Below, piece by piece: positions 1 to 52,036 of a DNA stretch of 52,036 nucleotides (within the stretch, counting starts at the first letter, position 1; every line of letters starts with the position of its first letter). A program made the translations under genes and the position numbers. Under the pieces are notes generated by a model. The model worked only from the letters and a program-made list of their open reading frames with translations, ran no database searches and was not told the origin of the DNA. The DNA is from Sphingopyxis soli (GTDB lineage: Bacteria; Pseudomonadota; Alphaproteobacteria; Sphingomonadales; Sphingomonadaceae): the NCBI RefSeq assembly GCF_018682675.1, contig NZ_JAFMTR010000062.1, positions 1 through 52,036 on the forward strand, read 5' to 3'.

Positions 1-18
1 CCCCCGCTTTCGCGGGGG
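1..18 (-). terminator. GC-rich hairpin after the hydrolase gene
   Basis: CCCCCGC (1-7) and GCGGGGG (12-18) form a perfect 7-bp stem with a 4-nt loop that reads GAAA on the minus strand. It starts 7 bases after the stop codon of the leftward hydrolase gene, so it may end that transcript. The window edge hides any T-tract. It could equally be one of the short palindromic repeats scattered in such genomes. Confidence 0.45.
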
Positions 19-25
19 CGACGAT

Positions 26-1084
26 CTAGGCGAGCGGGGTCCATTTCTCTTTTTCGGGCAACGGCTCGAAAATTGCGTCGATCCAGTCTTCGGTGACGGC
101 CTCTGCGGTCGGCGGGTCCCATTTCGGGCTGTTGTCCTTGTCGATAATCAGCGCACGGACGCCCTCGATGAAGTCGTGCATCCGCACGACGCGGCTGCCG
201 ATCGCATATTCCTGTGTCATCTGCGCCGCAAAGTCGTGCATCGCGGCGCCTTCCTTCAGCTGGCGCAGCGCGACCTTGCACGTCTGCGGCGATTTCGAAT
301 GCAGCGCCGCAAGTTCCTTCTCCGCCCATTCGCCGCCATCGGCTTCGAGCGCGGCGAGGATGTCCTCATAGGTGTCGCTGGCGAACAGGCGGTTGATCTT
401 GTCGATCTGGTGGGTGATCGCGGCAGGCGGCGCGGTGACCGACAGTTCGCCCAATATGCCACCGATACGGTCGGGGTGCTGCGCGATGCGCTCTTTCGCC
501 TCGGCGAGCTTCTCCGACGGCAGATAATGCGTCGCGAGGCCGAGCGCCAAACATTCCGCCCCATCGAGCCGCGCGCCGGTAAGCGCAAGGAACACGCCGA
601 CGCGGCCTTCGAGGCGCGGCAGATACCAGCCGCCGCCGACGTCGGGGAACAGCCCGATCCCCGTCTCGGGCATCGCGAAGCGCGTATGCTCGGTCGCAAC
701 GCGATATTTCGCCGGCTGCGAAATGCCGACGCCGCCGCCCATAGTGATGCCGTCCATGAAGGCGACGACGGGCTTGGCGTAGGTGAACAGCAGATGGTTG
801 AGGCGATATTCGGTGTGGAAGAAGGCGCGGGCTTCGACGCCGTCCTTCGCACCGCTCTCCGCCAGCATGCGGATGTCGCCGCCGGCGCAGAAGCCGCGGC
901 CCTCGCTATGGTCGACGATCACCGCCTCGACGGCGTCGTCATCGCGCCATTCGAGCAGCGCCTCGATCATCGCCTCGCACATCGGCAGGTTGAGCGCGTG
1001 GATCGCCTTCGGGCGGTTGAGCGACAGACGGCCGATCCGGCCATCGGTCGAAATCAAGACATCGTCTGTGTGATGAGGGGTCAT
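26..1084 (-). CDS. 3-hydroxyisobutyryl-CoA hydrolase (enoyl-CoA hydratase/isomerase fold)
   Basis: Predicted to hydrolyse 3-hydroxyisobutyryl-CoA to 3-hydroxyisobutyrate and CoA in valine breakdown, in the cytoplasm. The 352-residue protein has the crotonase fold: GFCAGGD at about 64-70 and MGGGVG at about 115-120 form the oxyanion-hole region, and the PETGIGLFPDVGG stretch at about 139-151, including the active-site Glu, is typical of the HIBYL-CoA hydrolase branch rather than of hydratases. The ATG overlaps the stop of the upstream acyl-CoA dehydrogenase gene as ATGA, so the two are translationally coupled. With mmsA upstream, the context supports valine catabolism. An enoyl-CoA hydratase of another specificity is the main alternative. 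Confidence 0.88.
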   Translation of the reverse strand: MTPHHTDDVLISTDGRIGRLSLNRPKAIHALNLPMCEAMIEALLEWRDDDAVEAVIVDHSEGRGFCAGGDIRMLAESGAKDGVEARAFFHTEYRLNHLLFTYAKPVVAFMDGITMGGGVGISQPAKYRVATEHTRFAMPETGIGLFPDVGGGWYLPRLEGRVGVFLALTGARLDGAECLALGLATHYLPSEKLAEAKERIAQHPDRIGGILGELSVTAPPAAITHQIDKINRLFASDTYEDILAALEADGGEWAEKELAALHSKSPQTCKVALRQLKEGAAMHDFAAQMTQEYAIGSRVVRMHDFIEGVRALIIDKDNSPKWDPPTAEAVTEDWIDAIFEPLPEKEKWTPLA

Positions 1085-2226
1085 TGGCGCAGCAGATCCC
1101 TTCCGACGATCATCCGCATCACCTGGTTCGTGCCTTCGAGGATCGAATGGACGCGCAGGTCGCGCCAGAAACGCTCGATCGGATAGTCCTTCAGATAACC
1201 GTAGCCGCCGAACAGCTGGAGCGCGTCGTTGACGATCTTGCTGCCATTGTCGGTCGCAAGCCGCTTTGCCATCGCCGAGAAGCGCGACTTGTCGGGGGCG
1301 TTGGCCGTCACCTTCGCCGCGGCAAGATAGAGCAGGGCGCGCGCGGCTTCGAGGTCGGTCGCCATGTCGGCGAGCATGAACTGGGTGTTCTGGAAATCGG
1401 CGACCGGTTGGCCGAACTGCTGGCGGTCCTTGGTGTAGGCGATCGCCTCGTCGAGGCAGCGCTGCGCGCCGCCGAGCGAGCAGGCGCCGATATTGAGGCG
1501 GCCGCCGTCGAGCCCCGCCATCGCGAAACGGAAGCCGTCGCCCTCGGCGCCAACCAGATTCTCCACCGGCACGCGGCAATCCTCGAAGATCACCTGCGCG
1601 GTGGGCGAGGCGTTCCAGCCGAGCTTCTTCTCGGGTGCGCCGAAGCTGAGGCCCGGCGTATCCTTTTCGACGACGAGGCAGGAAATCCCTTTGGACTTCT
1701 CTTCGCCGGTGCGGACCATGCAGACATAGATGTCGTTGACCCCGGCGCCCGAGATGAACTGCTTGGTGCCGTTCAGCACATAATGGTCGCCGTCCCTTTT
1801 CGCCGTCGTCTTGAGCGCCGCGGCGTCGGACCCCGACCCCGGCTCGGTCAGGCAATAGCTCGCGATCTTTTCCATGCTCACGAGGTCGGGCAGAAAGCGC
1901 GCCTTGATCCCGGCGCCGCCGAAGCGGTCGATCATCCACGTCGCCATATTGTGGATCGAGACATAGGCGCTCGTCGCGGGGCAGCCATAGGCCATCGCCT
2001 CCATGATGAGCGCGGCTTCCAACCGGCCGAGCCCGATGCCGCCCGATTCCTCGGCGACGTAGATCGCACCGAAGCCGAGCTCGCCCGCGGCCTTCCACAC
2101 GTCGACGGGATAGTGGCTCTTCTCGTCCCATTCGGCAGCGAAGGGCGTGATGCGGTCCGCGGTGAACTTGCGCGCCATATCCTGAATGGCGAGCTGGTCG
2201 TCGGTAAGCTGGAACTGGTCGGTCAT
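1081..2226 (-). CDS. acyl-CoA dehydrogenase, probably isobutyryl-CoA dehydrogenase
   Basis: FAD-dependent oxidation of an acyl-CoA, from context isobutyryl-CoA to methacrylyl-CoA. The 381-residue length is normal for the family. The N-terminal helical domain is followed by the conserved YCLTEPGSGSDAAALK flavin/substrate segment at about 124-139. The C-terminal domain carries LEGTNQ with the catalytic Glu at about 364. I chose the ATG before TDQFQLTDD rather than an upstream ATG because the latter lies inside the palindromic repeat at 2241-2270, while AAGAGAAA just before 2226 can serve as ribosome site. The gene is coupled by an ATGA overlap to the hydrolase. Exact chain specificity is inferred from the neighbours. 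Confidence 0.87.
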   Translation of the reverse strand: MTDQFQLTDDQLAIQDMARKFTADRITPFAAEWDEKSHYPVDVWKAAGELGFGAIYVAEESGGIGLGRLEAALIMEAMAYGCPATSAYVSIHNMATWMIDRFGGAGIKARFLPDLVSMEKIASYCLTEPGSGSDAAALKTTAKRDGDHYVLNGTKQFISGAGVNDIYVCMVRTGEEKSKGISCLVVEKDTPGLSFGAPEKKLGWNASPTAQVIFEDCRVPVENLVGAEGDGFRFAMAGLDGGRLNIGACSLGGAQRCLDEAIAYTKDRQQFGQPVADFQNTQFMLADMATDLEAARALLYLAAAKVTANAPDKSRFSAMAKRLATDNGSKIVNDALQLFGGYGYLKDYPIERFWRDLRVHSILEGTNQVMRMIVGRDLLRQ

Positions 2227-2240
2227 TTCTTTTTCTCTTG

Positions 2241-2270
2241 CGTCATGCTGACGAAAGTCAGCATCCATTC
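2241..2270. repeat. Palindromic hairpin repeat, left copy flanking the GIY-YIG gene
   Basis: This 30-bp sequence contains the hairpin ATGCTGAC-GAAA-GTCAGCAT (8-bp perfect stem, GNRA-type loop). It is the exact reverse complement of 2607-2636. The two copies flank the GIY-YIG gene. This copy sits between that gene's stop and the ribosome site of the acyl-CoA dehydrogenase gene, and it starts only a few bases from that site. I associate this kind of GTCATGCTGA repeat with sphingomonad genomes, but I cannot count copies here. Confidence 0.9.
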
Positions 2271-2274
2271 CGAA

Positions 2275-2583
2275 CTAGGGTAAAGGCGAAAAGCCGAGCC
2301 CGACGGCCCGATCCTCCCAAAAGGGGTTTTCCTTCTCGATCAGGGCGATCTTCCAGTCCCGCTTCCACGCCTTGAGCTGTTTTTCGCGCGTGATCGCCGA
2401 ATCCATCGAGCCGTGCATCTCGTAGAAGACGAGCCGCTTTACGCCATAACGCTTGGTGAAGCCGCCTGTCAGGCCTTCGCGATGTTGATGAATGCGCGCC
2501 ATCAGGTCGGATGTCACGCCGATGTAGATGGTGCCGTGACGGCCGCTCGCCATGATATACACGCACGGATACCGCTCGCGCAA
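2275..2583 (-). CDS. Small GIY-YIG nuclease-domain protein (YhbQ/COG2827-like)
   Basis: A single-domain GIY-YIG protein of 102 residues. The motif reads VYI at 8-10 and YIG at 20-22, followed by the conserved Arg30 and, in a TREKQLK segment, Glu68, which matches the metal-binding Glu of the family. I chose a TTG start at 2583: GGGAGG lies 6 bases upstream, and the next in-frame ATG would cut off the first half of the GIY motif. The gene sits inside a metabolic operon in the same direction and is bracketed by an exact inverted pair of hairpin repeats (2241-2270 and 2607-2636). Nuclease activity is expected from the family; a role in mobilising or maintaining the repeat is inference only. Confidence 0.85.
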   Translation of the reverse strand: MRERYPCVYIMASGRHGTIYIGVTSDLMARIHQHREGLTGGFTKRYGVKRLVFYEMHGSMDSAITREKQLKAWKRDWKIALIEKENPFWEDRAVGLGFSPLP

Positions 2584-2606
2584 TTTGCGCCTCCCGACAA
2601 AGCGCC

Positions 2607-2636
2607 GAATGGATGCTGACTTTCGTCAGCATGACG
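2607..2636. repeat. Palindromic hairpin repeat, right copy flanking the GIY-YIG gene
   Basis: Exact reverse complement of 2241-2270 over 30 bp, with the same 8-bp stem and GAAA loop. Its bases 2626-2628 are the stop codon of the RidA-family gene, and the last two RidA codons before the stop are also repeat-derived. Similarity between the copies ends sharply at both borders. Confidence 0.9.
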
Positions 2637-3030
2637 AGTCCGACAAAATGGCTTCGGCTTCGATTTCGACTTTCCACTCGGGGCGGATCAGGGCGGGGAT
2701 GACGAGCATCGTCGATGCCGGGCGGATATCGCCAAACATCGCGCCATGCGCGCGGCCGACGAGATCGGCGTCGGCGGGATCGGTAATGTACATGCGGGTG
2801 CGCACGACGTCGGCAGGCGAGCCACCGAGCGCTTCGAGCGCCTCGCGAATGATCGTCAGGCAGCGCGCCGCTTGCGCGCCCGCGTCGCCCGGCGTCGAGG
2901 TGCCGTCGGGCTCGATCGGCGCGCAGCCCGCGACGTCGATGCGATTCCCCACCCGAACCGCACGGCTGTAGCCATAGACGGGTTCGAAAGGCGAGGCAGA
3001 GCTGTGGTTGCGACGCGCCGGATCAGCCAC
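2626..3030 (-). CDS. RidA/YjgF-family protein with repeat-derived C-terminus
   Basis: About 134 residues, the usual length for the YjgF/YER057c/UK114 fold, with the family signature EWKVEIEAEAI near the end. RidA proteins deaminate reactive enamine/imine intermediates made by PLP enzymes. In this copy the Arg used by canonical RidA just before the PKD-KIEIE motif is not at the aligned place (it reads LIRPEWKVEIE), so it may belong to another Rid subgroup. I chose GTG 3030, which overlaps the upstream lipoprotein stop by 8 bases (GTGGCTGA); ATG 3063 is an alternative. The final residues SSC and the TGA come from the hairpin repeat, so the native C-terminus was probably rewritten by its insertion. 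Confidence 0.78.
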   Translation of the reverse strand: MADPARRNHSSASPFEPVYGYSRAVRVGNRIDVAGCAPIEPDGTSTPGDAGAQAARCLTIIREALEALGGSPADVVRTRMYITDPADADLVGRAHGAMFGDIRPASTMLVIPALIRPEWKVEIEAEAILSDSSC

Positions 3031-3322
3031 AGGTGACCCGCTCGATCTTGTAGGCGTCGTCATACATGATGTTCACGCGATCCTGCCGGTAATCCATCGT
3101 CATCGCCGAACGCGGCGGGCCCCAGCGCAAGGTGCGCGCGCCGGTCGCCTTGAGCACCGCAGCGCCGACCTCGGGCGTTGCGGTCTGCCCGACGAAAGAG
3201 GCGCCGCCGTCGGCATTGCACGTCATCGGAGGAGGCGCGGGCGCCGGTTCGGTTCCGTCACCCATCGTGGCGCAGGCGGCAAGCGGCAGCATGGCGGCGG
3301 CGGCGACAAAGCGAATATCCAT
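3023..3322 (-). CDS. I78-family peptidase inhibitor lipoprotein
   Basis: A 99-residue lipoprotein: N-terminal hydrophobic stretch ending in the lipobox LAAC, a Pro/Ala-rich linker, then a C-terminal domain that resembles the inhibitor I78 family (CNADGG-ASFVGQ, TMDYRQDRVNIMYDD, closing VTCG). Two conserved Cys bracket the domain. The ATG at 3322 has GGGGAG 7 bases upstream; a longer start would place charged residues before the signal. It lies between mmsA and ridA in the same direction, and its end overlaps the RidA start. Members are thought to inhibit serine proteases in the periplasm. Why it sits in a valine operon is unclear. Confidence 0.8.
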   Translation of the reverse strand: MDIRFVAAAAMLPLAACATMGDGTEPAPAPPPMTCNADGGASFVGQTATPEVGAAVLKATGARTLRWGPPRSAMTMDYRQDRVNIMYDDAYKIERVTCG

Positions 3323-3422
3323 GTCTGTTCTCCCCTGATGGCACCACCCCGATGGCGGCAGCGCGACCATAGCCCGGCGACCCTCGCGCGTCGATGACGG
3401 GAAAGCGCCGAACCGGCCCGGC

Positions 3423-4916
3423 TCACCCCATCGTCGGGATGACGAAGGCGTTGCCGCCGTCGGGCGAGCCGTCGGGCCAGCGCGCGGTGACGGTCTTGAC
3501 CTTGGTCCAGAACTTCACGCCTTCCATGCCGTGCTGGTTGGTGTCGCCGAACGCCGACCGCTTCCAGCCGCCGAAACTATGGTACGCGACCGGCACCGGG
3601 ATCGGCACGTTGATGCCGACCATGCCGACGTTGACGCGCGCCGCGAATTCGCGCGCCGCGTGGCCGTTGCGGGTGAAGATCGCGACGCCGTTGCCGTACT
3701 GGTGCTTCGACGGCAATTCGAGCGCGGTCTCGAAATCGGGGGCGCGGACGATCTGCAGCACCGGGCCGAAGATTTCCTCCTTGTAGCTTTCCATGTCGGT
3801 CGTGACATGGTCGAACAGGGTCGGGCCGACGAAGAAGCCCTTTTCATGTCCCTGCAGCGTGAAGCCGCGGCCATCGACAACGAGTTCGGCGCCCTCGTCA
3901 GCGCATTTCGCGATCCACCCCTCGACCTTGTCCTTGTGCGCCTGCGTCACGACGGGGCCGTAATGCGCCTCGGCATCGGTCGACACGCCGACTCGCAGCG
4001 CCTCGATCGCCGGGATCAGCTTGTCGCGGAGGCGGTTTGCGGTGTCCTCGCCGACGGGAACGACGACCGGCAGCGCCATGCAGCGCTCGCCCGCCGAGCC
4101 GAAGGCCGCGCCGGTCAGATCGTTCACGACCTGGTCGAGATCGGCATCGGGCATGACGATGCCGTGGTTCTTCGCGCCGCCCATCGCCTGCACGCGCTTG
4201 CCGTTCGCGACGCCGCGATTGTAGACATAATGCGCGATATCCGACGAACCGACGAAGCTGACCGCGCCGATGTCGGGATGATCGAGGATCGCGTCGACCA
4301 TTTCCTTGTCGCCATGGACGGTCTGGAAAATGCCTTCGGGCATACCCGCTTCGAGAAAGAGTTCCGACAGGCGCACGGGGACCGAGGGGTCGCGCTCGCT
4401 GGGCTTCAGAATGAAGGCATTGCCGACCGCGGTCGCGACGCCGCCCATCCACAGCGGAATCATCGCGGGGAAGTTGAACGGGGTGATACCCGCGCCGATG
4501 CCGACCGGCTGGCGCATCGAATAGACGTCGATGCCCGGCCCGGCGCCCTGCGTATATTCGCCCTTCAGCACATGCGGGATGCCGCAGCAGAATTCGATGA
4601 CCTCGAGGCCGCGCTGGATGTCGCCCTTCGAATCGGCGATCACCTTGCCATGTTCGGCCGACAGCATTTCGGCGAGCTGGTTCATATTGGCTTCGACGAG
4701 CCGCTTGAATTCGAACATCACGCGTGCGCGGCGCTGCGGGTTGGTCGCGGCCCAGGCGGGCTGCGCGGCCTTGGCAGCGGCGACGGCGCGGTCGAGAACA
4801 GCGCGGTCGCCGAGCGCGACCCGCGCCTGCACGCCGCCGTTGTTGGGGTCGAGGACGTCGCCGAAGCGAGCGGAGCCGGCGGAACCGCCGACGATGTGAT
4901 GGTCGATCTGTCGCAT
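3423..4916 (-). CDS. mmsA: Methylmalonate-semialdehyde dehydrogenase (CoA-acylating)
   Basis: Converts (methyl)malonate semialdehyde plus CoA and NAD+ to propionyl-CoA or acetyl-CoA at the end of valine degradation. The 497-residue protein is full length for the family. It shows TPFNFPAMIP with the oxyanion Asn at about 148, KPSERDPS at about 171-178, and the catalytic Cys at about 279 in GERCMAL. The MMSDH-type GGAKNH at about 246-251 replaces the Glu-containing motif of ordinary aldehyde dehydrogenases, which separates it from that broader family. GGGAG lies 8 bases before the ATG. First gene of the leftward cluster and divergent from a LysR-type regulator that probably controls it. Confidence 0.94.
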   Translation of the reverse strand: MRQIDHHIVGGSAGSARFGDVLDPNNGGVQARVALGDRAVLDRAVAAAKAAQPAWAATNPQRRARVMFEFKRLVEANMNQLAEMLSAEHGKVIADSKGDIQRGLEVIEFCCGIPHVLKGEYTQGAGPGIDVYSMRQPVGIGAGITPFNFPAMIPLWMGGVATAVGNAFILKPSERDPSVPVRLSELFLEAGMPEGIFQTVHGDKEMVDAILDHPDIGAVSFVGSSDIAHYVYNRGVANGKRVQAMGGAKNHGIVMPDADLDQVVNDLTGAAFGSAGERCMALPVVVPVGEDTANRLRDKLIPAIEALRVGVSTDAEAHYGPVVTQAHKDKVEGWIAKCADEGAELVVDGRGFTLQGHEKGFFVGPTLFDHVTTDMESYKEEIFGPVLQIVRAPDFETALELPSKHQYGNGVAIFTRNGHAAREFAARVNVGMVGINVPIPVPVAYHSFGGWKRSAFGDTNQHGMEGVKFWTKVKTVTARWPDGSPDGGNAFVIPTMG

Positions 4917-4968
4917 ATCCGAATCTCCCGTAAGATGTTGCCGCTGCCACAGCCGAGTTGCGGGGCGA

Positions 4969-5010
4969 TTGCAAGGGATAGACTTGCAGAGTCACCCTGC
5001 ATATTTGCAG
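4969..5010. promoter_or_regulatory. Candidate LysR operator: TTGCA repeats and CTGCATATTTGCAG
   Basis: The 97-bp gap between divergent mmsA and the LysR gene contains TTGCA at 4969-4973, TTGCAG at 4984-4989, and the near-perfect dyad CTGCATATTTGCAG at 4997-5010. LysR-type proteins bind such interrupted dyads and commonly regulate both the divergent target and themselves. No experimental support is visible. Confidence 0.45.
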
Positions 5011-5013
5011 GTT

Positions 5014-5901
5014 ATGGACTGGGACAGGCTGCAATATTTCCTGATGGTCGCACGCCATGGCACGCTCGCGCGCGCGGCGGCGGCGCTGCATGTCGATGCG
5101 ACGACCGTCAGCCGCCAGGTCAGCGCGCTGGAAGCCGCGCTGCAGCAGACCTTGTTCGAACGCGCGCCGACGGGGTTCGTTCTGACCGCGGCGGGCCGGG
5201 CGCTCGTTCCGCACGCCGAAGCGATGGCGGCGGCGGCGGCGCGCATCCATTCGGCGCAGCCGGGCGGGTCGGCGTTGTCGGGGCAACTCCGCGTCAGCGT
5301 CTCCGAAGGCTTCGGCAACAGTTTCATCGCGCCGCGCCTGGGCAAATTCGTCGCGGCGCATCCGGAGCTCGAGATCGACCTCGTCGCCTCGTCAGGCTTC
5401 CTCAATCCTTCGCGGCGCGAGGCCGATATGGCGGTGCTGCTTGCACGGCCCAGAAAAGGCCCGCTGATCACGCGCAAGCTGTCGGACTACAGCCTCGGCC
5501 TTTACGCCCCCGCCGACCGGCCCGACTGGCAGGATGCGGTCGCCGCGGCGCCGCTGTCGCGCGCGGGCATTCCGGTGATCGGCTATATGCCCGACATCCT
5601 CTATGCGCCCGAACTCGACTATCTCGGCGAGATCGAGCCGGGCCTTCGCGCGAACGTCCGCTCTTCGTCAATCCTCGCGCAGCGGCGAATGATCGCCGGC
5701 GGCGCAGGGGTCGGCGTGTTGCCCTGCTTCCTCGCGGGCGACGATCCCGCGCTGGTCCGCGTGCGCCCCGACCAGACGATCGCGCGCGCTTTCTGGCTTG
5801 CGCTGCACCGCGACGTCGCACCGCAGCCGCGCATCCGCGCCTTTATCGACTGGCTCGACGGCGAGGTGCGCGAGAGCCGGACGCTTCTCGTCCCCGCCTG
5901 A
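5014..5901 (+). CDS. LysR-family transcriptional regulator
   Basis: 295 residues, normal for the family. Residues 1-60 form the winged helix-turn-helix (DRLQYFLMVARHGTLARAAA followed by TTVSRQVSALE), with a periplasmic-binding-protein-like effector domain from about 90 to the end. The ATG at 5014 was chosen because it starts the protein directly at the helix-turn-helix as in the family; an in-frame ATG at 4969 would overlap the operator-like repeats. It is divergent from mmsA and is the likely regulator of the valine genes. The effector is unknown; a branched-chain intermediate is a guess. Confidence 0.88.
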   Translation: MDWDRLQYFLMVARHGTLARAAAALHVDATTVSRQVSALEAALQQTLFERAPTGFVLTAAGRALVPHAEAMAAAAARIHSAQPGGSALSGQLRVSVSEGFGNSFIAPRLGKFVAAHPELEIDLVASSGFLNPSRREADMAVLLARPRKGPLITRKLSDYSLGLYAPADRPDWQDAVAAAPLSRAGIPVIGYMPDILYAPELDYLGEIEPGLRANVRSSSILAQRRMIAGGAGVGVLPCFLAGDDPALVRVRPDQTIARAFWLALHRDVAPQPRIRAFIDWLDGEVRESRTLLVPA

Positions 5902-5918
5902 TCTGCAACGCACCCAAA

Positions 5919-5936
5919 TTGTCGCACTTTGTCGCA
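5919..5936. promoter_or_regulatory. Tandem TTGTCGCA motif upstream of the RND operon
   Basis: TTGTCGCA occurs at 5919-5926 and 5929-5936, one helical turn apart, and is followed by AAGTGC that can pair with GCACTT. It lies in the 138-bp gap between the LysR gene and the efflux adaptor. It could be an operator or part of a weak terminator; no regulator gene for the pump is adjacent. Confidence 0.25.
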
Positions 5937-6039
5937 AGTGCCTGAAAGCGCTTGCATGGGGCAATGCGATGGGCTGAATAGCCCGAATCCGACGCTTTAC
6001 TCCCCCGCCGCCCGGCCTAACCCGAGACGGATTTTTCGA

Positions 6040-7218
6040 ATGACGATGACGAAGCCGCCGCTCCTGATCGGAGCCCTGTGCGCCCTGACGCTTTCGCTCG
6101 GCGCCTGTTCGGGCAAGCAAGAGGAAGGCCGCGGCAATCGCGCCGCGCAGGTCGGCTATGTCGTGGTCAAGCAGGAGCCGGTGCCGCTGACCACGTCGCT
6201 CGGCGGGCGCACGGTCGCTTTCGAGACGAGCGAGGTCCGGCCGCAGGTGAACGGCATCATCCGCCGCCGTCTGTTCACCGAGGGCGGCTTCGTGCGCGCC
6301 GGCCAGCCGCTCTACCAGATCGACGCCAGCCTCTATCAGGCGGCGGTCGACCAGGCCGCCGCGAACCTCGCGAGCGCGCGCGCCAGCGTGCAGGCGGCCG
6401 AAGAGAAAGCCAAGCGCTTCGAACCGCTCGCCAAGATCCAGGCGGTATCGCAGCAGGATTACAGCGACGCACTCGCGCAGGCGCGCAGTGCGCGCGCCGC
6501 GGTGGCGCAGAACGCCGCCGCGCTCGAAACCGCGCGGATCAACCTGCGCTACACGACGCTGTCGGCGCCGATCAGCGGGCGTATCGGACGCAGCCTGGTG
6601 ACACCGGGCGGGCTCGCGAGCGCAAACCAGGCGACCCCGCTGGCGGTAATCCAGCAGACCGACCCGATCTATGTCGACATGCAGCAATCGAGCGCCGACC
6701 TCACGCGGCTGCGCCAGGCGCTGGCGAGCGGCGGAGTGACCCCCGGCAGCACCTCGGTCCGGCTGAAGCTGGAGGACGGCAGCGACTATGGCTTTGCCGG
6801 CACGGTGCAATTTTCCGAGGTCACGGTCAACGAAGGCACCGGGACCGTCACGCTGCGCGCGCGCTTCCCCAATCCGCAGGGGCTGCTGCTGCCTGGCATG
6901 TTCGTGACCGCGCTGTTCGACCAGGCGGTCAACCCGTTCGCGATACTGGTCCCGCAAGCGGCGGTGCAGCGCGATTTCGACGGATCGGCGTTCGTCTATC
7001 TGGTGGGCAAGGACAATAAGGCGGCGCGGCGCAAGATCGTCGCCGAGCGTACCGTCGGGCCGAACTGGGTCGTCACCGGCGGGTTGAAGCCCGGCGACAA
7101 GGTCATCACGCAGGGGGTCGGCAATCTCAAGGCGGGGGCGCCGGTCAAGCCGGTTCCAGCCGGCAGTCCGCAGCGCTTGGGGGCAGGTGCGGGCAAGGGC
7201 GAAGCAAAAGGGAAATAG
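6040..7218 (+). CDS. RND efflux periplasmic adaptor (membrane fusion) lipoprotein
   Basis: Bridges the inner-membrane pump and outer-membrane channel of a drug efflux complex. The 392-residue protein starts with a signal ending in the lipobox LGAC and so is anchored to the inner-membrane outer face. Then come the barrel-sandwich half (VRPQVNGIIRRRLFTEGGFV, DASLY), a coiled-coil hairpin rich in Ala/Gln, the second half (TTLSAPISGRIGRSLVTPG), and the beta-barrel and membrane-proximal domains. ATG 6040 was chosen because it places the signal at the N-terminus; ATG 6046 is equally possible. The pump gene follows 6 bases after the stop. Confidence 0.9.
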   Translation: MTMTKPPLLIGALCALTLSLGACSGKQEEGRGNRAAQVGYVVVKQEPVPLTTSLGGRTVAFETSEVRPQVNGIIRRRLFTEGGFVRAGQPLYQIDASLYQAAVDQAAANLASARASVQAAEEKAKRFEPLAKIQAVSQQDYSDALAQARSARAAVAQNAAALETARINLRYTTLSAPISGRIGRSLVTPGGLASANQATPLAVIQQTDPIYVDMQQSSADLTRLRQALASGGVTPGSTSVRLKLEDGSDYGFAGTVQFSEVTVNEGTGTVTLRARFPNPQGLLLPGMFVTALFDQAVNPFAILVPQAAVQRDFDGSAFVYLVGKDNKAARRKIVAERTVGPNWVVTGGLKPGDKVITQGVGNLKAGAPVKPVPAGSPQRLGAGAGKGEAKGK

Positions 7219-7224
7219 GCCCCC

Positions 7225-10200
7225 ATGTCGCGTCTCTTCATCGACCGGCCGATCTTTGCCTGGGTGCTGGCGATCATCGTCATGCTCGGCGGACTCGGCG
7301 CGCTGCGCGCGCTGCCGATCGAGCAATATCCCGACATCGCGCCCGCGCAGGTCAACATCCGCGCGACCTACCCCGGCGCCTCCGCCGAGGCGATCGAGAA
7401 CAGCGTCACGCAGGTACTCGAGCAGCAGCTGACCGGGATCGACGGCCTGCTCTATTTCAGCTCGCAATCCAGCTCGCGCGGGCAGGCGACCATCACCGCC
7501 ATCTTCGCCAAGGGCACCGATCCCGACATCGCGCAGGTCCAGGTCCAGAACAAGATCGCCTCGGCGATCTCGCGCCTGCCGGCGCAGGTGCAGAGCCAGG
7601 GCATTCGCGTCACCAAAGCCAATTCGGATACGCTGCTGCTCGTCGGCGTCTATGACACCACCGACACGCGCTCGTTTCAGGACGTGTCGGACTTCCTGTC
7701 GTCGAACATCCAGGATCCGCTGTCGCGCGTCGAGGGGGTCGGCGACGTCAACGTCTTCGGCTCGCCGCACGCGATGCGCATCTGGCTCAACCCGCAGCGG
7801 CTCGCCGCGGTGTCGCTGATGCCCGGCGATGTCGTCACCGCGATCACCGCCCAAAATGCCGAAGTCGCGGCGGGCGAGGTCGGCGGCACGCCGGCGCCGC
7901 AAGGCCAGATGCTCAACGCGACGGTCACCGCGCAGTCGCGCCTCCAGACCGCCGAGCAGTTCGAAAATATCGTGCTGAAGACGCTCCCCGACGGGTCGAG
8001 CGTGCGGATCAAGGACGTCGCGCGGGTCGAGATCGGCGCCGAAAGCTATGCGACGATCGTCCGTATCAACGGCCATCCGGGCGCGGGCATGGCGATCTCG
8101 CTCTCGCCCGGCTCCGACGCGCTCGAAACCGCCGACCGCGTCAAGGCGCGCATGGAGGAACTCTCGGCCGATTTCCCCGACGGGCTCACCTACAGCTACG
8201 CCAACGACGCGACCGCCTTCATCAAGCTGTCGGTGAGCGAAGTGCAGAAGTCGCTGTTCGAGGCGATCCTGCTCGTCATCGTCGTGATGTTCGTCTTTCT
8301 GCAAAGCTGGCGTGCGGTGCTGATCCCGGCGATCGCGGTGCCCGTCGTGCTGCTCGGCACCTTCGGCGTCTTTTACATATTGGGTTTCAGCATCAACACG
8401 ATGACGCTGTTCGGGCTGACCCTCGCGATCGGCCTGCTCGTCGACGATGCGATCGTCGTCGTCGAGAATGTCGAGCGCCTGATGGAAGAGAATCCCGGCA
8501 TGTCGGCGCGCGAGGCGACGATCCAGTCGATGAAGGAGCTGCAGGTCGCGCTGATCGCCATCGCGCTCGTGCTGTCGGCGGTGTTCCTGCCGATGGCCTT
8601 CTTCGGCGGCTCGACCGGGGTCATCTATCGCCAATTCTCGGTCACGATCGTCTCGGCGATGGCGCTGTCGGTGCTCGTCGCACTGATCCTGAGCCCGGCG
8701 CTGACCTCGACCCTGCTCAAGCCGAAGACGCACGGCGACGCGCCCGACAAGCCGGATCGCTTCCCGCGCGCCCACGCCGCGATGAAACGCGCACAGGACG
8801 GATTCAACAGCTGGTTCGACCGCTCCGTTAACGCCTATGTCGGGAGCGTCACCAAGGTCGTCGACCGCAAATGGCTGTTCCTCGGCATCTATGCGCTGAT
8901 CCTCGTCCTGCTTGCGGTAATGTTCCTGCGGCTGCCGAGCGGCTTCCTGCCGAACGAGGATCAGGGCCGCGTCCAGATCCAGTTCCGCCTGCCTGCGGGC
9001 GCGACGCAGGAGCGCACGCTGCAGGTGCGCGACCAGATCGAGAAATATCTGCTCACCGAGGAAAAGGCGAATGTCGGCGCGCTCTTCCTCGTCGCGGGCG
9101 GCGGGGGCGGCGGCGCGGTCGGCCAGAATACCGGGCAGGGCTTCATCAACCTGATCGACTGGGACAGCCGACCGGGCAAGGAAAACACCGCCGACGCGAT
9201 CGCCGAGCGGACGCGCAAGGCGTTGTCGGGGATTCGCGACGCGCAGGTGTTTGCGCTCGTTCCGGGCGCGGTGCGCGGGCTCGGCGATGCGTCGGGCTTC
9301 ACGATGGAGTTCCAGAACCGCAGCGGGATGAGCCGCGACGAATTCGTCGCCGCGCGGGAGAAATTGCTCGCCGCCGCCAACGCCAACCCGAAGCTGACGT
9401 CGGTGCGCCTCTCCGACCTTCCCGACGTTGCGACGCTCAAGATCGACATCGATTCGCAGCGGCTGACGGCGTACGGCCTCACCAACAGCGATGTAAACAA
9501 CACGCTCGCGACCGCGTGGGGCGGCCGCTATGTCAACGACTTCATCGACCAGGGCCGCGTCAAGCGCGTCTATGTGCAGGGCGACGCGCAATATCGCGCC
9601 AAGCCCGAGGATCTCGGCCAATGGTATGTCCGCTCGTCGGACGGCGAGATGTCGCCCTTCTCGGCCTTCTCGAAAATCGGCTGGTCGACGACGCCGAGCA
9701 GCACCTCGCGCTTCCAGGGCGTGCCCGCCTTCGAAATCTCGGGCCAGCCGGCCCCCGGCACGAGCTCGGGCGAAGCGATGGACGAGATGGAGCGGATGGC
9801 CGCCGAAATCCCCGGCACCAGCGTCGCGTGGGCGGGTTCCTCCTATCAGGAACGGCTGTCGTCGGGGCAGGCGCCCCTGCTCTATGCGCTGTCGCTGCTC
9901 GTCGTCTTCCTGTGCCTCGCGGCGCTCTATGAAAGCTGGTCGATCCCGCTCGCGGTGTTGCTGGTCATTCCGCTGGGGCTCGTCGGCTCGGTGTTCGCGG
10001 TGACGCTGCGCGGGCTCGAGAATGACGTTTATCTGCAAATCGGTCTGCTCACGACGATGGGGCTCGCGGCGAAGAATGCGATCCTGATGATCGAGTTCGC
10101 CGAGCAGGAAGAGAAAAAGGGCAAACGCGTGATCGAGGCCGCGGTCGAGGCGGCGCGCATCCGTCTCCGCCCGATCCTGATGACGAGCTTTGCCTTCATC

Positions 10201-10419
10201 TTCGGCGTGCTGCCGCTCGCGATCGCGACCGGCGGCGGCGCGAACAGCCGCGTCGCGATCGGCACCGCGGTGATCGGCGGCATGCTGACCGCCGCGCTGC
10301 TCGCGATCTTCTTCATCCCGCTCTTCTTCGTCCTGGTCCGCCGCGGCGTGCGCGACGGGCTCGCGGCGGTCCGGCGCCGGATCGAGAAGCGCAGAACCCG
10401 ACGGGAGGCGGCGACATGA
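7225..10419 (+). CDS. RND multidrug efflux pump, AcrB/MexB-like (HAE1)
   Basis: Proton-driven inner-membrane transporter of 1064 residues, close to AcrB length, with 12 predicted membrane segments and two large periplasmic loops. The proton-relay pair Asp407-Asp408 in GLLVDDAIVVVENVER falls at the same numbers as in AcrB, and the C-terminal half has the relay Lys in GLAAKNAILMIEF. The N-terminus, SRLFIDRPIFAWVLAI, is typical of the family. A Gly-rich loop lies near residue 627. The stop overlaps the next gene start as ATGA. Substrate range cannot be read from sequence. Confidence 0.94.
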   Translation: MSRLFIDRPIFAWVLAIIVMLGGLGALRALPIEQYPDIAPAQVNIRATYPGASAEAIENSVTQVLEQQLTGIDGLLYFSSQSSSRGQATITAIFAKGTDPDIAQVQVQNKIASAISRLPAQVQSQGIRVTKANSDTLLLVGVYDTTDTRSFQDVSDFLSSNIQDPLSRVEGVGDVNVFGSPHAMRIWLNPQRLAAVSLMPGDVVTAITAQNAEVAAGEVGGTPAPQGQMLNATVTAQSRLQTAEQFENIVLKTLPDGSSVRIKDVARVEIGAESYATIVRINGHPGAGMAISLSPGSDALETADRVKARMEELSADFPDGLTYSYANDATAFIKLSVSEVQKSLFEAILLVIVVMFVFLQSWRAVLIPAIAVPVVLLGTFGVFYILGFSINTMTLFGLTLAIGLLVDDAIVVVENVERLMEENPGMSAREATIQSMKELQVALIAIALVLSAVFLPMAFFGGSTGVIYRQFSVTIVSAMALSVLVALILSPALTSTLLKPKTHGDAPDKPDRFPRAHAAMKRAQDGFNSWFDRSVNAYVGSVTKVVDRKWLFLGIYALILVLLAVMFLRLPSGFLPNEDQGRVQIQFRLPAGATQERTLQVRDQIEKYLLTEEKANVGALFLVAGGGGGGAVGQNTGQGFINLIDWDSRPGKENTADAIAERTRKALSGIRDAQVFALVPGAVRGLGDASGFTMEFQNRSGMSRDEFVAAREKLLAAANANPKLTSVRLSDLPDVATLKIDIDSQRLTAYGLTNSDVNNTLATAWGGRYVNDFIDQGRVKRVYVQGDAQYRAKPEDLGQWYVRSSDGEMSPFSAFSKIGWSTTPSSTSRFQGVPAFEISGQPAPGTSSGEAMDEMERMAAEIPGTSVAWAGSSYQERLSSGQAPLLYALSLLVVFLCLAALYESWSIPLAVLLVIPLGLVGSVFAVTLRGLENDVYLQIGLLTTMGLAAKNAILMIEFAEQEEKKGKRVIEAAVEAARIRLRPILMTSFAFIFGVLPLAIATGGGANSRVAIGTAVIGGMLTAALLAIFFIPLFFVLVRRGVRDGLAAVRRRIEKRRTRREAAT

Positions 10420-11822
10420 AGCCTGCTTCGCTCCTGATCGCCGCGTCCTTGCTGCTCGCGGGCTGTTCGCTCGCACCGAAGACGGTGCTGCCGGCACCGC
10501 CGGTGCCGCAGAGCTGGCCGGTCGGCGACGCCTATCTCCTCCAGAGCGAGGAAGCGTTGCCGCTACTGTCGTACAAGACGGTGTTCACCGACGTGCGATT
10601 GCAGAGCCTCGTCGATCGGGCGCTCGTCAACAACCGTGACCTTCGCGCCGCCTATGCCAATGTCGCCGCCGCGCGGGCGCAGGCACGCGTCAGCCGCGCG
10701 GGGCAGTTCCCCGCGCTCGGGGTCAGCGCGGGGGCGGGCTATTCCGATAATGGCGGTACCGGCGGCGGCGCGGGGGATTTCTCGCTGCGCGGCGGCGTCA
10801 CCGCGTTCGAGCTCGACCTGTTCGGCCGCCTCGCCAACGCCGCCGAATCCGACCGCAACAGCGCGCTCGCGACCGAGGCCGCGTCACGCACCGTGCGCGT
10901 CGCGCTGATCGCCGATCTTGCGAGCGCCTGGGCCACTTACGGCGCCGACCGCGATCTGCTGAAGATCGCCGAGGACACCGCCGCCAATGCGCGCGAGAAT
11001 GTCCGGCTGACGCAGGCACGGCTCGACGGCGGGGTCGCGCCGCGCACCGACCTGCGCCAGGCCGAACAGATTCTCGCCACCGCCGAGGATTCGATCGCGC
11101 AGCAGAAGACCGCGCTGGCGCAGGACGAAAATCTGATCCGGCTGCTCGTCGGCGGCGACATCGACCGCGGTCTTCTCCCCGCGGGCCTCGCCGAGGTGAC
11201 GCCGGGCGTCGTCTCGCTCCCCGCCGGGGTCAATTCGCAGATATTGCTCCGCCGCCCCGATGTGATCGAGGCCGAATATCGCCTGCGCGCCGCCAATGCC
11301 GACATCGGCGTCGCGCGCGCGCGGCTGTTTCCGACGATTTCGCTCACCGGGCTGCTCGGTTTCGCGAGCGACGCGCTCGGCAGTCTCTTCGACGGCGGCT
11401 CGTTCAACTGGTCGGTCGGCGGCGACGCCACCGCGACGATCTTCGACTTCGGCGGCCGCCGCGCAGGGGTCGACGTCACCAAGGCGCAGCGCGATGCCGC
11501 GCTCGCAAGCTATGAGGGCGCGATCCAGACCGCGTTCCGCGAGGTCGCCGATGCCCTCGCGGTGCAGGGCACGATCGCCGAGCGCGTCCGCGCTGCGGCG
11601 GCGAACACCTCTGCCGCCGCCGACACCGCAATGCTGACTGACGCGCGCTACAAGGGCGGCGTCGACAGCTTCCTCGCCAGCCTCGACGCGCAGCGCAGCC
11701 TTTATGCGGCGCGGCGGAGCGAGATCGGGATGCAGCTGCTGCTCGTCAGCACGCGAATCGCGCTGTTCCGCGCATTGGGCGGCGACAGCAGCGCGGGTTC
11801 TGATGCGCAAAGATCGCGTTAG
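10416..11822 (+). CDS. RND outer-membrane channel lipoprotein (OprM/NodT-like)
   Basis: 468-residue TolC-family outer-membrane factor with a lipobox LAGC at about 14-17. It contains two copies of the outer-membrane efflux domain, including the family segments LVDRALVNNRDLRAA in the first half and RRPDVIEAEYRLRAANADIG in the second. It would form the trimeric exit duct for the pump encoded upstream, to which it is coupled by a 4-base overlap. The stop is followed 4 bases later by an inverted-repeat element that may also end the transcript. Confidence 0.92.
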   Translation: MKPASLLIAASLLLAGCSLAPKTVLPAPPVPQSWPVGDAYLLQSEEALPLLSYKTVFTDVRLQSLVDRALVNNRDLRAAYANVAAARAQARVSRAGQFPALGVSAGAGYSDNGGTGGGAGDFSLRGGVTAFELDLFGRLANAAESDRNSALATEAASRTVRVALIADLASAWATYGADRDLLKIAEDTAANARENVRLTQARLDGGVAPRTDLRQAEQILATAEDSIAQQKTALAQDENLIRLLVGGDIDRGLLPAGLAEVTPGVVSLPAGVNSQILLRRPDVIEAEYRLRAANADIGVARARLFPTISLTGLLGFASDALGSLFDGGSFNWSVGGDATATIFDFGGRRAGVDVTKAQRDAALASYEGAIQTAFREVADALAVQGTIAERVRAAAANTSAAADTAMLTDARYKGGVDSFLASLDAQRSLYAARRSEIGMQLLLVSTRIALFRALGGDSSAGSDAQRSR

Positions 11823-11826
11823 AATA

Positions 11827-11960
11827 TTTCACGCGAAGACGCGAAGGCACTGGTTCGGGCCGACAGACCCCTTTCTTCGGCAAGGGAGGCAGCCGGCCGC
11901 GTCGCCCAGAGAGAAGGCCGCTGCGCGGCAGGCGCAACCTCTTCGCGTCTTCGCGTGAAA
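11827..11960. repeat. 134-bp element with perfect 20-bp terminal inverted repeats
   Basis: TTTCACGCGAAGACGCGAAG at 11827-11846 is repeated in exact reverse complement at 11941-11960. The arms themselves hold a short tandem CGCGAAGA. The 94-bp centre has no open reading frame of note. It lies 4 bases after the efflux operon and about 70 bases before the SOS box of imuA. It resembles a miniature inverted-repeat or REP-type element; it could double as a terminator. Confidence 0.8.
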
Positions 11961-11983
11961 CAAATTCGTACAGCACCGATGTC

Positions 11984-12012
11984 TTGACAGATGCCCTCGC
12001 TCACGCGCTAAT
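11984..12012 (+). promoter_or_regulatory. Putative -35/-10 promoter of the imuA operon
   Basis: TTGACA at 11984-11989 is followed by a 17-base spacer and GCTAAT at 12007-12012. The LexA box begins two bases later, so repressor would cover the transcription start. Confidence 0.55.
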
Positions 12013-12013
12013 G

Positions 12014-12028
12014 GAACATATCAGGAAC
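12014..12028. promoter_or_regulatory. LexA (SOS) box GAAC-N7-GAAC
   Basis: GAAC at 12014-12017 and GAAC at 12025-12028 are 7 bases apart. This is the reverse complement of the direct-repeat SOS box GTTC-N7-GTTC used by alphaproteobacterial LexA. It ends two bases before the imuA ATG, overlapping the transcription start and the ribosome site. Confidence 0.85.
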
Positions 12029-12030
12029 AA

Positions 12031-12834
12031 ATGATGCGCGAGTCGTCTTACCCTCTCGCCGGGCTGCGCCAACGCATCGCCCGGATCGCCGCCAGTGGCG
12101 GCACGGAAAGCCGCCCGGCCGAGGGTTGGCTGGCGAGCGGCCACGCCGATTTCGACGCCGCGCTCGGCGGCGGGCTCGCGGTCGGGCGCACGCATGAATT
12201 TTTCGCCGCCGACGCCCTCGACGGCACGAGCGCCGCGGCTTTCGCTGCGCTGCTCGCGCTCCGCACCCCCGGCACGGCGCCGCTGATCTGGCTGCGCACC
12301 GCCGATGCGGCGAGCCGAACCGGACACATCTATGCTCCGGGAATCGCCGAGCTCGGCGGCGACCCCGACCGGTTGCTGCTTGTCGAGACTCCCGACCCCA
12401 AAATGCTGCTCGCTTGCGCGAACGATGCGATCCGATGCGCAGGGTCGGCGGCGGTGATCGTCGAAAGCTGGGGGAAATTCCCCTTGCTCGATCTCACCGC
12501 CGGGCGCCGCCTTGCACTCGGCGCCCGCGATGCCGGGACGACGCTCCTGATGCTGCGCCTCAATGCCGTGCCGACACCGAGCGTCGCCGAGACCCGCTGG
12601 AGCATCGCCGCGGCGGCCTCGCGCGAACTCGAAGCCAATGCGCCCGGCGCGCCCGCCTTCGACCTCGAACTGCTGCGCTGGCGCGCGGGCCCTGCGGGTG
12701 GCCGCTGGCGACTGGACTGGAACCATGACGACAAAAGCTTTGGCCACGCCTTCGGGGAGCCGGCGCTATCTGGCGCTGTTCTTCCCGTACCTGCCCGCCG
12801 AACGGCTCTGTCGCACGGCGCAGCAGCCGCCTGA
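12031..12834 (+). CDS. imuA: ImuA, RecA-like mutasome protein
   Basis: First gene of the imuA-imuB-dnaE2 damage-induced mutagenesis operon. The 267-residue protein resembles a degenerate RecA/SulA-type core (HADFDAALGGGL at about 40-51, and VIVESWGKFPLLDL in the middle) without a clear Walker A motif. In other bacteria ImuA helps the error-prone polymerase DnaE2 together with ImuB. Either ATG 12031 or 12034 may be used; the LexA box lies directly upstream. The 3' end overlaps imuB by 110 bases in another frame, so translation of the two is linked. Confidence 0.88.
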   Translation: MMRESSYPLAGLRQRIARIAASGGTESRPAEGWLASGHADFDAALGGGLAVGRTHEFFAADALDGTSAAAFAALLALRTPGTAPLIWLRTADAASRTGHIYAPGIAELGGDPDRLLLVETPDPKMLLACANDAIRCAGSAAVIVESWGKFPLLDLTAGRRLALGARDAGTTLLMLRLNAVPTPSVAETRWSIAAAASRELEANAPGAPAFDLELLRWRAGPAGGRWRLDWNHDDKSFGHAFGEPALSGAVLPVPARRTALSHGAAAA

Positions 12835-14275
12835 CGCCCCGCTGGTCTTCGCCGAAAAGCAGCGCGGCGCGCTGCGCATCGCGAGCGTGGACGCGCAAGC
12901 GCAGGCGGCCGGGCTCCGCGTCGGCATGCCGCTTGCCGACGCGCGCGCGCAGGTCCCGAGGCTGATCATCGTCCAGCATGATCCGGTCGCCGATCATGCG
13001 TGGCTCGACCGGCTGGCCCTCGGCTGCAACCGCTACACGCCGCTCGTCGCGCTCGACGTCCCCGACGGGCTGATCCTCGACATCGCCGGGGCCGAGCATC
13101 TGGCAGGCGATGAGGCGGGTCTGGTCGCCGACGCCGAAATGCGCCTGTCGCGGCTCGGCATGAGCGTGCGGCACGCATTCGGTCCGACCGCCGACGCGGC
13201 GCGTGCACTCGCGCGCTACCAGACGCGGCCTGCGCCCGATGAAGCCAGTGCGATCCGCCGGCTTTCCGTTGCCGCGCTCGAACTCGGGGCGGAGGCGACG
13301 ACCGCGCTCGTCCGCGCCGGACTCAAGACGATCGGCGACCTCGCGAGCCGCCCGATGGCGAATATCGCCGCGCGCTTCGGCGCCGGCGCCGCGGTGGCGC
13401 TCCGCCGCATCTTGGGCGACGCGCCGAGCCCGCTCGACCCGCGCATCGCGCCGCCGCCGGTCGCGGTCGAGCGCCGCTTCGCCGAGCCGCTCGGCAGCAC
13501 CGCGCATGCGACCAGGGTGCTGGCCGAACTTGCCGATGAAGCGATCGCGGATTTGCTCGAACGCGGCAAGGGCGGGCGCCATTTCCGCGCGACCTTCTTT
13601 CGCAGCGACGGGCTGGCGCGCAGCATCGAAGTCGAGACCGGCCATGCGACCCGCGACACGCGCCTTGTCATGCGGCTGTTCGCCGAGCGGATGGACGGAC
13701 TCGCCGACCCGCTCGACCCCGGCTTCGGCTTCGACATGATCCGTCTTTCCGTCCCGCGCCTCGACCCGCTGGGCGCAACACAGCTGAAGCTGGAAGGCGG
13801 CGAAGTGCGGGCGGCGGCGATGGACGAGCTCGTCGACCGGATGACGACGCGGCTCGGGCGGCGACGTGTCAAAAAATTGATAGCCGAGGACACGCATATT
13901 CCCGAGCAGGCGCAGCTCGCGCTCCCCGCGATCGACGCGCCGGCGCCGCTGCCCTGGCAGATGCCGGAGCCCGGCGAGCCGCCTACACGCCCGTTCCACC
14001 TGTTCGACCCGCCGCAGCCGATCGAGGTGATCGCCGAGGTTCCCGACGGCCCGCCGCACCAGTTCCGCTGGCGCCGCGCGACGCACGCCGTGCGCCGCTA
14101 CGAGGGGCCCGAACGCATCGCCGCCGAATGGTGGCGCCGCCGCGACAATGGCGGGCTGACCCGCGATTATTACCGCGTCGAGGACGTCCACGGCCGCCGC
14201 TACTGGCTCTTCCGCCACGGGCTTTACGACGAAAAGCCCGACCCGCGCTGGTACATCCACGGTGTGTTCGCATGA
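12725..14275 (+). CDS. imuB: ImuB, catalytically inactive Y-family polymerase-like protein
   Basis: 516 residues with the Y-family palm/fingers/little-finger layout but without the catalytic acidic motif: the N-terminal position of the usual DxDxFFA reads FFPYLPAERLC. ImuB acts as a hub linking the beta clamp, ImuA and DnaE2 during translesion synthesis. Helix-hairpin-helix-like sequence lies at about 195-240, and a RPFHLFD stretch near residue 425 could be a clamp-contact motif (inference). The C-terminal RYWLFRHGLYD region is typical of the family. The ATG at 12725 is the first start giving the family N-terminus. It overlaps imuA by 110 bases and dnaE2 by 4. Confidence 0.9.
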   Translation: MTTKALATPSGSRRYLALFFPYLPAERLCRTAQQPPDAPLVFAEKQRGALRIASVDAQAQAAGLRVGMPLADARAQVPRLIIVQHDPVADHAWLDRLALGCNRYTPLVALDVPDGLILDIAGAEHLAGDEAGLVADAEMRLSRLGMSVRHAFGPTADAARALARYQTRPAPDEASAIRRLSVAALELGAEATTALVRAGLKTIGDLASRPMANIAARFGAGAAVALRRILGDAPSPLDPRIAPPPVAVERRFAEPLGSTAHATRVLAELADEAIADLLERGKGGRHFRATFFRSDGLARSIEVETGHATRDTRLVMRLFAERMDGLADPLDPGFGFDMIRLSVPRLDPLGATQLKLEGGEVRAAAMDELVDRMTTRLGRRRVKKLIAEDTHIPEQAQLALPAIDAPAPLPWQMPEPGEPPTRPFHLFDPPQPIEVIAEVPDGPPHQFRWRRATHAVRRYEGPERIAAEWWRRRDNGGLTRDYYRVEDVHGRRYWLFRHGLYDEKPDPRWYIHGVFA

Positions 14276-17200
14276 ACCCCGAACCACCGACCGAACCCGG
14301 TTTCGCCGAACTGGTCGCCGCGACCAACTACAGCTTCCTGCGCGGGGCGTCGCATCCGGCCGAGATGGTGGCCGAGGCGATCGCGCTCGGCATGGCCGGC
14401 ATCGGCATCGCCGACCGGAACAGTGTCGCGGGGGTGGTGCGGGCATGGGCTTTTCTGAAAGAGTTGCAGGTCAAAAATCCCAAGGCAGCAGAAGGCTTCC
14501 GGCTGGTGGTCGGTGCAAGGCTCGTCTTTGCGGACGGCACGCCCGACATCGTCGTCTATCCGGTCAGCCGCCATGGCTGGGGCCGACTGACCCGCCTTCT
14601 GTCGATCGGCAATCTGCGCACCCAGAAGGGCGGCTGCATTCTCGAACTGGGCGACCTGCTCGACCATTGCGAGGATCTGCTGCTGATCGCGATGGAGGGC
14701 GATGAGGAATTGCTTCGCACCCTCAAACGCAAACGGCCGAAATCGGTCTGGCTGGCCGCCACGATGCCGCTGTCGGGTGCCGACACTCGGCGCCTGGCCC
14801 AACTCCAACGCGTATCGGCAGCGACAAATATCCCGCTGCTCGCCACCAACGACGCGCTTTATGCAACTGCCGCCCAACGCCCGCTTCACGACATCGTGAC
14901 CTGTATCCGCGAAGGCGTGACCGTTCAGAAGGCAGGCAAACTGCTGCGCGCCAATGGCGAACGCCATCTGAAGGCGCCTGCCGAAATGAAGCGGCTGTTC
15001 GCAGAGAGCCCGGAGGCGATTGATGCCGGCACCAAGCTGCTCGCCCGTATCAATTTCGACCTCGAAGATTTGCGCTACGAATATCCGCACGAGCCGGTGC
15101 CGCCGGGCTGGAAGCCGTTCAACTATCTCCACCATCTGGTGAAGACAGCGGCGGAGAAACGCTATGGCGCACCGCTGAAGCCCAAAATCCGCAAGATGAT
15201 CGGCCACGAACTCCGCCTGATCCGACGGCGGAACTATGTCTATTATTTTCTGACCGTTTACGATCTCGTCCGCTTCGCACGCGCGCAGGAGCCGCCGATC
15301 CTGTGCCAGGGGCGCGGATCGGCCGCCAACTCGATCGTCTGCTTTCTGCTGGGCGTCACCTCGGTCGATCCGGACGAGCACAAGCTGCTCTTCTCCCGCT
15401 TCGTCTCGGCCGAGCGTGACGAACCTCCCGACATCGACGTCGATTTCGAACATGAGCGGCGCGAGGAGGTCATTCAGTATATTTACGACCGCTACACGCG
15501 CGATCGCGCCGCGATCGCGGCAACCGTCATCCACTATCGCCCGCGCAGCACGATCCGCGAGGTCGGCAAGGCGCTGGGGCTGAGCGAAGATGTCACTGCG
15601 CGGCTTGCCGACACGAGCTGGGGAAGCTGGGGAGACGAGGTGCCGGTCGAACGGCTGGTCGAAGCAGGGCTCAACCCGCACAATGGCGAAATCGAGCGCC
15701 TGCACCGCTTTGTAAGCGAACTGCTGAAAGCACCGCGCCACCTGTCACAGCATGTCGGCGGCTTCGTCCTTACCGAAGGGCGGCTCGATGAGCTGGTCCC
15801 CATCCACAATGCCGCGATGGAAGACCGAACCTTCATCGAATGGGACAAGGACGACATCGACGCATTGGGACTGATGAAGGTCGACGTGCTCGCACTCGGA
15901 ATGCTCACCTGCATCCGCAAATGCTACGACCTGATGCGCGAACATGGGCTGGGCGACCACACGCTGGAGCTCGATATCGATTCCAAGGATCCCGCCGTTT
16001 ACGACATGCTGTGCCGGGGCGACAGCATCGGCGTTTTTCAGGTCGAGAGCCGCGCGCAAATCAATATGCTCCCGCGCCTGCGGCCCCGGAAGCTCTACGA
16101 TCTGGTCGTGCAGGTTGCGATCGTCCGGCCCGGACCGATCGAGGGCGATATGGTGCATCCCTATCTGCGCCGCCGGAACGGGGAGGAGGAGGTCGAATAT
16201 CCCTCGCCGGCGCCGCCGCACGATCCGAACGAGCTTAGGGAAGTGCTGGGTCATACTTATGGCGTGCCACTCTTTCAGGAGCAGGCGATGAATCTGGCGA
16301 TCACCGCCGCCGGCTTCACGCCCGAAGAGGCCAATGGACTGCGCCGCGCGATGGCGACCTTTCGCAATGTCGGCACGATCGACAATTTCCGCGACAAGAT
16401 GGTCGGCGGCATGGTCGCGCGCGGATACAAGCAGGATTTCGCCGAACGCTGCTTCAAGCAGATCGAGGGTTTCGGCAGCTATGGCTTTCCCGAAAGCCAC
16501 GCCCAATCCTTCGCGCGGCTCGTCTATGTCTCGTCATGGATCAAGCACTACCACCCCGCCGTCTTCGCGTGCGGAATTCTCAATTCGCAGCCGATGGGCT
16601 TCTATGCCCCCGCGCAGCTTGTGCGCGACGCGCGCGAGCATGGGGTCGAGGTGCGCGAAGTCGATGTGAATGCGAGCGGTTGGGACAACAGCCTCGAACG
16701 CCGCGACGACGGCTCGCTCGCGTTGCGGCTCGGGTTCCGGCAGGTCGACGGGTTTCGCGAGGAGTGGGCGAAGGCGATCGCCGACGCGCGCGGCACCGTC
16801 CCTTTTGCTTCGATCGAGGAGCTCGCGCGCCGCGCCAACTTGCCTTCACGCGCGCTGCGGCTGATTGCCGCTGCCGACGCCTGCCGGTCGATGGGGCTCG
16901 ACCGGCGGCCGGCGCTGTGGGATGCGCGACGGGTGCGTCAGGGCGTGCTGCCGCTGTTCGGCGCGGCCGAGGCGAACGAGCTGGGGTTCGAGGAAGATGC
17001 GCAGCTCCCGCCGACGCCGATGGTCGAGCATGTTCTGACCGATTACCAGACGACGCGGCTGTCGCTGAAGGGCCATCCGATGGCCTTCCTGCGCGGCGAT
17101 CTCGCACGCGAAGGCATATTGAGTGCCGCCGAGGTCGCGGCCGCGAAGAACGGAGCGATCGTCCGCACCGCAGGCGTCGTGCTGGTCCGCCAGCGGCCCG

Positions 17201-17562
17201 GCAAGGGCAATGCGATCTTCATCACGCTCGAGGATGAGGGCGGGATCGTCAACATATTGCTGTGGGCGCGCCATTTCGAACGCTATCGCCGCGCAGTGAT
17301 GGCGTCGCGGCTGATGCTCGCCGAGGGCGAGGTGCAGCGAAGCAAGGAGGGCGTCATCCACCTGATGGCGACGCGGATCGTCGACCGCACGCCCATGCTC
17401 GAAGCGCTGGGCGACGATCGGCGTTTCGTACCCGATCTCTGCCGTGCCGACGAGGTCAAGCATCCGCAAGTGCCGCGCGGACGGTCCGAAGGCGACTATG
17501 CGCAGCGCCACGGCCATCCGCGCAATGTGCGCATCCTGCCCAAATCGCGGGATTTTCATTGA
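14272..17562 (+). CDS. dnaE2: Error-prone DNA polymerase III alpha subunit DnaE2 (ImuC)
   Basis: C-family DNA polymerase of 1096 residues, the mutasome catalytic subunit. It opens with a PHP domain (TNYSFLRGASHPAEMV), then the palm with catalytic aspartates in PDIDVDFE at about 386-393, the fingers region RSTIREVGKALGLSED, and a C-terminal OB-fold region (ILLWARHF). The short length and the companions imuA/imuB distinguish it from the replicative DnaE. It starts with an ATGA overlap on imuB and so belongs to the SOS-controlled operon. Confidence 0.94.
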   Translation: MNPEPPTEPGFAELVAATNYSFLRGASHPAEMVAEAIALGMAGIGIADRNSVAGVVRAWAFLKELQVKNPKAAEGFRLVVGARLVFADGTPDIVVYPVSRHGWGRLTRLLSIGNLRTQKGGCILELGDLLDHCEDLLLIAMEGDEELLRTLKRKRPKSVWLAATMPLSGADTRRLAQLQRVSAATNIPLLATNDALYATAAQRPLHDIVTCIREGVTVQKAGKLLRANGERHLKAPAEMKRLFAESPEAIDAGTKLLARINFDLEDLRYEYPHEPVPPGWKPFNYLHHLVKTAAEKRYGAPLKPKIRKMIGHELRLIRRRNYVYYFLTVYDLVRFARAQEPPILCQGRGSAANSIVCFLLGVTSVDPDEHKLLFSRFVSAERDEPPDIDVDFEHERREEVIQYIYDRYTRDRAAIAATVIHYRPRSTIREVGKALGLSEDVTARLADTSWGSWGDEVPVERLVEAGLNPHNGEIERLHRFVSELLKAPRHLSQHVGGFVLTEGRLDELVPIHNAAMEDRTFIEWDKDDIDALGLMKVDVLALGMLTCIRKCYDLMREHGLGDHTLELDIDSKDPAVYDMLCRGDSIGVFQVESRAQINMLPRLRPRKLYDLVVQVAIVRPGPIEGDMVHPYLRRRNGEEEVEYPSPAPPHDPNELREVLGHTYGVPLFQEQAMNLAITAAGFTPEEANGLRRAMATFRNVGTIDNFRDKMVGGMVARGYKQDFAERCFKQIEGFGSYGFPESHAQSFARLVYVSSWIKHYHPAVFACGILNSQPMGFYAPAQLVRDAREHGVEVREVDVNASGWDNSLERRDDGSLALRLGFRQVDGFREEWAKAIADARGTVPFASIEELARRANLPSRALRLIAAADACRSMGLDRRPALWDARRVRQGVLPLFGAAEANELGFEEDAQLPPTPMVEHVLTDYQTTRLSLKGHPMAFLRGDLAREGILSAAEVAAAKNGAIVRTAGVVLVRQRPGKGNAIFITLEDEGGIVNILLWARHFERYRRAVMASRLMLAEGEVQRSKEGVIHLMATRIVDRTPMLEALGDDRRFVPDLCRADEVKHPQVPRGRSEGDYAQRHGHPRNVRILPKSRDFH

Positions 17563-17636
17563 AGAGCTTTGGCCCGGCTGACGCCGGGAACGGGCTGGAA
17601 CCGCGCCTGTTCGGTCACGCCGAAACGGAAAACAAG

Positions 17637-17666
17637 GATGCCCCGGCTGTGGGGAGCCGGGGCATC
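17637..17666 (-). terminator. Rho-independent terminator of fliC
   Basis: GATGCCCCGGC (17637-17647) and GCCGGGGCATC (17656-17666) form an 11-bp GC-rich stem with an 8-base loop. Read leftward it is followed by CTTGTTTTCC, a T-rich tract. It lies 60 bases after the flagellin stop and 74 after the dnaE2 stop, so it fits fliC best and may also stop dnaE2 transcripts. Confidence 0.7.
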
Positions 17667-17726
17667 GGATCAGGCCAATAAAGGGACCAACCAAAGTTGG
17701 CCTGAACTGTTTGCGATGGTTATCTT

Positions 17727-18548
17727 TTAGCCGCGGAGCAGGTTCATCACGCCCTGCGCGCTCTGGTTCGCCTGCGCGAGCATCGCGGTCGACGCCTGCG
17801 ACAGGATCTGGGCAGCGGCCAGCTTGGTCGATTCCGCCGAGAAGTCGGTGTCTTCGATGCGCGAGCGCGATTCGTCGAGGTTGGTGACGCGGGCCGACAG
17901 GTTGTCGACGGCCGCGGTCAGGCGGTTCTGCTGCGCACCGAGGTTGGCGCGTTCACCGGCGACCGTGGTGATCGCGGTGTCGAGCGTCGCCAGCGCGCCG
18001 GTGGCACCGGCGGCAGTCGCAACCGACAGCGCGTTGACGCCGAGCGTCGTGGCGGTGAGGTTGCCGATCGTGATGTTCACGACTTCGGTCGAGTTGATGC
18101 CGGTCTGGATGTCGAAGCCGGCGGCAACGCTGCCGTCGAGGAGCTTGTTGCCGTTGAAGGTCGTCTGCGTCGTGATATCGCCGATCTGCGAGATCAGCGC
18201 GGTGACTTCCTTCTGCACCAGCGCGCGGTCGGCGTCGGCCAGCGTGCCGTTCGAAGCCTGCATGGCCAGTTCACGCATACGGACGAGGATGTCCGAAATG
18301 CTGGCGGCGCCGCTGTCGGCGGTCTGAGCGAGCGAAATGCCGTCGTTCGCGTTACGGATCGCCTGCGTGAAGCCCTTCGAAGCGGCGTTCATGCGGGTCG
18401 CGACGGCGAGGCCGGCGGCATCGTCCTTCGCGCTGTTGATGCGCTTGCCCGACGACAGGCGTTCCATCGCCTGCGACTGCATGCGCTCGGCAACACGCGA
18501 GCTGTTCTGGGCGCGGAGCGCGCTCACATTGGTGTTGATGACAGTCAT
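17727..18548 (-). CDS. fliC: Flagellin
   Basis: Filament subunit exported by the flagellar type III system. The 273-residue protein has the N-terminal D0/D1 domain ([40 protein letters not shown]) and the C-terminal D1/D0 helix ending in GVMNLLRG, with only a short middle part, so the exposed D2/D3 domains are nearly absent. ATG 18548 has AGGA 8 bases upstream. A sigma28-type promoter lies at 18616-18642 and a strong terminator follows, so it forms a single-gene unit. It is divergent from fliE. Confidence 0.95.
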
Positions 18549-18615
18549 GTTGTTCCTTTCCGGCCTCGATGGCCATTCCCGTGATGTGAGGGCTCGAGGA
18601 GCGGTCACGGATGCA

Positions 18616-18642
18616 GTAACGGCGGGCGGCGGCGGCGATTAA
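18616..18642 (-). promoter_or_regulatory. sigma28-type promoter of fliC
   Basis: On the minus strand, TTAA, exactly 15 bases, then GCCGTTAC. The spacing equals the FliA consensus TAAA-N15-GCCGATAA, and the boxes match the promoters found before fliD, motA and flgM in this window. It ends about 70 bases before the fliC ATG. Confidence 0.65.
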
Positions 18643-18650
18643 GCCGGCGT

Positions 18651-18664
18651 GTCAAAAAAATGCC
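18651..18664. promoter_or_regulatory. FleQ-box-like site upstream of fliE
   Basis: GTCAAAAAAATGCC matches 11 of 14 positions of the Pseudomonas FleQ box GTCAATAAATTGAC. It lies about 65 bases upstream of the fliE sigma54 promoter. It is weaker than the sites at 43590 and 44909, which suggests but does not prove an enhancer role. Confidence 0.35.
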
Positions 18665-18727
18665 GAAGGCAGCGTTAAGCCTGATCCGCATTCATATATC
18701 CCGCTGGAAAAGCGCCATAAAATTTTT

Positions 18728-18743
18728 TGGCACACGCTTTGCA
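18728..18743 (+). promoter_or_regulatory. sigma54 promoter of the fliE operon
   Basis: TGGCACACGCTTTGCA carries the -24 TGGCAC and -12 TTGCA elements with the exact spacing of the consensus TGGCACG-N4-TTGCA. It is 53 bases before the fliE ATG and likely drives the long fliE-to-flhB operon. Confidence 0.85.
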
Positions 18744-18795
18744 TTACTCTTTGGGCGTGCGGTCGACCGCTGCGCACCAGGACGGATGAAAGCTT

Positions 18796-19140
18796 ATGAG
18801 CACGATTGACCCGAGCCGGCTGTTGCAGATGCGCAGCACGATTCTCAATCAGAACCAGGCGCTGCAGCGCGCCGCGGGCCGCGGTGCCGCGGACGGCATC
18901 GAGGGCGGCGTCGGGGGAACCCCCGATTTCGGCGCCGCCATCAGCAACGCCCTGCAACAGGTCAACAACCAGCAGGCAAAGGCGAGCGAACTCAGCGAAG
19001 CCTATGAGCGCGGCGACACGCACGACATCGTCAGCGTGATGATCGAGCGCCAGAAGGCCTCGCTCGGCTTCGAGACCACGCTGCAGGTCCGCAACAAGCT
19101 GCTCTCCGCCTATCGCGACATCATGAACATGCCGGTGTAA
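18796..19140 (+). CDS. fliE: Flagellar hook-basal body adaptor FliE
   Basis: 114-residue FliE links the MS ring to the rod and is among the first exported parts. The C-terminal part (MIERQKASLGFETTLQVRNKLL, ending YRDIMNMPV) is the family hallmark. It is the first gene behind a consensus sigma54 promoter and is followed 3 bases after its stop by fliF. Confidence 0.92.
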   Translation: MSTIDPSRLLQMRSTILNQNQALQRAAGRGAADGIEGGVGGTPDFGAAISNALQQVNNQQAKASELSEAYERGDTHDIVSVMIERQKASLGFETTLQVRNKLLSAYRDIMNMPV

Positions 19141-19143
19141 CCC

Positions 19144-20805
19144 ATGGCCGAAACCCAGACCCTCGTCCCCGTCAACGATACCACGAACCGCCTGCCGGTC
19201 CCCGGCCTTGGCGGCCGCTTTGCGCCGGTGCAGGATTTCGTCCGCCAGCCCGCCGTCCAGCGCGCCTTGCCGATGATCGCGACCAGCGCCGCCATCGGTA
19301 TCGCCGCGCTCGCCTATTTCATGACGAGCACCGCCCCGCAGGCGCAGCTCTTCGCCGGGCTCGACGACAGCGACAAGGCGGCGGTCGCCGACGCGCTGCA
19401 GTCGCAGGGGATCGCGCACACCATCGACCCGACCACCGGATCGCTGACCGTCGATGCCGACAAGCTCTATCAGGCGCGCATTGCGCTCGCCGGACAGGGG
19501 CTGCCGAAGGCGCAGCCGAACGGTGACAGCCTGATCGCCTCGCTGCCGATGGGATCGAGCCGCGCGATCGAGGGCGAAACGCTGCGCTCGGCGCGCGAGG
19601 CCGACCTGTCGCGCACGATCGAGACGATCGACGCGGTCAAGGTCGCGCGCGTCCATATCGCCGCCGCCGAGCCCAGCCTCTTCGTCCGCGAGGACAAGCC
19701 CGCGACCGCTTCGGTGATGCTGACGCTGCAGAACGGCCGCTCGCTTTCGGACGGCCAGGTCCAGGCGATCCGTTTCCTCGTCGCGTCGTCGGTTCCCGGC
19801 ATGAACGCCGACGAGGTGCAGGTGATCGACCAGCGCGGGTCGCTGCTGAGCGACGGCGTGTCGAACGCCGACATGAAATCCTTCCAGCTCCAGACGCAGA
19901 TGGAAGAGCGCTTCCGCCGCGCGCTCGACACTTTGCTCGGGCCGATGCTCGGCGCCGGAAACTATAGCGTCGAGGTCCACGCAGATGTCGACATGTCGGA
20001 AAGCCAGGCGACGCGCGAAAGCTTTCCCAAGGACGACCGGGCATTGACCAGCGAACAGGTCACGCGCACCGTCAGCGGCGAAGGCAATGCGCCCGCCGTG
20101 GGCATTCCCGGCGCGCTGTCGAACCAGCCGCCGCAGGCGTCGACCGTCACCGACACCGCGCCGCTGCCCTCGGCGCCGGGCGCCCCGGCCCCGGCGCAGA
20201 CGAACAGCAACGAGAATGCGACCCGCGCCTATGAGGTCGGCCGCGAGATTTCGGTCACGCACCAGCCGCAGGGCCAGCTCCGCCGCGTCTCGGTCGCGGT
20301 CGCGCTCAATCAGGGCAAGAAGGCGCTGACCCAGGCCGACATCGCGAAGATCGACGCACTGGTGAAGGGCGCGGTCGGTTATGACGCGACGCGCGGGGAC
20401 CAGGTCGCGATCAGCCAGCGTCCCTTCGCCACGGTCGAGGACACCGCCCCCGCCTTCTACGACGCCCCCTGGTTCCTGCCGCTGCTGAAGCAGGTCGGCG
20501 CGGTGCTCGCCGCGATCCTGGCTTTCTTCTTCATCGGCCGCCCGATGATCAAGGCGGCGAAACAGCGCGCCGTCCAGCGCGCCGAACGCGAGACCCAGCT
20601 CGAGGAGACGCTGCTGGCGGTCGCCGACAATCAGGCGTCGCGCGCGGCGAGCCAGCGCCCGAGCAACGAGATCACGCTCGAGATGATCGAGGCGGCGCCG
20701 AGCTATGAGGCGCGCGCCAACCTGGTGCGTGCTTTCGTCCGTCAGGACTCGGCGCGCGCCGCGCTCGTCGTCCGCCAGCTGATGCAGGAGGGCACCCGTG
20801 GCTGA
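19144..20805 (+). CDS. fliF: Flagellar MS-ring protein FliF
   Basis: Builds the MS ring in the inner membrane, the platform for the rotor and export gate. The 553-residue protein has an N-terminal membrane segment at about 40-58, the two ring-building motifs (AGLDDSDKAAVADALQSQGI, then the secretin-like SVMLTLQNGRSLS region), a Pro/Ala-rich periplasmic linker around 320-350, a second membrane segment near 445-465, and a cytoplasmic FliG-binding tail. The end overlaps fliG by 8 bases. Confidence 0.94.
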   Translation: MAETQTLVPVNDTTNRLPVPGLGGRFAPVQDFVRQPAVQRALPMIATSAAIGIAALAYFMTSTAPQAQLFAGLDDSDKAAVADALQSQGIAHTIDPTTGSLTVDADKLYQARIALAGQGLPKAQPNGDSLIASLPMGSSRAIEGETLRSAREADLSRTIETIDAVKVARVHIAAAEPSLFVREDKPATASVMLTLQNGRSLSDGQVQAIRFLVASSVPGMNADEVQVIDQRGSLLSDGVSNADMKSFQLQTQMEERFRRALDTLLGPMLGAGNYSVEVHADVDMSESQATRESFPKDDRALTSEQVTRTVSGEGNAPAVGIPGALSNQPPQASTVTDTAPLPSAPGAPAPAQTNSNENATRAYEVGREISVTHQPQGQLRRVSVAVALNQGKKALTQADIAKIDALVKGAVGYDATRGDQVAISQRPFATVEDTAPAFYDAPWFLPLLKQVGAVLAAILAFFFIGRPMIKAAKQRAVQRAERETQLEETLLAVADNQASRAASQRPSNEITLEMIEAAPSYEARANLVRAFVRQDSARAALVVRQLMQEGTRG

Positions 20806-21838
20806 CGAGATCGACACCCTCGACGAAGCCCCCGCCACCGCCAAGCCGGCGATCGAGGGCGCCTCGGCCGCGGCGATCCTGCTGATGCTGCTCGACGAAA
20901 GCGAAGCGGCAACGATCCTCAAGCATCTCGATGCCGACGAGGTTCGCCAGCTGGCGCGCTCGATGTTCGACTCGGCGAACGCCAGCGAGGCGCAGATCGA
21001 CCTCGCGCTCAGCCATTTCGTGTCCGAAAGCCGCAACGTCAGCGCGCTCGCCGTCGGCGCCGATACGCGCATCCGCACCGTGATCCACGAAGCGGTCGGC
21101 AATGTCCGCGCCGACAATATCCTCGCCGCCGTCGCGCCGCAGTCGAGCGCCGCGTCGCTGGAAATGCTGCGCTGGATGGACGTCGACGCGATCAGCGCGC
21201 TGCTCGCCAACGAACATCCGCAGGTCGGCGCACTGATCCTGTCGGTGCTCGTCCCCGACGTCGCGGCCCGCGCGATCGAGACCCTCGACGAGGCGCTGCA
21301 GTCCGAACTGGTCCTGCGCGCGGCGCAACTCACCGCGGTTCCCGCCGCGGCGATAGAGGATCTCGAATCGGTCCTCGCCGCCGCCAATGTCAGCGGCCAG
21401 CGCGTCGCCAAGCAGCCGATCGGCGGGCCGAGCGACGTCGCGAAGATCATGAAGAAGATGCCGAAGCAGCTCAGCGAACGCACGATCCGCGCGCTCAAGA
21501 AGCAGGACAAGCTGCTCGCGCAGATCATCGAAGAGGAAATGTTCATCTTCGAAAATCTTCGCGATCTCGATGCCAAGAGCCTCGGCACCGTGCTCCGTTC
21601 GGTCGACGCGGCGCAGCTCGCGATCGCCCTCAAGGGCACCGACGCCGATATGGTCGACCGCTGCCTTGCCACCATGTCGAAGCGCGCGTCGGAAACGATC
21701 CGCGACGAGATGGCGGAGATGACGATGGTCAAGCGCGTCGACGTCGACGAGGCGCAGAAGGCGATCATGCAGGTCGTACGTCAGATGGCGTCCTCGGGCG
21801 AGATCATGATCGCGGGCGCCGGAGACGATTATGTCTGA
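20798..21838 (+). CDS. fliG: Flagellar motor switch protein FliG
   Basis: Rotor protein joining the MS ring to the C ring and contacting the stator. The 346-residue protein has the AAAILLMLLDESEAATILKH N-domain, an NEHPQVGALIL middle motif and a C-terminal torque domain with the charged helix including DLDAKSLGTVLRSVD. It starts with GTG 20798, which overlaps the fliF stop (GTGGCTGA) and has AGGAGGG 5 bases upstream, a clear case for the GTG. Confidence 0.94.
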   Translation: MADEIDTLDEAPATAKPAIEGASAAAILLMLLDESEAATILKHLDADEVRQLARSMFDSANASEAQIDLALSHFVSESRNVSALAVGADTRIRTVIHEAVGNVRADNILAAVAPQSSAASLEMLRWMDVDAISALLANEHPQVGALILSVLVPDVAARAIETLDEALQSELVLRAAQLTAVPAAAIEDLESVLAAANVSGQRVAKQPIGGPSDVAKIMKKMPKQLSERTIRALKKQDKLLAQIIEEEMFIFENLRDLDAKSLGTVLRSVDAAQLAIALKGTDADMVDRCLATMSKRASETIRDEMAEMTMVKRVDVDEAQKAIMQVVRQMASSGEIMIAGAGDDYV

Positions 21839-22433
21839 CCGCGCCGCCGAAACCACCGCCATCTCGCTCGCCGCCGTCATGGCGCAAAGTCGCGGCTTCC
21901 GCCCGATGCAATTCGGCATGGCGCGCGCCGCCGAGATCGTGCCGGTCGAACGCTTCGATGCCGAAGCGGCTCCCGCCGACGATCCGTTCGCGCTCGGCCT
22001 GGCCGAGGGCCAGCGCCTCGCCGAAGCGGGCTTTGCGGTCGAACGCGACCATCTGCTCGCACTCGTCGCCGGCGCCGAGGCGCTGCAGGACGAGCCGAGC
22101 GAGGAGCTTGCGCAGCTCATCGCCGAAACGGTCGAGCGGCTTGTCCGCCAGATCGTCGAAAGCGCGCCGATCGACGGCGACTGGCTCCGCGCGCAGGCCG
22201 AAACCGCCGCCGCGATGGTCGCCGAAGCCGACAAGGCGCGCACATTGTGGGTCAATCCCGCCGATGCCGCGCTGCTGATGGACGCGCCGATCGCGCTCCC
22301 GATCGAGGCCGACCCGTCGATGGCGCGCGGCACCGTGCGCATCGAAACCTCGGCCGGCTGGATCGAACATGGCCGCGCCGTCTATTTGAACGAATTGCGC
22401 GCCGCGCTCGGCAGCGAGGGACTCGCCGCATGA
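21831..22433 (+). CDS. fliH: Flagellar export stator protein FliH
   Basis: 200 residues, Ala/Glu-rich and low in conservation, recognised by position between fliG and fliI and by the C-terminal domain shared with V-type ATPase E subunits (LWVNPADAALLM, followed by a GTVRIETSAGWIEHG segment). FliH holds FliI at the export gate. The start overlaps fliG by 8 bases and the end overlaps fliI as ATGA. Confidence 0.82.
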   Translation: MSDRAAETTAISLAAVMAQSRGFRPMQFGMARAAEIVPVERFDAEAAPADDPFALGLAEGQRLAEAGFAVERDHLLALVAGAEALQDEPSEELAQLIAETVERLVRQIVESAPIDGDWLRAQAETAAAMVAEADKARTLWVNPADAALLMDAPIALPIEADPSMARGTVRIETSAGWIEHGRAVYLNELRAALGSEGLAA

Positions 22434-23761
22434 CGCGCCGCCTTGCCATGACCGCGCAGCAGCTTCTGGCGCCCGTCGAACTCGGCGACGCGAGCCCGCG
22501 CCGCATCGGCACGCTGGTCGCGCACGAAGGCATCATGCTCGAAGTGTCGGGTTTTCCCCAGCCGCTCGGCAGCAATGTCCGCATCAAGTCGGCGAACAAT
22601 GACTATGTCTATGGCGAGGTCGTCGGCTTTCGCGGCCACCGCAGCCTCGTCCTGCCGTTCGACACCAACATGCCGCTGGTCACCGGCGCGCCGGTCGAGC
22701 CGCACGGCGCCTCCTCGATGGTCACCGTCGGCAAGGCGCTGCTCGGCCGCATCATCGACGCACAGGGCAATCCGCTCGACGGCCGCCCGCCGGTCAAGTC
22801 GCATTTCCAGTGGCCGCTCGCCGGCCGCAAGGTCAATCCGCTGCGCCGCGGCCGCGTGACCAAGCCGCTCAACATGGGCGTGCGCGCGATCAACGGCCTG
22901 CTCACCGTCAGCGAAGGCCAGCGCGTCGCGATCATCGCGGGCTCGGGCGTCGGCAAGTCGGTGCTGATGGGCCAGATGATCGCGGGTACCGAATGCGACG
23001 TGATCGTCGTCGGGCTGATCGGCGAGCGCAGCCGCGAGGTCAGCGACTTCGTCGAGACCAAACTGCCGCCCTCGGTCCGCAAGAAGTCGGTCGTCGTCGC
23101 GGTTCCCGCCGACCATCCGCCGCTGCTGCGCCTGCGCGCCGCGATGCGCGCGACCGCGATCGCCGAAAGCTTCCGCGCCGACGGAAAGAAGGTGCTGCTG
23201 CTGATCGACAGCCTGACCCGCGTCGCGCACGCGCAGCGCGAGATCGGCCTGACGCTCGGCGAACCGCCGACGATGAAGGGCTATCCGCCCTCGACCTTCG
23301 CGCTGATCCCCTCGCTCGTCGAGCGCGCGGGCAACGACAATGCGACCGGCGGATCGATCACCGCGCTCTACACAGTGCTCGCCGACGGCGGCGACATCGA
23401 CGACCCCGTCGTCGACTCGGCGCGCGCGATCGTCGACGGTCATATCATCCTGTCGCGCACGCTCGCCGAACAGGGCGTCTATCCTGCGATCGACGTCGCC
23501 CGGTCGCTGTCGCGCACGATGGCCGATTCGGTCGATCCCGACCATGCGCTCGCCGCAGCGCGCTTTCGCCAGCTCTGGTCGGCCTATGAAGAGAATCGCG
23601 ATCTGATGCTGATGGGCGCCTATGTCGCCGGCGGCGATCCGGTGCTCGACGAAGCCATCGCGCGCCGCGCCGACCAGCTCGCCTTCGTATGCCAGGCCGC
23701 CGGCAGCCAGGTCGATTTCGCCTCCTCCCGCCAAGCCCTGATTGAAGGATTTTCTGCATGA
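22430..23761 (+). CDS. fliI: Flagellum-specific ATPase FliI
   Basis: ATPase of the flagellar type III export apparatus, related to the F1 beta subunit. The 443-residue protein shows the Walker A sequence GSGVGKSVLMGQ and the Walker B region KVLLLIDSLTRVAHAQREI, plus GYPPSTFALIPSLVERAGN. ATG 22430 overlaps the fliH stop; a second Met six residues later is possible. The end overlaps fliJ as ATGA. Confidence 0.95.
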   Translation: MTRRLAMTAQQLLAPVELGDASPRRIGTLVAHEGIMLEVSGFPQPLGSNVRIKSANNDYVYGEVVGFRGHRSLVLPFDTNMPLVTGAPVEPHGASSMVTVGKALLGRIIDAQGNPLDGRPPVKSHFQWPLAGRKVNPLRRGRVTKPLNMGVRAINGLLTVSEGQRVAIIAGSGVGKSVLMGQMIAGTECDVIVVGLIGERSREVSDFVETKLPPSVRKKSVVVAVPADHPPLLRLRAAMRATAIAESFRADGKKVLLLIDSLTRVAHAQREIGLTLGEPPTMKGYPPSTFALIPSLVERAGNDNATGGSITALYTVLADGGDIDDPVVDSARAIVDGHIILSRTLAEQGVYPAIDVARSLSRTMADSVDPDHALAAARFRQLWSAYEENRDLMLMGAYVAGGDPVLDEAIARRADQLAFVCQAAGSQVDFASSRQALIEGFSA

Positions 23762-24201
23762 ACGCCCGCACCGCACGCCGCAAACGCATCATCCGCGTGC
23801 GCACCGTCGAACATCAGATGGCGGAAGCCAATCTCGCGCGCGCCACCGGCGAGCTCGCGAGCCTGGTCGAGCTGTCGAAGCGTCTCGAAACGCTGCGCGC
23901 CGACCTCGCGGTGGCCAAGGGCGAAGTCGCGGGCCGCGCGCTCAACACGATCGGCGAGCTCGGGATGCGGCTCGACATGGCGAAGGAAAATCTCGTCGCG
24001 CCGCTCGTCAATGCGAGCAGCCGCCGCGATCAGGCCGGCGTCGTCGCGCAGAGCGCGATGGTGAAGGAAGAATCGGCGGTTCGCCTCTACGAGCGCAGCC
24101 GCCTGTCCGATGCGCGCGAGCAGGAACGCCGCACCGACGCCAACCGCCCGCATCGCCGCCGCGCGATGAGCCTGCGCCTGCTCGACGGCGGTGCGGCATG
24201 A
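23758..24201 (+). CDS. fliJ: Flagellar export chaperone FliJ
   Basis: 147-residue, mostly helical, coiled-coil protein recognised by its place directly after fliI and by size. FliJ resembles the F1 gamma subunit and helps couple FliI to FlhA. Long Ala/Leu/Glu/Arg heptads run from about 15 to 110 and a basic tail follows. Sequence signatures are weak, so the name rests largely on synteny. Overlaps both neighbours by 4 bases. Confidence 0.75.
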   Translation: MNARTARRKRIIRVRTVEHQMAEANLARATGELASLVELSKRLETLRADLAVAKGEVAGRALNTIGELGMRLDMAKENLVAPLVNASSRRDQAGVVAQSAMVKEESAVRLYERSRLSDAREQERRTDANRPHRRRAMSLRLLDGGAA

Positions 24202-25511
24202 TGGCCTCGCTTCCCCAGACCCCGGCGCAGACCGGCCTCGCCTCGATTCTCGCCGCGCTCGGCACCGCCGCGCCCGCGAACGAGAGCGGTGTCGAAGGCG
24301 GCTTCGGGCAGCTTCTTGCGAATTTGCCGATCGCCGCGCCGACTACGCCCGCCGCCGCCAATCCTTTCGGTGTCTCGACTTCCATCCAGGCCCCGAACGC
24401 GCTGCCGGTCGTCGGCGCATCGGCCGATGCCGACGCATTGCCCGCGCCAGCGTCGACCGCAACGCCGCAGGCGGTATCGCTGTTCGGCTTGCCGCAGCCC
24501 GTCATCGATACGCCGGTCGACACCGCGTTGCCCGACCAGACCGCCGTCAAAGTTTCGACAGCACCGGCCGCCGGGACGGCCCCCGCGGTCGATGCCGCGG
24601 CTGCGGCCGCCAGCCTGCTGATCGCGGTCGCCACGCCGACCAAGGCGACGGCGCCCGCGAACGACAAGGCCAAGCCGGTTGCGCCGGACGAAGCAAACGC
24701 CGCCCTCGATGGCGAAGCAGCGGCCGCCACGCCCGCCGCGTCCGTTCTGCTGCCCGTCGCCGCGATCGTTGACGCGCCGGTCGCCGCCAACACGGTCGCC
24801 GCCGCCGCCCCGACCGCCGACAAGCCGGTCGCGCAGAAGGCTTCGAAGACCACCGCACCCGCCGCAGCGTTGCGCCCGGCGGAGTCGGCGTCGCCCACAG
24901 TCGTCGGCAAGCCCGCCGAAGCCGCGACAACGCAGCAGCCGACGACCGTCGCCGTCGACCCCAAGGCCGCCAAGCCCGCAGTCGATGCCGCCGCTTCGAT
25001 GGCCGTGCTCTTTGCCCAGCCCGACCTGCAGGGCGCCGCGCCGCTGGCCGAGGCCGCAAAGGCCGCGCCGGTCGCAGAGCGCGTGCTCGACACCGCCAGC
25101 GACGACCAGTGGATCGCGCAGCTCGCCGCCGACATCGCAGCGACCAAATCCGACAAGGGCGAACTCAGCTTCCGCCTGATGCCGCGCCACCTCGGACGCC
25201 TCGACGTGTCGATGCTGGCGGGCGACGAGGGCGTCACGCTGCGCCTCGACACGCAGCATGAAGCGACCGCGACGATCGTCCAGACCGCACAGCCGCGCCT
25301 TGTCGAGGATCTGCGCCAGCAGGGCGTGCGCGTCGCCGAAGCGCAGGTGACGCACACTCCGGCAGAAGCCGGGCGCCAGCAGATGCAGCAGCACCAGGGC
25401 CAGGGCCGCGGCCCCGCCCCCGATGCGAGCCACCTCATCGAAACCGCCGCCGAGCGGCATGACAGCGAAACCGACGAACGCACCGCGGGTCACCGCGGCC
25501 GCTTTGCCTGA
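24198..25511 (+). CDS. fliK: Flagellar hook-length control protein FliK
   Basis: 437 residues. The first roughly 290 are a low-complexity Ala/Pro/Thr/Val-rich ruler region. The C-terminal domain (ELSFRLMPRHLGRLDVSML, then EDLRQQGVRV) is the conserved Flg_hook switch that tells FlhB to change export specificity. Two adjacent ATGs (24198, 24201) are possible; the first overlaps fliJ as ATGA. The rest of the ruler is too simple in composition to compare with other species. Confidence 0.9.
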   Translation: MMASLPQTPAQTGLASILAALGTAAPANESGVEGGFGQLLANLPIAAPTTPAAANPFGVSTSIQAPNALPVVGASADADALPAPASTATPQAVSLFGLPQPVIDTPVDTALPDQTAVKVSTAPAAGTAPAVDAAAAAASLLIAVATPTKATAPANDKAKPVAPDEANAALDGEAAAATPAASVLLPVAAIVDAPVAANTVAAAAPTADKPVAQKASKTTAPAAALRPAESASPTVVGKPAEAATTQQPTTVAVDPKAAKPAVDAAASMAVLFAQPDLQGAAPLAEAAKAAPVAERVLDTASDDQWIAQLAADIAATKSDKGELSFRLMPRHLGRLDVSMLAGDEGVTLRLDTQHEATATIVQTAQPRLVEDLRQQGVRVAEAQVTHTPAEAGRQQMQQHQGQGRGPAPDASHLIETAAERHDSETDERTAGHRGRFA

Positions 25512-25528
25512 CCAGGAAGGACCTGACC

Positions 25529-26146
25529 ATGAGCAAGGACAAAGCCCCTGAGGGCGCCGAACCCAAAAAGGGTGGCAAGATGAAGAAGCTGCTGATGCTG
25601 GGCATCGGCGGCACCGCGCTGATCAGCGCGGGCGCAGGCGCCGGCATCTATCTGGGCGGCGGCCTTGGCGGCCATGAAGCGAAGCCCGAGGATCATTATC
25701 CGAAGCTTGTCGTGCGCAACGAGGGCGAGGAAGCCGCTGCTGCCGAAGGCGAAGAGGGCAAGGAGCCCGCGCCGAAGGTCGGCACCGTGTCGGTGCCGAA
25801 CGACCGCTTCAAGGTCGATCCGCGCAAATATGAGATCACCTATTACCCGATGACCGACGCCTTCACGACCAACCTCGCCGACGGTTCGGGCTTCCTGCAG
25901 GTCGGGATCAGCCTGTCGACCTTCTACGACGGCAAGGTGATCAGCAACATCAAGCGCCAGCAGGTGCCGATCCGTTCGGCGGTACTGATGGTGCTCGCCG
26001 AACAGGATCCGGCGCTGCTCTCGACCTCGCAGGGCAAGCAGCAGCTCCAGCGCCAGTTGACCAATGCGATCAACGACGTCCTGCGCGAAAAGGAAGGCTT
26101 TGGCGGCATCGACAATGTCTATTTCACGAGCCTGGTGATCCAGTGA
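25529..26146 (+). CDS. fliL: Flagellar basal-body-associated protein FliL
   Basis: 205-residue single-pass inner-membrane protein that supports the stators. It has a short Lys-rich cytoplasmic N-terminus, a membrane segment at about 20-40, an acidic Glu/Ala linker, and the periplasmic FliL domain ending in NDVLREKEGFGGIDNVYFTS. AAGGA lies 8 bases before the ATG. The end overlaps fliM as GTGA. Confidence 0.92.
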   Translation: MSKDKAPEGAEPKKGGKMKKLLMLGIGGTALISAGAGAGIYLGGGLGGHEAKPEDHYPKLVVRNEGEEAAAAEGEEGKEPAPKVGTVSVPNDRFKVDPRKYEITYYPMTDAFTTNLADGSGFLQVGISLSTFYDGKVISNIKRQQVPIRSAVLMVLAEQDPALLSTSQGKQQLQRQLTNAINDVLREKEGFGGIDNVYFTSLVIQ

Positions 26147-27057
26147 GCCTCGAACCGAAACCCATCGACACCTCGGCGAAGCAGGCTGCCGACGCAAAGG
26201 CGTCGCTGCTGCTGCGCAAGGCGGAGGACAGCTACGCCTTTCCGGTGCTCGACAGCGTCGGCAACCAGTTCGCGCGCAGCTTGCGCGACCTCGTCCGCGC
26301 GCTGGGCGCGCCGACGGTCAATGTCGAACGCGCCCCCGCAGTGCAGATGCGGTTCGCCGACTGGTGTCAGGACGTCTCGCCGGGCCTGTTCTGGCGCTAT
26401 CACGCCCCACCCCTCAAAGGCCCGGTGCTGCTCGCCGCAACGCGTCCGCTCGTCCTCCAGCTCGTCGACATCTTCTATGGCGGCAAGGGCCAGCTCGGCA
26501 GCGAACGCGAAGAACTGACCGACGCCGAAGAGCGTTTCGCCGCGCGCCTCGGCCGCGACATGGGAATGCAGCTCGCTGCGGCGTGGAAGGCCGGGATCGA
26601 ACCCGAACTCGACTGCGTCACCAGCGATCCCGCAAAGCTCGCGGCGGTCCGCGCCGACGACGAACTGCTCGTCCAGCGCTTCACGCTGCGCGGCGGGGTG
26701 TTCGAGGGCCGCACCATCCTCTGCGCCTATCCGCAGGCCGCGCTCCGCGGCATCGCCGGCGCCGACCCGATGCCCGAGATGCGCGATGCGCCCGCGATCG
26801 ACCCCGAATGGACCGCGACTCTCAACAAGGCGCTCAAGTCCGTGCGTCTTCCGGTGCGTTCCGTGCTCGCGCGTCCCGAGATTCCGCTCGTAAAATTATT
26901 GTCGCTCGAGGTCGGTGATATCATTCCGTTAACCATTCCGCGCAATGTTCCGGTAACCGTCGCCGGCCGCAGTTTCGCGTCCGGCAGCATCGGGGAAGCC
27001 AATGGGAATGCTGCCATCATGATTGAGACTATCGAAAAGGGATCGGACCATGACTGA
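26143..27057 (+). CDS. fliM: Flagellar motor switch protein FliM
   Basis: 304-residue C-ring protein. The middle and C-terminal domains are recognisable (DIFYGGKGQ at about 107-115, and a SpoA-type end with VGDIIPLTI). The classic CheY-binding N-terminal motif LSQxEIDALL is not visible; residues 1-30 are SLEPKPIDTSAKQAADAKAS and onward, so CheY contact may differ. It starts with GTG 26143 overlapping the fliL stop; overlaps fliN by 8 bases. Confidence 0.9.
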   Translation: MSLEPKPIDTSAKQAADAKASLLLRKAEDSYAFPVLDSVGNQFARSLRDLVRALGAPTVNVERAPAVQMRFADWCQDVSPGLFWRYHAPPLKGPVLLAATRPLVLQLVDIFYGGKGQLGSEREELTDAEERFAARLGRDMGMQLAAAWKAGIEPELDCVTSDPAKLAAVRADDELLVQRFTLRGGVFEGRTILCAYPQAALRGIAGADPMPEMRDAPAIDPEWTATLNKALKSVRLPVRSVLARPEIPLVKLLSLEVGDIIPLTIPRNVPVTVAGRSFASGSIGEANGNAAIMIETIEKGSDHD

Positions 27058-27382
27058 CATGAGCGAAGCCCCCGGCCGCACCGACCGTCGCGACAGCCGG
27101 ACGATCGCCGGCGCGCCCAATTTCGACCTGCTCGCGGGGGTCTCGCTGCGCGTCTCGGTCGAGGTCGGATCGACCTCGATGACGCTCGCCGAACTGCTCG
27201 CGCTTTCCGACGGCAGCGTCGTCGAACTCGACCGCGCCGCGAACGAGCTGCTCGACATCTATGCCAACGGCACGCTGATCGCGAAGGGCGAGATCGTCAG
27301 CGTCGACGGGCGATACGGCATCCAGGTCGCCGAACTCGTCGCGCCCGACCGCGGCATCGCGGGCTTCGAGCGGAGAGGCTGA
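27050..27382 (+). CDS. fliN: Flagellar motor switch protein FliN
   Basis: 110-residue C-ring protein of the SpoA fold (LRVSVEVGSTSMTLAELLAL, DGSVVELDRAANELLDIYAN, GEIVSVDGRYGIQV). ATG 27050 has AAGGGA 9 bases upstream and overlaps the fliM stop by 8 bases; an ATG nine codons further upstream would extend into fliM and is less likely. Confidence 0.93.
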   Translation: MTDMSEAPGRTDRRDSRTIAGAPNFDLLAGVSLRVSVEVGSTSMTLAELLALSDGSVVELDRAANELLDIYANGTLIAKGEIVSVDGRYGIQVAELVAPDRGIAGFERRG

Positions 27383-27663
27383 TGTTCGAATATATTCTTC
27401 GGCTGCTCATCCTGCTGCCGCTCGTCGGCGGCATGGCGTGGGGCAGCCTGTGGCTTTGGAAACGCGTCCAGATGGGCGTGCCGTTGACGCCGGGCGGCGC
27501 CAGGCAGGCGCGGCCGGTCGAAATGGTCGGCGTGTTGCCGCTCGGCCCCGGCACCAAACTTGCGGTCGTCGAATTCGCCGGACAGCAGATTCTGCTCTCG
27601 GTCTCGCGCGGCAATGTCACCCGCCTCGCCGACAACAGCCAGGGCGACTTCCATGCCGGCTAA
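27382..27663 (+). CDS. fliO: Flagellar biosynthetic protein FliO
   Basis: 93 residues with an N-terminal membrane segment (FEYILRLLILLPLVGG) and the short cytoplasmic FliO domain (MVGVLPLGPGTKLAVVEFAG). FliO helps assemble the FliP ring of the export gate. The ATG shares one base with the fliN stop, and the end overlaps fliP by 11 bases. Confidence 0.85.
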   Translation: MFEYILRLLILLPLVGGMAWGSLWLWKRVQMGVPLTPGGARQARPVEMVGVLPLGPGTKLAVVEFAGQQILLSVSRGNVTRLADNSQGDFHAG

Positions 27664-28453
27664 GACGCCCGTCAAGGGATTGACGCCGCGCGCCCGCTGG
27701 CTGCGCCGCGCCGCCATCGCGGGCGGCATCGCGCTTCTCGCGACGGCCGCGCCCGCGCTCGCGCAGGAAGCCGACGCCAGCGGACTGACCCGCGCCGTCA
27801 ACGAAATCGGCGGCAACGGCCGCCCGCTGTCGCTATCGCTGCAGATCCTCGTCCTGATGAGCCTGCTGACGGTGCTGCCGTCGCTGCTCCTGATGATGAC
27901 CAGCTTCACGCGCATCATCATCGTGCTGTCGATCCTGCGCCACGCGCTCGGGCTCCAGCAGACGCCGCCGAACCAGGTGCTCGTCGGCCTCAGCCTCTTC
28001 CTGTCGCTGTTCGTGATGCAGCCCGTGATCAGCGAGGTGAACCGCGTCGCGATCGAGCCCTATGGCCAGGAACAGATCGATATCGGCACCGCCGTCACCC
28101 GCTCGGGCGACGCGCTGCACGGTTTTATGATGACCCAGACACGCAAGTCCGACCTGATGATGTTCGCGAAGATCGCCAAGGCGCCGACCTATGCGAGCCC
28201 GAAGGACGTGCCTTTCTCGATCCTGCTGCCCGCCTTCGTCACCAGCGAGCTCAAGACCGCCTTCCAGATCGGCTTCCTGATCTTCCTGCCCTTTCTGGTC
28301 ATCGACCTGATCGTCGCATCGGCACTGATGTCGCTGGGCATGATGATGCTGTCGCCGACGGTCATCTCGATGCCTTTCAAGCTGCTGCTCTTCGTCCTCG
28401 TCGACGGCTGGGCGCTGACGATGGGTTCGCTCGCCTCCTCTTTCGGAACCTAG
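27653..28453 (+). CDS. fliP: Flagellar export gate protein FliP
   Basis: 266-residue polytopic export-gate subunit with a cleavable signal ending ALAQ near residue 38, as many FliP proteins have. Conserved family segments are present: MTSFTRIIIVLSILRHALGL, QTPPNQVLVGLSLFL, LLPAFVTSELKTAFQIGF and MMMLSPTVISMPFKLLLFV. ATG 27653 was chosen for AGGG 8 bases upstream and for giving the signal peptide at the N-terminus. Confidence 0.95.
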   Translation: MPAKTPVKGLTPRARWLRRAAIAGGIALLATAAPALAQEADASGLTRAVNEIGGNGRPLSLSLQILVLMSLLTVLPSLLLMMTSFTRIIIVLSILRHALGLQQTPPNQVLVGLSLFLSLFVMQPVISEVNRVAIEPYGQEQIDIGTAVTRSGDALHGFMMTQTRKSDLMMFAKIAKAPTYASPKDVPFSILLPAFVTSELKTAFQIGFLIFLPFLVIDLIVASALMSLGMMMLSPTVISMPFKLLLFVLVDGWALTMGSLASSFGT

Positions 28454-28456
28454 ACG

Positions 28457-28726
28457 ATGGAAGCCGATTATTTTGTCGGACTTGCGCAGCAATCGCTTTG
28501 GGTGCTCGCGCTCGCCTCGGCGCCGATCCTGATCCCGATTCTCGTCGTCGGCGTGCTGCTCGGCATGGTGCAGGCCGCGACCTCGATCAACGAACAGACG
28601 CTGAGCTTCGTGCCCAAGCTGATCGTGACCGCGATCTGCCTCGCGATCTTCGGCAGCAGCATCCTCGTGCTGCTGACCGATTTCACCCGCGACCTGTTCG
28701 CGGAGATCCCGAATCTGGTCCGCTAG
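28457..28726 (+). CDS. fliQ: Flagellar export gate protein FliQ
   Basis: 89-residue protein of two membrane helices with the conserved loop VGVLLGMVQAATSINEQTL and SFVPKLIV between and after them. It stacks on FliP/FliR in the export gate. It starts 3 bases after the fliP stop. Confidence 0.95.
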   Translation: MEADYFVGLAQQSLWVLALASAPILIPILVVGVLLGMVQAATSINEQTLSFVPKLIVTAICLAIFGSSILVLLTDFTRDLFAEIPNLVR

Positions 28727-28735
28727 GACCGCGCG

Positions 28736-29518
28736 ATGGTCCCGGCCGAAATCCCGAATGTCGAAGCGATGCTCCAGCTCTGGATGCTGGGGATGATCCG
28801 CCCGGGCGCGGCCTTCATCGCCGCGCCGGTGTTCGGCGCCGCCAATGTGCCGGTGCAGCTCCGCCTCGTCATCGCGCTCGCGGTCGGGGTTCCCGCTGTT
28901 GCCGCGTCGGGGATGACGCTGCCGCCCGAAGGTATCGTCTCGGTCCCCGGTTTCCTGATGATCGTCGGCGAGGTCGTGATCGGCCTCGCGATCGGTTTCG
29001 TGCTCCAGATGGGGCTCGCCGCCGCGCTGCTCGCGGGCGAAACGATCAGCAACACGATGGGCCTCGGCTTCGCATCGATGGTCGATCCGCTGAGCGGCAC
29101 GTCGAGCAGCGTCGTCGGGCAATTTCTCTCGATGCTCGCGACCGCGCTCTTCCTTGCCGCCGACGGGCATCTGCTGCTGATCCGGATCATCGTCGACAGC
29201 TATAATGCGCTCCCGCCCGGCAACGCCTTTCCGTCCTTCTCCGCGATCGGCGGGCTGTTGCGGTTCGCGAGCCTGATGTTCGCCGCCGGGCTGACGATCG
29301 CGCTGCCGGTCGGCTTCGTGCTCGTGCTCGTCCAGATGATCATGGGCGTGATCGGACGATCGGCGCCCGCGATGAACCTGTTCGCGGTCGGCCTGCCCGC
29401 GACCTTGCTCGCCGGCGTCGTCCTGCTCGGGGTCGCCACCCCGGCAATGGCCGAGGCGATCGCGCGTTTCCTGTCCGACGCGCTCGACATGGCGCGCGTC
29501 CTCGCCGCGGGGCGCTGA
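28736..29518 (+). CDS. fliR: Flagellar export gate protein FliR
   Basis: 260-residue inner-membrane gate protein with several membrane helices. Family marks include RPGAAFIAAPVFGAANVPVQ and ALFLAADGHLLLIRIIVDSY. It is spaced 9 bases after fliQ and 3 bases before flhB. Confidence 0.94.
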   Translation: MVPAEIPNVEAMLQLWMLGMIRPGAAFIAAPVFGAANVPVQLRLVIALAVGVPAVAASGMTLPPEGIVSVPGFLMIVGEVVIGLAIGFVLQMGLAAALLAGETISNTMGLGFASMVDPLSGTSSSVVGQFLSMLATALFLAADGHLLLIRIIVDSYNALPPGNAFPSFSAIGGLLRFASLMFAAGLTIALPVGFVLVLVQMIMGVIGRSAPAMNLFAVGLPATLLAGVVLLGVATPAMAEAIARFLSDALDMARVLAAGR

Positions 29519-29521
29519 GCG

Positions 29522-30661
29522 ATGGCCGGAACGACCGAACGCGACCAGAAGACCGAACAGCCAACCGCGAAGAAGCTCGCCGATTCGGCGCGCGAAGGCG
29601 ATGTGCTGATGTCGAAGGAGCTTGCGACCGCGCTGATGATGCTCGCCGGCGCCGGCTGGCTGTTCGCCGCCGGCGGCTGGCTCGTGCAATCGGCAGGCGA
29701 ACTTCTGAAGCGAGGGCTGACGCTGGGCGCCGACGATGTCGCGCATTTCGCGCCCGGCGAGGCGGTGATGCGCAATGGCGTCGAAATCCTGTTGCCGCTT
29801 TCGAGCCTATTCGCGCTCGCTTTGGTCGCGAGCGTCGCCGCCCCGGCGATGCTCGGCTCGTTCGGCTGGCGCGGCAAGGCGATCGCCTTCAAGGGCAACC
29901 GGATGAACCCGCTCTCGGGAATCAAGCGCATCTTCGGTCCGCAAGGCCTGATCGAACTGGTCAAGTCGCTCGCCAAGGTGCTCCTGCTCGGCACCATCGG
30001 CTATTGGCTCGTCGCGAACAGCCTGCCCGCGATCATGTCGATGGCGCAGGCCGACCTCAACGGCGCGATCGGGCTGGCCGGCAAGTCGGTCGGCCATGCG
30101 ATGCTCGCGATGGCCGGCGGCCTCGTGGTCATCGCGCTGATCGACGTTCCCGCGCAATGGTATCAGCGCAACCGCCGCCTGATGATGAGCAAGCAGGAGG
30201 TGAAGGAGGAGATGCGCCAGTCCGACGGCGCCCCCGAACTCAAGCAGGCGCAGCGCCAGCGGCAGCACGAGATACTGAGCGGTTCGGCGCGCAAGGCCGT
30301 GTCGGATGCGACCGTGGTCCTCACCAACCCGACCCATTTCTCGGTCGCACTCCGCTATCGGCCCGGCCAGGATGCCGCGCCGGTCGTGGTCGCGCGCGGC
30401 CGCGGCGACGTCGCGCTGTCGATCCGCGAACTGGCACGCGGCGCCCATGTCCCGATCCTCGAATATCCGGCACTGACCCGCGCGATCTACTTCACCGCGC
30501 GCGCGGGGCGGACGATCCCCGAGGAATTGTTCGTCGCGGCCGCGACCGTCCTAGCCTTCGTCTTCCAGCTCGAACGCGCGGTCGCCGAGGGGATCTCGAA
30601 GCCATCGGTCGACGTGCCGCCGTCGCACCGCTTCGACCCCGAAGGCCGCCGACAAAATTGA
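29522..30661 (+). CDS. flhB: Flagellar export switch protein FlhB
   Basis: 379 residues: four membrane helices then a cytoplasmic domain with the autocleavage site Asn269-Pro-Thr-His in LTNPTHFSVALRY, at the same numbering as enteric FlhB. Cleavage lets FliK flip export from hook to filament subunits. The N-terminal EQPTAKKLADSAREGDV is the family start. Last gene of the fliE operon before a separate promoter for fliD. Confidence 0.95.
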   Translation: MAGTTERDQKTEQPTAKKLADSAREGDVLMSKELATALMMLAGAGWLFAAGGWLVQSAGELLKRGLTLGADDVAHFAPGEAVMRNGVEILLPLSSLFALALVASVAAPAMLGSFGWRGKAIAFKGNRMNPLSGIKRIFGPQGLIELVKSLAKVLLLGTIGYWLVANSLPAIMSMAQADLNGAIGLAGKSVGHAMLAMAGGLVVIALIDVPAQWYQRNRRLMMSKQEVKEEMRQSDGAPELKQAQRQRQHEILSGSARKAVSDATVVLTNPTHFSVALRYRPGQDAAPVVVARGRGDVALSIRELARGAHVPILEYPALTRAIYFTARAGRTIPEELFVAAATVLAFVFQLERAVAEGISKPSVDVPPSHRFDPEGRRQN

Positions 30662-30672
30662 CCCTTCGGCGC

Positions 30673-30699
30673 TTAAGACACCGGAATCCCGGCCGTTAA
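30673..30699 (+). promoter_or_regulatory. sigma28-type promoter of fliD-fliS
   Basis: TTAA (30673-30676), exactly 15 bases, GCCGTTAA (30692-30699). It lies in the 59-bp gap after flhB and 21 bases before the fliD start, so the transcript leader is short. Same pattern as the fliC, motA and flgM promoters here. Confidence 0.65.
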
Positions 30700-30720
30700 G
30701 AAGCTCGAAGGATATTCACC

Positions 30721-32091
30721 ATGGTTACATCGATCGCCTCTTCGCTCGGCGCCGGGTCGGGAATCGACATCGCAAAGCTGGTCAGCGACCTGTCGTCGGC
30801 GTCGCGCGAGCCGAAGGTCGCGCGTCTGGGCGGCCTGATCACCGCCAACACGGCGCGGATCAGCGCGGTATCGCAGGCGCGGTCGGATCTTGTCGGCTTT
30901 GCCGATTCGCTCGAACAGATGATTTCCGACGGGTCGCTGCGGAGCAAGCCGACAGTGTCGGACGAAAGCGTCCTAGCCGCGACCGCCCGTGCGGGCCTGC
31001 AAGCCGACAAATTCGCCGCAACGATTGTCGTCAACAGCCTTGCCCGCGCGCAGAGCAGCTATTCGGGCGTCGTCGCCGACAAGACGGCAGCGATCGGCAC
31101 CGGAACGATGACCCTGACCGTCAACGGGGTTGCAAAGACGATCACCGTCGGCGCGACGAACAACAGCCTCGAGGGGCTCGCCACCGCGATCAACGCCAGC
31201 GGCGCCGGGGTGACCGCTTCGATCATCTCCGACCAGGGCGGCAGCCGCCTGATCCTGAAAGGCGCGACGGGCGCCGCCAACGCCTTCACGCTCACCGCCG
31301 ACGGCGCCGCCGATCCGGGGCTCAGCGCTTTTGCGACCAATGGCGGCCTCTCGGTCGGCCAGACCGCCGCGAACGCCGAATTCACGCTCGACGGCGTCGC
31401 CTTCAGCCGCGCGTCGAACACGATCGACGACGTCGTGCCCGGCATATCGTTGACGCTCAAGAAGGCCGCTCCCGGTCAACCGGTCGACCTTGGCGCGAGC
31501 CGCCCGCTCGATATGATCAAGCAGACCGTTGGCGATTTCGTCGACGTCTATAACCAGCTCAAGAAGAGCCTGCAGGCGGCGTCGAAACTGTCGGGCGCCA
31601 CGACGGGGCTGCGCGAGCTGGAACGCGAGCTCAATACGCTCGTCACCAAGGTGCTCACCAGCCATGGCAGCATCAACAGGCTCTCCGACATCGGCGTCTC
31701 GACCGCGAAGGACGGAACGCTGACGCTCGACAAGGTCAAGCTCGACGCGGTGCTGGCGTCGGACGCCGGCGCGGTCGAGGGGTTGTTCAATCCCCTTCGC
31801 GACGGCACGCACAATCCGGTCACCGACCCGGGCATCGCGGGCGCGCTAGACGCAATCCGCGACAAGGCGGTGGCGACCGACGGCGCGATCGGCCGGCTGG
31901 AGAAATCGCTGGCCGACAAGGGCACCTCGCTGTCGAAGGAACTCGAAAAGGTCGAGACCCGCGAAGCGGCGTACAAGGCGCGGCTTGAGAAGCAATATTC
32001 GCAGCTCGACGTCAAGCTGAACGCCTTCAAGGCGACGCAGGCCTATCTGGAGCAGCAGATCAAGCTGTGGTCCAATTCCAATAACGACTGA
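30721..32091 (+). CDS. fliD: Flagellar filament cap protein FliD
   Basis: 456-residue filament cap, needed for flagellin folding at the tip. It opens with SIASSLGAGSGIDIAKLVSDL, typical of FliD, and has the C-terminal coiled-coil domain ending ATQAYLEQQIKLWSNSNND. The middle is variable. It is preceded by a sigma28-type promoter, and its stop shares one base with the fliS ATG (TGATG). Confidence 0.94.
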   Translation: MVTSIASSLGAGSGIDIAKLVSDLSSASREPKVARLGGLITANTARISAVSQARSDLVGFADSLEQMISDGSLRSKPTVSDESVLAATARAGLQADKFAATIVVNSLARAQSSYSGVVADKTAAIGTGTMTLTVNGVAKTITVGATNNSLEGLATAINASGAGVTASIISDQGGSRLILKGATGAANAFTLTADGAADPGLSAFATNGGLSVGQTAANAEFTLDGVAFSRASNTIDDVVPGISLTLKKAAPGQPVDLGASRPLDMIKQTVGDFVDVYNQLKKSLQAASKLSGATTGLRELERELNTLVTKVLTSHGSINRLSDIGVSTAKDGTLTLDKVKLDAVLASDAGAVEGLFNPLRDGTHNPVTDPGIAGALDAIRDKAVATDGAIGRLEKSLADKGTSLSKELEKVETREAAYKARLEKQYSQLDVKLNAFKATQAYLEQQIKLWSNSNND

Positions 32092-32495
32092 TGGTACCGA
32101 TGACGACCGCCACCGCCTCGACCGTCCGCGCGACCGGACTCTATCGCCGCCTGCAGAACGAAAGCCGGGCAAGCGCGGCCGACCCGATCGAGCTCGTGAC
32201 CATGCTCTATGACGAGCTGGAGACCGCGGTGGGCGTACTCGCGGCGATGGTGCGCCAGGGGCAGCGCGTGTCGGCGACCGAACCCGCGCACCGCGCCCGC
32301 GCGATCCTGATCGGACTCGACGTCGGGCTCGATCACGAGAATGGCGGCGACGTCGCCGAGGCGCTCGCCCGCGTCTATCGCAGCATGCGGCGCAAGCTCG
32401 ACAATGCCGTCGCCGCGAACGATGCCGACGAGCTCGACGAGCTGCTCAAGGGCATTGTCACCGTCAGTTCGGCCTGGCGCCAGCTGCGCCAGTAA
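32091..32495 (+). CDS. fliS: Flagellin export chaperone FliS
   Basis: 134 residues, helical, with the family core SAADPIELVTMLYDELETAV. FliS binds the flagellin C-terminus before export. Starts in a 1-base overlap with fliD; an ATG three codons downstream is also possible. Confidence 0.88.
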   Translation: MVPMTTATASTVRATGLYRRLQNESRASAADPIELVTMLYDELETAVGVLAAMVRQGQRVSATEPAHRARAILIGLDVGLDHENGGDVAEALARVYRSMRRKLDNAVAANDADELDELLKGIVTVSSAWRQLRQ

Positions 32496-32504
32496 TTTGT
32501 CACG

Positions 32505-32593
32505 ACCCTGAAAAGGGTTCGGCACCGGCCGCTTCCCCGCTGCCGCCAAAGGTGGGGACAGGCGACAGAGGGAATGATGCGACCGGTGCCGAA
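32505..32593. terminator. Hairpins between convergent fliS and the fleQ-like gene
   Basis: ACCCT-GAAA-AGGGT (32505-32518) is a small hairpin 10 bases after fliS. TTCGGCACCGG (32518-32528) is repeated in exact reverse complement at 32583-32593. No clear T-tract follows, so a bidirectional stop is a guess. Confidence 0.35.
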
Positions 32594-32624
32594 TTCAGCG
32601 GCGCCGAAACTGGTGGGGTAGTTA

Positions 32625-33716
32625 TCAGGCGGCCTGCTGCTGAACTCCATATTTGCGCATCTTCTCGATCAGCGTCGTGCGCTTCAGGGTCAGGAGGCGC
32701 GCCGCCTCCGAGATGATGCCGTCGGCGAGGTCGAGCGCATTGTGGATCTGTTCGAGCTCGATGTTTTCGATCTCGCGCTTAAGGTCGATCGGGCGGCCCG
32801 GGGCCGGCGTTTTGGCGAAGGGCATCGGCGCGGGCTGGCCGTCGTCGATCGCGGCAGCAGCGATCGGAGCAGCCGGGCGCGGCGCCAACACCGCGGTCGG
32901 ATTCAGAAGCATGGCGACGTCGTCGGCGCCAAGCGTCTCGCCGCCGTAAAGCACGCTGGCGCGCTCGACGAAATTGCGCAGTTCGCGAACATTGCCCGGC
33001 CAGCGATGCTCCATCAGCACCGCGAGCGCGGCGTCGTCATAGCGGCATTTGGTTTCGCCGGGCATGTTGCGCTGGAAATGGCGGATCAGCGCCGGAATAT
33101 CCTCGACCCGCGCCGCGAGGCTCGGAACCTGCAGGACAACGACGCCGAGGCGGAAGAAAAGGTCCTCACGGAAACGGCCGTCGGCGACCGCGGTGCCCAT
33201 ATCCTGGTGGGTCGCCGAGATGACGCGGACGTCGACTTTCTTCATCTCGCTGCTGCCGACGCGGACGATCGTCCGGTCTTCGAGCACGCGGAGAAGTTTG
33301 ACCTGCATGTCGAAGCGCATGTCGCCGATTTCATCGAGGAAGAGCGTCCCGCCCTCGCTCGCTTCAAAATGCCCGATGCGGCGGGCGTGGGCGCCGGTGA
33401 AGCTGCCCTTTTCATGCCCGAACAGCTCGGATTCGATAAGGTCGGCGGGAATGGCGCCGCAGTTGATCGCCGAGAAGGCCTTGCCCGAACGGATGCCTTC
33501 ATCGTGGATCGCGCGGGCGACCAGTTCCTTGCCCGAGCCCGAGGGGCCGCAGAGCATGACCGATGCATTGGAGCGGGCGACCCGCCGGATCATTTCGCGA
33601 AGCTGGACCACCGCCGGGCTGTGCCCGATGATCAGCGCCTCAAGCGCCGAGCGATCCTTTCCATTCTGTCCAACAGTCTGCCCCACGGTCATTTTCGTCT
33701 CCACCGCGCCCCCCAT
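32625..33716 (-). CDS. fleQ: FleQ-like sigma54-dependent flagellar activator lacking a receiver domain
   Basis: AAA+ enhancer-binding protein of 363 residues: Walker A GPSGSGKE at about 57-64, a GSFTGA sigma54-contact loop at 104-109 (a GAFTGA variant), Walker B LFLDEIGD at 125-132, and a C-terminal Fis-type helix-turn-helix LLTLKRTTLIEKMRKYG that closely resembles FleQ. No receiver or FleQ N-terminal domain precedes the AAA+ core, which starts at about residue 25. It is probably the master regulator of the four sigma54 promoters in this window. ATG 33716 follows GAGGG; ATG 33692 with GGAG upstream is an alternative start. FlbD is the other possible name. Confidence 0.85.
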   Translation of the reverse strand: MGGAVETKMTVGQTVGQNGKDRSALEALIIGHSPAVVQLREMIRRVARSNASVMLCGPSGSGKELVARAIHDEGIRSGKAFSAINCGAIPADLIESELFGHEKGSFTGAHARRIGHFEASEGGTLFLDEIGDMRFDMQVKLLRVLEDRTIVRVGSSEMKKVDVRVISATHQDMGTAVADGRFREDLFFRLGVVVLQVPSLAARVEDIPALIRHFQRNMPGETKCRYDDAALAVLMEHRWPGNVRELRNFVERASVLYGGETLGADDVAMLLNPTAVLAPRPAAPIAAAAIDDGQPAPMPFAKTPAPGRPIDLKREIENIELEQIHNALDLADGIISEAARLLTLKRTTLIEKMRKYGVQQQAA

Positions 33717-33766
33717 TCGGCGCCCTCTTGATGGAGACAGAAATTGAGGAAAATGGTAAACGAATG

Positions 33767-33795
33767 ATTATCCAAATTAACACAACCCATTGAAA
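33767..33795 (-). promoter_or_regulatory. Weak sigma70-like promoter before the fleQ-like gene
   Basis: On the minus strand, TTTCAA and GATAAT are 17 bases apart, about 50 bases before the start codon. The -10 box is good and the -35 box poor, which would fit a promoter that needs an activator at the palindrome just upstream. Confidence 0.35.
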
Positions 33796-33801
33796 ACAAA
33801 G

Positions 33802-33826
33802 CATTATTGCCAGACTGGCAGTAATG
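33802..33826. promoter_or_regulatory. 25-bp palindrome upstream of the fleQ-like gene
   Basis: The left arm CATTATTGCCAG pairs with the right arm CTGGCAGTAATG around a central A, with 11 of 12 pairs matching. A second, weaker copy (TGCCAGATTGGC core, 33861-33872) overlaps the end of motB. The site sits just upstream of the possible -35 box, where a dimeric regulator could control this top-level gene. The regulator is unknown. Confidence 0.55.
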
Positions 33827-33873
33827 TTGGCGCAATTTGGTCGTTTACGAATTTTAATACTGCCAGATTGGCT

Positions 33874-34731
33874 CTATTTCTCGTCCCCGACCCGCCAGCC
33901 GAGGGTGATCGAGATCCGGCGGTTGCGCGGATCGAGCCGGTCGACCGGGTTATAGGGCTCGCGATCGGCGACGCCCTCGATGCGCGCGTAGCGGCTGCCG
34001 TCGACCCCGCGGTACTCCAGGAAGTTGCGAACCACCTCGGCGCGGTCGACCGACAGGCGCCAGTTGTTCATGCCCGTTTTGGTCGACCAGGGCGCGGCAT
34101 CGGTATGGCCGCGGATCATCACCCGGTTCGACGTCTCGGCGATCGGCTTGGCAATTTCGCTGAACAGCTTCGCGCCGGCGGGCGTCAACTGGCTGGTGCC
34201 CATGGCGAACATCGAGAAGTCGGCATCGTCGACGACGTCGATGCGCATCCCCTCGGTCGTCACGGTGAAGCGCAGGTTGCGCGCAAGGCGCTTGAGCTCG
34301 CCCTTTTTCTGGACGCGCTCCATCATCGATTTCGCGACCTGCGCGAATTTCTCCTTTTCGCGCTCGCGCCCCGCCGCTTCCTTCGGGCCGCCGACGGCGT
34401 CCTTGGGGATGGTCAGCGAGCGTGTGCCCGTCTGGCCCGCGCGGTGCGGATAGCGGTCGGCCGAGACGATCGAATCGCCGCCGAACAGGCTTGCCCCGCC
34501 GGCGCTCTCCTGCTTGGTCTTGACGATCGTCGGCGCGAAATAGTCCGCGAGCGCCTTGCGCTGCTTCTCGGTCGTCGCGCCGAGCAGCCACATCAGCAGG
34601 AAGAAGGCCATCATGGCGGTCACGAAGTCGGCATAGGCGACCTTCCACGCGCCGCCGTGGTGGCCGCCATGGCCTTCCTCGATCACCTTCTTGACGATGA
34701 TCGGCCGGACGAGATTGGGACGCGCGGCCAC
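33874..34731 (-). CDS. motB: Flagellar stator protein MotB
   Basis: 285-residue stator subunit: short basic N-terminus, one membrane helix YADFVTAMMAFFLLMWLLG with the proton-carrying Asp36, a charged linker, and an OmpA-like peptidoglycan-binding domain (IRGHTDAAPWS, NNWRLSVDRAEVV). I chose GTG 34731, 4 bases after the motA stop and with GGGGGAGG upstream; an ATG at 34797 would overlap motA by 62 bases with an unrelated N-terminus. Confidence 0.92.
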   Translation of the reverse strand: MAARPNLVRPIIVKKVIEEGHGGHHGGAWKVAYADFVTAMMAFFLLMWLLGATTEKQRKALADYFAPTIVKTKQESAGGASLFGGDSIVSADRYPHRAGQTGTRSLTIPKDAVGGPKEAAGREREKEKFAQVAKSMMERVQKKGELKRLARNLRFTVTTEGMRIDVVDDADFSMFAMGTSQLTPAGAKLFSEIAKPIAETSNRVMIRGHTDAAPWSTKTGMNNWRLSVDRAEVVRNFLEYRGVDGSRYARIEGVADREPYNPVDRLDPRNRRISITLGWRVGDEK

Positions 34732-34735
34732 TACC

Positions 34736-35599
34736 CTACCTCCCCCGCATTCCGTCGAAGACTTCCGCAAAGCTCGGCTGGTTATGATGATCGACACCCG
34801 AGCGTGCCGCCTCGATCACCAGCGGCTGCGGATGGCCGTGGAGCGACGCGATGATGAGTTGCTTCACCGTGTGATAGATGGCGGCGTCGCTTTCGATCAC
34901 CGCCTTGGCGCGGTTCGCGAACGGGCCGACAAGACCATAGGCCAGGAGCACGCCGAGGAAGGTGCCGACGAGCGCCGAACCGATCATGCCACCGAGGATC
35001 GCCGGCGGCTTGTCGATCGAGCCCATCGTCTTCACAACGCCGAGCACCGCGGCGACAATGCCGAGCGCGGGCAGCGCGTCCGCGAGGCCCTGCAGCCCTT
35101 CGGCGGGCTTCAGCGCATGATGGCGATGGCTCTTCAGCGCATTGTCCATGACATCCTCGACCGCGTGCGGATCGAGCGTACCCGACGACACGACGACGAG
35201 GCGCAGCGTGTCGCAGATCAGGTGGACGAGCGTATCGTCCTTCAAAAGCTTGGGATATTGCTGGAAGAGCGGCGAGGACTTGGGATCCTCGATATGCGGT
35301 TCGACCGCGACCGGGCCCTCGGTGCGCATCATCTTCATGAGCGTCGAGACGAGCAGAATGACGTCGAGATAATCCTGTTTCTTGTATTTCGGTCCCTTGA
35401 ACACGGCGGCAAGGCCGCCGCCGAGCGCTTTCAGCTCGGCACCCGAATTGCCGATGATCAGCGATCCGACCGCGGCACCGCCGATGATCAGCATTTCGTG
35501 CGGAAGCGCGTGCATGACGGGGCCAAGATTGCCACCCGTCATCGCGAAGCCCCCGAAGACCAGCAGGATCAGTACGACGATGCCGACGACGGGAAACAT
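34736..35599 (-). CDS. motA: Flagellar stator protein MotA
   Basis: 287 residues with four membrane helices and the family signature PALGIVAAVLGVVKTMGSID near the third helix. A cytoplasmic loop carries charged residues (GPVAVEPHIEDPKSSPLFQQYP) that touch FliG. With MotB it forms the proton-driven stator, from the Asp-containing MotB helix rather than a sodium type (inference). It has its own sigma28-type promoter. Confidence 0.95.
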   Translation of the reverse strand: MFPVVGIVVLILLVFGGFAMTGGNLGPVMHALPHEMLIIGGAAVGSLIIGNSGAELKALGGGLAAVFKGPKYKKQDYLDVILLVSTLMKMMRTEGPVAVEPHIEDPKSSPLFQQYPKLLKDDTLVHLICDTLRLVVVSSGTLDPHAVEDVMDNALKSHRHHALKPAEGLQGLADALPALGIVAAVLGVVKTMGSIDKPPAILGGMIGSALVGTFLGVLLAYGLVGPFANRAKAVIESDAAIYHTVKQLIIASLHGHPQPLVIEAARSGVDHHNQPSFAEVFDGMRGR

Positions 35600-35657
35600 G
35601 CGCGCTCAACTCCGATCGGGCTGGCAGCCCGGAAAATTCATGGGACGTCTGTTATGC

Positions 35658-35684
35658 TTAACGGCAGCGGGCCGGAGATATTGA
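35658..35684 (-). promoter_or_regulatory. sigma28-type promoter of motAB
   Basis: On the minus strand: TCAA (35684-35681), exactly 15 bases, GCCGTTAA (35665-35658). It lies between flgL and motA, about 59 bases before the motA start. Confidence 0.65.
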
Positions 35685-35690
35685 GGCCGC

Positions 35691-36521
35691 TCAGTTCAAA
35701 AGATCGAACATTGTCTGCCGGTTGATCTTGGCGAAGGCTGCCTGCGCGGCGCTGAGCGTCAGATCCTGGGCGTTGAGCAGCGCGATCGCGCTTTCGAGAT
35801 CGGTGTCCTCGACCGACTTGCGTTCGTCGGCGATCTCGATCCCGCGCGCCGCGAGTCCTTCGCCGATCCGTTCGAGCCGTCCGGCAGAAAGGCCGATGAC
35901 GGCATTCTGGTTGGCGACATGGTCGATCGCGGCGGTCAACGTATCCAGACCGGCGGTCATCGCGGGCTTGTTTCCCGCACCGACAGCGGTCGCAATGTCG
36001 CGCAGGCCGGTCGACAGGCTGTTGCCGCCGATGACGAAGACATCGGCCGCCGGCGGCACCGCCGCGAAGCTGACATCCGAATCGAATCGGATGACGCGGG
36101 CGTTCCCGGAAGCGAACAGCGGTTCGCCGTTCGAATCGCGCGTTGCCGCCAGCCCGTCGATTTCGTCGGCGATCGCGTTCAGTTCGGCGGCGATCGTCGC
36201 CCGGTCGGCGGGCGCCAGCGTGTCGGTCGAGGCCGAGAGCGTCAGCTCGCGCGCGCGCGTCAGAAGGCCGCTGACCGACTGGAGCACCCCGTCGGCCTGC
36301 GCGGTCTGCGCTTCGGCCGATTTGATATTCGCAGCCCAGCTCGCCATGCTCGCCTGCGTCGTGCCGATCGTCTGGATGCGGCGCGCGGCGACCGGGTCGT
36401 CGGACATGCGCTGGAGCCGCTTGCCGGTCGAGATCTGGATCTGCGTCCGTTCGAGCGCCTCGGCGAGCTTGCCCTGGCGGGCGATCTCGCGCGTCATCTT
36501 GTTGCCAACGGCGTTAATCAT
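35691..36521 (-). CDS. flgL: Hook-filament junction protein FlgL
   Basis: 276-residue flagellin-like junction protein with the N-terminal helix (ALERTQIQISTGKRLQRMSDD) and C-terminal helix (LTLSAAQAAFAKINRQTMFDLLN). It links FlgK to the filament. Last gene of the leftward flgB-flgL operon, 13 bases after flgK. Confidence 0.92.
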   Translation of the reverse strand: MINAVGNKMTREIARQGKLAEALERTQIQISTGKRLQRMSDDPVAARRIQTIGTTQASMASWAANIKSAEAQTAQADGVLQSVSGLLTRARELTLSASTDTLAPADRATIAAELNAIADEIDGLAATRDSNGEPLFASGNARVIRFDSDVSFAAVPPAADVFVIGGNSLSTGLRDIATAVGAGNKPAMTAGLDTLTAAIDHVANQNAVIGLSAGRLERIGEGLAARGIEIADERKSVEDTDLESAIALLNAQDLTLSAAQAAFAKINRQTMFDLLN

Positions 36522-36534
36522 CTCGTCCGCTCCC

Positions 36535-37860
36535 TTAAATCGAGTTCAGCAGCGTCTGCATCGTCTCGCGCGCGACCTGGATCGTGCGCGCGGCGGCCGA
36601 ATAGGCCTGTTGGAAACGGATCAGCTCCGACGCTTCCTTGTCGAGGTCGACCTGGCTGACATTGTCGCGCGCCGCGGCGGCCGCGTCGGCGCGCGTCGCC
36701 GCGGCCGCATCCTGCGCGCGCGCCGAGGCGGTCGCCTGAGCCTGCGTCGCCATATGCCCCGACCAGACCGTCTCGGGGCCGGTCGCGCCGCGCATCGTCC
36801 CGAACGCCAGCATATTGCCGTTGGTGCTCGTCGCATTCGCTGCGGCAACCTGGTCCGGGGTCAACGCCGCGGCCGTGAGGGTCGCAGCGCTGGCTCCGGT
36901 GAAAAGCGGCTGCCCGCCCGTTCCGTTCGCGTCGATGCCGGCCTGGTGCGCGGCGTTGAGCTGGCTCGCGAATTGCGTCGCCATCGTGTCGAGCCCGGCG
37001 CGCTGGTCGGCGACATGATCGGCGGCCTGCGCGAACCCGGCAAGCTCGCCGGTGGCGGTCGCGAAAGGCGAACCGCCGACCGAATAGGAAAGGCGTCCGT
37101 CCGCCGCCGCCGTGACCGCGATCGGCGTGACCACGCCGCCGCCGACGAGCAGATCGCCGCTGCCGGCGGCGCGCAGCGTCACCGCGCCGTGCGTATCGAA
37201 TGTCGCGCTGACCCCCGCCTGCGACGACAGCTGGTCGAGCAGCCGGTCGCGTTCGTCGAGCAGCGCCGCCTCGTTGGTCGAGCCCGGCCGCGCCTTGCGC
37301 AGCCCGACGTTGATCTGTTCGAGCGCGGTCAGATTGGCGTTGAACTTGTCCACGCCGGCCGCGGCCGCGCCCGATATGCCGTCGGCGAGGCCCGACAACT
37401 GGCCGGCGGCCGTGCGGAAGCCCGACGCGACGTCATCGACCGCCTGCAGGAACTGGCTGCGCAGTGTCTTGTTCGACGGGTCGGCGGTCAGCAGGTCGGC
37501 GGTCGTGTAAATCTTGTTGAGCGCGGTCTTGATGCCGTTTGTGTCGTCGCTGAGCGCACCTTCGACGCGGTTCATCCATTCGAGCCGCGTTGCGGCGCGT
37601 TCGGAATCGCCGCTCGAGATGCGCGCATCCTCGATCAGCCACTGCTCGACCGAGCGCACCACGCCCTTGATATTGACCCCGCCCGGGGTAACCGACCCGC
37701 TGTAGAGCACCATGTTGCTGCCCGCAGGCACCTCGCCCAGCTCGAGCCGCCGCCGCGCATAGCCCGGCGTCTGGGCGTTGGCGATATTGTCGCCGACCAT
37801 CGAGAGCGCCTTCGAATAGGCGCGCAGTCCCGTATAGCCGATGCTGAGAAGGTCGCTCAT
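36535..37860 (-). CDS. flgK: Hook-filament junction protein FlgK
   Basis: 441-residue first junction protein. Starts SDLLSIGYTGLRAYSKALSM with the rod/hook N-terminal motif NIANAQTPGYARR, and ends with the conserved SQVDLDKEASELIRFQQAYS. It overlaps flgJ by 4 bases (ATGA). Confidence 0.93.
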   Translation of the reverse strand: MSDLLSIGYTGLRAYSKALSMVGDNIANAQTPGYARRRLELGEVPAGSNMVLYSGSVTPGGVNIKGVVRSVEQWLIEDARISSGDSERAATRLEWMNRVEGALSDDTNGIKTALNKIYTTADLLTADPSNKTLRSQFLQAVDDVASGFRTAAGQLSGLADGISGAAAAGVDKFNANLTALEQINVGLRKARPGSTNEAALLDERDRLLDQLSSQAGVSATFDTHGAVTLRAAGSGDLLVGGGVVTPIAVTAAADGRLSYSVGGSPFATATGELAGFAQAADHVADQRAGLDTMATQFASQLNAAHQAGIDANGTGGQPLFTGASAATLTAAALTPDQVAAANATSTNGNMLAFGTMRGATGPETVWSGHMATQAQATASARAQDAAAATRADAAAAARDNVSQVDLDKEASELIRFQQAYSAAARTIQVARETMQTLLNSI

Positions 37861-38174
37861 TGGACGCCTCCGCCGAGCGACGTCGGCCCGCCGCCCAGAC
37901 CGCGGAACTGGCGCTCGACCATGTCGGCGATGCCGAACTGGCGCAGCGCCGCCATCGAATCGGCGGTCTTTGCGTCGGCCATCTCGCGGAAATTGTCGGT
38001 CGCGCTCGACCCGAAAATGTCGTCGGCAAGCTTCGCCTGCCGCATCGACGCCATCAGCTGGCGCAGGATCACGGCCTCGAAAGCCTCGGCCGCCTTGCGC
38101 AGCCCGCCGTCGCCGCCGCCGGCCGCAGCGGGCGTGGGCGTCGGCGCACGGGTGGAGGAAATGGGCGTCGTCAT
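37857..38174 (-). CDS. flgJ: Rod-binding protein, FlgJ N-terminal domain only
   Basis: 105 residues containing the rod-cap domain (LRKAAEAFEAVILRQLMASM, DNFREMADAKTADSMA). The C-terminal muramidase domain of enteric FlgJ is absent, as in other alphaproteobacteria. The peptidoglycan opening is probably made by the transglycosylase encoded at 45056. Overlaps flgI and flgK by 4 bases each. Confidence 0.88.
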   Translation of the reverse strand: MTTPISSTRAPTPTPAAAGGGDGGLRKAAEAFEAVILRQLMASMRQAKLADDIFGSSATDNFREMADAKTADSMAALRQFGIADMVERQFRGLGGGPTSLGGGVQ

Positions 38175-39280
38175 ATGATCACCAGTTCCGCAGTCAGCGC
38201 GCCGGCCTGGCTCAGCGCTTCGAGGATGGCGACAAGGTCGCCGGGAGGGACGCCCATGCGGTTGATCGCATCGACGAGCTGCGAAAGCGAAGCCGTGGGC
38301 TTGATCATCATCACCGGGCGATATTCCTGCTCGACGCCGATCTCGCTCGACGGCTCGATCGCGGTCTGGCCGCGGCTGAACGGTGCGGGCTGCACCACCG
38401 TCGGCGATTCCTTGATCGAGACGGTCAGCTTGCCCTGCGTCACCGCCGCGGTCCCGACGCGAACCGCGCCGTTGATAACGACCGTTCCGGTGCGGGCATT
38501 AACAATGACTTTTGCAGGCGGTTCGGCCCGGATGACGTCGAGATTCTCGATCCGGGACATCAGGCGCATCCGTTCGTCGGCGCCGCCCGAGGCGCGGATC
38601 GCGATGCTGGCGCCGTCGATCATGACAGCCGACCCCGGCAGCGACTGGTTGATCGCGTCGGTGACGCGTTGCGCATTGGTCGCGTCGAACTGATGGAGGT
38701 TGAAGGTGAGCTGGTCGGTGGCGGTGAATCCGGTATCGACCGCGCGCTCGACGGTGGCACCGCCGGCGATGCGGCCGCTCGACGGCACATTGACGGTCAG
38801 CTTCGACCCGTCGGCGGCATCGACACCGAGTCCGCCGATGACGAGGTTGCCCTGCGCCATCGCATAGATCTGGCCGTCCGCGCCATAGAGCGGCGCGAGC
38901 ACCAGTGTGCCGCCGCGCAGGCTCTTCGCCTTGCCGATCGCCGACACGGTGATGTCGAGGCGCTGGCCGGGCTTCGAGAAAGCGGGCAGTTCGGCGGTGA
39001 TCATCACCGCGGCCGCATTCTTGAGCGCCGGATTGACCCCGGCGGGCAGCGTCAGGCCGAAGCGCGAGACCGCGCCCTTCATTCCCAGCGTCGAATAATC
39101 GAGGCTGTCGTCGCCCGTGCCCGCGAGACCGACAACGATGCCATAGCCGGTGAGCTGGTTCGCGCGCAGGCCCTGGAACTGGCCCATATCCTTGATCCGT
39201 TCGGCCTGCGCCGGTGCGGCGACCCCGCAGCTCGCGACAAGCAGCAGGAGGAGGGTGATGAGGGTCGGACGCCTGGTCAC
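38171..39280 (-). CDS. flgI: Flagellar P-ring protein FlgI
   Basis: 369-residue periplasmic ring protein with a signal peptide cleaved after APAQA. Mature start ERIKDMGQFQGLRANQLTGY is the family hallmark and the C-terminus LVAILEALSQAGALTAELVI is intact. I chose GTG 39280 with AGAGG 8-9 bases upstream; the longer in-frame ATG adds 18 unrelated residues before the signal. Confidence 0.94.
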   Translation of the reverse strand: MTRRPTLITLLLLLVASCGVAAPAQAERIKDMGQFQGLRANQLTGYGIVVGLAGTGDDSLDYSTLGMKGAVSRFGLTLPAGVNPALKNAAAVMITAELPAFSKPGQRLDITVSAIGKAKSLRGGTLVLAPLYGADGQIYAMAQGNLVIGGLGVDAADGSKLTVNVPSSGRIAGGATVERAVDTGFTATDQLTFNLHQFDATNAQRVTDAINQSLPGSAVMIDGASIAIRASGGADERMRLMSRIENLDVIRAEPPAKVIVNARTGTVVINGAVRVGTAAVTQGKLTVSIKESPTVVQPAPFSRGQTAIEPSSEIGVEQEYRPVMMIKPTASLSQLVDAINRMGVPPGDLVAILEALSQAGALTAELVII

Positions 39281-39294
39281 TGGATTATCCTCTC

Positions 39295-39954
39295 TCAGAA
39301 CGGGCTGATGATCGAGAAAAAGCGCTGCAGCCAACCTTGCTTGCTGGCGCGCGCGATCTCGCCCTTGCCGACGTAGCGGATGTTGGCGTTGGCGACGCGC
39401 GTCGACAGGATGCGGTTGTCGGGACCGATGTCGATCGCGCGGACGATGCCCGAAATCTGGACGCGCTCGTCGCCGCGGTTGAGCGTCAGCAATTTCTCGC
39501 CCTTCACCAGCATCGTGCCGTTCGGATAGACGGCGGCGACGGTCACGCTGACCTCGCCCGACAGCGCGTTCGACTGCGACGCGTCGCCCTTGCCCTTGAA
39601 CTGCTGCGTGCCGCTCGCGCCGACATCGCTCGGGTCGAACAGCGAGAACGGGCCGGTCGACGGCGGCGTCAGGCCGATGCTGCCGTCGCGCTGGGTGTTG
39701 GCGGCGTTGCTTTTCGTCGCTGCGGTGCGCTCGACGAGCTGGATCGTGATAATGTCACCGACCTGCCCCGCGCGCCCGCCCGAGGTGAGCGGCGTGTAGC
39801 CGCCCTGGAAGATCGCGCCGTTCGACGGCGGCGGGGGCGGCGGCGCGGGCATCGACACCGAAAAGGCATCGGGCGCGACCTTGTCCTTCGCGGCGGCCGG
39901 AGCGGCCACGAGCACCAAGGCGATCAGGCCGAGGTTAGAGAGTCTGCGCGGCAT
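39295..39954 (-). CDS. flgH: Flagellar L-ring protein FlgH without a lipobox
   Basis: 219-residue L-ring protein (GQVGDIITIQLVERTAATKS, then LNRGDERVQISGIVRAIDIG). FlgH is normally an outer-membrane lipoprotein, but this signal ends LVAAPAAAKD with no Cys, and the whole protein contains none. Two in-frame TGA codons directly precede the ATG, so no longer start can add one. Signal peptidase I cleavage is expected instead. The start overlaps the flgG end by 20 bases. Confidence 0.92.
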   Translation of the reverse strand: MPRRLSNLGLIALVLVAAPAAAKDKVAPDAFSVSMPAPPPPPPSNGAIFQGGYTPLTSGGRAGQVGDIITIQLVERTAATKSNAANTQRDGSIGLTPPSTGPFSLFDPSDVGASGTQQFKGKGDASQSNALSGEVSVTVAAVYPNGTMLVKGEKLLTLNRGDERVQISGIVRAIDIGPDNRILSTRVANANIRYVGKGEIARASKQGWLQRFFSIISPF

Positions 39955-40723
39955 TTTTCATCATCTCGTCGGTGGCCGAGATCATCTTCGAATTGACCTC
40001 ATAGGCGCGCTGCGTCTCGATCATGTCGACGAGTTCCTCGACGACATTGACGTTCGATCCTTCGAGCATCCCGCCGCGCAGCGAGCCGCGGCCCTCCTCG
40101 CCGGCGCCGCCGACCAGCGGCGCCCCCGAGGCCTGCGTTTCGACGAGCAGATTGTTGCCGATCGCCTGCAATCCCGCGGGGTTCGAGAAGCGCGCGATCT
40201 CGATGCGGCCGAGTTCGGTCGCGCCTTCCTGTCCCGGCACGCTCGCCGACACGGTGCCATCGGCGCCGATGGTGATGCTCGACGCATCCTCGGGGATCTG
40301 GATCTGCGGCTGGAGCGGCTTGCCGTCCGAGGTCACGATCGTGCCGTCGGGCGAGCGGCCGAAGTTGCCGGCACGGGTATAGCCGATACGCCCGTCGGGC
40401 ATCTGCACCTGGAAATAGCCGGCGCCGTCGATCGCGACGTCGAGGCCGTTGCCGGTCGTCGCGAACGTGCCCTGCGTATCGATGCGCGCGGTGCCGCTGA
40501 GCGCGACGCCGGTGCCGAGGTTGAGGCCGGTTGCATAGCGGTTTTCCGCGGTCGACGGCGCGCCCGGCTGCGTCATCATCTGATAGCTCAGCGTCTCGAA
40601 GCTCGCGCGGTCGCGCTTGAAGCCCGTCGTGTTGACGTTGGCGAGGTTGTTCGCGATCACCTGCATCCGGAAGCCCTGGGCATCCAGACCGGTCCGCGCG
40701 ACGTGAAGGGCACCGAAGCTCAT
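39935..40723 (-). CDS. flgG: Distal rod protein FlgG
   Basis: 262-residue distal rod subunit with the rod signature NNLANVNTTGFKRDRASFET near the N-terminus and the C-terminal helix VVEELVDMIETQRAYEVNSK. Full length for the family. 12 bases after flgF. Confidence 0.95.
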   Translation of the reverse strand: MSFGALHVARTGLDAQGFRMQVIANNLANVNTTGFKRDRASFETLSYQMMTQPGAPSTAENRYATGLNLGTGVALSGTARIDTQGTFATTGNGLDVAIDGAGYFQVQMPDGRIGYTRAGNFGRSPDGTIVTSDGKPLQPQIQIPEDASSITIGADGTVSASVPGQEGATELGRIEIARFSNPAGLQAIGNNLLVETQASGAPLVGGAGEEGRGSLRGGMLEGSNVNVVEELVDMIETQRAYEVNSKMISATDEMMKNAAQTL

Positions 40724-40735
40724 TTCAAATTCTCC

Positions 40736-41479
40736 TTAACGGGGCAGCTGCATCAGGTTGGCGGTCGCGCTGTCCATGTCGCGCGCGTCGGTGATCATCT
40801 TGAGCTGCGTGTCCCAGCTCCGGCTCGCCTCAATCATCTCGACGAGCGCGGTGGTGGCGGCGACGTTCGACCCTTCGATCGACCGGGTGACGAGCCGCGC
40901 TTCGGGATCGTCGGGAAGAATCCCGCCCCCCTTCACGCGGAACAGCCCGTCGATCCCCTTGACGACATCCGAACCCGCCGGAGTCGCCATCCGCAGCCGG
41001 TCGACCTCCTGCGGATTCTGCGGGTCGCCGCCGTTCGGCACGACCCAGATCCGGCCTTCGGCATCGATGCTGATCGAGTCGGCGGGCGGGATCGTGATCG
41101 GCCCCTGCGCGCCCTGTACCGGGCTGCCGTCGCCGGTGGTCAAAAGGCCGCTCGGCGACAACTGCAGGTCGCCGCGGCGGGTATAGGCTTCCTCGCCATT
41201 CTTCGCCTGCACGACGAGCAGCGCATCGCCCTGCACCGCAACGTCGAGGTCGCGGCCGGTCTGGGTGATCGTGCCAGCCTTCATATCGGCGCCGAGCACC
41301 TCTTCGGAGGCGACGGCACGCGTATCGAACCCCTCGCCCTTCAGCCACAGCGACTGGGCTTCGGCCATGTCGGCCCGGAACCCCGGCGTCTGGGCGTTGG
41401 CGAGATTGTTCGCGATCGCCGTCTGCCGGGCCATGCTGCCCCGCATCGCGGTCAGGCTGGTGTAGATGAGGCGGTCCAT
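40736..41479 (-). CDS. flgF: Proximal rod protein FlgF
   Basis: 247-residue rod protein beginning MDRLIYTSLTAMRGSMARQ with NNLANAQTPGFRAD, typical of FlgF, and ending with the helix ALVEMIEASRSWDTQLKMI. Placed between flgE and flgG as usual. Confidence 0.93.
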   Translation of the reverse strand: MDRLIYTSLTAMRGSMARQTAIANNLANAQTPGFRADMAEAQSLWLKGEGFDTRAVASEEVLGADMKAGTITQTGRDLDVAVQGDALLVVQAKNGEEAYTRRGDLQLSPSGLLTTGDGSPVQGAQGPITIPPADSISIDAEGRIWVVPNGGDPQNPQEVDRLRMATPAGSDVVKGIDGLFRVKGGGILPDDPEARLVTRSIEGSNVAATTALVEMIEASRSWDTQLKMITDARDMDSATANLMQLPR

Positions 41480-41513
41480 CTGGATACTCCCGGCAGGCGG
41501 TCAGTCGCGGGTC

Positions 41514-42344
41514 TTACGTGCGCATGTTGATGACGGTCTGGGTCAGCGTCGACGCGCCCTCGATCGCCTTGGCATTCGCCTGGAAATTGCGCTGCGCGGC
41601 GATCAGCATCACCAGCTCCTCGGTGATGTCGACGTTCGAGCGTTCGAGCGTGCCCGAGCGGATCGTGCCCATCGGGCCGTTGGTCGCGGCGTCGATCGTC
41701 GGCGGTCCGCTCTCACCGGTCGACTGCCAATGCGCGTCGCCGATGGGGCGCAATCCTTCCATCGCCGGGAAGGTCGCCATCGCAACCTTGCCGAGCACCT
41801 GGTCTTCGCCGTTCGCAAAGGTCGCCGTGACGAGGCCGTCGAGGTCGACCGAGACGTTGATCAGCGAGGCGGTCGGATCGCTCGGTGCGCCATCGGGCAG
41901 AACGAAGTCATAGGCGCCCGCGAGCGTGCGGTCGGTGACGTTGCCCGCAGCATCGACGGGAAGCAGCTGGAGCTTCTGGCCGGTCGAATCGATGACGGTG
42001 CCATCGGGCAGCGGCGAGAACGCGCCGTTTCGCGTATAGGTGACCTGGTTGCGCGGCGGCTCGCCCTTGACGATGAACAGCCCCTCGCCGACGATCGCAA
42101 GGTCCAGCGTCTTTTCGCTCGTCTCGTAGGAGCCCTGCGTGAACTGCTGGGTGATGCCGATCAGGCGCTGGCCCTGGCCTGCGACGGTCTTCGTCGACTG
42201 CGTCGGCGACGAGGCGAAGATGTCGCCGAATTGCGCCTTGCTGCGCTTGAAGCCGATCGAATTGGCGTTGGCGATGTTGTTCGAGATGACCGACATGTCG
42301 GTCTGGGCGCCCTTGAGGCCCGAAAGCGAAGTATAGAACGACAT
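41514..42344 (-). CDS. flgE: Short flagellar hook protein FlgE
   Basis: 276 residues with the N-terminal hook motif SVISNNIANANSIGFKRSKA and the C-terminal helix ITEELVMLIAAQRNFQANAK, like FlgE. Enteric hook proteins are about 400 residues and Caulobacter's larger, so the outer D2-type domain is largely missing here. Position between flgD and flgF supports the hook role. Confidence 0.88.
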   Translation of the reverse strand: MSFYTSLSGLKGAQTDMSVISNNIANANSIGFKRSKAQFGDIFASSPTQSTKTVAGQGQRLIGITQQFTQGSYETSEKTLDLAIVGEGLFIVKGEPPRNQVTYTRNGAFSPLPDGTVIDSTGQKLQLLPVDAAGNVTDRTLAGAYDFVLPDGAPSDPTASLINVSVDLDGLVTATFANGEDQVLGKVAMATFPAMEGLRPIGDAHWQSTGESGPPTIDAATNGPMGTIRSGTLERSNVDITEELVMLIAAQRNFQANAKAIEGASTLTQTVINMRT

Positions 42345-42368
42345 GGACTTATCCTTCCTGCGAAATGA

Positions 42369-42677
42369 TTAGGTGGTCGGCGTGGCCGGCGGCGTCGCCG
42401 GAGGCGTCTGGCCGGCCTTGATGTCCTTGAGCAGCGCGGTCTGCGCCGCGAGCTGTTCGGAAATGCTCTTCAGCACCGTATTGGTCTCGCTCACCCCGGC
42501 GAGGCTGGAGAATTGCGCCATCTGCGCCACCATCTCCTGGTTATCGACCGGGTTGAACGGATCCTGCGACGACAGCTGCGCGGTCATCAGGCGCAGAAAG
42601 TCGCTCTGGCCGAGCTGCTGGCCCTTGAGCTGGGTCGGCGTGTAGTTCTGATATTGCGAACCGATGGAATCGACCAT
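42369..42677 (-). CDS. flgD: Hook-cap scaffold protein FlgD, short form
   Basis: 102 residues, against about 220 in most bacteria. It keeps the N-terminal FlgD region ([38 protein letters not shown]) needed for export and hook capping, and ends with a Pro/Ala/Thr tail soon after. The Ig-like and Tudor-like C-terminal domains are missing. The following stop codon is followed by flgE in normal order, with no leftover downstream sequence for the lost domains. Confidence 0.88.
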
Positions 42678-42679
42678 GA

Positions 42680-43087
42680 TTACTGTCCCAACCGCAGCGT
42701 TTCGTTGATCAGGCCCTTTGCGGTTTCGAGGACCTGAACATTGTTCTGATACTGGCGCGCCGTCTCGACCATCTCGACCAGCTCGGCGGCGCTATCGACC
42801 GCCGCCTCCCACACATTGCCGTCCTTGTCGGCGAGCGGGTTCGACGGATCATGGCGCTTCGACGGCGCCATCCTGCCCGTCGTGACCTGGTCGACCTGCA
42901 CGGTCGCACGGCCCTGCGCGTCCATCACGGTGCGGAACACGGGCTTCAGCGAGCGGAACGCTTCCTTCTCGCTGCCCGCGACCGTGCCCGCGTTCGCGAG
43001 GTTCGACGCCGTGGTGTTGAGCCGGACCAGCTGCGCCGACATCGCGCGGCCCGAAATGTCGAAGACCGAGAAATTGCTCATCGTCAT
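42680..43087 (-). CDS. flgC: Proximal rod protein FlgC
   Basis: 135 residues with [20 protein letters not shown] near the start and [19 protein letters not shown] near the end, both typical of FlgC. Overlaps flgB as ATGA; a second in-frame ATG two codons later is possible. Confidence 0.93.
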
Positions 43088-43422
43088 TCGCCCTTGATCG
43101 CGCGCGTCAGCGTGTTGACGCGCCCCTGGAGGAAAGAGAGGCTCGAGCGATAGGCGAGCGCATTCTCGGCGAACGCGGTCTGTTCGGTCGCCATCTCGAC
43201 CGTGTTGCCGTCGAGCGAGGGCTGGACGGGCACGCGATAGGCGATCGCGCCGTCGGTCGAGGCGCCCTGGCTTGCAAGGTCGAGCGCCTTCGAAAAGTCG
43301 AGATCGCGCGCCTTGTAGTTGGGCGTGGCGGCATTGGCGATGTTCGACGCGAGCATCATCATGCGCTGGCTGCGCAGCTGGAGCGCCGTCGCGTGCAGGC
43401 CAAAGAGCTTCTCGGTTGCCAT
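43084..43422 (-). CDS. flgB: Proximal rod protein FlgB
   Basis: 112 residues with LRSQRMMMLASNIANAATPN and the downstream YKARDLDF segment typical of FlgB. Three ATGs stand in a row at 43428, 43425 and 43422; the third was chosen because GGGA is 8 bases from it but only 2 from the first. First gene of the leftward flgB-flgL operon, behind a consensus sigma54 promoter. Confidence 0.92.
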   Translation of the reverse strand: MATEKLFGLHATALQLRSQRMMMLASNIANAATPNYKARDLDFSKALDLASQGASTDGAIAYRVPVQPSLDGNTVEMATEQTAFAENALAYRSSLSFLQGRVNTLTRAIKGE

Positions 43423-43498
43423 CATCATCTTCCCTTGCTTGCCGCAGTGGACGGGCTGGCCGGCCGGCGCGGGCACGCGGAATAACACCAAGGCATGA

Positions 43499-43514
43499 TG
43501 CAATCGCCGTGCCA
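43499..43514 (-). promoter_or_regulatory. sigma54 promoter of the flgB operon
   Basis: On the minus strand TGGCACG-GCGA-TTGCA, a full match to the consensus TGGCACG-N4-TTGCA. It is 77 bases before the flgB start. Confidence 0.9.
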
Positions 43515-43589
43515 AAATCTATTTATCTTTGCTTTTCAAATATATGTGCCGGTCGCTCGATCATCCGCCGCGGCCCCGGACGGCAGCTC

Positions 43590-43603
43590 GTCAAAAGATT
43601 GAC
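43590..43603. promoter_or_regulatory. FleQ-box-like palindrome between flgB and flgA
   Basis: GTCAAAAGATTGAC agrees with the Pseudomonas FleQ box GTCAATAAATTGAC at 12 of 14 positions. It lies between the two divergent sigma54 promoters, 75 bases upstream of the flgB promoter and 43 bases upstream of the flgA promoter, so one bound activator could serve both. Confidence 0.6.
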
Positions 43604-43646
43604 GTGGCGCCGTGCCACCACACGGAATTCCGCGGGAAAGCCCGAC

Positions 43647-43662
43647 TGGCACGCATCCTGCA
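43647..43662 (+). promoter_or_regulatory. sigma54 promoter of flgA
   Basis: TGGCACG-CATC-CTGCA differs from the consensus by one base in the -12 element. It is 41 bases before the flgA ATG. Confidence 0.85.
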
Positions 43663-43703
43663 GTTCGATTCCGTGGAATTTTGGACCAACAAGGATTGTC
43701 GCC

Positions 43704-44210
43704 ATGACCCGCAAGATCGTCGCCTGCCTCGCTGCAAGCCTGACCGCGCTTCCCGCTGCCCATGCACAGCAGGCGATGCAGGACTGGCAGCCCGTCGACG
43801 CGATCGCGCAGACCGTCGCCAATGCGATGGGTCGCGCCGCCGTGCCGATCGATCGCCGCATCAAGCTGGCGCGCTGCCCCGAACAGCCGGCCATCACCGC
43901 GCTCGACGCGCAGACGCTCGCCGTCCGCTGTGCGCCGCTCGGATGGCGCCTGCGCGTCCCGCTCACCGGTCCGGCGGGCGCGGCGCCCATGCAAGCAGGC
44001 TTTGCCGCCCCCGCGCCGACGGCACCCGTCGTCCGCCGCGGCGACAATGTCCGCGTGACGATCGAAAGCGAGACTTTCACGGTCAGCTATTCGGCCATCG
44101 CGACGCAGGACGGCCGCCTTGGCGAGACGATCGCGCTGCGCGGCAATGACGCGAAAAACATGTTGAGCGCCGTCGTCACCGGCCCCGGCCGCGCGCGGAT
44201 GGCCGACTGA
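43704..44210 (+). CDS. flgA: P-ring assembly chaperone FlgA
   Basis: 168-residue periplasmic protein with a signal peptide (CLAASLTALPAAHAQ) and the C-terminal SAF/ChapFlgA domain (VRRGDNVRVTIESETFTVS, ending LRGNDAKNMLSAVVTGPGR). It guides FlgI assembly. ATG 43704 has AGGA 9 bases upstream. The gene has its own sigma54 promoter and a strong terminator. Confidence 0.92.
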   Translation: MTRKIVACLAASLTALPAAHAQQAMQDWQPVDAIAQTVANAMGRAAVPIDRRIKLARCPEQPAITALDAQTLAVRCAPLGWRLRVPLTGPAGAAPMQAGFAAPAPTAPVVRRGDNVRVTIESETFTVSYSAIATQDGRLGETIALRGNDAKNMLSAVVTGPGRARMAD

Positions 44211-44238
44211 CAGGCGTCACACTACCAAGCCCCACTGG

Positions 44239-44280
44239 CCCGGCGGCGTCGGCTTTCCGACACGCCGGGTTTCTTTTTTG
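44239..44280 (+). terminator. Rho-independent terminator of flgA
   Basis: CCCGGCG (44239-44245) pairs with CGCCGGG (44263-44269), with an inner GTCGG/CCGAC stem, followed by TTTCTTTTTTG. A strong intrinsic terminator that separates flgA from flgM. Confidence 0.9.
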
Positions 44281-44300
44281 ATTTTTTCGGTAACCACCCC

Positions 44301-44327
44301 TTAATCTCCGCACGCGCCGTCCGTTAA
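44301..44327 (+). promoter_or_regulatory. sigma28-type promoter of flgM
   Basis: TTAA (44301-44304), exactly 15 bases, TCCGTTAA (44320-44327). It follows the flgA terminator and lies 54 bases before flgM. This would place the anti-sigma factor under control of its own target sigma. Confidence 0.6.
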
Positions 44328-44380
44328 AGCCTTGTGAGACGCATCCGCCGTTCGTTCGGGCGGGGCAGATGGAGGCAGTT

Positions 44381-44677
44381 ATGTCGAGTGACGGCAAGAT
44401 CGGGCAGGTGGGCGGCGTCAGCCGCACGGCCCCCGTGCGCAAGATCGCAGACAGCACGCTTGCGGCTGGCGCGGCGCCGCTTCGCACGGCCGCGCCCGAC
44501 GCGCTGGCGGGCGCGAGCCTGATCCGCATCGCGAGCGACCTCGCGTCGATGCCCCCGCCGGTGGACAGCGCACGCGTCGCCTCGCTGCGCACCGCCATCA
44601 ACCAGGGCGGCTACCGCGTGGACGCGGCGACGATCGCGCTCGCGATGCTGAACTATGCACAGGGGCGCACCGAATAA
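44381..44677 (+). CDS. flgM: Anti-sigma28 factor FlgM
   Basis: 98 residues; the C-terminal half (SLIRIASDLASMPPPVDSARV, LRTAINQGGYRVDAATIALAML) is the FliA-binding FlgM domain. It holds FliA inactive until exported through the finished hook. ATG 44381 has GGAGG 6 bases upstream. The stop shares one base with the next gene (TAATG). Confidence 0.88.
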   Translation: MSSDGKIGQVGGVSRTAPVRKIADSTLAAGAAPLRTAAPDALAGASLIRIASDLASMPPPVDSARVASLRTAINQGGYRVDAATIALAMLNYAQGRTE

Positions 44678-44976
44678 TGCCGATCGAGGATGTCCAGGCC
44701 AAGCTCGACCTGCTGGTCGGTGCGCTCGACGGACAGGACGCCGGCGCGATCATCGCCGCGACCGAGGAACTGGCGACGGCGGTGATCCTGTTTCGCGGTG
44801 CCGCGATCCCGGCAGGCAGCGAAGCCGAGGCGCGGACGCTGATCACACGGACGCTGGCGCAGCTCGAAGCCGCCGCGATGCGGATCAACCTGCTCAAGGA
44901 CTGGACGCGTCAGAGGATTGACATGAACCATGCGATCCGCGGCACAAAACCCCGGGGGCTTGCCTTAACCTACTGA
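44677..44976 (+). CDS. FlgN-like export chaperone (tentative)
   Basis: 99-residue, helical, acidic protein directly after flgM, where flgN usually lies. It has no strong motif, but length, helix content and place fit FlgN, the chaperone of FlgK and FlgL. The 3' end contains a GTCA-N6-TGAC site that looks like a FleQ box for the next operon. An unknown flagellar helper is the alternative. Confidence 0.55.
   Translation: MPIEDVQAKLDLLVGALDGQDAGAIIAATEELATAVILFRGAAIPAGSEAEARTLITRTLAQLEAAAMRINLLKDWTRQRIDMNHAIRGTKPRGLALTY
44909..44922. promoter_or_regulatory. FleQ-box-like palindrome upstream of the transglycosylase-flhA-fliA operon
   Basis: GTCAGAGGATTGAC, a GTCA-N6-TGAC dyad identical at 12 of 14 positions to the site at 43590. 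It lies inside the end of the flgN-like gene, 87 bases upstream of the sigma54 promoter at 45009, a normal enhancer distance. Confidence 0.5.
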
Positions 44977-44985
44977 CAAACCCTA

Positions 44986-45008
44986 TTTTCCGGCCAGCTT
45001 CCGGAAAA
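44986..45008. promoter_or_regulatory. TTTTCCGG palindrome abutting the -24 element
   Basis: TTTTCCGG (44986-44993) and CCGGAAAA (45001-45008) form an 8-bp inverted repeat with a 7-base gap, ending exactly where TGGCACG begins. It may end the flgM-flgN transcript as a hairpin or bind a regulator that competes with sigma54. Confidence 0.45.
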
Positions 45009-45024
45009 TGGCACGATGATTGCT
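45009..45024 (+). promoter_or_regulatory. sigma54 promoter of the transglycosylase-flhA-fliA operon
   Basis: TGGCACG-ATGA-TTGCT, a full match to the consensus with W = T. It is 31 bases before the start of the transglycosylase gene. Confidence 0.9.
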
Positions 45025-45055
45025 TTTGGTTCGCTGAAAGAGCGGAACCCAAGGC

Positions 45056-45895
45056 ATGAACCTGATCAACCCTTCTGCGACACCTGCGCCCGTTTCCGGG
45101 GCTCCCGGCGCCGTTCCCGTACTGGATGCCGTGCAGAATGCATCGGCGCGAACCGGGGTCGATTTCGACTATCTGGTCGATGTCGCGCGGGTGGAAAGCC
45201 GCTTCAACCCGACCGCCAAGGCACCGACCTCGTCGGCGCGCGGGCTTTACCAGTTCACCAAGCAGACCTGGCTCGCGACTTTGCGCCGCCACGGCGCCGA
45301 CCATGGGCTCGGCTGGGCTGCGAATGCGATCGGTCAGGATGCATCGGGGCGGTTCAGCATCGCCGACCCGATGCTGCGCGACCAGATCCTCGGCCTGCGC
45401 AACGACCCTGTTGCCGCGTCGAACATGGCGGCGGCGCTGACCTCCGACAACCAGGACTATATCGAAAGCCGCACCGGGCGCGCCGCCGAGCCGGTCGACC
45501 TGTATCTTGCGCATTTTCTGGGGAGCGCGGGCGCCGCCCGCTTCCTCGGCGCGTGGAGCGACAATCCCGACCAGCCCGGCGCGACGATGATGCCCGACGC
45601 CGCAGCAGCCAACCGCCCGGTCTTCTACAACGCCGACGGCAGTATGCGCAGCCTCGGCGAAATCCGCGAATTCTTCCGCGCCAAGCTCGAAGCCGATGGT
45701 GGCGCCGGCATGATGCCCGGCGCGCCCGCTCCGGCGTCCGGCTGGCGAATGCAGATGGCAAGCGTCAGCGGCGCCAACGGCGGCGGGCGCCCGCCGCTCC
45801 CGATGATGGATATCCAGCCCATGCCGAAGAAATTGTCGATGGACTTCGCCGCGAGCGCGTATCGCCGCCTCGCCTCGCTGGGGGGAGGCGCCTGA
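45056..45895 (+). CDS. Lytic transglycosylase, flagellar peptidoglycan hydrolase
   Basis: 279 residues with an SLT domain (VDVARVESRFNP with the catalytic Glu at about 47; SSARGLYQFTKQTWL) and no obvious signal peptide. In other alphaproteobacteria a separate transglycosylase (SltF) replaces the missing muramidase half of FlgJ and cuts a hole for the rod. Export through the flagellar system would explain the lack of a signal (inference). The C-terminus is Pro/Gly/Met-rich. First gene of a sigma54 operon with flhA and fliA. Confidence 0.85.
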   Translation: MNLINPSATPAPVSGAPGAVPVLDAVQNASARTGVDFDYLVDVARVESRFNPTAKAPTSSARGLYQFTKQTWLATLRRHGADHGLGWAANAIGQDASGRFSIADPMLRDQILGLRNDPVAASNMAAALTSDNQDYIESRTGRAAEPVDLYLAHFLGSAGAARFLGAWSDNPDQPGATMMPDAAAANRPVFYNADGSMRSLGEIREFFRAKLEADGGAGMMPGAPAPASGWRMQMASVSGANGGGRPPLPMMDIQPMPKKLSMDFAASAYRRLASLGGGA

Positions 45896-48012
45896 TGGGC
45901 GGCCTGAAACTCGGCAACTGGCCCCGCATCGCGGGCGCCGCGGCTTTGCCCGCGGCGATGTTGATTCTCGTCGCGCTGATGGTGATCCCGGTATCGCCGA
46001 TCCTGCTCGATATCAGCTTCGTCGCCAACATCATGCTCAGCCTCGCGATCCTGATGGTCGCGATGCAGGCGTCGAAACCCCTCGATTTCTCGTCCTTTCC
46101 GACCGTGCTGCTGCTCGCGACCTTGTTCCGCCTCGCGCTCAACGTCGCCTCGACGCGCGTGGTTCTCGTTCACGGGCACCAGGGTACGGCGTCGGCCGGG
46201 CATGTTATCGAGGCGTTCGGCCAGGTGCTGATCGGCGGCGACTATGTCGTCGGGTTGTTCGTCTTTTTCGTGTTGATGATCATCAATCTGGTCGTCATCA
46301 CCAAGGGTGCGGGCCGCGTGTCCGAAGTGTCGGCACGCTTCACCCTCGACGCCTTGCCCGGCAAGCAGATGGCGATCGACGCCGATCTCAACGCCGGCCT
46401 GCTCACCCCCGACGAAGCGAAGGCGCGCCGGCAGGAAGTGGCGACCGAAGCCGACTTCTACGGCTCGATGGACGGCGCCTCGAAATTCGTGAAGGGCGAC
46501 GCCGTTGCCGGCTTGCTGATCCTGTTCGTCAATATCGTCGGCGGGCTGATCCTTGGCATTTTCAGCCACGGCCTCTCCTTCCCGGAGGCCGGCAGCACCT
46601 ATGTCACGCTCGCGATCGGCGATGCTCTCGTCGCGCAGATCCCGGCGCTGCTGCTGTCGATCGCCGCCGCCGCGATCGTCACCCGCGTTTCGTCGCCGCA
46701 CGATCTGTCGGGCCAGATCGGCAGCCAGTTCGCCTCGCCGCATGTATGGTTCGCGGTGAGCGGCGTGCTTTTCGTCCTCGGCCTCGTCCCCGCGATGCCG
46801 CAGATGCTGATCCTCCCCGCATCGGCCATCGCCGGCACGATCGGCTGGCAGCTGCGCAAGGCCGCGCAGGTCGCCGAAGCCGCGCCGCCGCCCGCAACAC
46901 CCGCGCCCGACCCGCACCACATCGAATGGGCGGACGTCAGCGACGTCGGGCCGTGCCAGCTAGAAATCGGCTATGCGCTCGTTGCGCTCGTCGACGAGCG
47001 CAAGGGCGCGCCGCTGATGACCCGCATCACCGGCATCCGCCGCCAGCTGTCGAAGGAACTGGGTTTCGTGATCCCGCCGGTGAAGGTCACCGACGACCTG
47101 TCGCTGCCGGGCAACGCCTATCGCATCGCGGTCGCCGGGGTGATCGTCGGCGAGGACGAGGTCTATCCCAACGAGATGCTCGCGCTCGACGCGGGCGACC
47201 TTGTCACCACGGTACCCGGCAGACCCTGCAAGGATCCCACCTTCGGGCTCGACGCGCTGTGGATTCCCAAGGCGTCGCAAAATGACGCGATCGCCGCGGG
47301 CTATACCGTCGTCGATCCGTCGACGGTCGTCGCGACGCACCTCAACAACAGCATCGTCGCCTCGGCGTCCGAGCTGTTCGGCCTCGACGATGCGCAGGCG
47401 CTGATCGACAATCTGAAGTCGCAATATCCGCAGCTCGCTCAGAGCCTGAGCCCGCAGGGCTATGCGCTGCCGCGCGTCGCCGCGCTGTGCAAGGCGCTGC
47501 TCGTCGAGCGCATCCCGCTGCGCGACTTCCGCAAGATAGCCGAGGCGATGGTGGCGATCGCCGGCCAGCAACTCGGCGATGCCGACCTGGTCGAGGCGGT
47601 GCGCCAGCGCATCGGCGCGCTGATCGTCCAGACGATCGTGCCCAGCCGGATGCCGCTGCCCGTGGTGACCTTCGCCCCCGAGGTCGAGGTGCTGCTGAAC
47701 CAGGCAGTGCGCGCGAATCCGGGCGCCGAATGGCCGTTCGAGCATGGCATGGCGATGAAGATCATCGAACAGATCGGCGACGCTGTCGAACCGCTGCTGC
47801 TCTCGACACGCAGCTTCGCGCTCGTCGCCTCGCCGCTCTGCCGTTCGGCGCTGTCGCGGCTGGTACGCGCGACCTTCCCCGACGTCGCGGTCATTTCCTA
47901 CCTCGAAATCCCGGCAAACAAGGCGACCGAGATCGTCGCGACGATCGGCGCCGAAGTCCCGCGCCTCAACGCGCCCGATGCCCAGATGAAGGACGAGCCC
48001 CATGAAAACTGA
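45895..48012 (+). CDS. flhA: Flagellar export apparatus protein FlhA
   Basis: 705-residue export-gate protein with about eight membrane helices in the first 330 residues and a large cytoplasmic ring domain that binds chaperones. Conserved parts are visible: SSFPTVLLLATLFRLALNVA, RVSEVSARFTLDALPGKQMA and PRVAALCKALLVERIPLRDF. The ATG shares one base with the upstream stop and has GGGGGGAGG before it. Overlaps fliA by 11 bases. Confidence 0.95.
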   Translation: MGGLKLGNWPRIAGAAALPAAMLILVALMVIPVSPILLDISFVANIMLSLAILMVAMQASKPLDFSSFPTVLLLATLFRLALNVASTRVVLVHGHQGTASAGHVIEAFGQVLIGGDYVVGLFVFFVLMIINLVVITKGAGRVSEVSARFTLDALPGKQMAIDADLNAGLLTPDEAKARRQEVATEADFYGSMDGASKFVKGDAVAGLLILFVNIVGGLILGIFSHGLSFPEAGSTYVTLAIGDALVAQIPALLLSIAAAAIVTRVSSPHDLSGQIGSQFASPHVWFAVSGVLFVLGLVPAMPQMLILPASAIAGTIGWQLRKAAQVAEAAPPPATPAPDPHHIEWADVSDVGPCQLEIGYALVALVDERKGAPLMTRITGIRRQLSKELGFVIPPVKVTDDLSLPGNAYRIAVAGVIVGEDEVYPNEMLALDAGDLVTTVPGRPCKDPTFGLDALWIPKASQNDAIAAGYTVVDPSTVVATHLNNSIVASASELFGLDDAQALIDNLKSQYPQLAQSLSPQGYALPRVAALCKALLVERIPLRDFRKIAEAMVAIAGQQLGDADLVEAVRQRIGALIVQTIVPSRMPLPVVTFAPEVEVLLNQAVRANPGAEWPFEHGMAMKIIEQIGDAVEPLLLSTRSFALVASPLCRSALSRLVRATFPDVAVISYLEIPANKATEIVATIGAEVPRLNAPDAQMKDEPHEN

Positions 48013-48748
48013 GCCCGCCGAACAATTTGCGGCGGCCAAGGCCCGCGCGCCGCGCCTCGGCGGTTATGGCGAGAGCGCCGAGACGCTGATCGAGGAATAT
48101 GCGCCGCTGGTGCGCAAGATCGCCTGGCAGGTCCATTCGCGCGTGTCGCGCACGAGCGACCTCGAGGATCTGATCCAGGTCGGGCTGATGGCCCTGATCG
48201 AGGCGAGCCGGACCTATGAGGAGCGCGGCTTCGCCTTCACCACCTATGCCACGACGCGCATCCGCGGTGCGATGATCGACCAGCAGCGGCGCGAGGCCGA
48301 TATCGGGCGTTCGGCGATGGCGGCGGCGCGGCGGCTGCAGCAGACGCGCGCCACGCTCGAACAGAAGCTGATGCGCGCGCCGACGGCGGCGGAGATGGCC
48401 GAGGCGTTGGGGCTCCCGGTCGAGGACTATTTCGCGCTGGAAAAGAGCGCGACGCACGGCCGCTCGACGTCGCTCGACGAGCTCGTCGACGAGGGGAGCT
48501 TCCTCTTTGCCGACGACCGGCCGGACGCCGGTGAAGCGATCGAGCAGGACGGGCTGCTCAGGGCATTGCAATTATGCGTCGGCCGGCTTGGCGAGCGCGA
48601 ACAGATGGTCCTGCAGCTCTATTTCTTCGAAGAGCTGAACCTGCAGGAGATCGGGCTGACGCTCGACGTCAGCGCGGCGCGCGTCTGCCAGATCAAACGC
48701 GACGCGATGGCGAAGATCGAACGGATGATGCGCGACATGACCGAATGA
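48002..48748 (+). CDS. fliA: Flagellar sigma factor FliA (sigma28)
   Basis: 248-residue sigma70-family factor: region 2 (DLEDLIQVGLMALIEASRTY, FTTYATTRIRGAMIDQQRR), region 3 around LMRAPTAAEMAEALG, region 4 (LQEIGLTLDVSAARVCQIKR). Size and setting fit FliA, and the sigma28-type promoters before fliC, fliD, motA and flgM are its likely targets. FlgM encoded at 44381 is its anti-sigma factor. Cotranscribed with flhA. Confidence 0.93.
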   Translation: MKTEPAEQFAAAKARAPRLGGYGESAETLIEEYAPLVRKIAWQVHSRVSRTSDLEDLIQVGLMALIEASRTYEERGFAFTTYATTRIRGAMIDQQRREADIGRSAMAAARRLQQTRATLEQKLMRAPTAAEMAEALGLPVEDYFALEKSATHGRSTSLDELVDEGSFLFADDRPDAGEAIEQDGLLRALQLCVGRLGEREQMVLQLYFFEELNLQEIGLTLDVSAARVCQIKRDAMAKIERMMRDMTE

Positions 48749-48752
48749 GGCC

Positions 48753-48775
48753 GGCGGCGGGAGGGGTGTGCCGCC
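48753..48775. terminator. Possible hairpin between convergent fliA and marR-like gene
   Basis: GGCGGC (48753-48758) and GCCGCC (48770-48775) can pair in the 43-bp gap between the convergent genes. There is no T-tract, so the call is weak. Confidence 0.25.
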
Positions 48776-48791
48776 AACCTCACCCCGGCAA

Positions 48792-49289
48792 TCACGCGGC
48801 GCGGGTGTACCCGTTGCGCATCGCCGTACCGAATTTCTCGAAATAGCTCGCCATTTTCTCGGTGCCCGCCTCGGTCAGGCGGACGAGCGATCGACGGCGA
48901 TCGCGCTCGTCGATCGACCGTTTCACGAGACCCTGCGCTTCGAGCGCCGCGATCATCCGCAGGCCCGAGGACAACGGAACGCCGGCCCCGGTCGCAAGAT
49001 CGCTGGCGCTGAGCGTGCGGCCGTTCGCGTTGGCGAGCATGAGGTCGAGCATCATGTCCCACGTCGGCCCGAACATTTGCGCGGTGCCGAAATGCGTCCG
49101 GCGCATCCGCCGGACCTGGATGCTGAGCGCGAGCTGGTCGACCAGCCGCGGCTGCGCCTCGGCCGTCGGCAGGACGAAGCCCGGAACCGCCGCCTGCGCC
49201 TGCTCGTCGCCACCCTTCGCCAGCATGTCGTGAATCTGGTCGATGCGCGAGCGTATTTCCGCAATTTCCTGGTTCGAGAATTGCTGCAT
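48792..49289 (-). CDS. MarR-like winged-helix regulator
   Basis: 165 residues. The second half has a winged helix (LSASDLATGAGVPLSSGLRM, RRSLVRLTEAG) similar to MarR proteins; the first half is an extended helical region (SNQEIAEIRSRIDQIHDMLA) longer than usual. The target is unknown. It is convergent with fliA and 20 bases downstream of a membrane-protein gene in the same direction. The ATG follows GAGGGG at 10 bases. Confidence 0.75.
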   Translation of the reverse strand: MQQFSNQEIAEIRSRIDQIHDMLAKGGDEQAQAAVPGFVLPTAEAQPRLVDQLALSIQVRRMRRTHFGTAQMFGPTWDMMLDLMLANANGRTLSASDLATGAGVPLSSGLRMIAALEAQGLVKRSIDERDRRRSLVRLTEAGTEKMASYFEKFGTAMRNGYTRAA

Positions 49290-49309
49290 GTATCAAGACC
49301 CCTCGGGCA

Positions 49310-49729
49310 CTAAATTCGAGCCCTGGTATCCTCTCTCCGTCTGGTCGAACCCGATGCGTACAGAATGACAAAAAGGATCGGGTAAGAGATATACATTGAA
49401 AGCAGCGCGTAGGGACGCGCCAATATCTCCGAAAACATCAGCTTCTGGACGTGACCGAAAATGGCGATCAACTGCCATCCGGTTATCCAATAGGGCCAGA
49501 AGCGCTGCGTTTTCAAAGCGATGACCCAGAAGCTCGCCAAAGCGACGACGTCTATCGCGAAGATACTATATTCAATATGCGACCAATTCGGTTTCGGTGC
49601 CAGAACGGTGGTGCAGACCGAGGCGAGCAATGCGGTGTACGCTGCCCAGCGTTCCAGGGGGCCGCCGCGCCACATCGCGACGGCCACCGTGAGCAGCAGA
49701 ACCCCATAATAAATCGCCACGGTCCACAT
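49310..49729 (-). CDS. Unknown membrane protein with four to five helices
   Basis: 139 residues, hydrophobic, with helices at about 4-20, 28-44, 52-72, 78-95 and 105-128, and a basic tail. Several Trp and Tyr residues lie at helix ends. I do not recognise the family. ATG 49729 was chosen because the upstream part of the frame is basic and overlaps the next gene. Local GC is lower than in the flagellar genes. It lies between a MarR-like gene and a small helical-protein gene. Confidence 0.6.
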   Translation of the reverse strand: MWTVAIYYGVLLLTVAVAMWRGGPLERWAAYTALLASVCTTVLAPKPNWSHIEYSIFAIDVVALASFWVIALKTQRFWPYWITGWQLIAIFGHVQKLMFSEILARPYALLSMYISYPILFVILYASGSTRRREDTRARI

Positions 49730-49751
49730 GTGGTTTGGTCCACCTTGTTGC

Positions 49752-50129
49752 TTAGGAAGCCTTCGCCAGCGGGAAGTGCGCGACCTCGGCCATGCCGCGA
49801 TCTTCACCTGCCTCGACGAGCGACGCTTCGGGCGGTTTGACGCCCGCGCCGAACATGCGGGTGCCCAGGCCCACCTGCTTCTGCGTCGCGGTGAGCGCGA
49901 TATGCGCGTCGGTCAGCAGCTGGCGAACCTCGCCCGCGGCGGCCAGCGCATTGGCGACCTTGGCCATCGCTTCCTGGCCGACGATCGCCGACATGTTGAT
50001 ATCGCGCCGCGCGGTAGGCAGGGTCGCCGCGAGCTGGGCGATCCGGATCATCGTTTCGTCGATGGCGTCTTCGGCCTGATGCAGTTCGGAGGCGATCTTC
50101 TTCGCCGCGGAAAGTCGTTCGTTCAGCAT
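49752..50129 (-). CDS. Unknown small helical protein
   Basis: 125 residues, almost wholly helical, rich in Ala, with heptad-like stretches (LNERLSAAKKIASELHQAED, VGQEAMAKVANALAAAGEVR) and a less structured C-terminus. No signal peptide or membrane helix. The composition recalls chaperone-like or receptor-like helical bundles, but I see no motif that names it. ATG 50129 has AGGA 9 bases upstream. It lies 48 bases after a LuxR-HTH gene. Confidence 0.6.
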   Translation of the reverse strand: MLNERLSAAKKIASELHQAEDAIDETMIRIAQLAATLPTARRDINMSAIVGQEAMAKVANALAAAGEVRQLLTDAHIALTATQKQVGLGTRMFGAGVKPPEASLVEAGEDRGMAEVAHFPLAKAS

Positions 50130-50177
50130 GTCTTCGGTCCTTGAAAGCGAATGCCGACGGTTTCCCCCCCGCAGCAT

Positions 50178-50675
50178 TCAGGTCAAAACACGACCAAGAC
50201 CAACAAGGATCGAATAGAGAGCGGAAAATGCCAATATGGTCGCAAAGGCGATCAGAATCGGCCAGATGATCCTTTCCATCAACCCGTGCCGGTTGGCCGG
50301 CTGGGACGCGGTAGGAAATGGCGAACCGATGTCGAAAAGCCGCCGGATCGAACTGCGCCCCGCACCGGCTTCATCGGCGGGGACGGCATCGCCTAGGTCG
50401 AACAATTGATATGTCAAAGGCTGATATGGCGTAACCTGGTCGAATACACCGTTACGAGCCAGGATCGTTGCGGCCTCTATTCTATTGGAAACATTAAGTT
50501 TTTTTAAGGCGCGCCGCACGCGTTCGTCGACCGTGTGCGGCGAAACATCCATAATGCGAGCGATTTCCTTGGAATTTTTGTGCTCGAAAACATGCCGCAA
50601 CGTTTCAATCTGCGCGGCCGAAAGGAGGCTGATGTAATTGTCCGGATCACCCTGCACGCCCCGGCAATAGAGCAT
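50178..50675 (-). CDS. LuxR-type HTH protein with C-terminal membrane helix
   Basis: 165 residues with an unusual layout: the LuxR/FixJ DNA-binding domain is N-terminal (LLSAAQIETLRHVFEHKNSK, EIARIMDVSPHTVDERVRRA, about 17-75), followed by a loose linker and one hydrophobic helix at about 136-158 (IIWPILIAFATILAFSALYS). No receiver or autoinducer domain. It may be a membrane-held regulator. The start has no clear ribosome site, so it is uncertain. A CATGAT-N6-ATCATG dyad lies upstream. Confidence 0.72.
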   Translation of the reverse strand: MLYCRGVQGDPDNYISLLSAAQIETLRHVFEHKNSKEIARIMDVSPHTVDERVRRALKKLNVSNRIEAATILARNGVFDQVTPYQPLTYQLFDLGDAVPADEAGAGRSSIRRLFDIGSPFPTASQPANRHGLMERIIWPILIAFATILAFSALYSILVGLGRVLT

Positions 50676-50703
50676 CAGGAGTCGAAATCAAGTTACGTGG
50701 ATG

Positions 50704-50721
50704 CATGATTCGCGTATCATG
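50704..50721. promoter_or_regulatory. CATGAT-N6-ATCATG dyad in a divergent gap
   Basis: CATGAT (50704-50709) and ATCATG (50716-50721) are 6 bases apart, 29 bases upstream of the LuxR-type gene and within the 170-bp gap shared with the rightward aminotransferase-fold gene. An operator for the LuxR-type protein is one possibility. The rest of the gap shows no clear promoter. Confidence 0.3.
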
Positions 50722-50845
50722 TTACCCTAAAGTCTGCCGGTGAACAGTCGCTCAAACAGCCATATCGCGAACGCAAATCCGGACTTTCATCCGACCAAGC
50801 AATCATTCGCTGCCCATAGCGGACGGCGGGGCTAGAGCATTTCCC

Positions 50846-51982
50846 ATGCCTAATCCCTCCTGTCGCACCCTTTTCGACATCCCTGACGATGTCGCCTATT
50901 TCAACACCGCGTACAACGCGCCGCTGCTTCGCGCTTCGCGCGACGCGCTCGTGTGCGCGGCAGGCGCGAAATTGCGACCTTGGGAGCGCGCGCCCGCCGA
51001 TTTCTTCGCCGATGCCGAAACCCTGCGCGGCGTCTCCGCGACGCTCTTCGGCACCGCCGCCGAGAATTTCGCCATCGTGCCCGCCGCAAGCTATGGCATC
51101 AGTACCGCCGCGCGCATACTCGAGCCGCGGTTGCAGGCGGGCGACCATATCCTGCTGGCCGCGCAGGAATTCCCGTCGAATATATTCCCCTGGCAGCGGA
51201 TCGCCGCCGAGCGCGGCGCGGCCATCCGGACCGCCGGGCGTCCGGCCGATGGCGACTGGACGCGGGCGGTGCTCGCCGCACTCGATCCGACGGTTCGTAT
51301 CGCTGCACTTTCGGCGTGCCACTGGACCGACGGCGCCACCTTCGACCTCGTCGCGATCGGCGCGGCGTGCCGCGCGAACGGCACGGTCCTCGTTCTGGAC
51401 GTCACCCAGTCGCTCGGCGCGGCGCCGCTCGACCTCGCTGCCGTGCGGCCCGACTTCATGGTTGCAGCGGGCTATAAATGGCTGCTTTGCCCCTATGGCT
51501 TTTCGCTGCTCTATGTCGATCCACGCTGGCACGACGAACGTCCGCTCGAGGAAAGCTGGCTGGCGCGAAGCAATGCGCAGGATTTCGCGCGCCTCGCCGA
51601 TTATTGCGCCGAGTATCGCGCCGGCGCGCGTCGGTACGACGTCGGCGAGACCTGTGTGACGACCGTGTTGCCGGGCGCGATTGCGGCGCTTCGTCAGATC
51701 GAACAATGGGGAATTGCGGGTATCGCGGCGCGTTTGGGCGCGATCACCGACCGGATCGCGGCCGCCGTCGCGCCGCTCGGCTACGAAATATTGGCGCCGC
51801 ACTTCCGCAGCCGGCACATCCTTGGCCTGTCGGTCGCCGGAGACCCGCAGGATCTGATCGGGCTTCTGCGTGCGCGCAACATCCATGTCAGCCAGCGCGG
51901 TGACGCGATCCGCATCGCACCGCACCTGCATGTGACCGACGCCGACGTCGACCGGCTGATCGAGGCGCTCGCCGGCGACTAG
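50846..51982 (+). CDS. Class-V aminotransferase-fold PLP enzyme
   Basis: 378 residues of the cysteine-desulfurase/isopenicillin-N-epimerase-like fold. PLP-binding features: PAASYGISTAARIL at about 79-92, the Asp-containing VLVLDVTQSLGAAPLD at about 183-198, and the Schiff-base Lys at 211 in AAGYKWLLCPYG. The substrate is unknown; kynureninase-like or racemase-like activity is possible. It stands alone, divergent from the LuxR-type gene, and its stop codon touches a palindromic repeat. Confidence 0.82.
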   Translation: MPNPSCRTLFDIPDDVAYFNTAYNAPLLRASRDALVCAAGAKLRPWERAPADFFADAETLRGVSATLFGTAAENFAIVPAASYGISTAARILEPRLQAGDHILLAAQEFPSNIFPWQRIAAERGAAIRTAGRPADGDWTRAVLAALDPTVRIAALSACHWTDGATFDLVAIGAACRANGTVLVLDVTQSLGAAPLDLAAVRPDFMVAAGYKWLLCPYGFSLLYVDPRWHDERPLEESWLARSNAQDFARLADYCAEYRAGARRYDVGETCVTTVLPGAIAALRQIEQWGIAGIAARLGAITDRIAAAVAPLGYEILAPHFRSRHILGLSVAGDPQDLIGLLRARNIHVSQRGDAIRIAPHLHVTDADVDRLIEALAGD

Positions 51983-52019
51983 AGTGCGTTCGGTTTTGAT
52001 TGAATCAAAACCGGCACTC
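51982..52019. repeat. Long palindromic repeat at the window edge
   Basis: CGGTTTTGATT (51991-52001) and AATCAAAACCG (52003-52013) are perfect inverted arms around one G, extended by GAGTGC (51982-51987) and GCACTC (52014-52019) with a 3-base bulge. It begins on the last base of the aminotransferase stop codon. The form resembles dispersed intergenic palindromes of alphaproteobacteria and could act as a terminator. Confidence 0.75.
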
Positions 52020-52036
52020 CAGATTCTTGTTTTGCC

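Follow-up and report, generated by a model that had tools for sequence, protein, structure and literature searches.

A small GIY-YIG nuclease gene between inverted CGTC-type hairpin repeats in Sphingopyxis soli, a candidate minimal mobile element

Background

CGTC repeats are defined in a 2013 paper (PMC3733652), which equates the Neisseria ones with dRS3, reports the repeats mainly from alphaproteobacteria, marks them as being without associated transposase genes and suggests that CGTC REPtrons may have disappeared. According to this paper, similar GTAG repeats are moved by REP/RAYT systems, and the CGTC-1 REP has a CGTC head, an 8-bp stem starting with AT, a 4-nt loop and a CCA tail, a description that the repeat studied here fits; CGTC-1 HH dimers have their CGTC ends outside, as does the unit studied here (PMC3733652). 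The layout of that unit, a gene between inverted hairpin repeats, is also that of REP/RAYT units (REPtrons) and IS200/IS605 elements, but the gene between the repeats of a REP/RAYT unit encodes a Y1/HUH transposase and that of the present unit a GIY-YIG protein.

A 2025 paper reportedly describes Ssn, a GIY-YIG family of site-specific single-stranded nucleases from Neisseria with matched target sequences, and in Neisseria Ssn is said to act on repeated sites and to have a role on incoming transforming DNA. A literature search, with subscription journals mostly outside its scope, found no paper that ties GIY-YIG genes to CGTC repeats.

Results

The window is a stretch of 52,036 nt of Sphingopyxis soli (contig NZ_JAFMTR010000062.1). 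Genomes and loci compared carry G- and L-numbers, respectively, G000 being the window's own genome. The unit and its neighbors comprise the following features:

1081..2226, minus strand: acyl-CoA dehydrogenase gene ("ivd"), downstream neighbor, a host gene outside the unit (profile matches)
2241..2636, no strand: whole 396-bp unit, between ridA and ivd (47/60 genus genomes are without it at this site)
2241..2270, plus strand: hairpin repeat copy 1, with CGTC head (2241-2244), stem (2245-2252 / 2257-2264), GAAA loop (2253-2256) and CCATTC tail (2265-2270) (read from the sequence, arm comparison, fold)
2275..2583, minus strand: gene for a small GIY-YIG nuclease of 102 aa, starting with TTG (PF01541, E = 5.1e-15)
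2590..2595, minus strand: ribosome-site-like GGGAGG, 6 nt ahead of the start codon (read from the sequence)
2607..2636, minus strand: hairpin repeat copy 2, an exact inverted copy (sequence, arm comparison, fold)
2626..3063, minus strand: RidA-like gene ("ridA"), upstream neighbor (profile matches)

The arms are 30 nt each, 100% complementary and separated by 336 nt, and both direct their CGTC ends (2633-2636 in copy 2) outward from the nuclease gene. In DNA folding each arm forms an 8-bp stem whose 4-nt loop reads GAAA or TTTC depending on the strand; the z-scores are -5.2 and -4.1 for the 30-mers and weaken to -2.3 and -1.5 once 10 flanking nt are added per side. The ridA stop codon (2626-2628) falls within copy 2. 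The neighboring genes match 3-hydroxyisobutyryl-CoA hydrolase, acyl-CoA dehydrogenase, RidA-like protein, I78 inhibitor and methylmalonate-semialdehyde dehydrogenase; since these are matches to valine-catabolism-type genes, "valine operon" is a fair label. A sequence-only reading of the window was thus accurate in describing an exact 30-bp inverted pair with 8-bp stems and GAAA loop, enclosing only a small GIY-YIG gene with its ribosome site, within a valine operon. At positions 1-23 the contig opens with the hairpin-like CCCCCGCTTTCGCGGGGGCGACG, which is absent from the list of the strict repeat scan; it resembles a fragment of a further CGTC-type repeat, and this would fit an assembly break at a repeat.

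The 102-aa protein is a single compact domain in its AlphaFold model (pLDDT 94.4, pTM 0.86), and no NCBIfam model matched the ORF. In both alignments of relatives, residues Y9, Y20, G22, R30, E67 and N86 do not vary, and all of these except G22 presumably have the catalytic role familiar from GIY-YIG enzymes in general. The closest solved structures found with Foldseek are 1zg2 (UPF0213), then UvrC and Slx1 domains. Between G000 and G041 the nuclease gene differs at 43/291 positions, and dN of 0.048 against dS of 0.82 shows that it is under purifying selection. An internal stop codon interrupts the nuclease gene at G022:C48:18653, G019:C1:269300, G003:C35:225945 and G047:C43:94997, so some units are decaying. 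A known defense system is unlikely, PADLOC having returned a weak partial match to UzuA alone (E = 1.1e-4, residues 7-56), and a phage origin is likewise unlikely, as no record of the phage collection searched with the nuclease matched.

At the site of the unit, ridA and ivd are 0-27 nt apart in 47/60 genus genomes, and none of the 16 uninterrupted junctions that were read out holds a repeat; the sequence-only reading had proposed looking for empty sites in related strains, and these are they. The unit is present at the site in two genomes, G000 and G041, whose four arms have 29 identical nt in common. In G022, G031 and G050 ridA does not adjoin ivd and repeat remnants are kept; G022 has a pair without the gene, and G031 and G050 each have a single altered repeat. 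In G030 and G054 the gap is filled by 485 nt of other sequence (L070 about 620-1103, L071 about 408-893) that has no GIY-YIG match and represents an unrelated second insertion at this junction. The spacing was not scorable in six genomes (G009, G015, G017, G018, G045 and G046). The window's unit is an insertion, probably a single event at one locus. With at most one mismatch and a free loop, the window's repeat occurs in 3/60 genomes (G000, G041 and G022) with at most two matches each, and its own clade has one known site; with two genomes, one site and two repeat copies each, the unit looks quiet in this clade.

A profile search of G000 gave seven GIY-YIG matches. The UvrC-like one, in a 754-aa frame, lacks a flanking pair (best score 10); each of the six small genes has a flanking inverted pair (scores 20-34), and the six repeat sequences all differ. 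The search of 60 genus genomes gave at least about 150 PF01541 places, taken strongest first. The genus sample of 130 distinct genes consists of the six small G000 genes, 30 fetched loci, 80 further places (less L128, dropped as a duplicate) and 15 others picked by DNA likeness to the window's unit, and it leans to strong domain matches. A pair was called when an inverted pair scored at least 15 within 350 bp, and equal-size windows shifted by 650 or 850 bp at the same loci served as controls. With the domain-only profile, 122/130 small GIY-YIG genes and 0/266 shifted windows had a flanking pair, an association beyond chance; a broader first profile, taking in sequence beyond the domain, gave 94/145 vs 2/314, and the domain-only profile was used instead. 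No orientation count is claimed, because the automatic inward/outward labels slip in register; in the clade of L165 and its relatives, the CGTC ends of the best pair face the gene. A second GIY-YIG subfamily (Y.L.C..G.YY.GHTD; L006, L016, L022, L146 and relatives) has flanking repeats without the CGTC head, e.g. GTTCGTGTCGAGCGAAGTCGAGACAC and GTTCGCCCTGAGCTTGTCGAAGGGC.

In the class sample, 70 of the places listed by the search, a pair was found at 30/70 genes vs 1/179 controls: 20/35 at 100 bits or more, 10/15 at 60-100 bits and 0/20 below 60 bits. Other GIY-YIG subfamilies in this sample had a flanking pair at 0/20 genes. In named genomes the count was 50/79 vs 4/296 controls (one of 80 loci yielded no gene in the scan), and three of the four control hits are themselves CGTC-like repeats. 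The inverted repeats that were to be sought around homologs were found far more often than in control windows in the genus, class and named-genome samples. In PLSDB 33 records match, and at four of the five loci fetched (L407-L410) a pair lies near the gene (scores 22-33, controls at most 12). NZ_CP119140.1, NZ_CP119142.1 and NZ_AP026896.1 are chromosome-like PLSDB records of 2.2 and 4.9 Mb filed as plasmids. Locus L406, in a 2.17-Mb record of N. gonorrhoeae filed as a plasmid, has a GIY-YIG ORF 64% identical over 84% of the query, a candidate for the Ssn protein. It sits among many CGTCATTCCCGCG-type repeats (CGTC-1-type); its best pair lies farther out from the gene and one control window also scores 25, the repeats being dense at this locus.

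In protein-tree order, judged by eye, neighbors mostly have a common repeat and other clades have other repeats; the clade next to the window's, at 60-66% identity, carries another repeat, CGTCATGCCGGACTTGATCCGGCATCCA or a near variant. Among the 122 genes, and counting only pairs with unlike outer flanks, repeats agreed (0.7 or more) in 87/108 pairs at 80% protein identity or above, 4/34 at 70-80%, 37/808 at 60-70%, 29/2302 at 50-60%, 12/1803 at 40-50% and 0/1965 below 40%. The rank correlation of protein with repeat was 0.29, against a maximum of 0.09 over 500 permutations. Clades thus tend to have their own repeat, in keeping with the repeat-nuclease partnership that had been suggested from the window. 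Eighteen repeats of the shape with 8-bp stem and 4-nt loop were picked by hand across clades and taxa and compared for paired changes; because of this choice the comparison is an illustration and no unbiased test. In these, 97.9% of stem cells pair (slid versions at most 49%), both sides change in six of the eight stem pairs (3.5 in shuffles; 11/500 reach it) and two-sided cell changes number 28 vs 7.2 in shuffles (0/500 reach it); the number of stem pair types shows no rise (10 vs 10.1 in shuffles).

Cutting the proteins at 72% identity gave 19 groups, and two flank contexts counted as different if blastn gave no match between their 400-bp flanks, taken from 120 bp beyond the arms, a criterion under which very divergent orthologous sites could be miscounted. 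Sixteen of the 19 groups, three of them single genes, sit in a single context, and most units therefore look vertically inherited. The multi-context groups hold 22 genes in five contexts, 14 in six and eight in eight. The last, a sister group that occurs twice in G014 and twice in G024, has units of 394-396 bp, the window's being 396 bp; left-hand homology among the eight begins at (T)CGTC, right-hand homology stops at or near GACG, some right flanks are weakly alike, and no abutting direct repeat (target duplication) was seen at any of the eight. The two G024 copies, L160 and L162, have 17 nt of upstream flank in common directly before CGTC, perhaps carried along. At the site of the L019 clade a gap of 6 nt separates the neighboring genes in at least five genomes (G001, G012, G016, G022 and G042) and one of 658 nt in G004, which has the unit plus roughly 250 nt of other DNA, making this site less clean. 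The L019-clade units of G019 and G030 lie in one operon neighborhood with that of G004, on differing sides of one neighboring gene.

The window's repeat has two copies in the 3.63-Mb genome at up to two mismatches. Other types in G000 are the GTTCGTGTCGAGCGAAGTCGAGACAC type, at 20 places with up to three mismatches, including two at its nuclease gene, and the GTCATYCCCGCG type, at seven places. For the CGTCATGCTGAACTTG type, the matching nuclease clade was defined by an identity of 72% or more, the next-best match being at 61%. The eight genomes with this clade have 2, 16, 29, 34, 36, 37, 63 and 89 copies, and the 52 others have 0-72, 41 of these 0-6 (Mann-Whitney p = 2.3e-4, kinship uncorrected). 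Orphan CGTCATGCTGAACTTG-type repeats number 72 in G048 and 57 in G000, where the best nuclease match to the clade is at 60%. Among the CGTCATGCTGAACTTG-type loci, gene-less pairs with outward CGTC ends enclose 28-50 nt in three cases, and in seven genomes there are units whose repeats enclose 336-337 nt.

Transposases were searched for in the 60 genus genomes with PF01797 (Y1/HUH) only. Matches were found in 11/60 genomes, with none in G000 or G041; of the six genomes of the eight-place group (G004, G014, G024, G036, G042 and G051), only G004 has one.

Discussion

That repeat and nuclease belong together is well supported, as is movement of the eight-place sister group. Our main reading, given a probability of about 0.5, is that the 396-bp unit is a minimal mobile element with a predicted nuclease that recognizes its own hairpin, nicks the ends and helps the unit move. 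Such a nuclease would recognize its own repeat as a single-stranded hairpin and nick it at the ends of the unit, and the nicking would help the unit, and also gene-less repeat pairs, to move. Sequence-specific binding, single-strand cutting and the cut position are predictions, as is this nuclease rather than another enzyme driving movement, and the window's own unit would have moved in the same way; the most likely prediction has the nuclease itself both cutting the hairpin and driving movement.

The mobile-element reading is supported by the flanking pairs (122/130 vs 0/266, with other GIY-YIG subfamilies at 0/20), the clade-wise repeats and paired stem changes, the site uninterrupted in 47/60 genomes and its gene-less remnants, the eight contexts with units of 394-396 bp and no abutting direct repeat, dN of 0.048 vs dS of 0.82, and the absence of Y1/HUH matches from G000, G041 and five of the six genomes of the mobile group. 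It is weakened by the 16/19 groups in a single context, a window repeat that is not amplified, abundant repeats without the nuclease clade (57 in G000, 72 in G048), agreement in 4/34 pairs at 70-80% identity, flanking beyond the genus (30/70 and 50/79) that falls short of nearly all, and transposases other than the searched Y1/HUH that could move the unit.

A tentative extension, with odds a little short of even, is that GIY-YIG proteins are the missing enzyme of CGTC repeats, standing in for the tyrosine transposase, that the units, at about 395 bp, rank among the smallest self-mobilizing elements, that the gene-less pairs are their non-autonomous derivatives, and that nuclease and repeat fit clade by clade as lock and key. 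A clade-matched nuclease makes the open question of the missing transposase directly testable (PMC3733652). The many natural nuclease-hairpin pairs could help to explain hairpin reading by a domain of some 85 residues, and if the nuclease drives movement, it would be a second enzyme fold doing the job of RAYTs.

The strongest rival, possible but less likely, has the nuclease cutting its cognate repeat on single-stranded DNA in the cell (e.g. transforming DNA), with recombination or transformation spreading the unit passively. Most clades sitting in one context would fit such a role, as would the 64%-identical protein among CGTC-1-type repeats in N. gonorrhoeae and the part in transformation that Ssn reportedly plays in Neisseria. 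The eight contexts with homology from the repeat onward, and the two copies each in G014 and G024, nevertheless ask for a moving mechanism, as plain homologous recombination would need flank likeness.

Improbable by comparison is a RAYT or IS transposase that moves the repeats with the nuclease as passenger. REP/RAYT systems do move similar GTAG repeats (PMC3733652), and G004 and G002 have both a Y1/HUH transposase and many repeats, but such transposases were found in 11/60 genus genomes and in neither G000 nor G041, which makes a RAYT an unlikely mobilizer within the scope of a Y1/HUH search, and a passenger would not be expected to track repeat type by clade.

Some GIY-YIG enzymes are homing endonucleases. 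An enzyme of this kind, cutting one allele-specific site and being copied there by repair, would agree with the protein family and with a weak structural match to I-TevI (rank 19, E = 0.74), yet it is very unlikely here, since the 16 uninterrupted ridA-ivd junctions read hold no repeat and one sister group occupies eight different contexts rather than one allelic target. The least probable reading, hairpins acting as RNA elements (terminators or stabilizers) merely beside a small gene, is suggested by the place of the unit inside an operon and by repeats that would fold as RNA too, but it is set aside because a matched inverted pair accompanies 122/130 genes and is missing from 266/266 shifted windows and from 20/20 GIY-YIG genes of other subfamilies, and because repeat type tracks protein clade.

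Returning to the mobile-element reading, the window's unit can be set against the known systems. It differs from a CGTC-1 dimer in having a nuclease gene in place of the spacer (PMC3733652), and its repeat, with two copies in G000, differs from the high-copy CGTC-1 REP. The lack of a visible target duplication in the eight-place group is a likeness to IS200/IS605 elements and REPtrons. UPF0213 (1zg2), the UvrC N-terminal domain and Slx1 have their fold in common with the window's protein, although sequence likeness to 1zg2 is weak (phmmer E = 0.0026; 26% identity in Foldseek). The sequence-only reading had compared the unit with REP/RAYT pairs and called it a candidate undescribed system; the REP/RAYT-like repeat-nuclease pairing holds (122/130 vs 0/266), and "undescribed" is doubtful given Ssn, a GIY-YIG family that is said to act on repeated sites in Neisseria. 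Ssn is a small single-domain GIY-YIG protein, as is the window's protein; the present units may stand apart from it in their signs of mobility, namely repeat-bounded units some 395 bp long, uninterrupted sites and a group in eight contexts.
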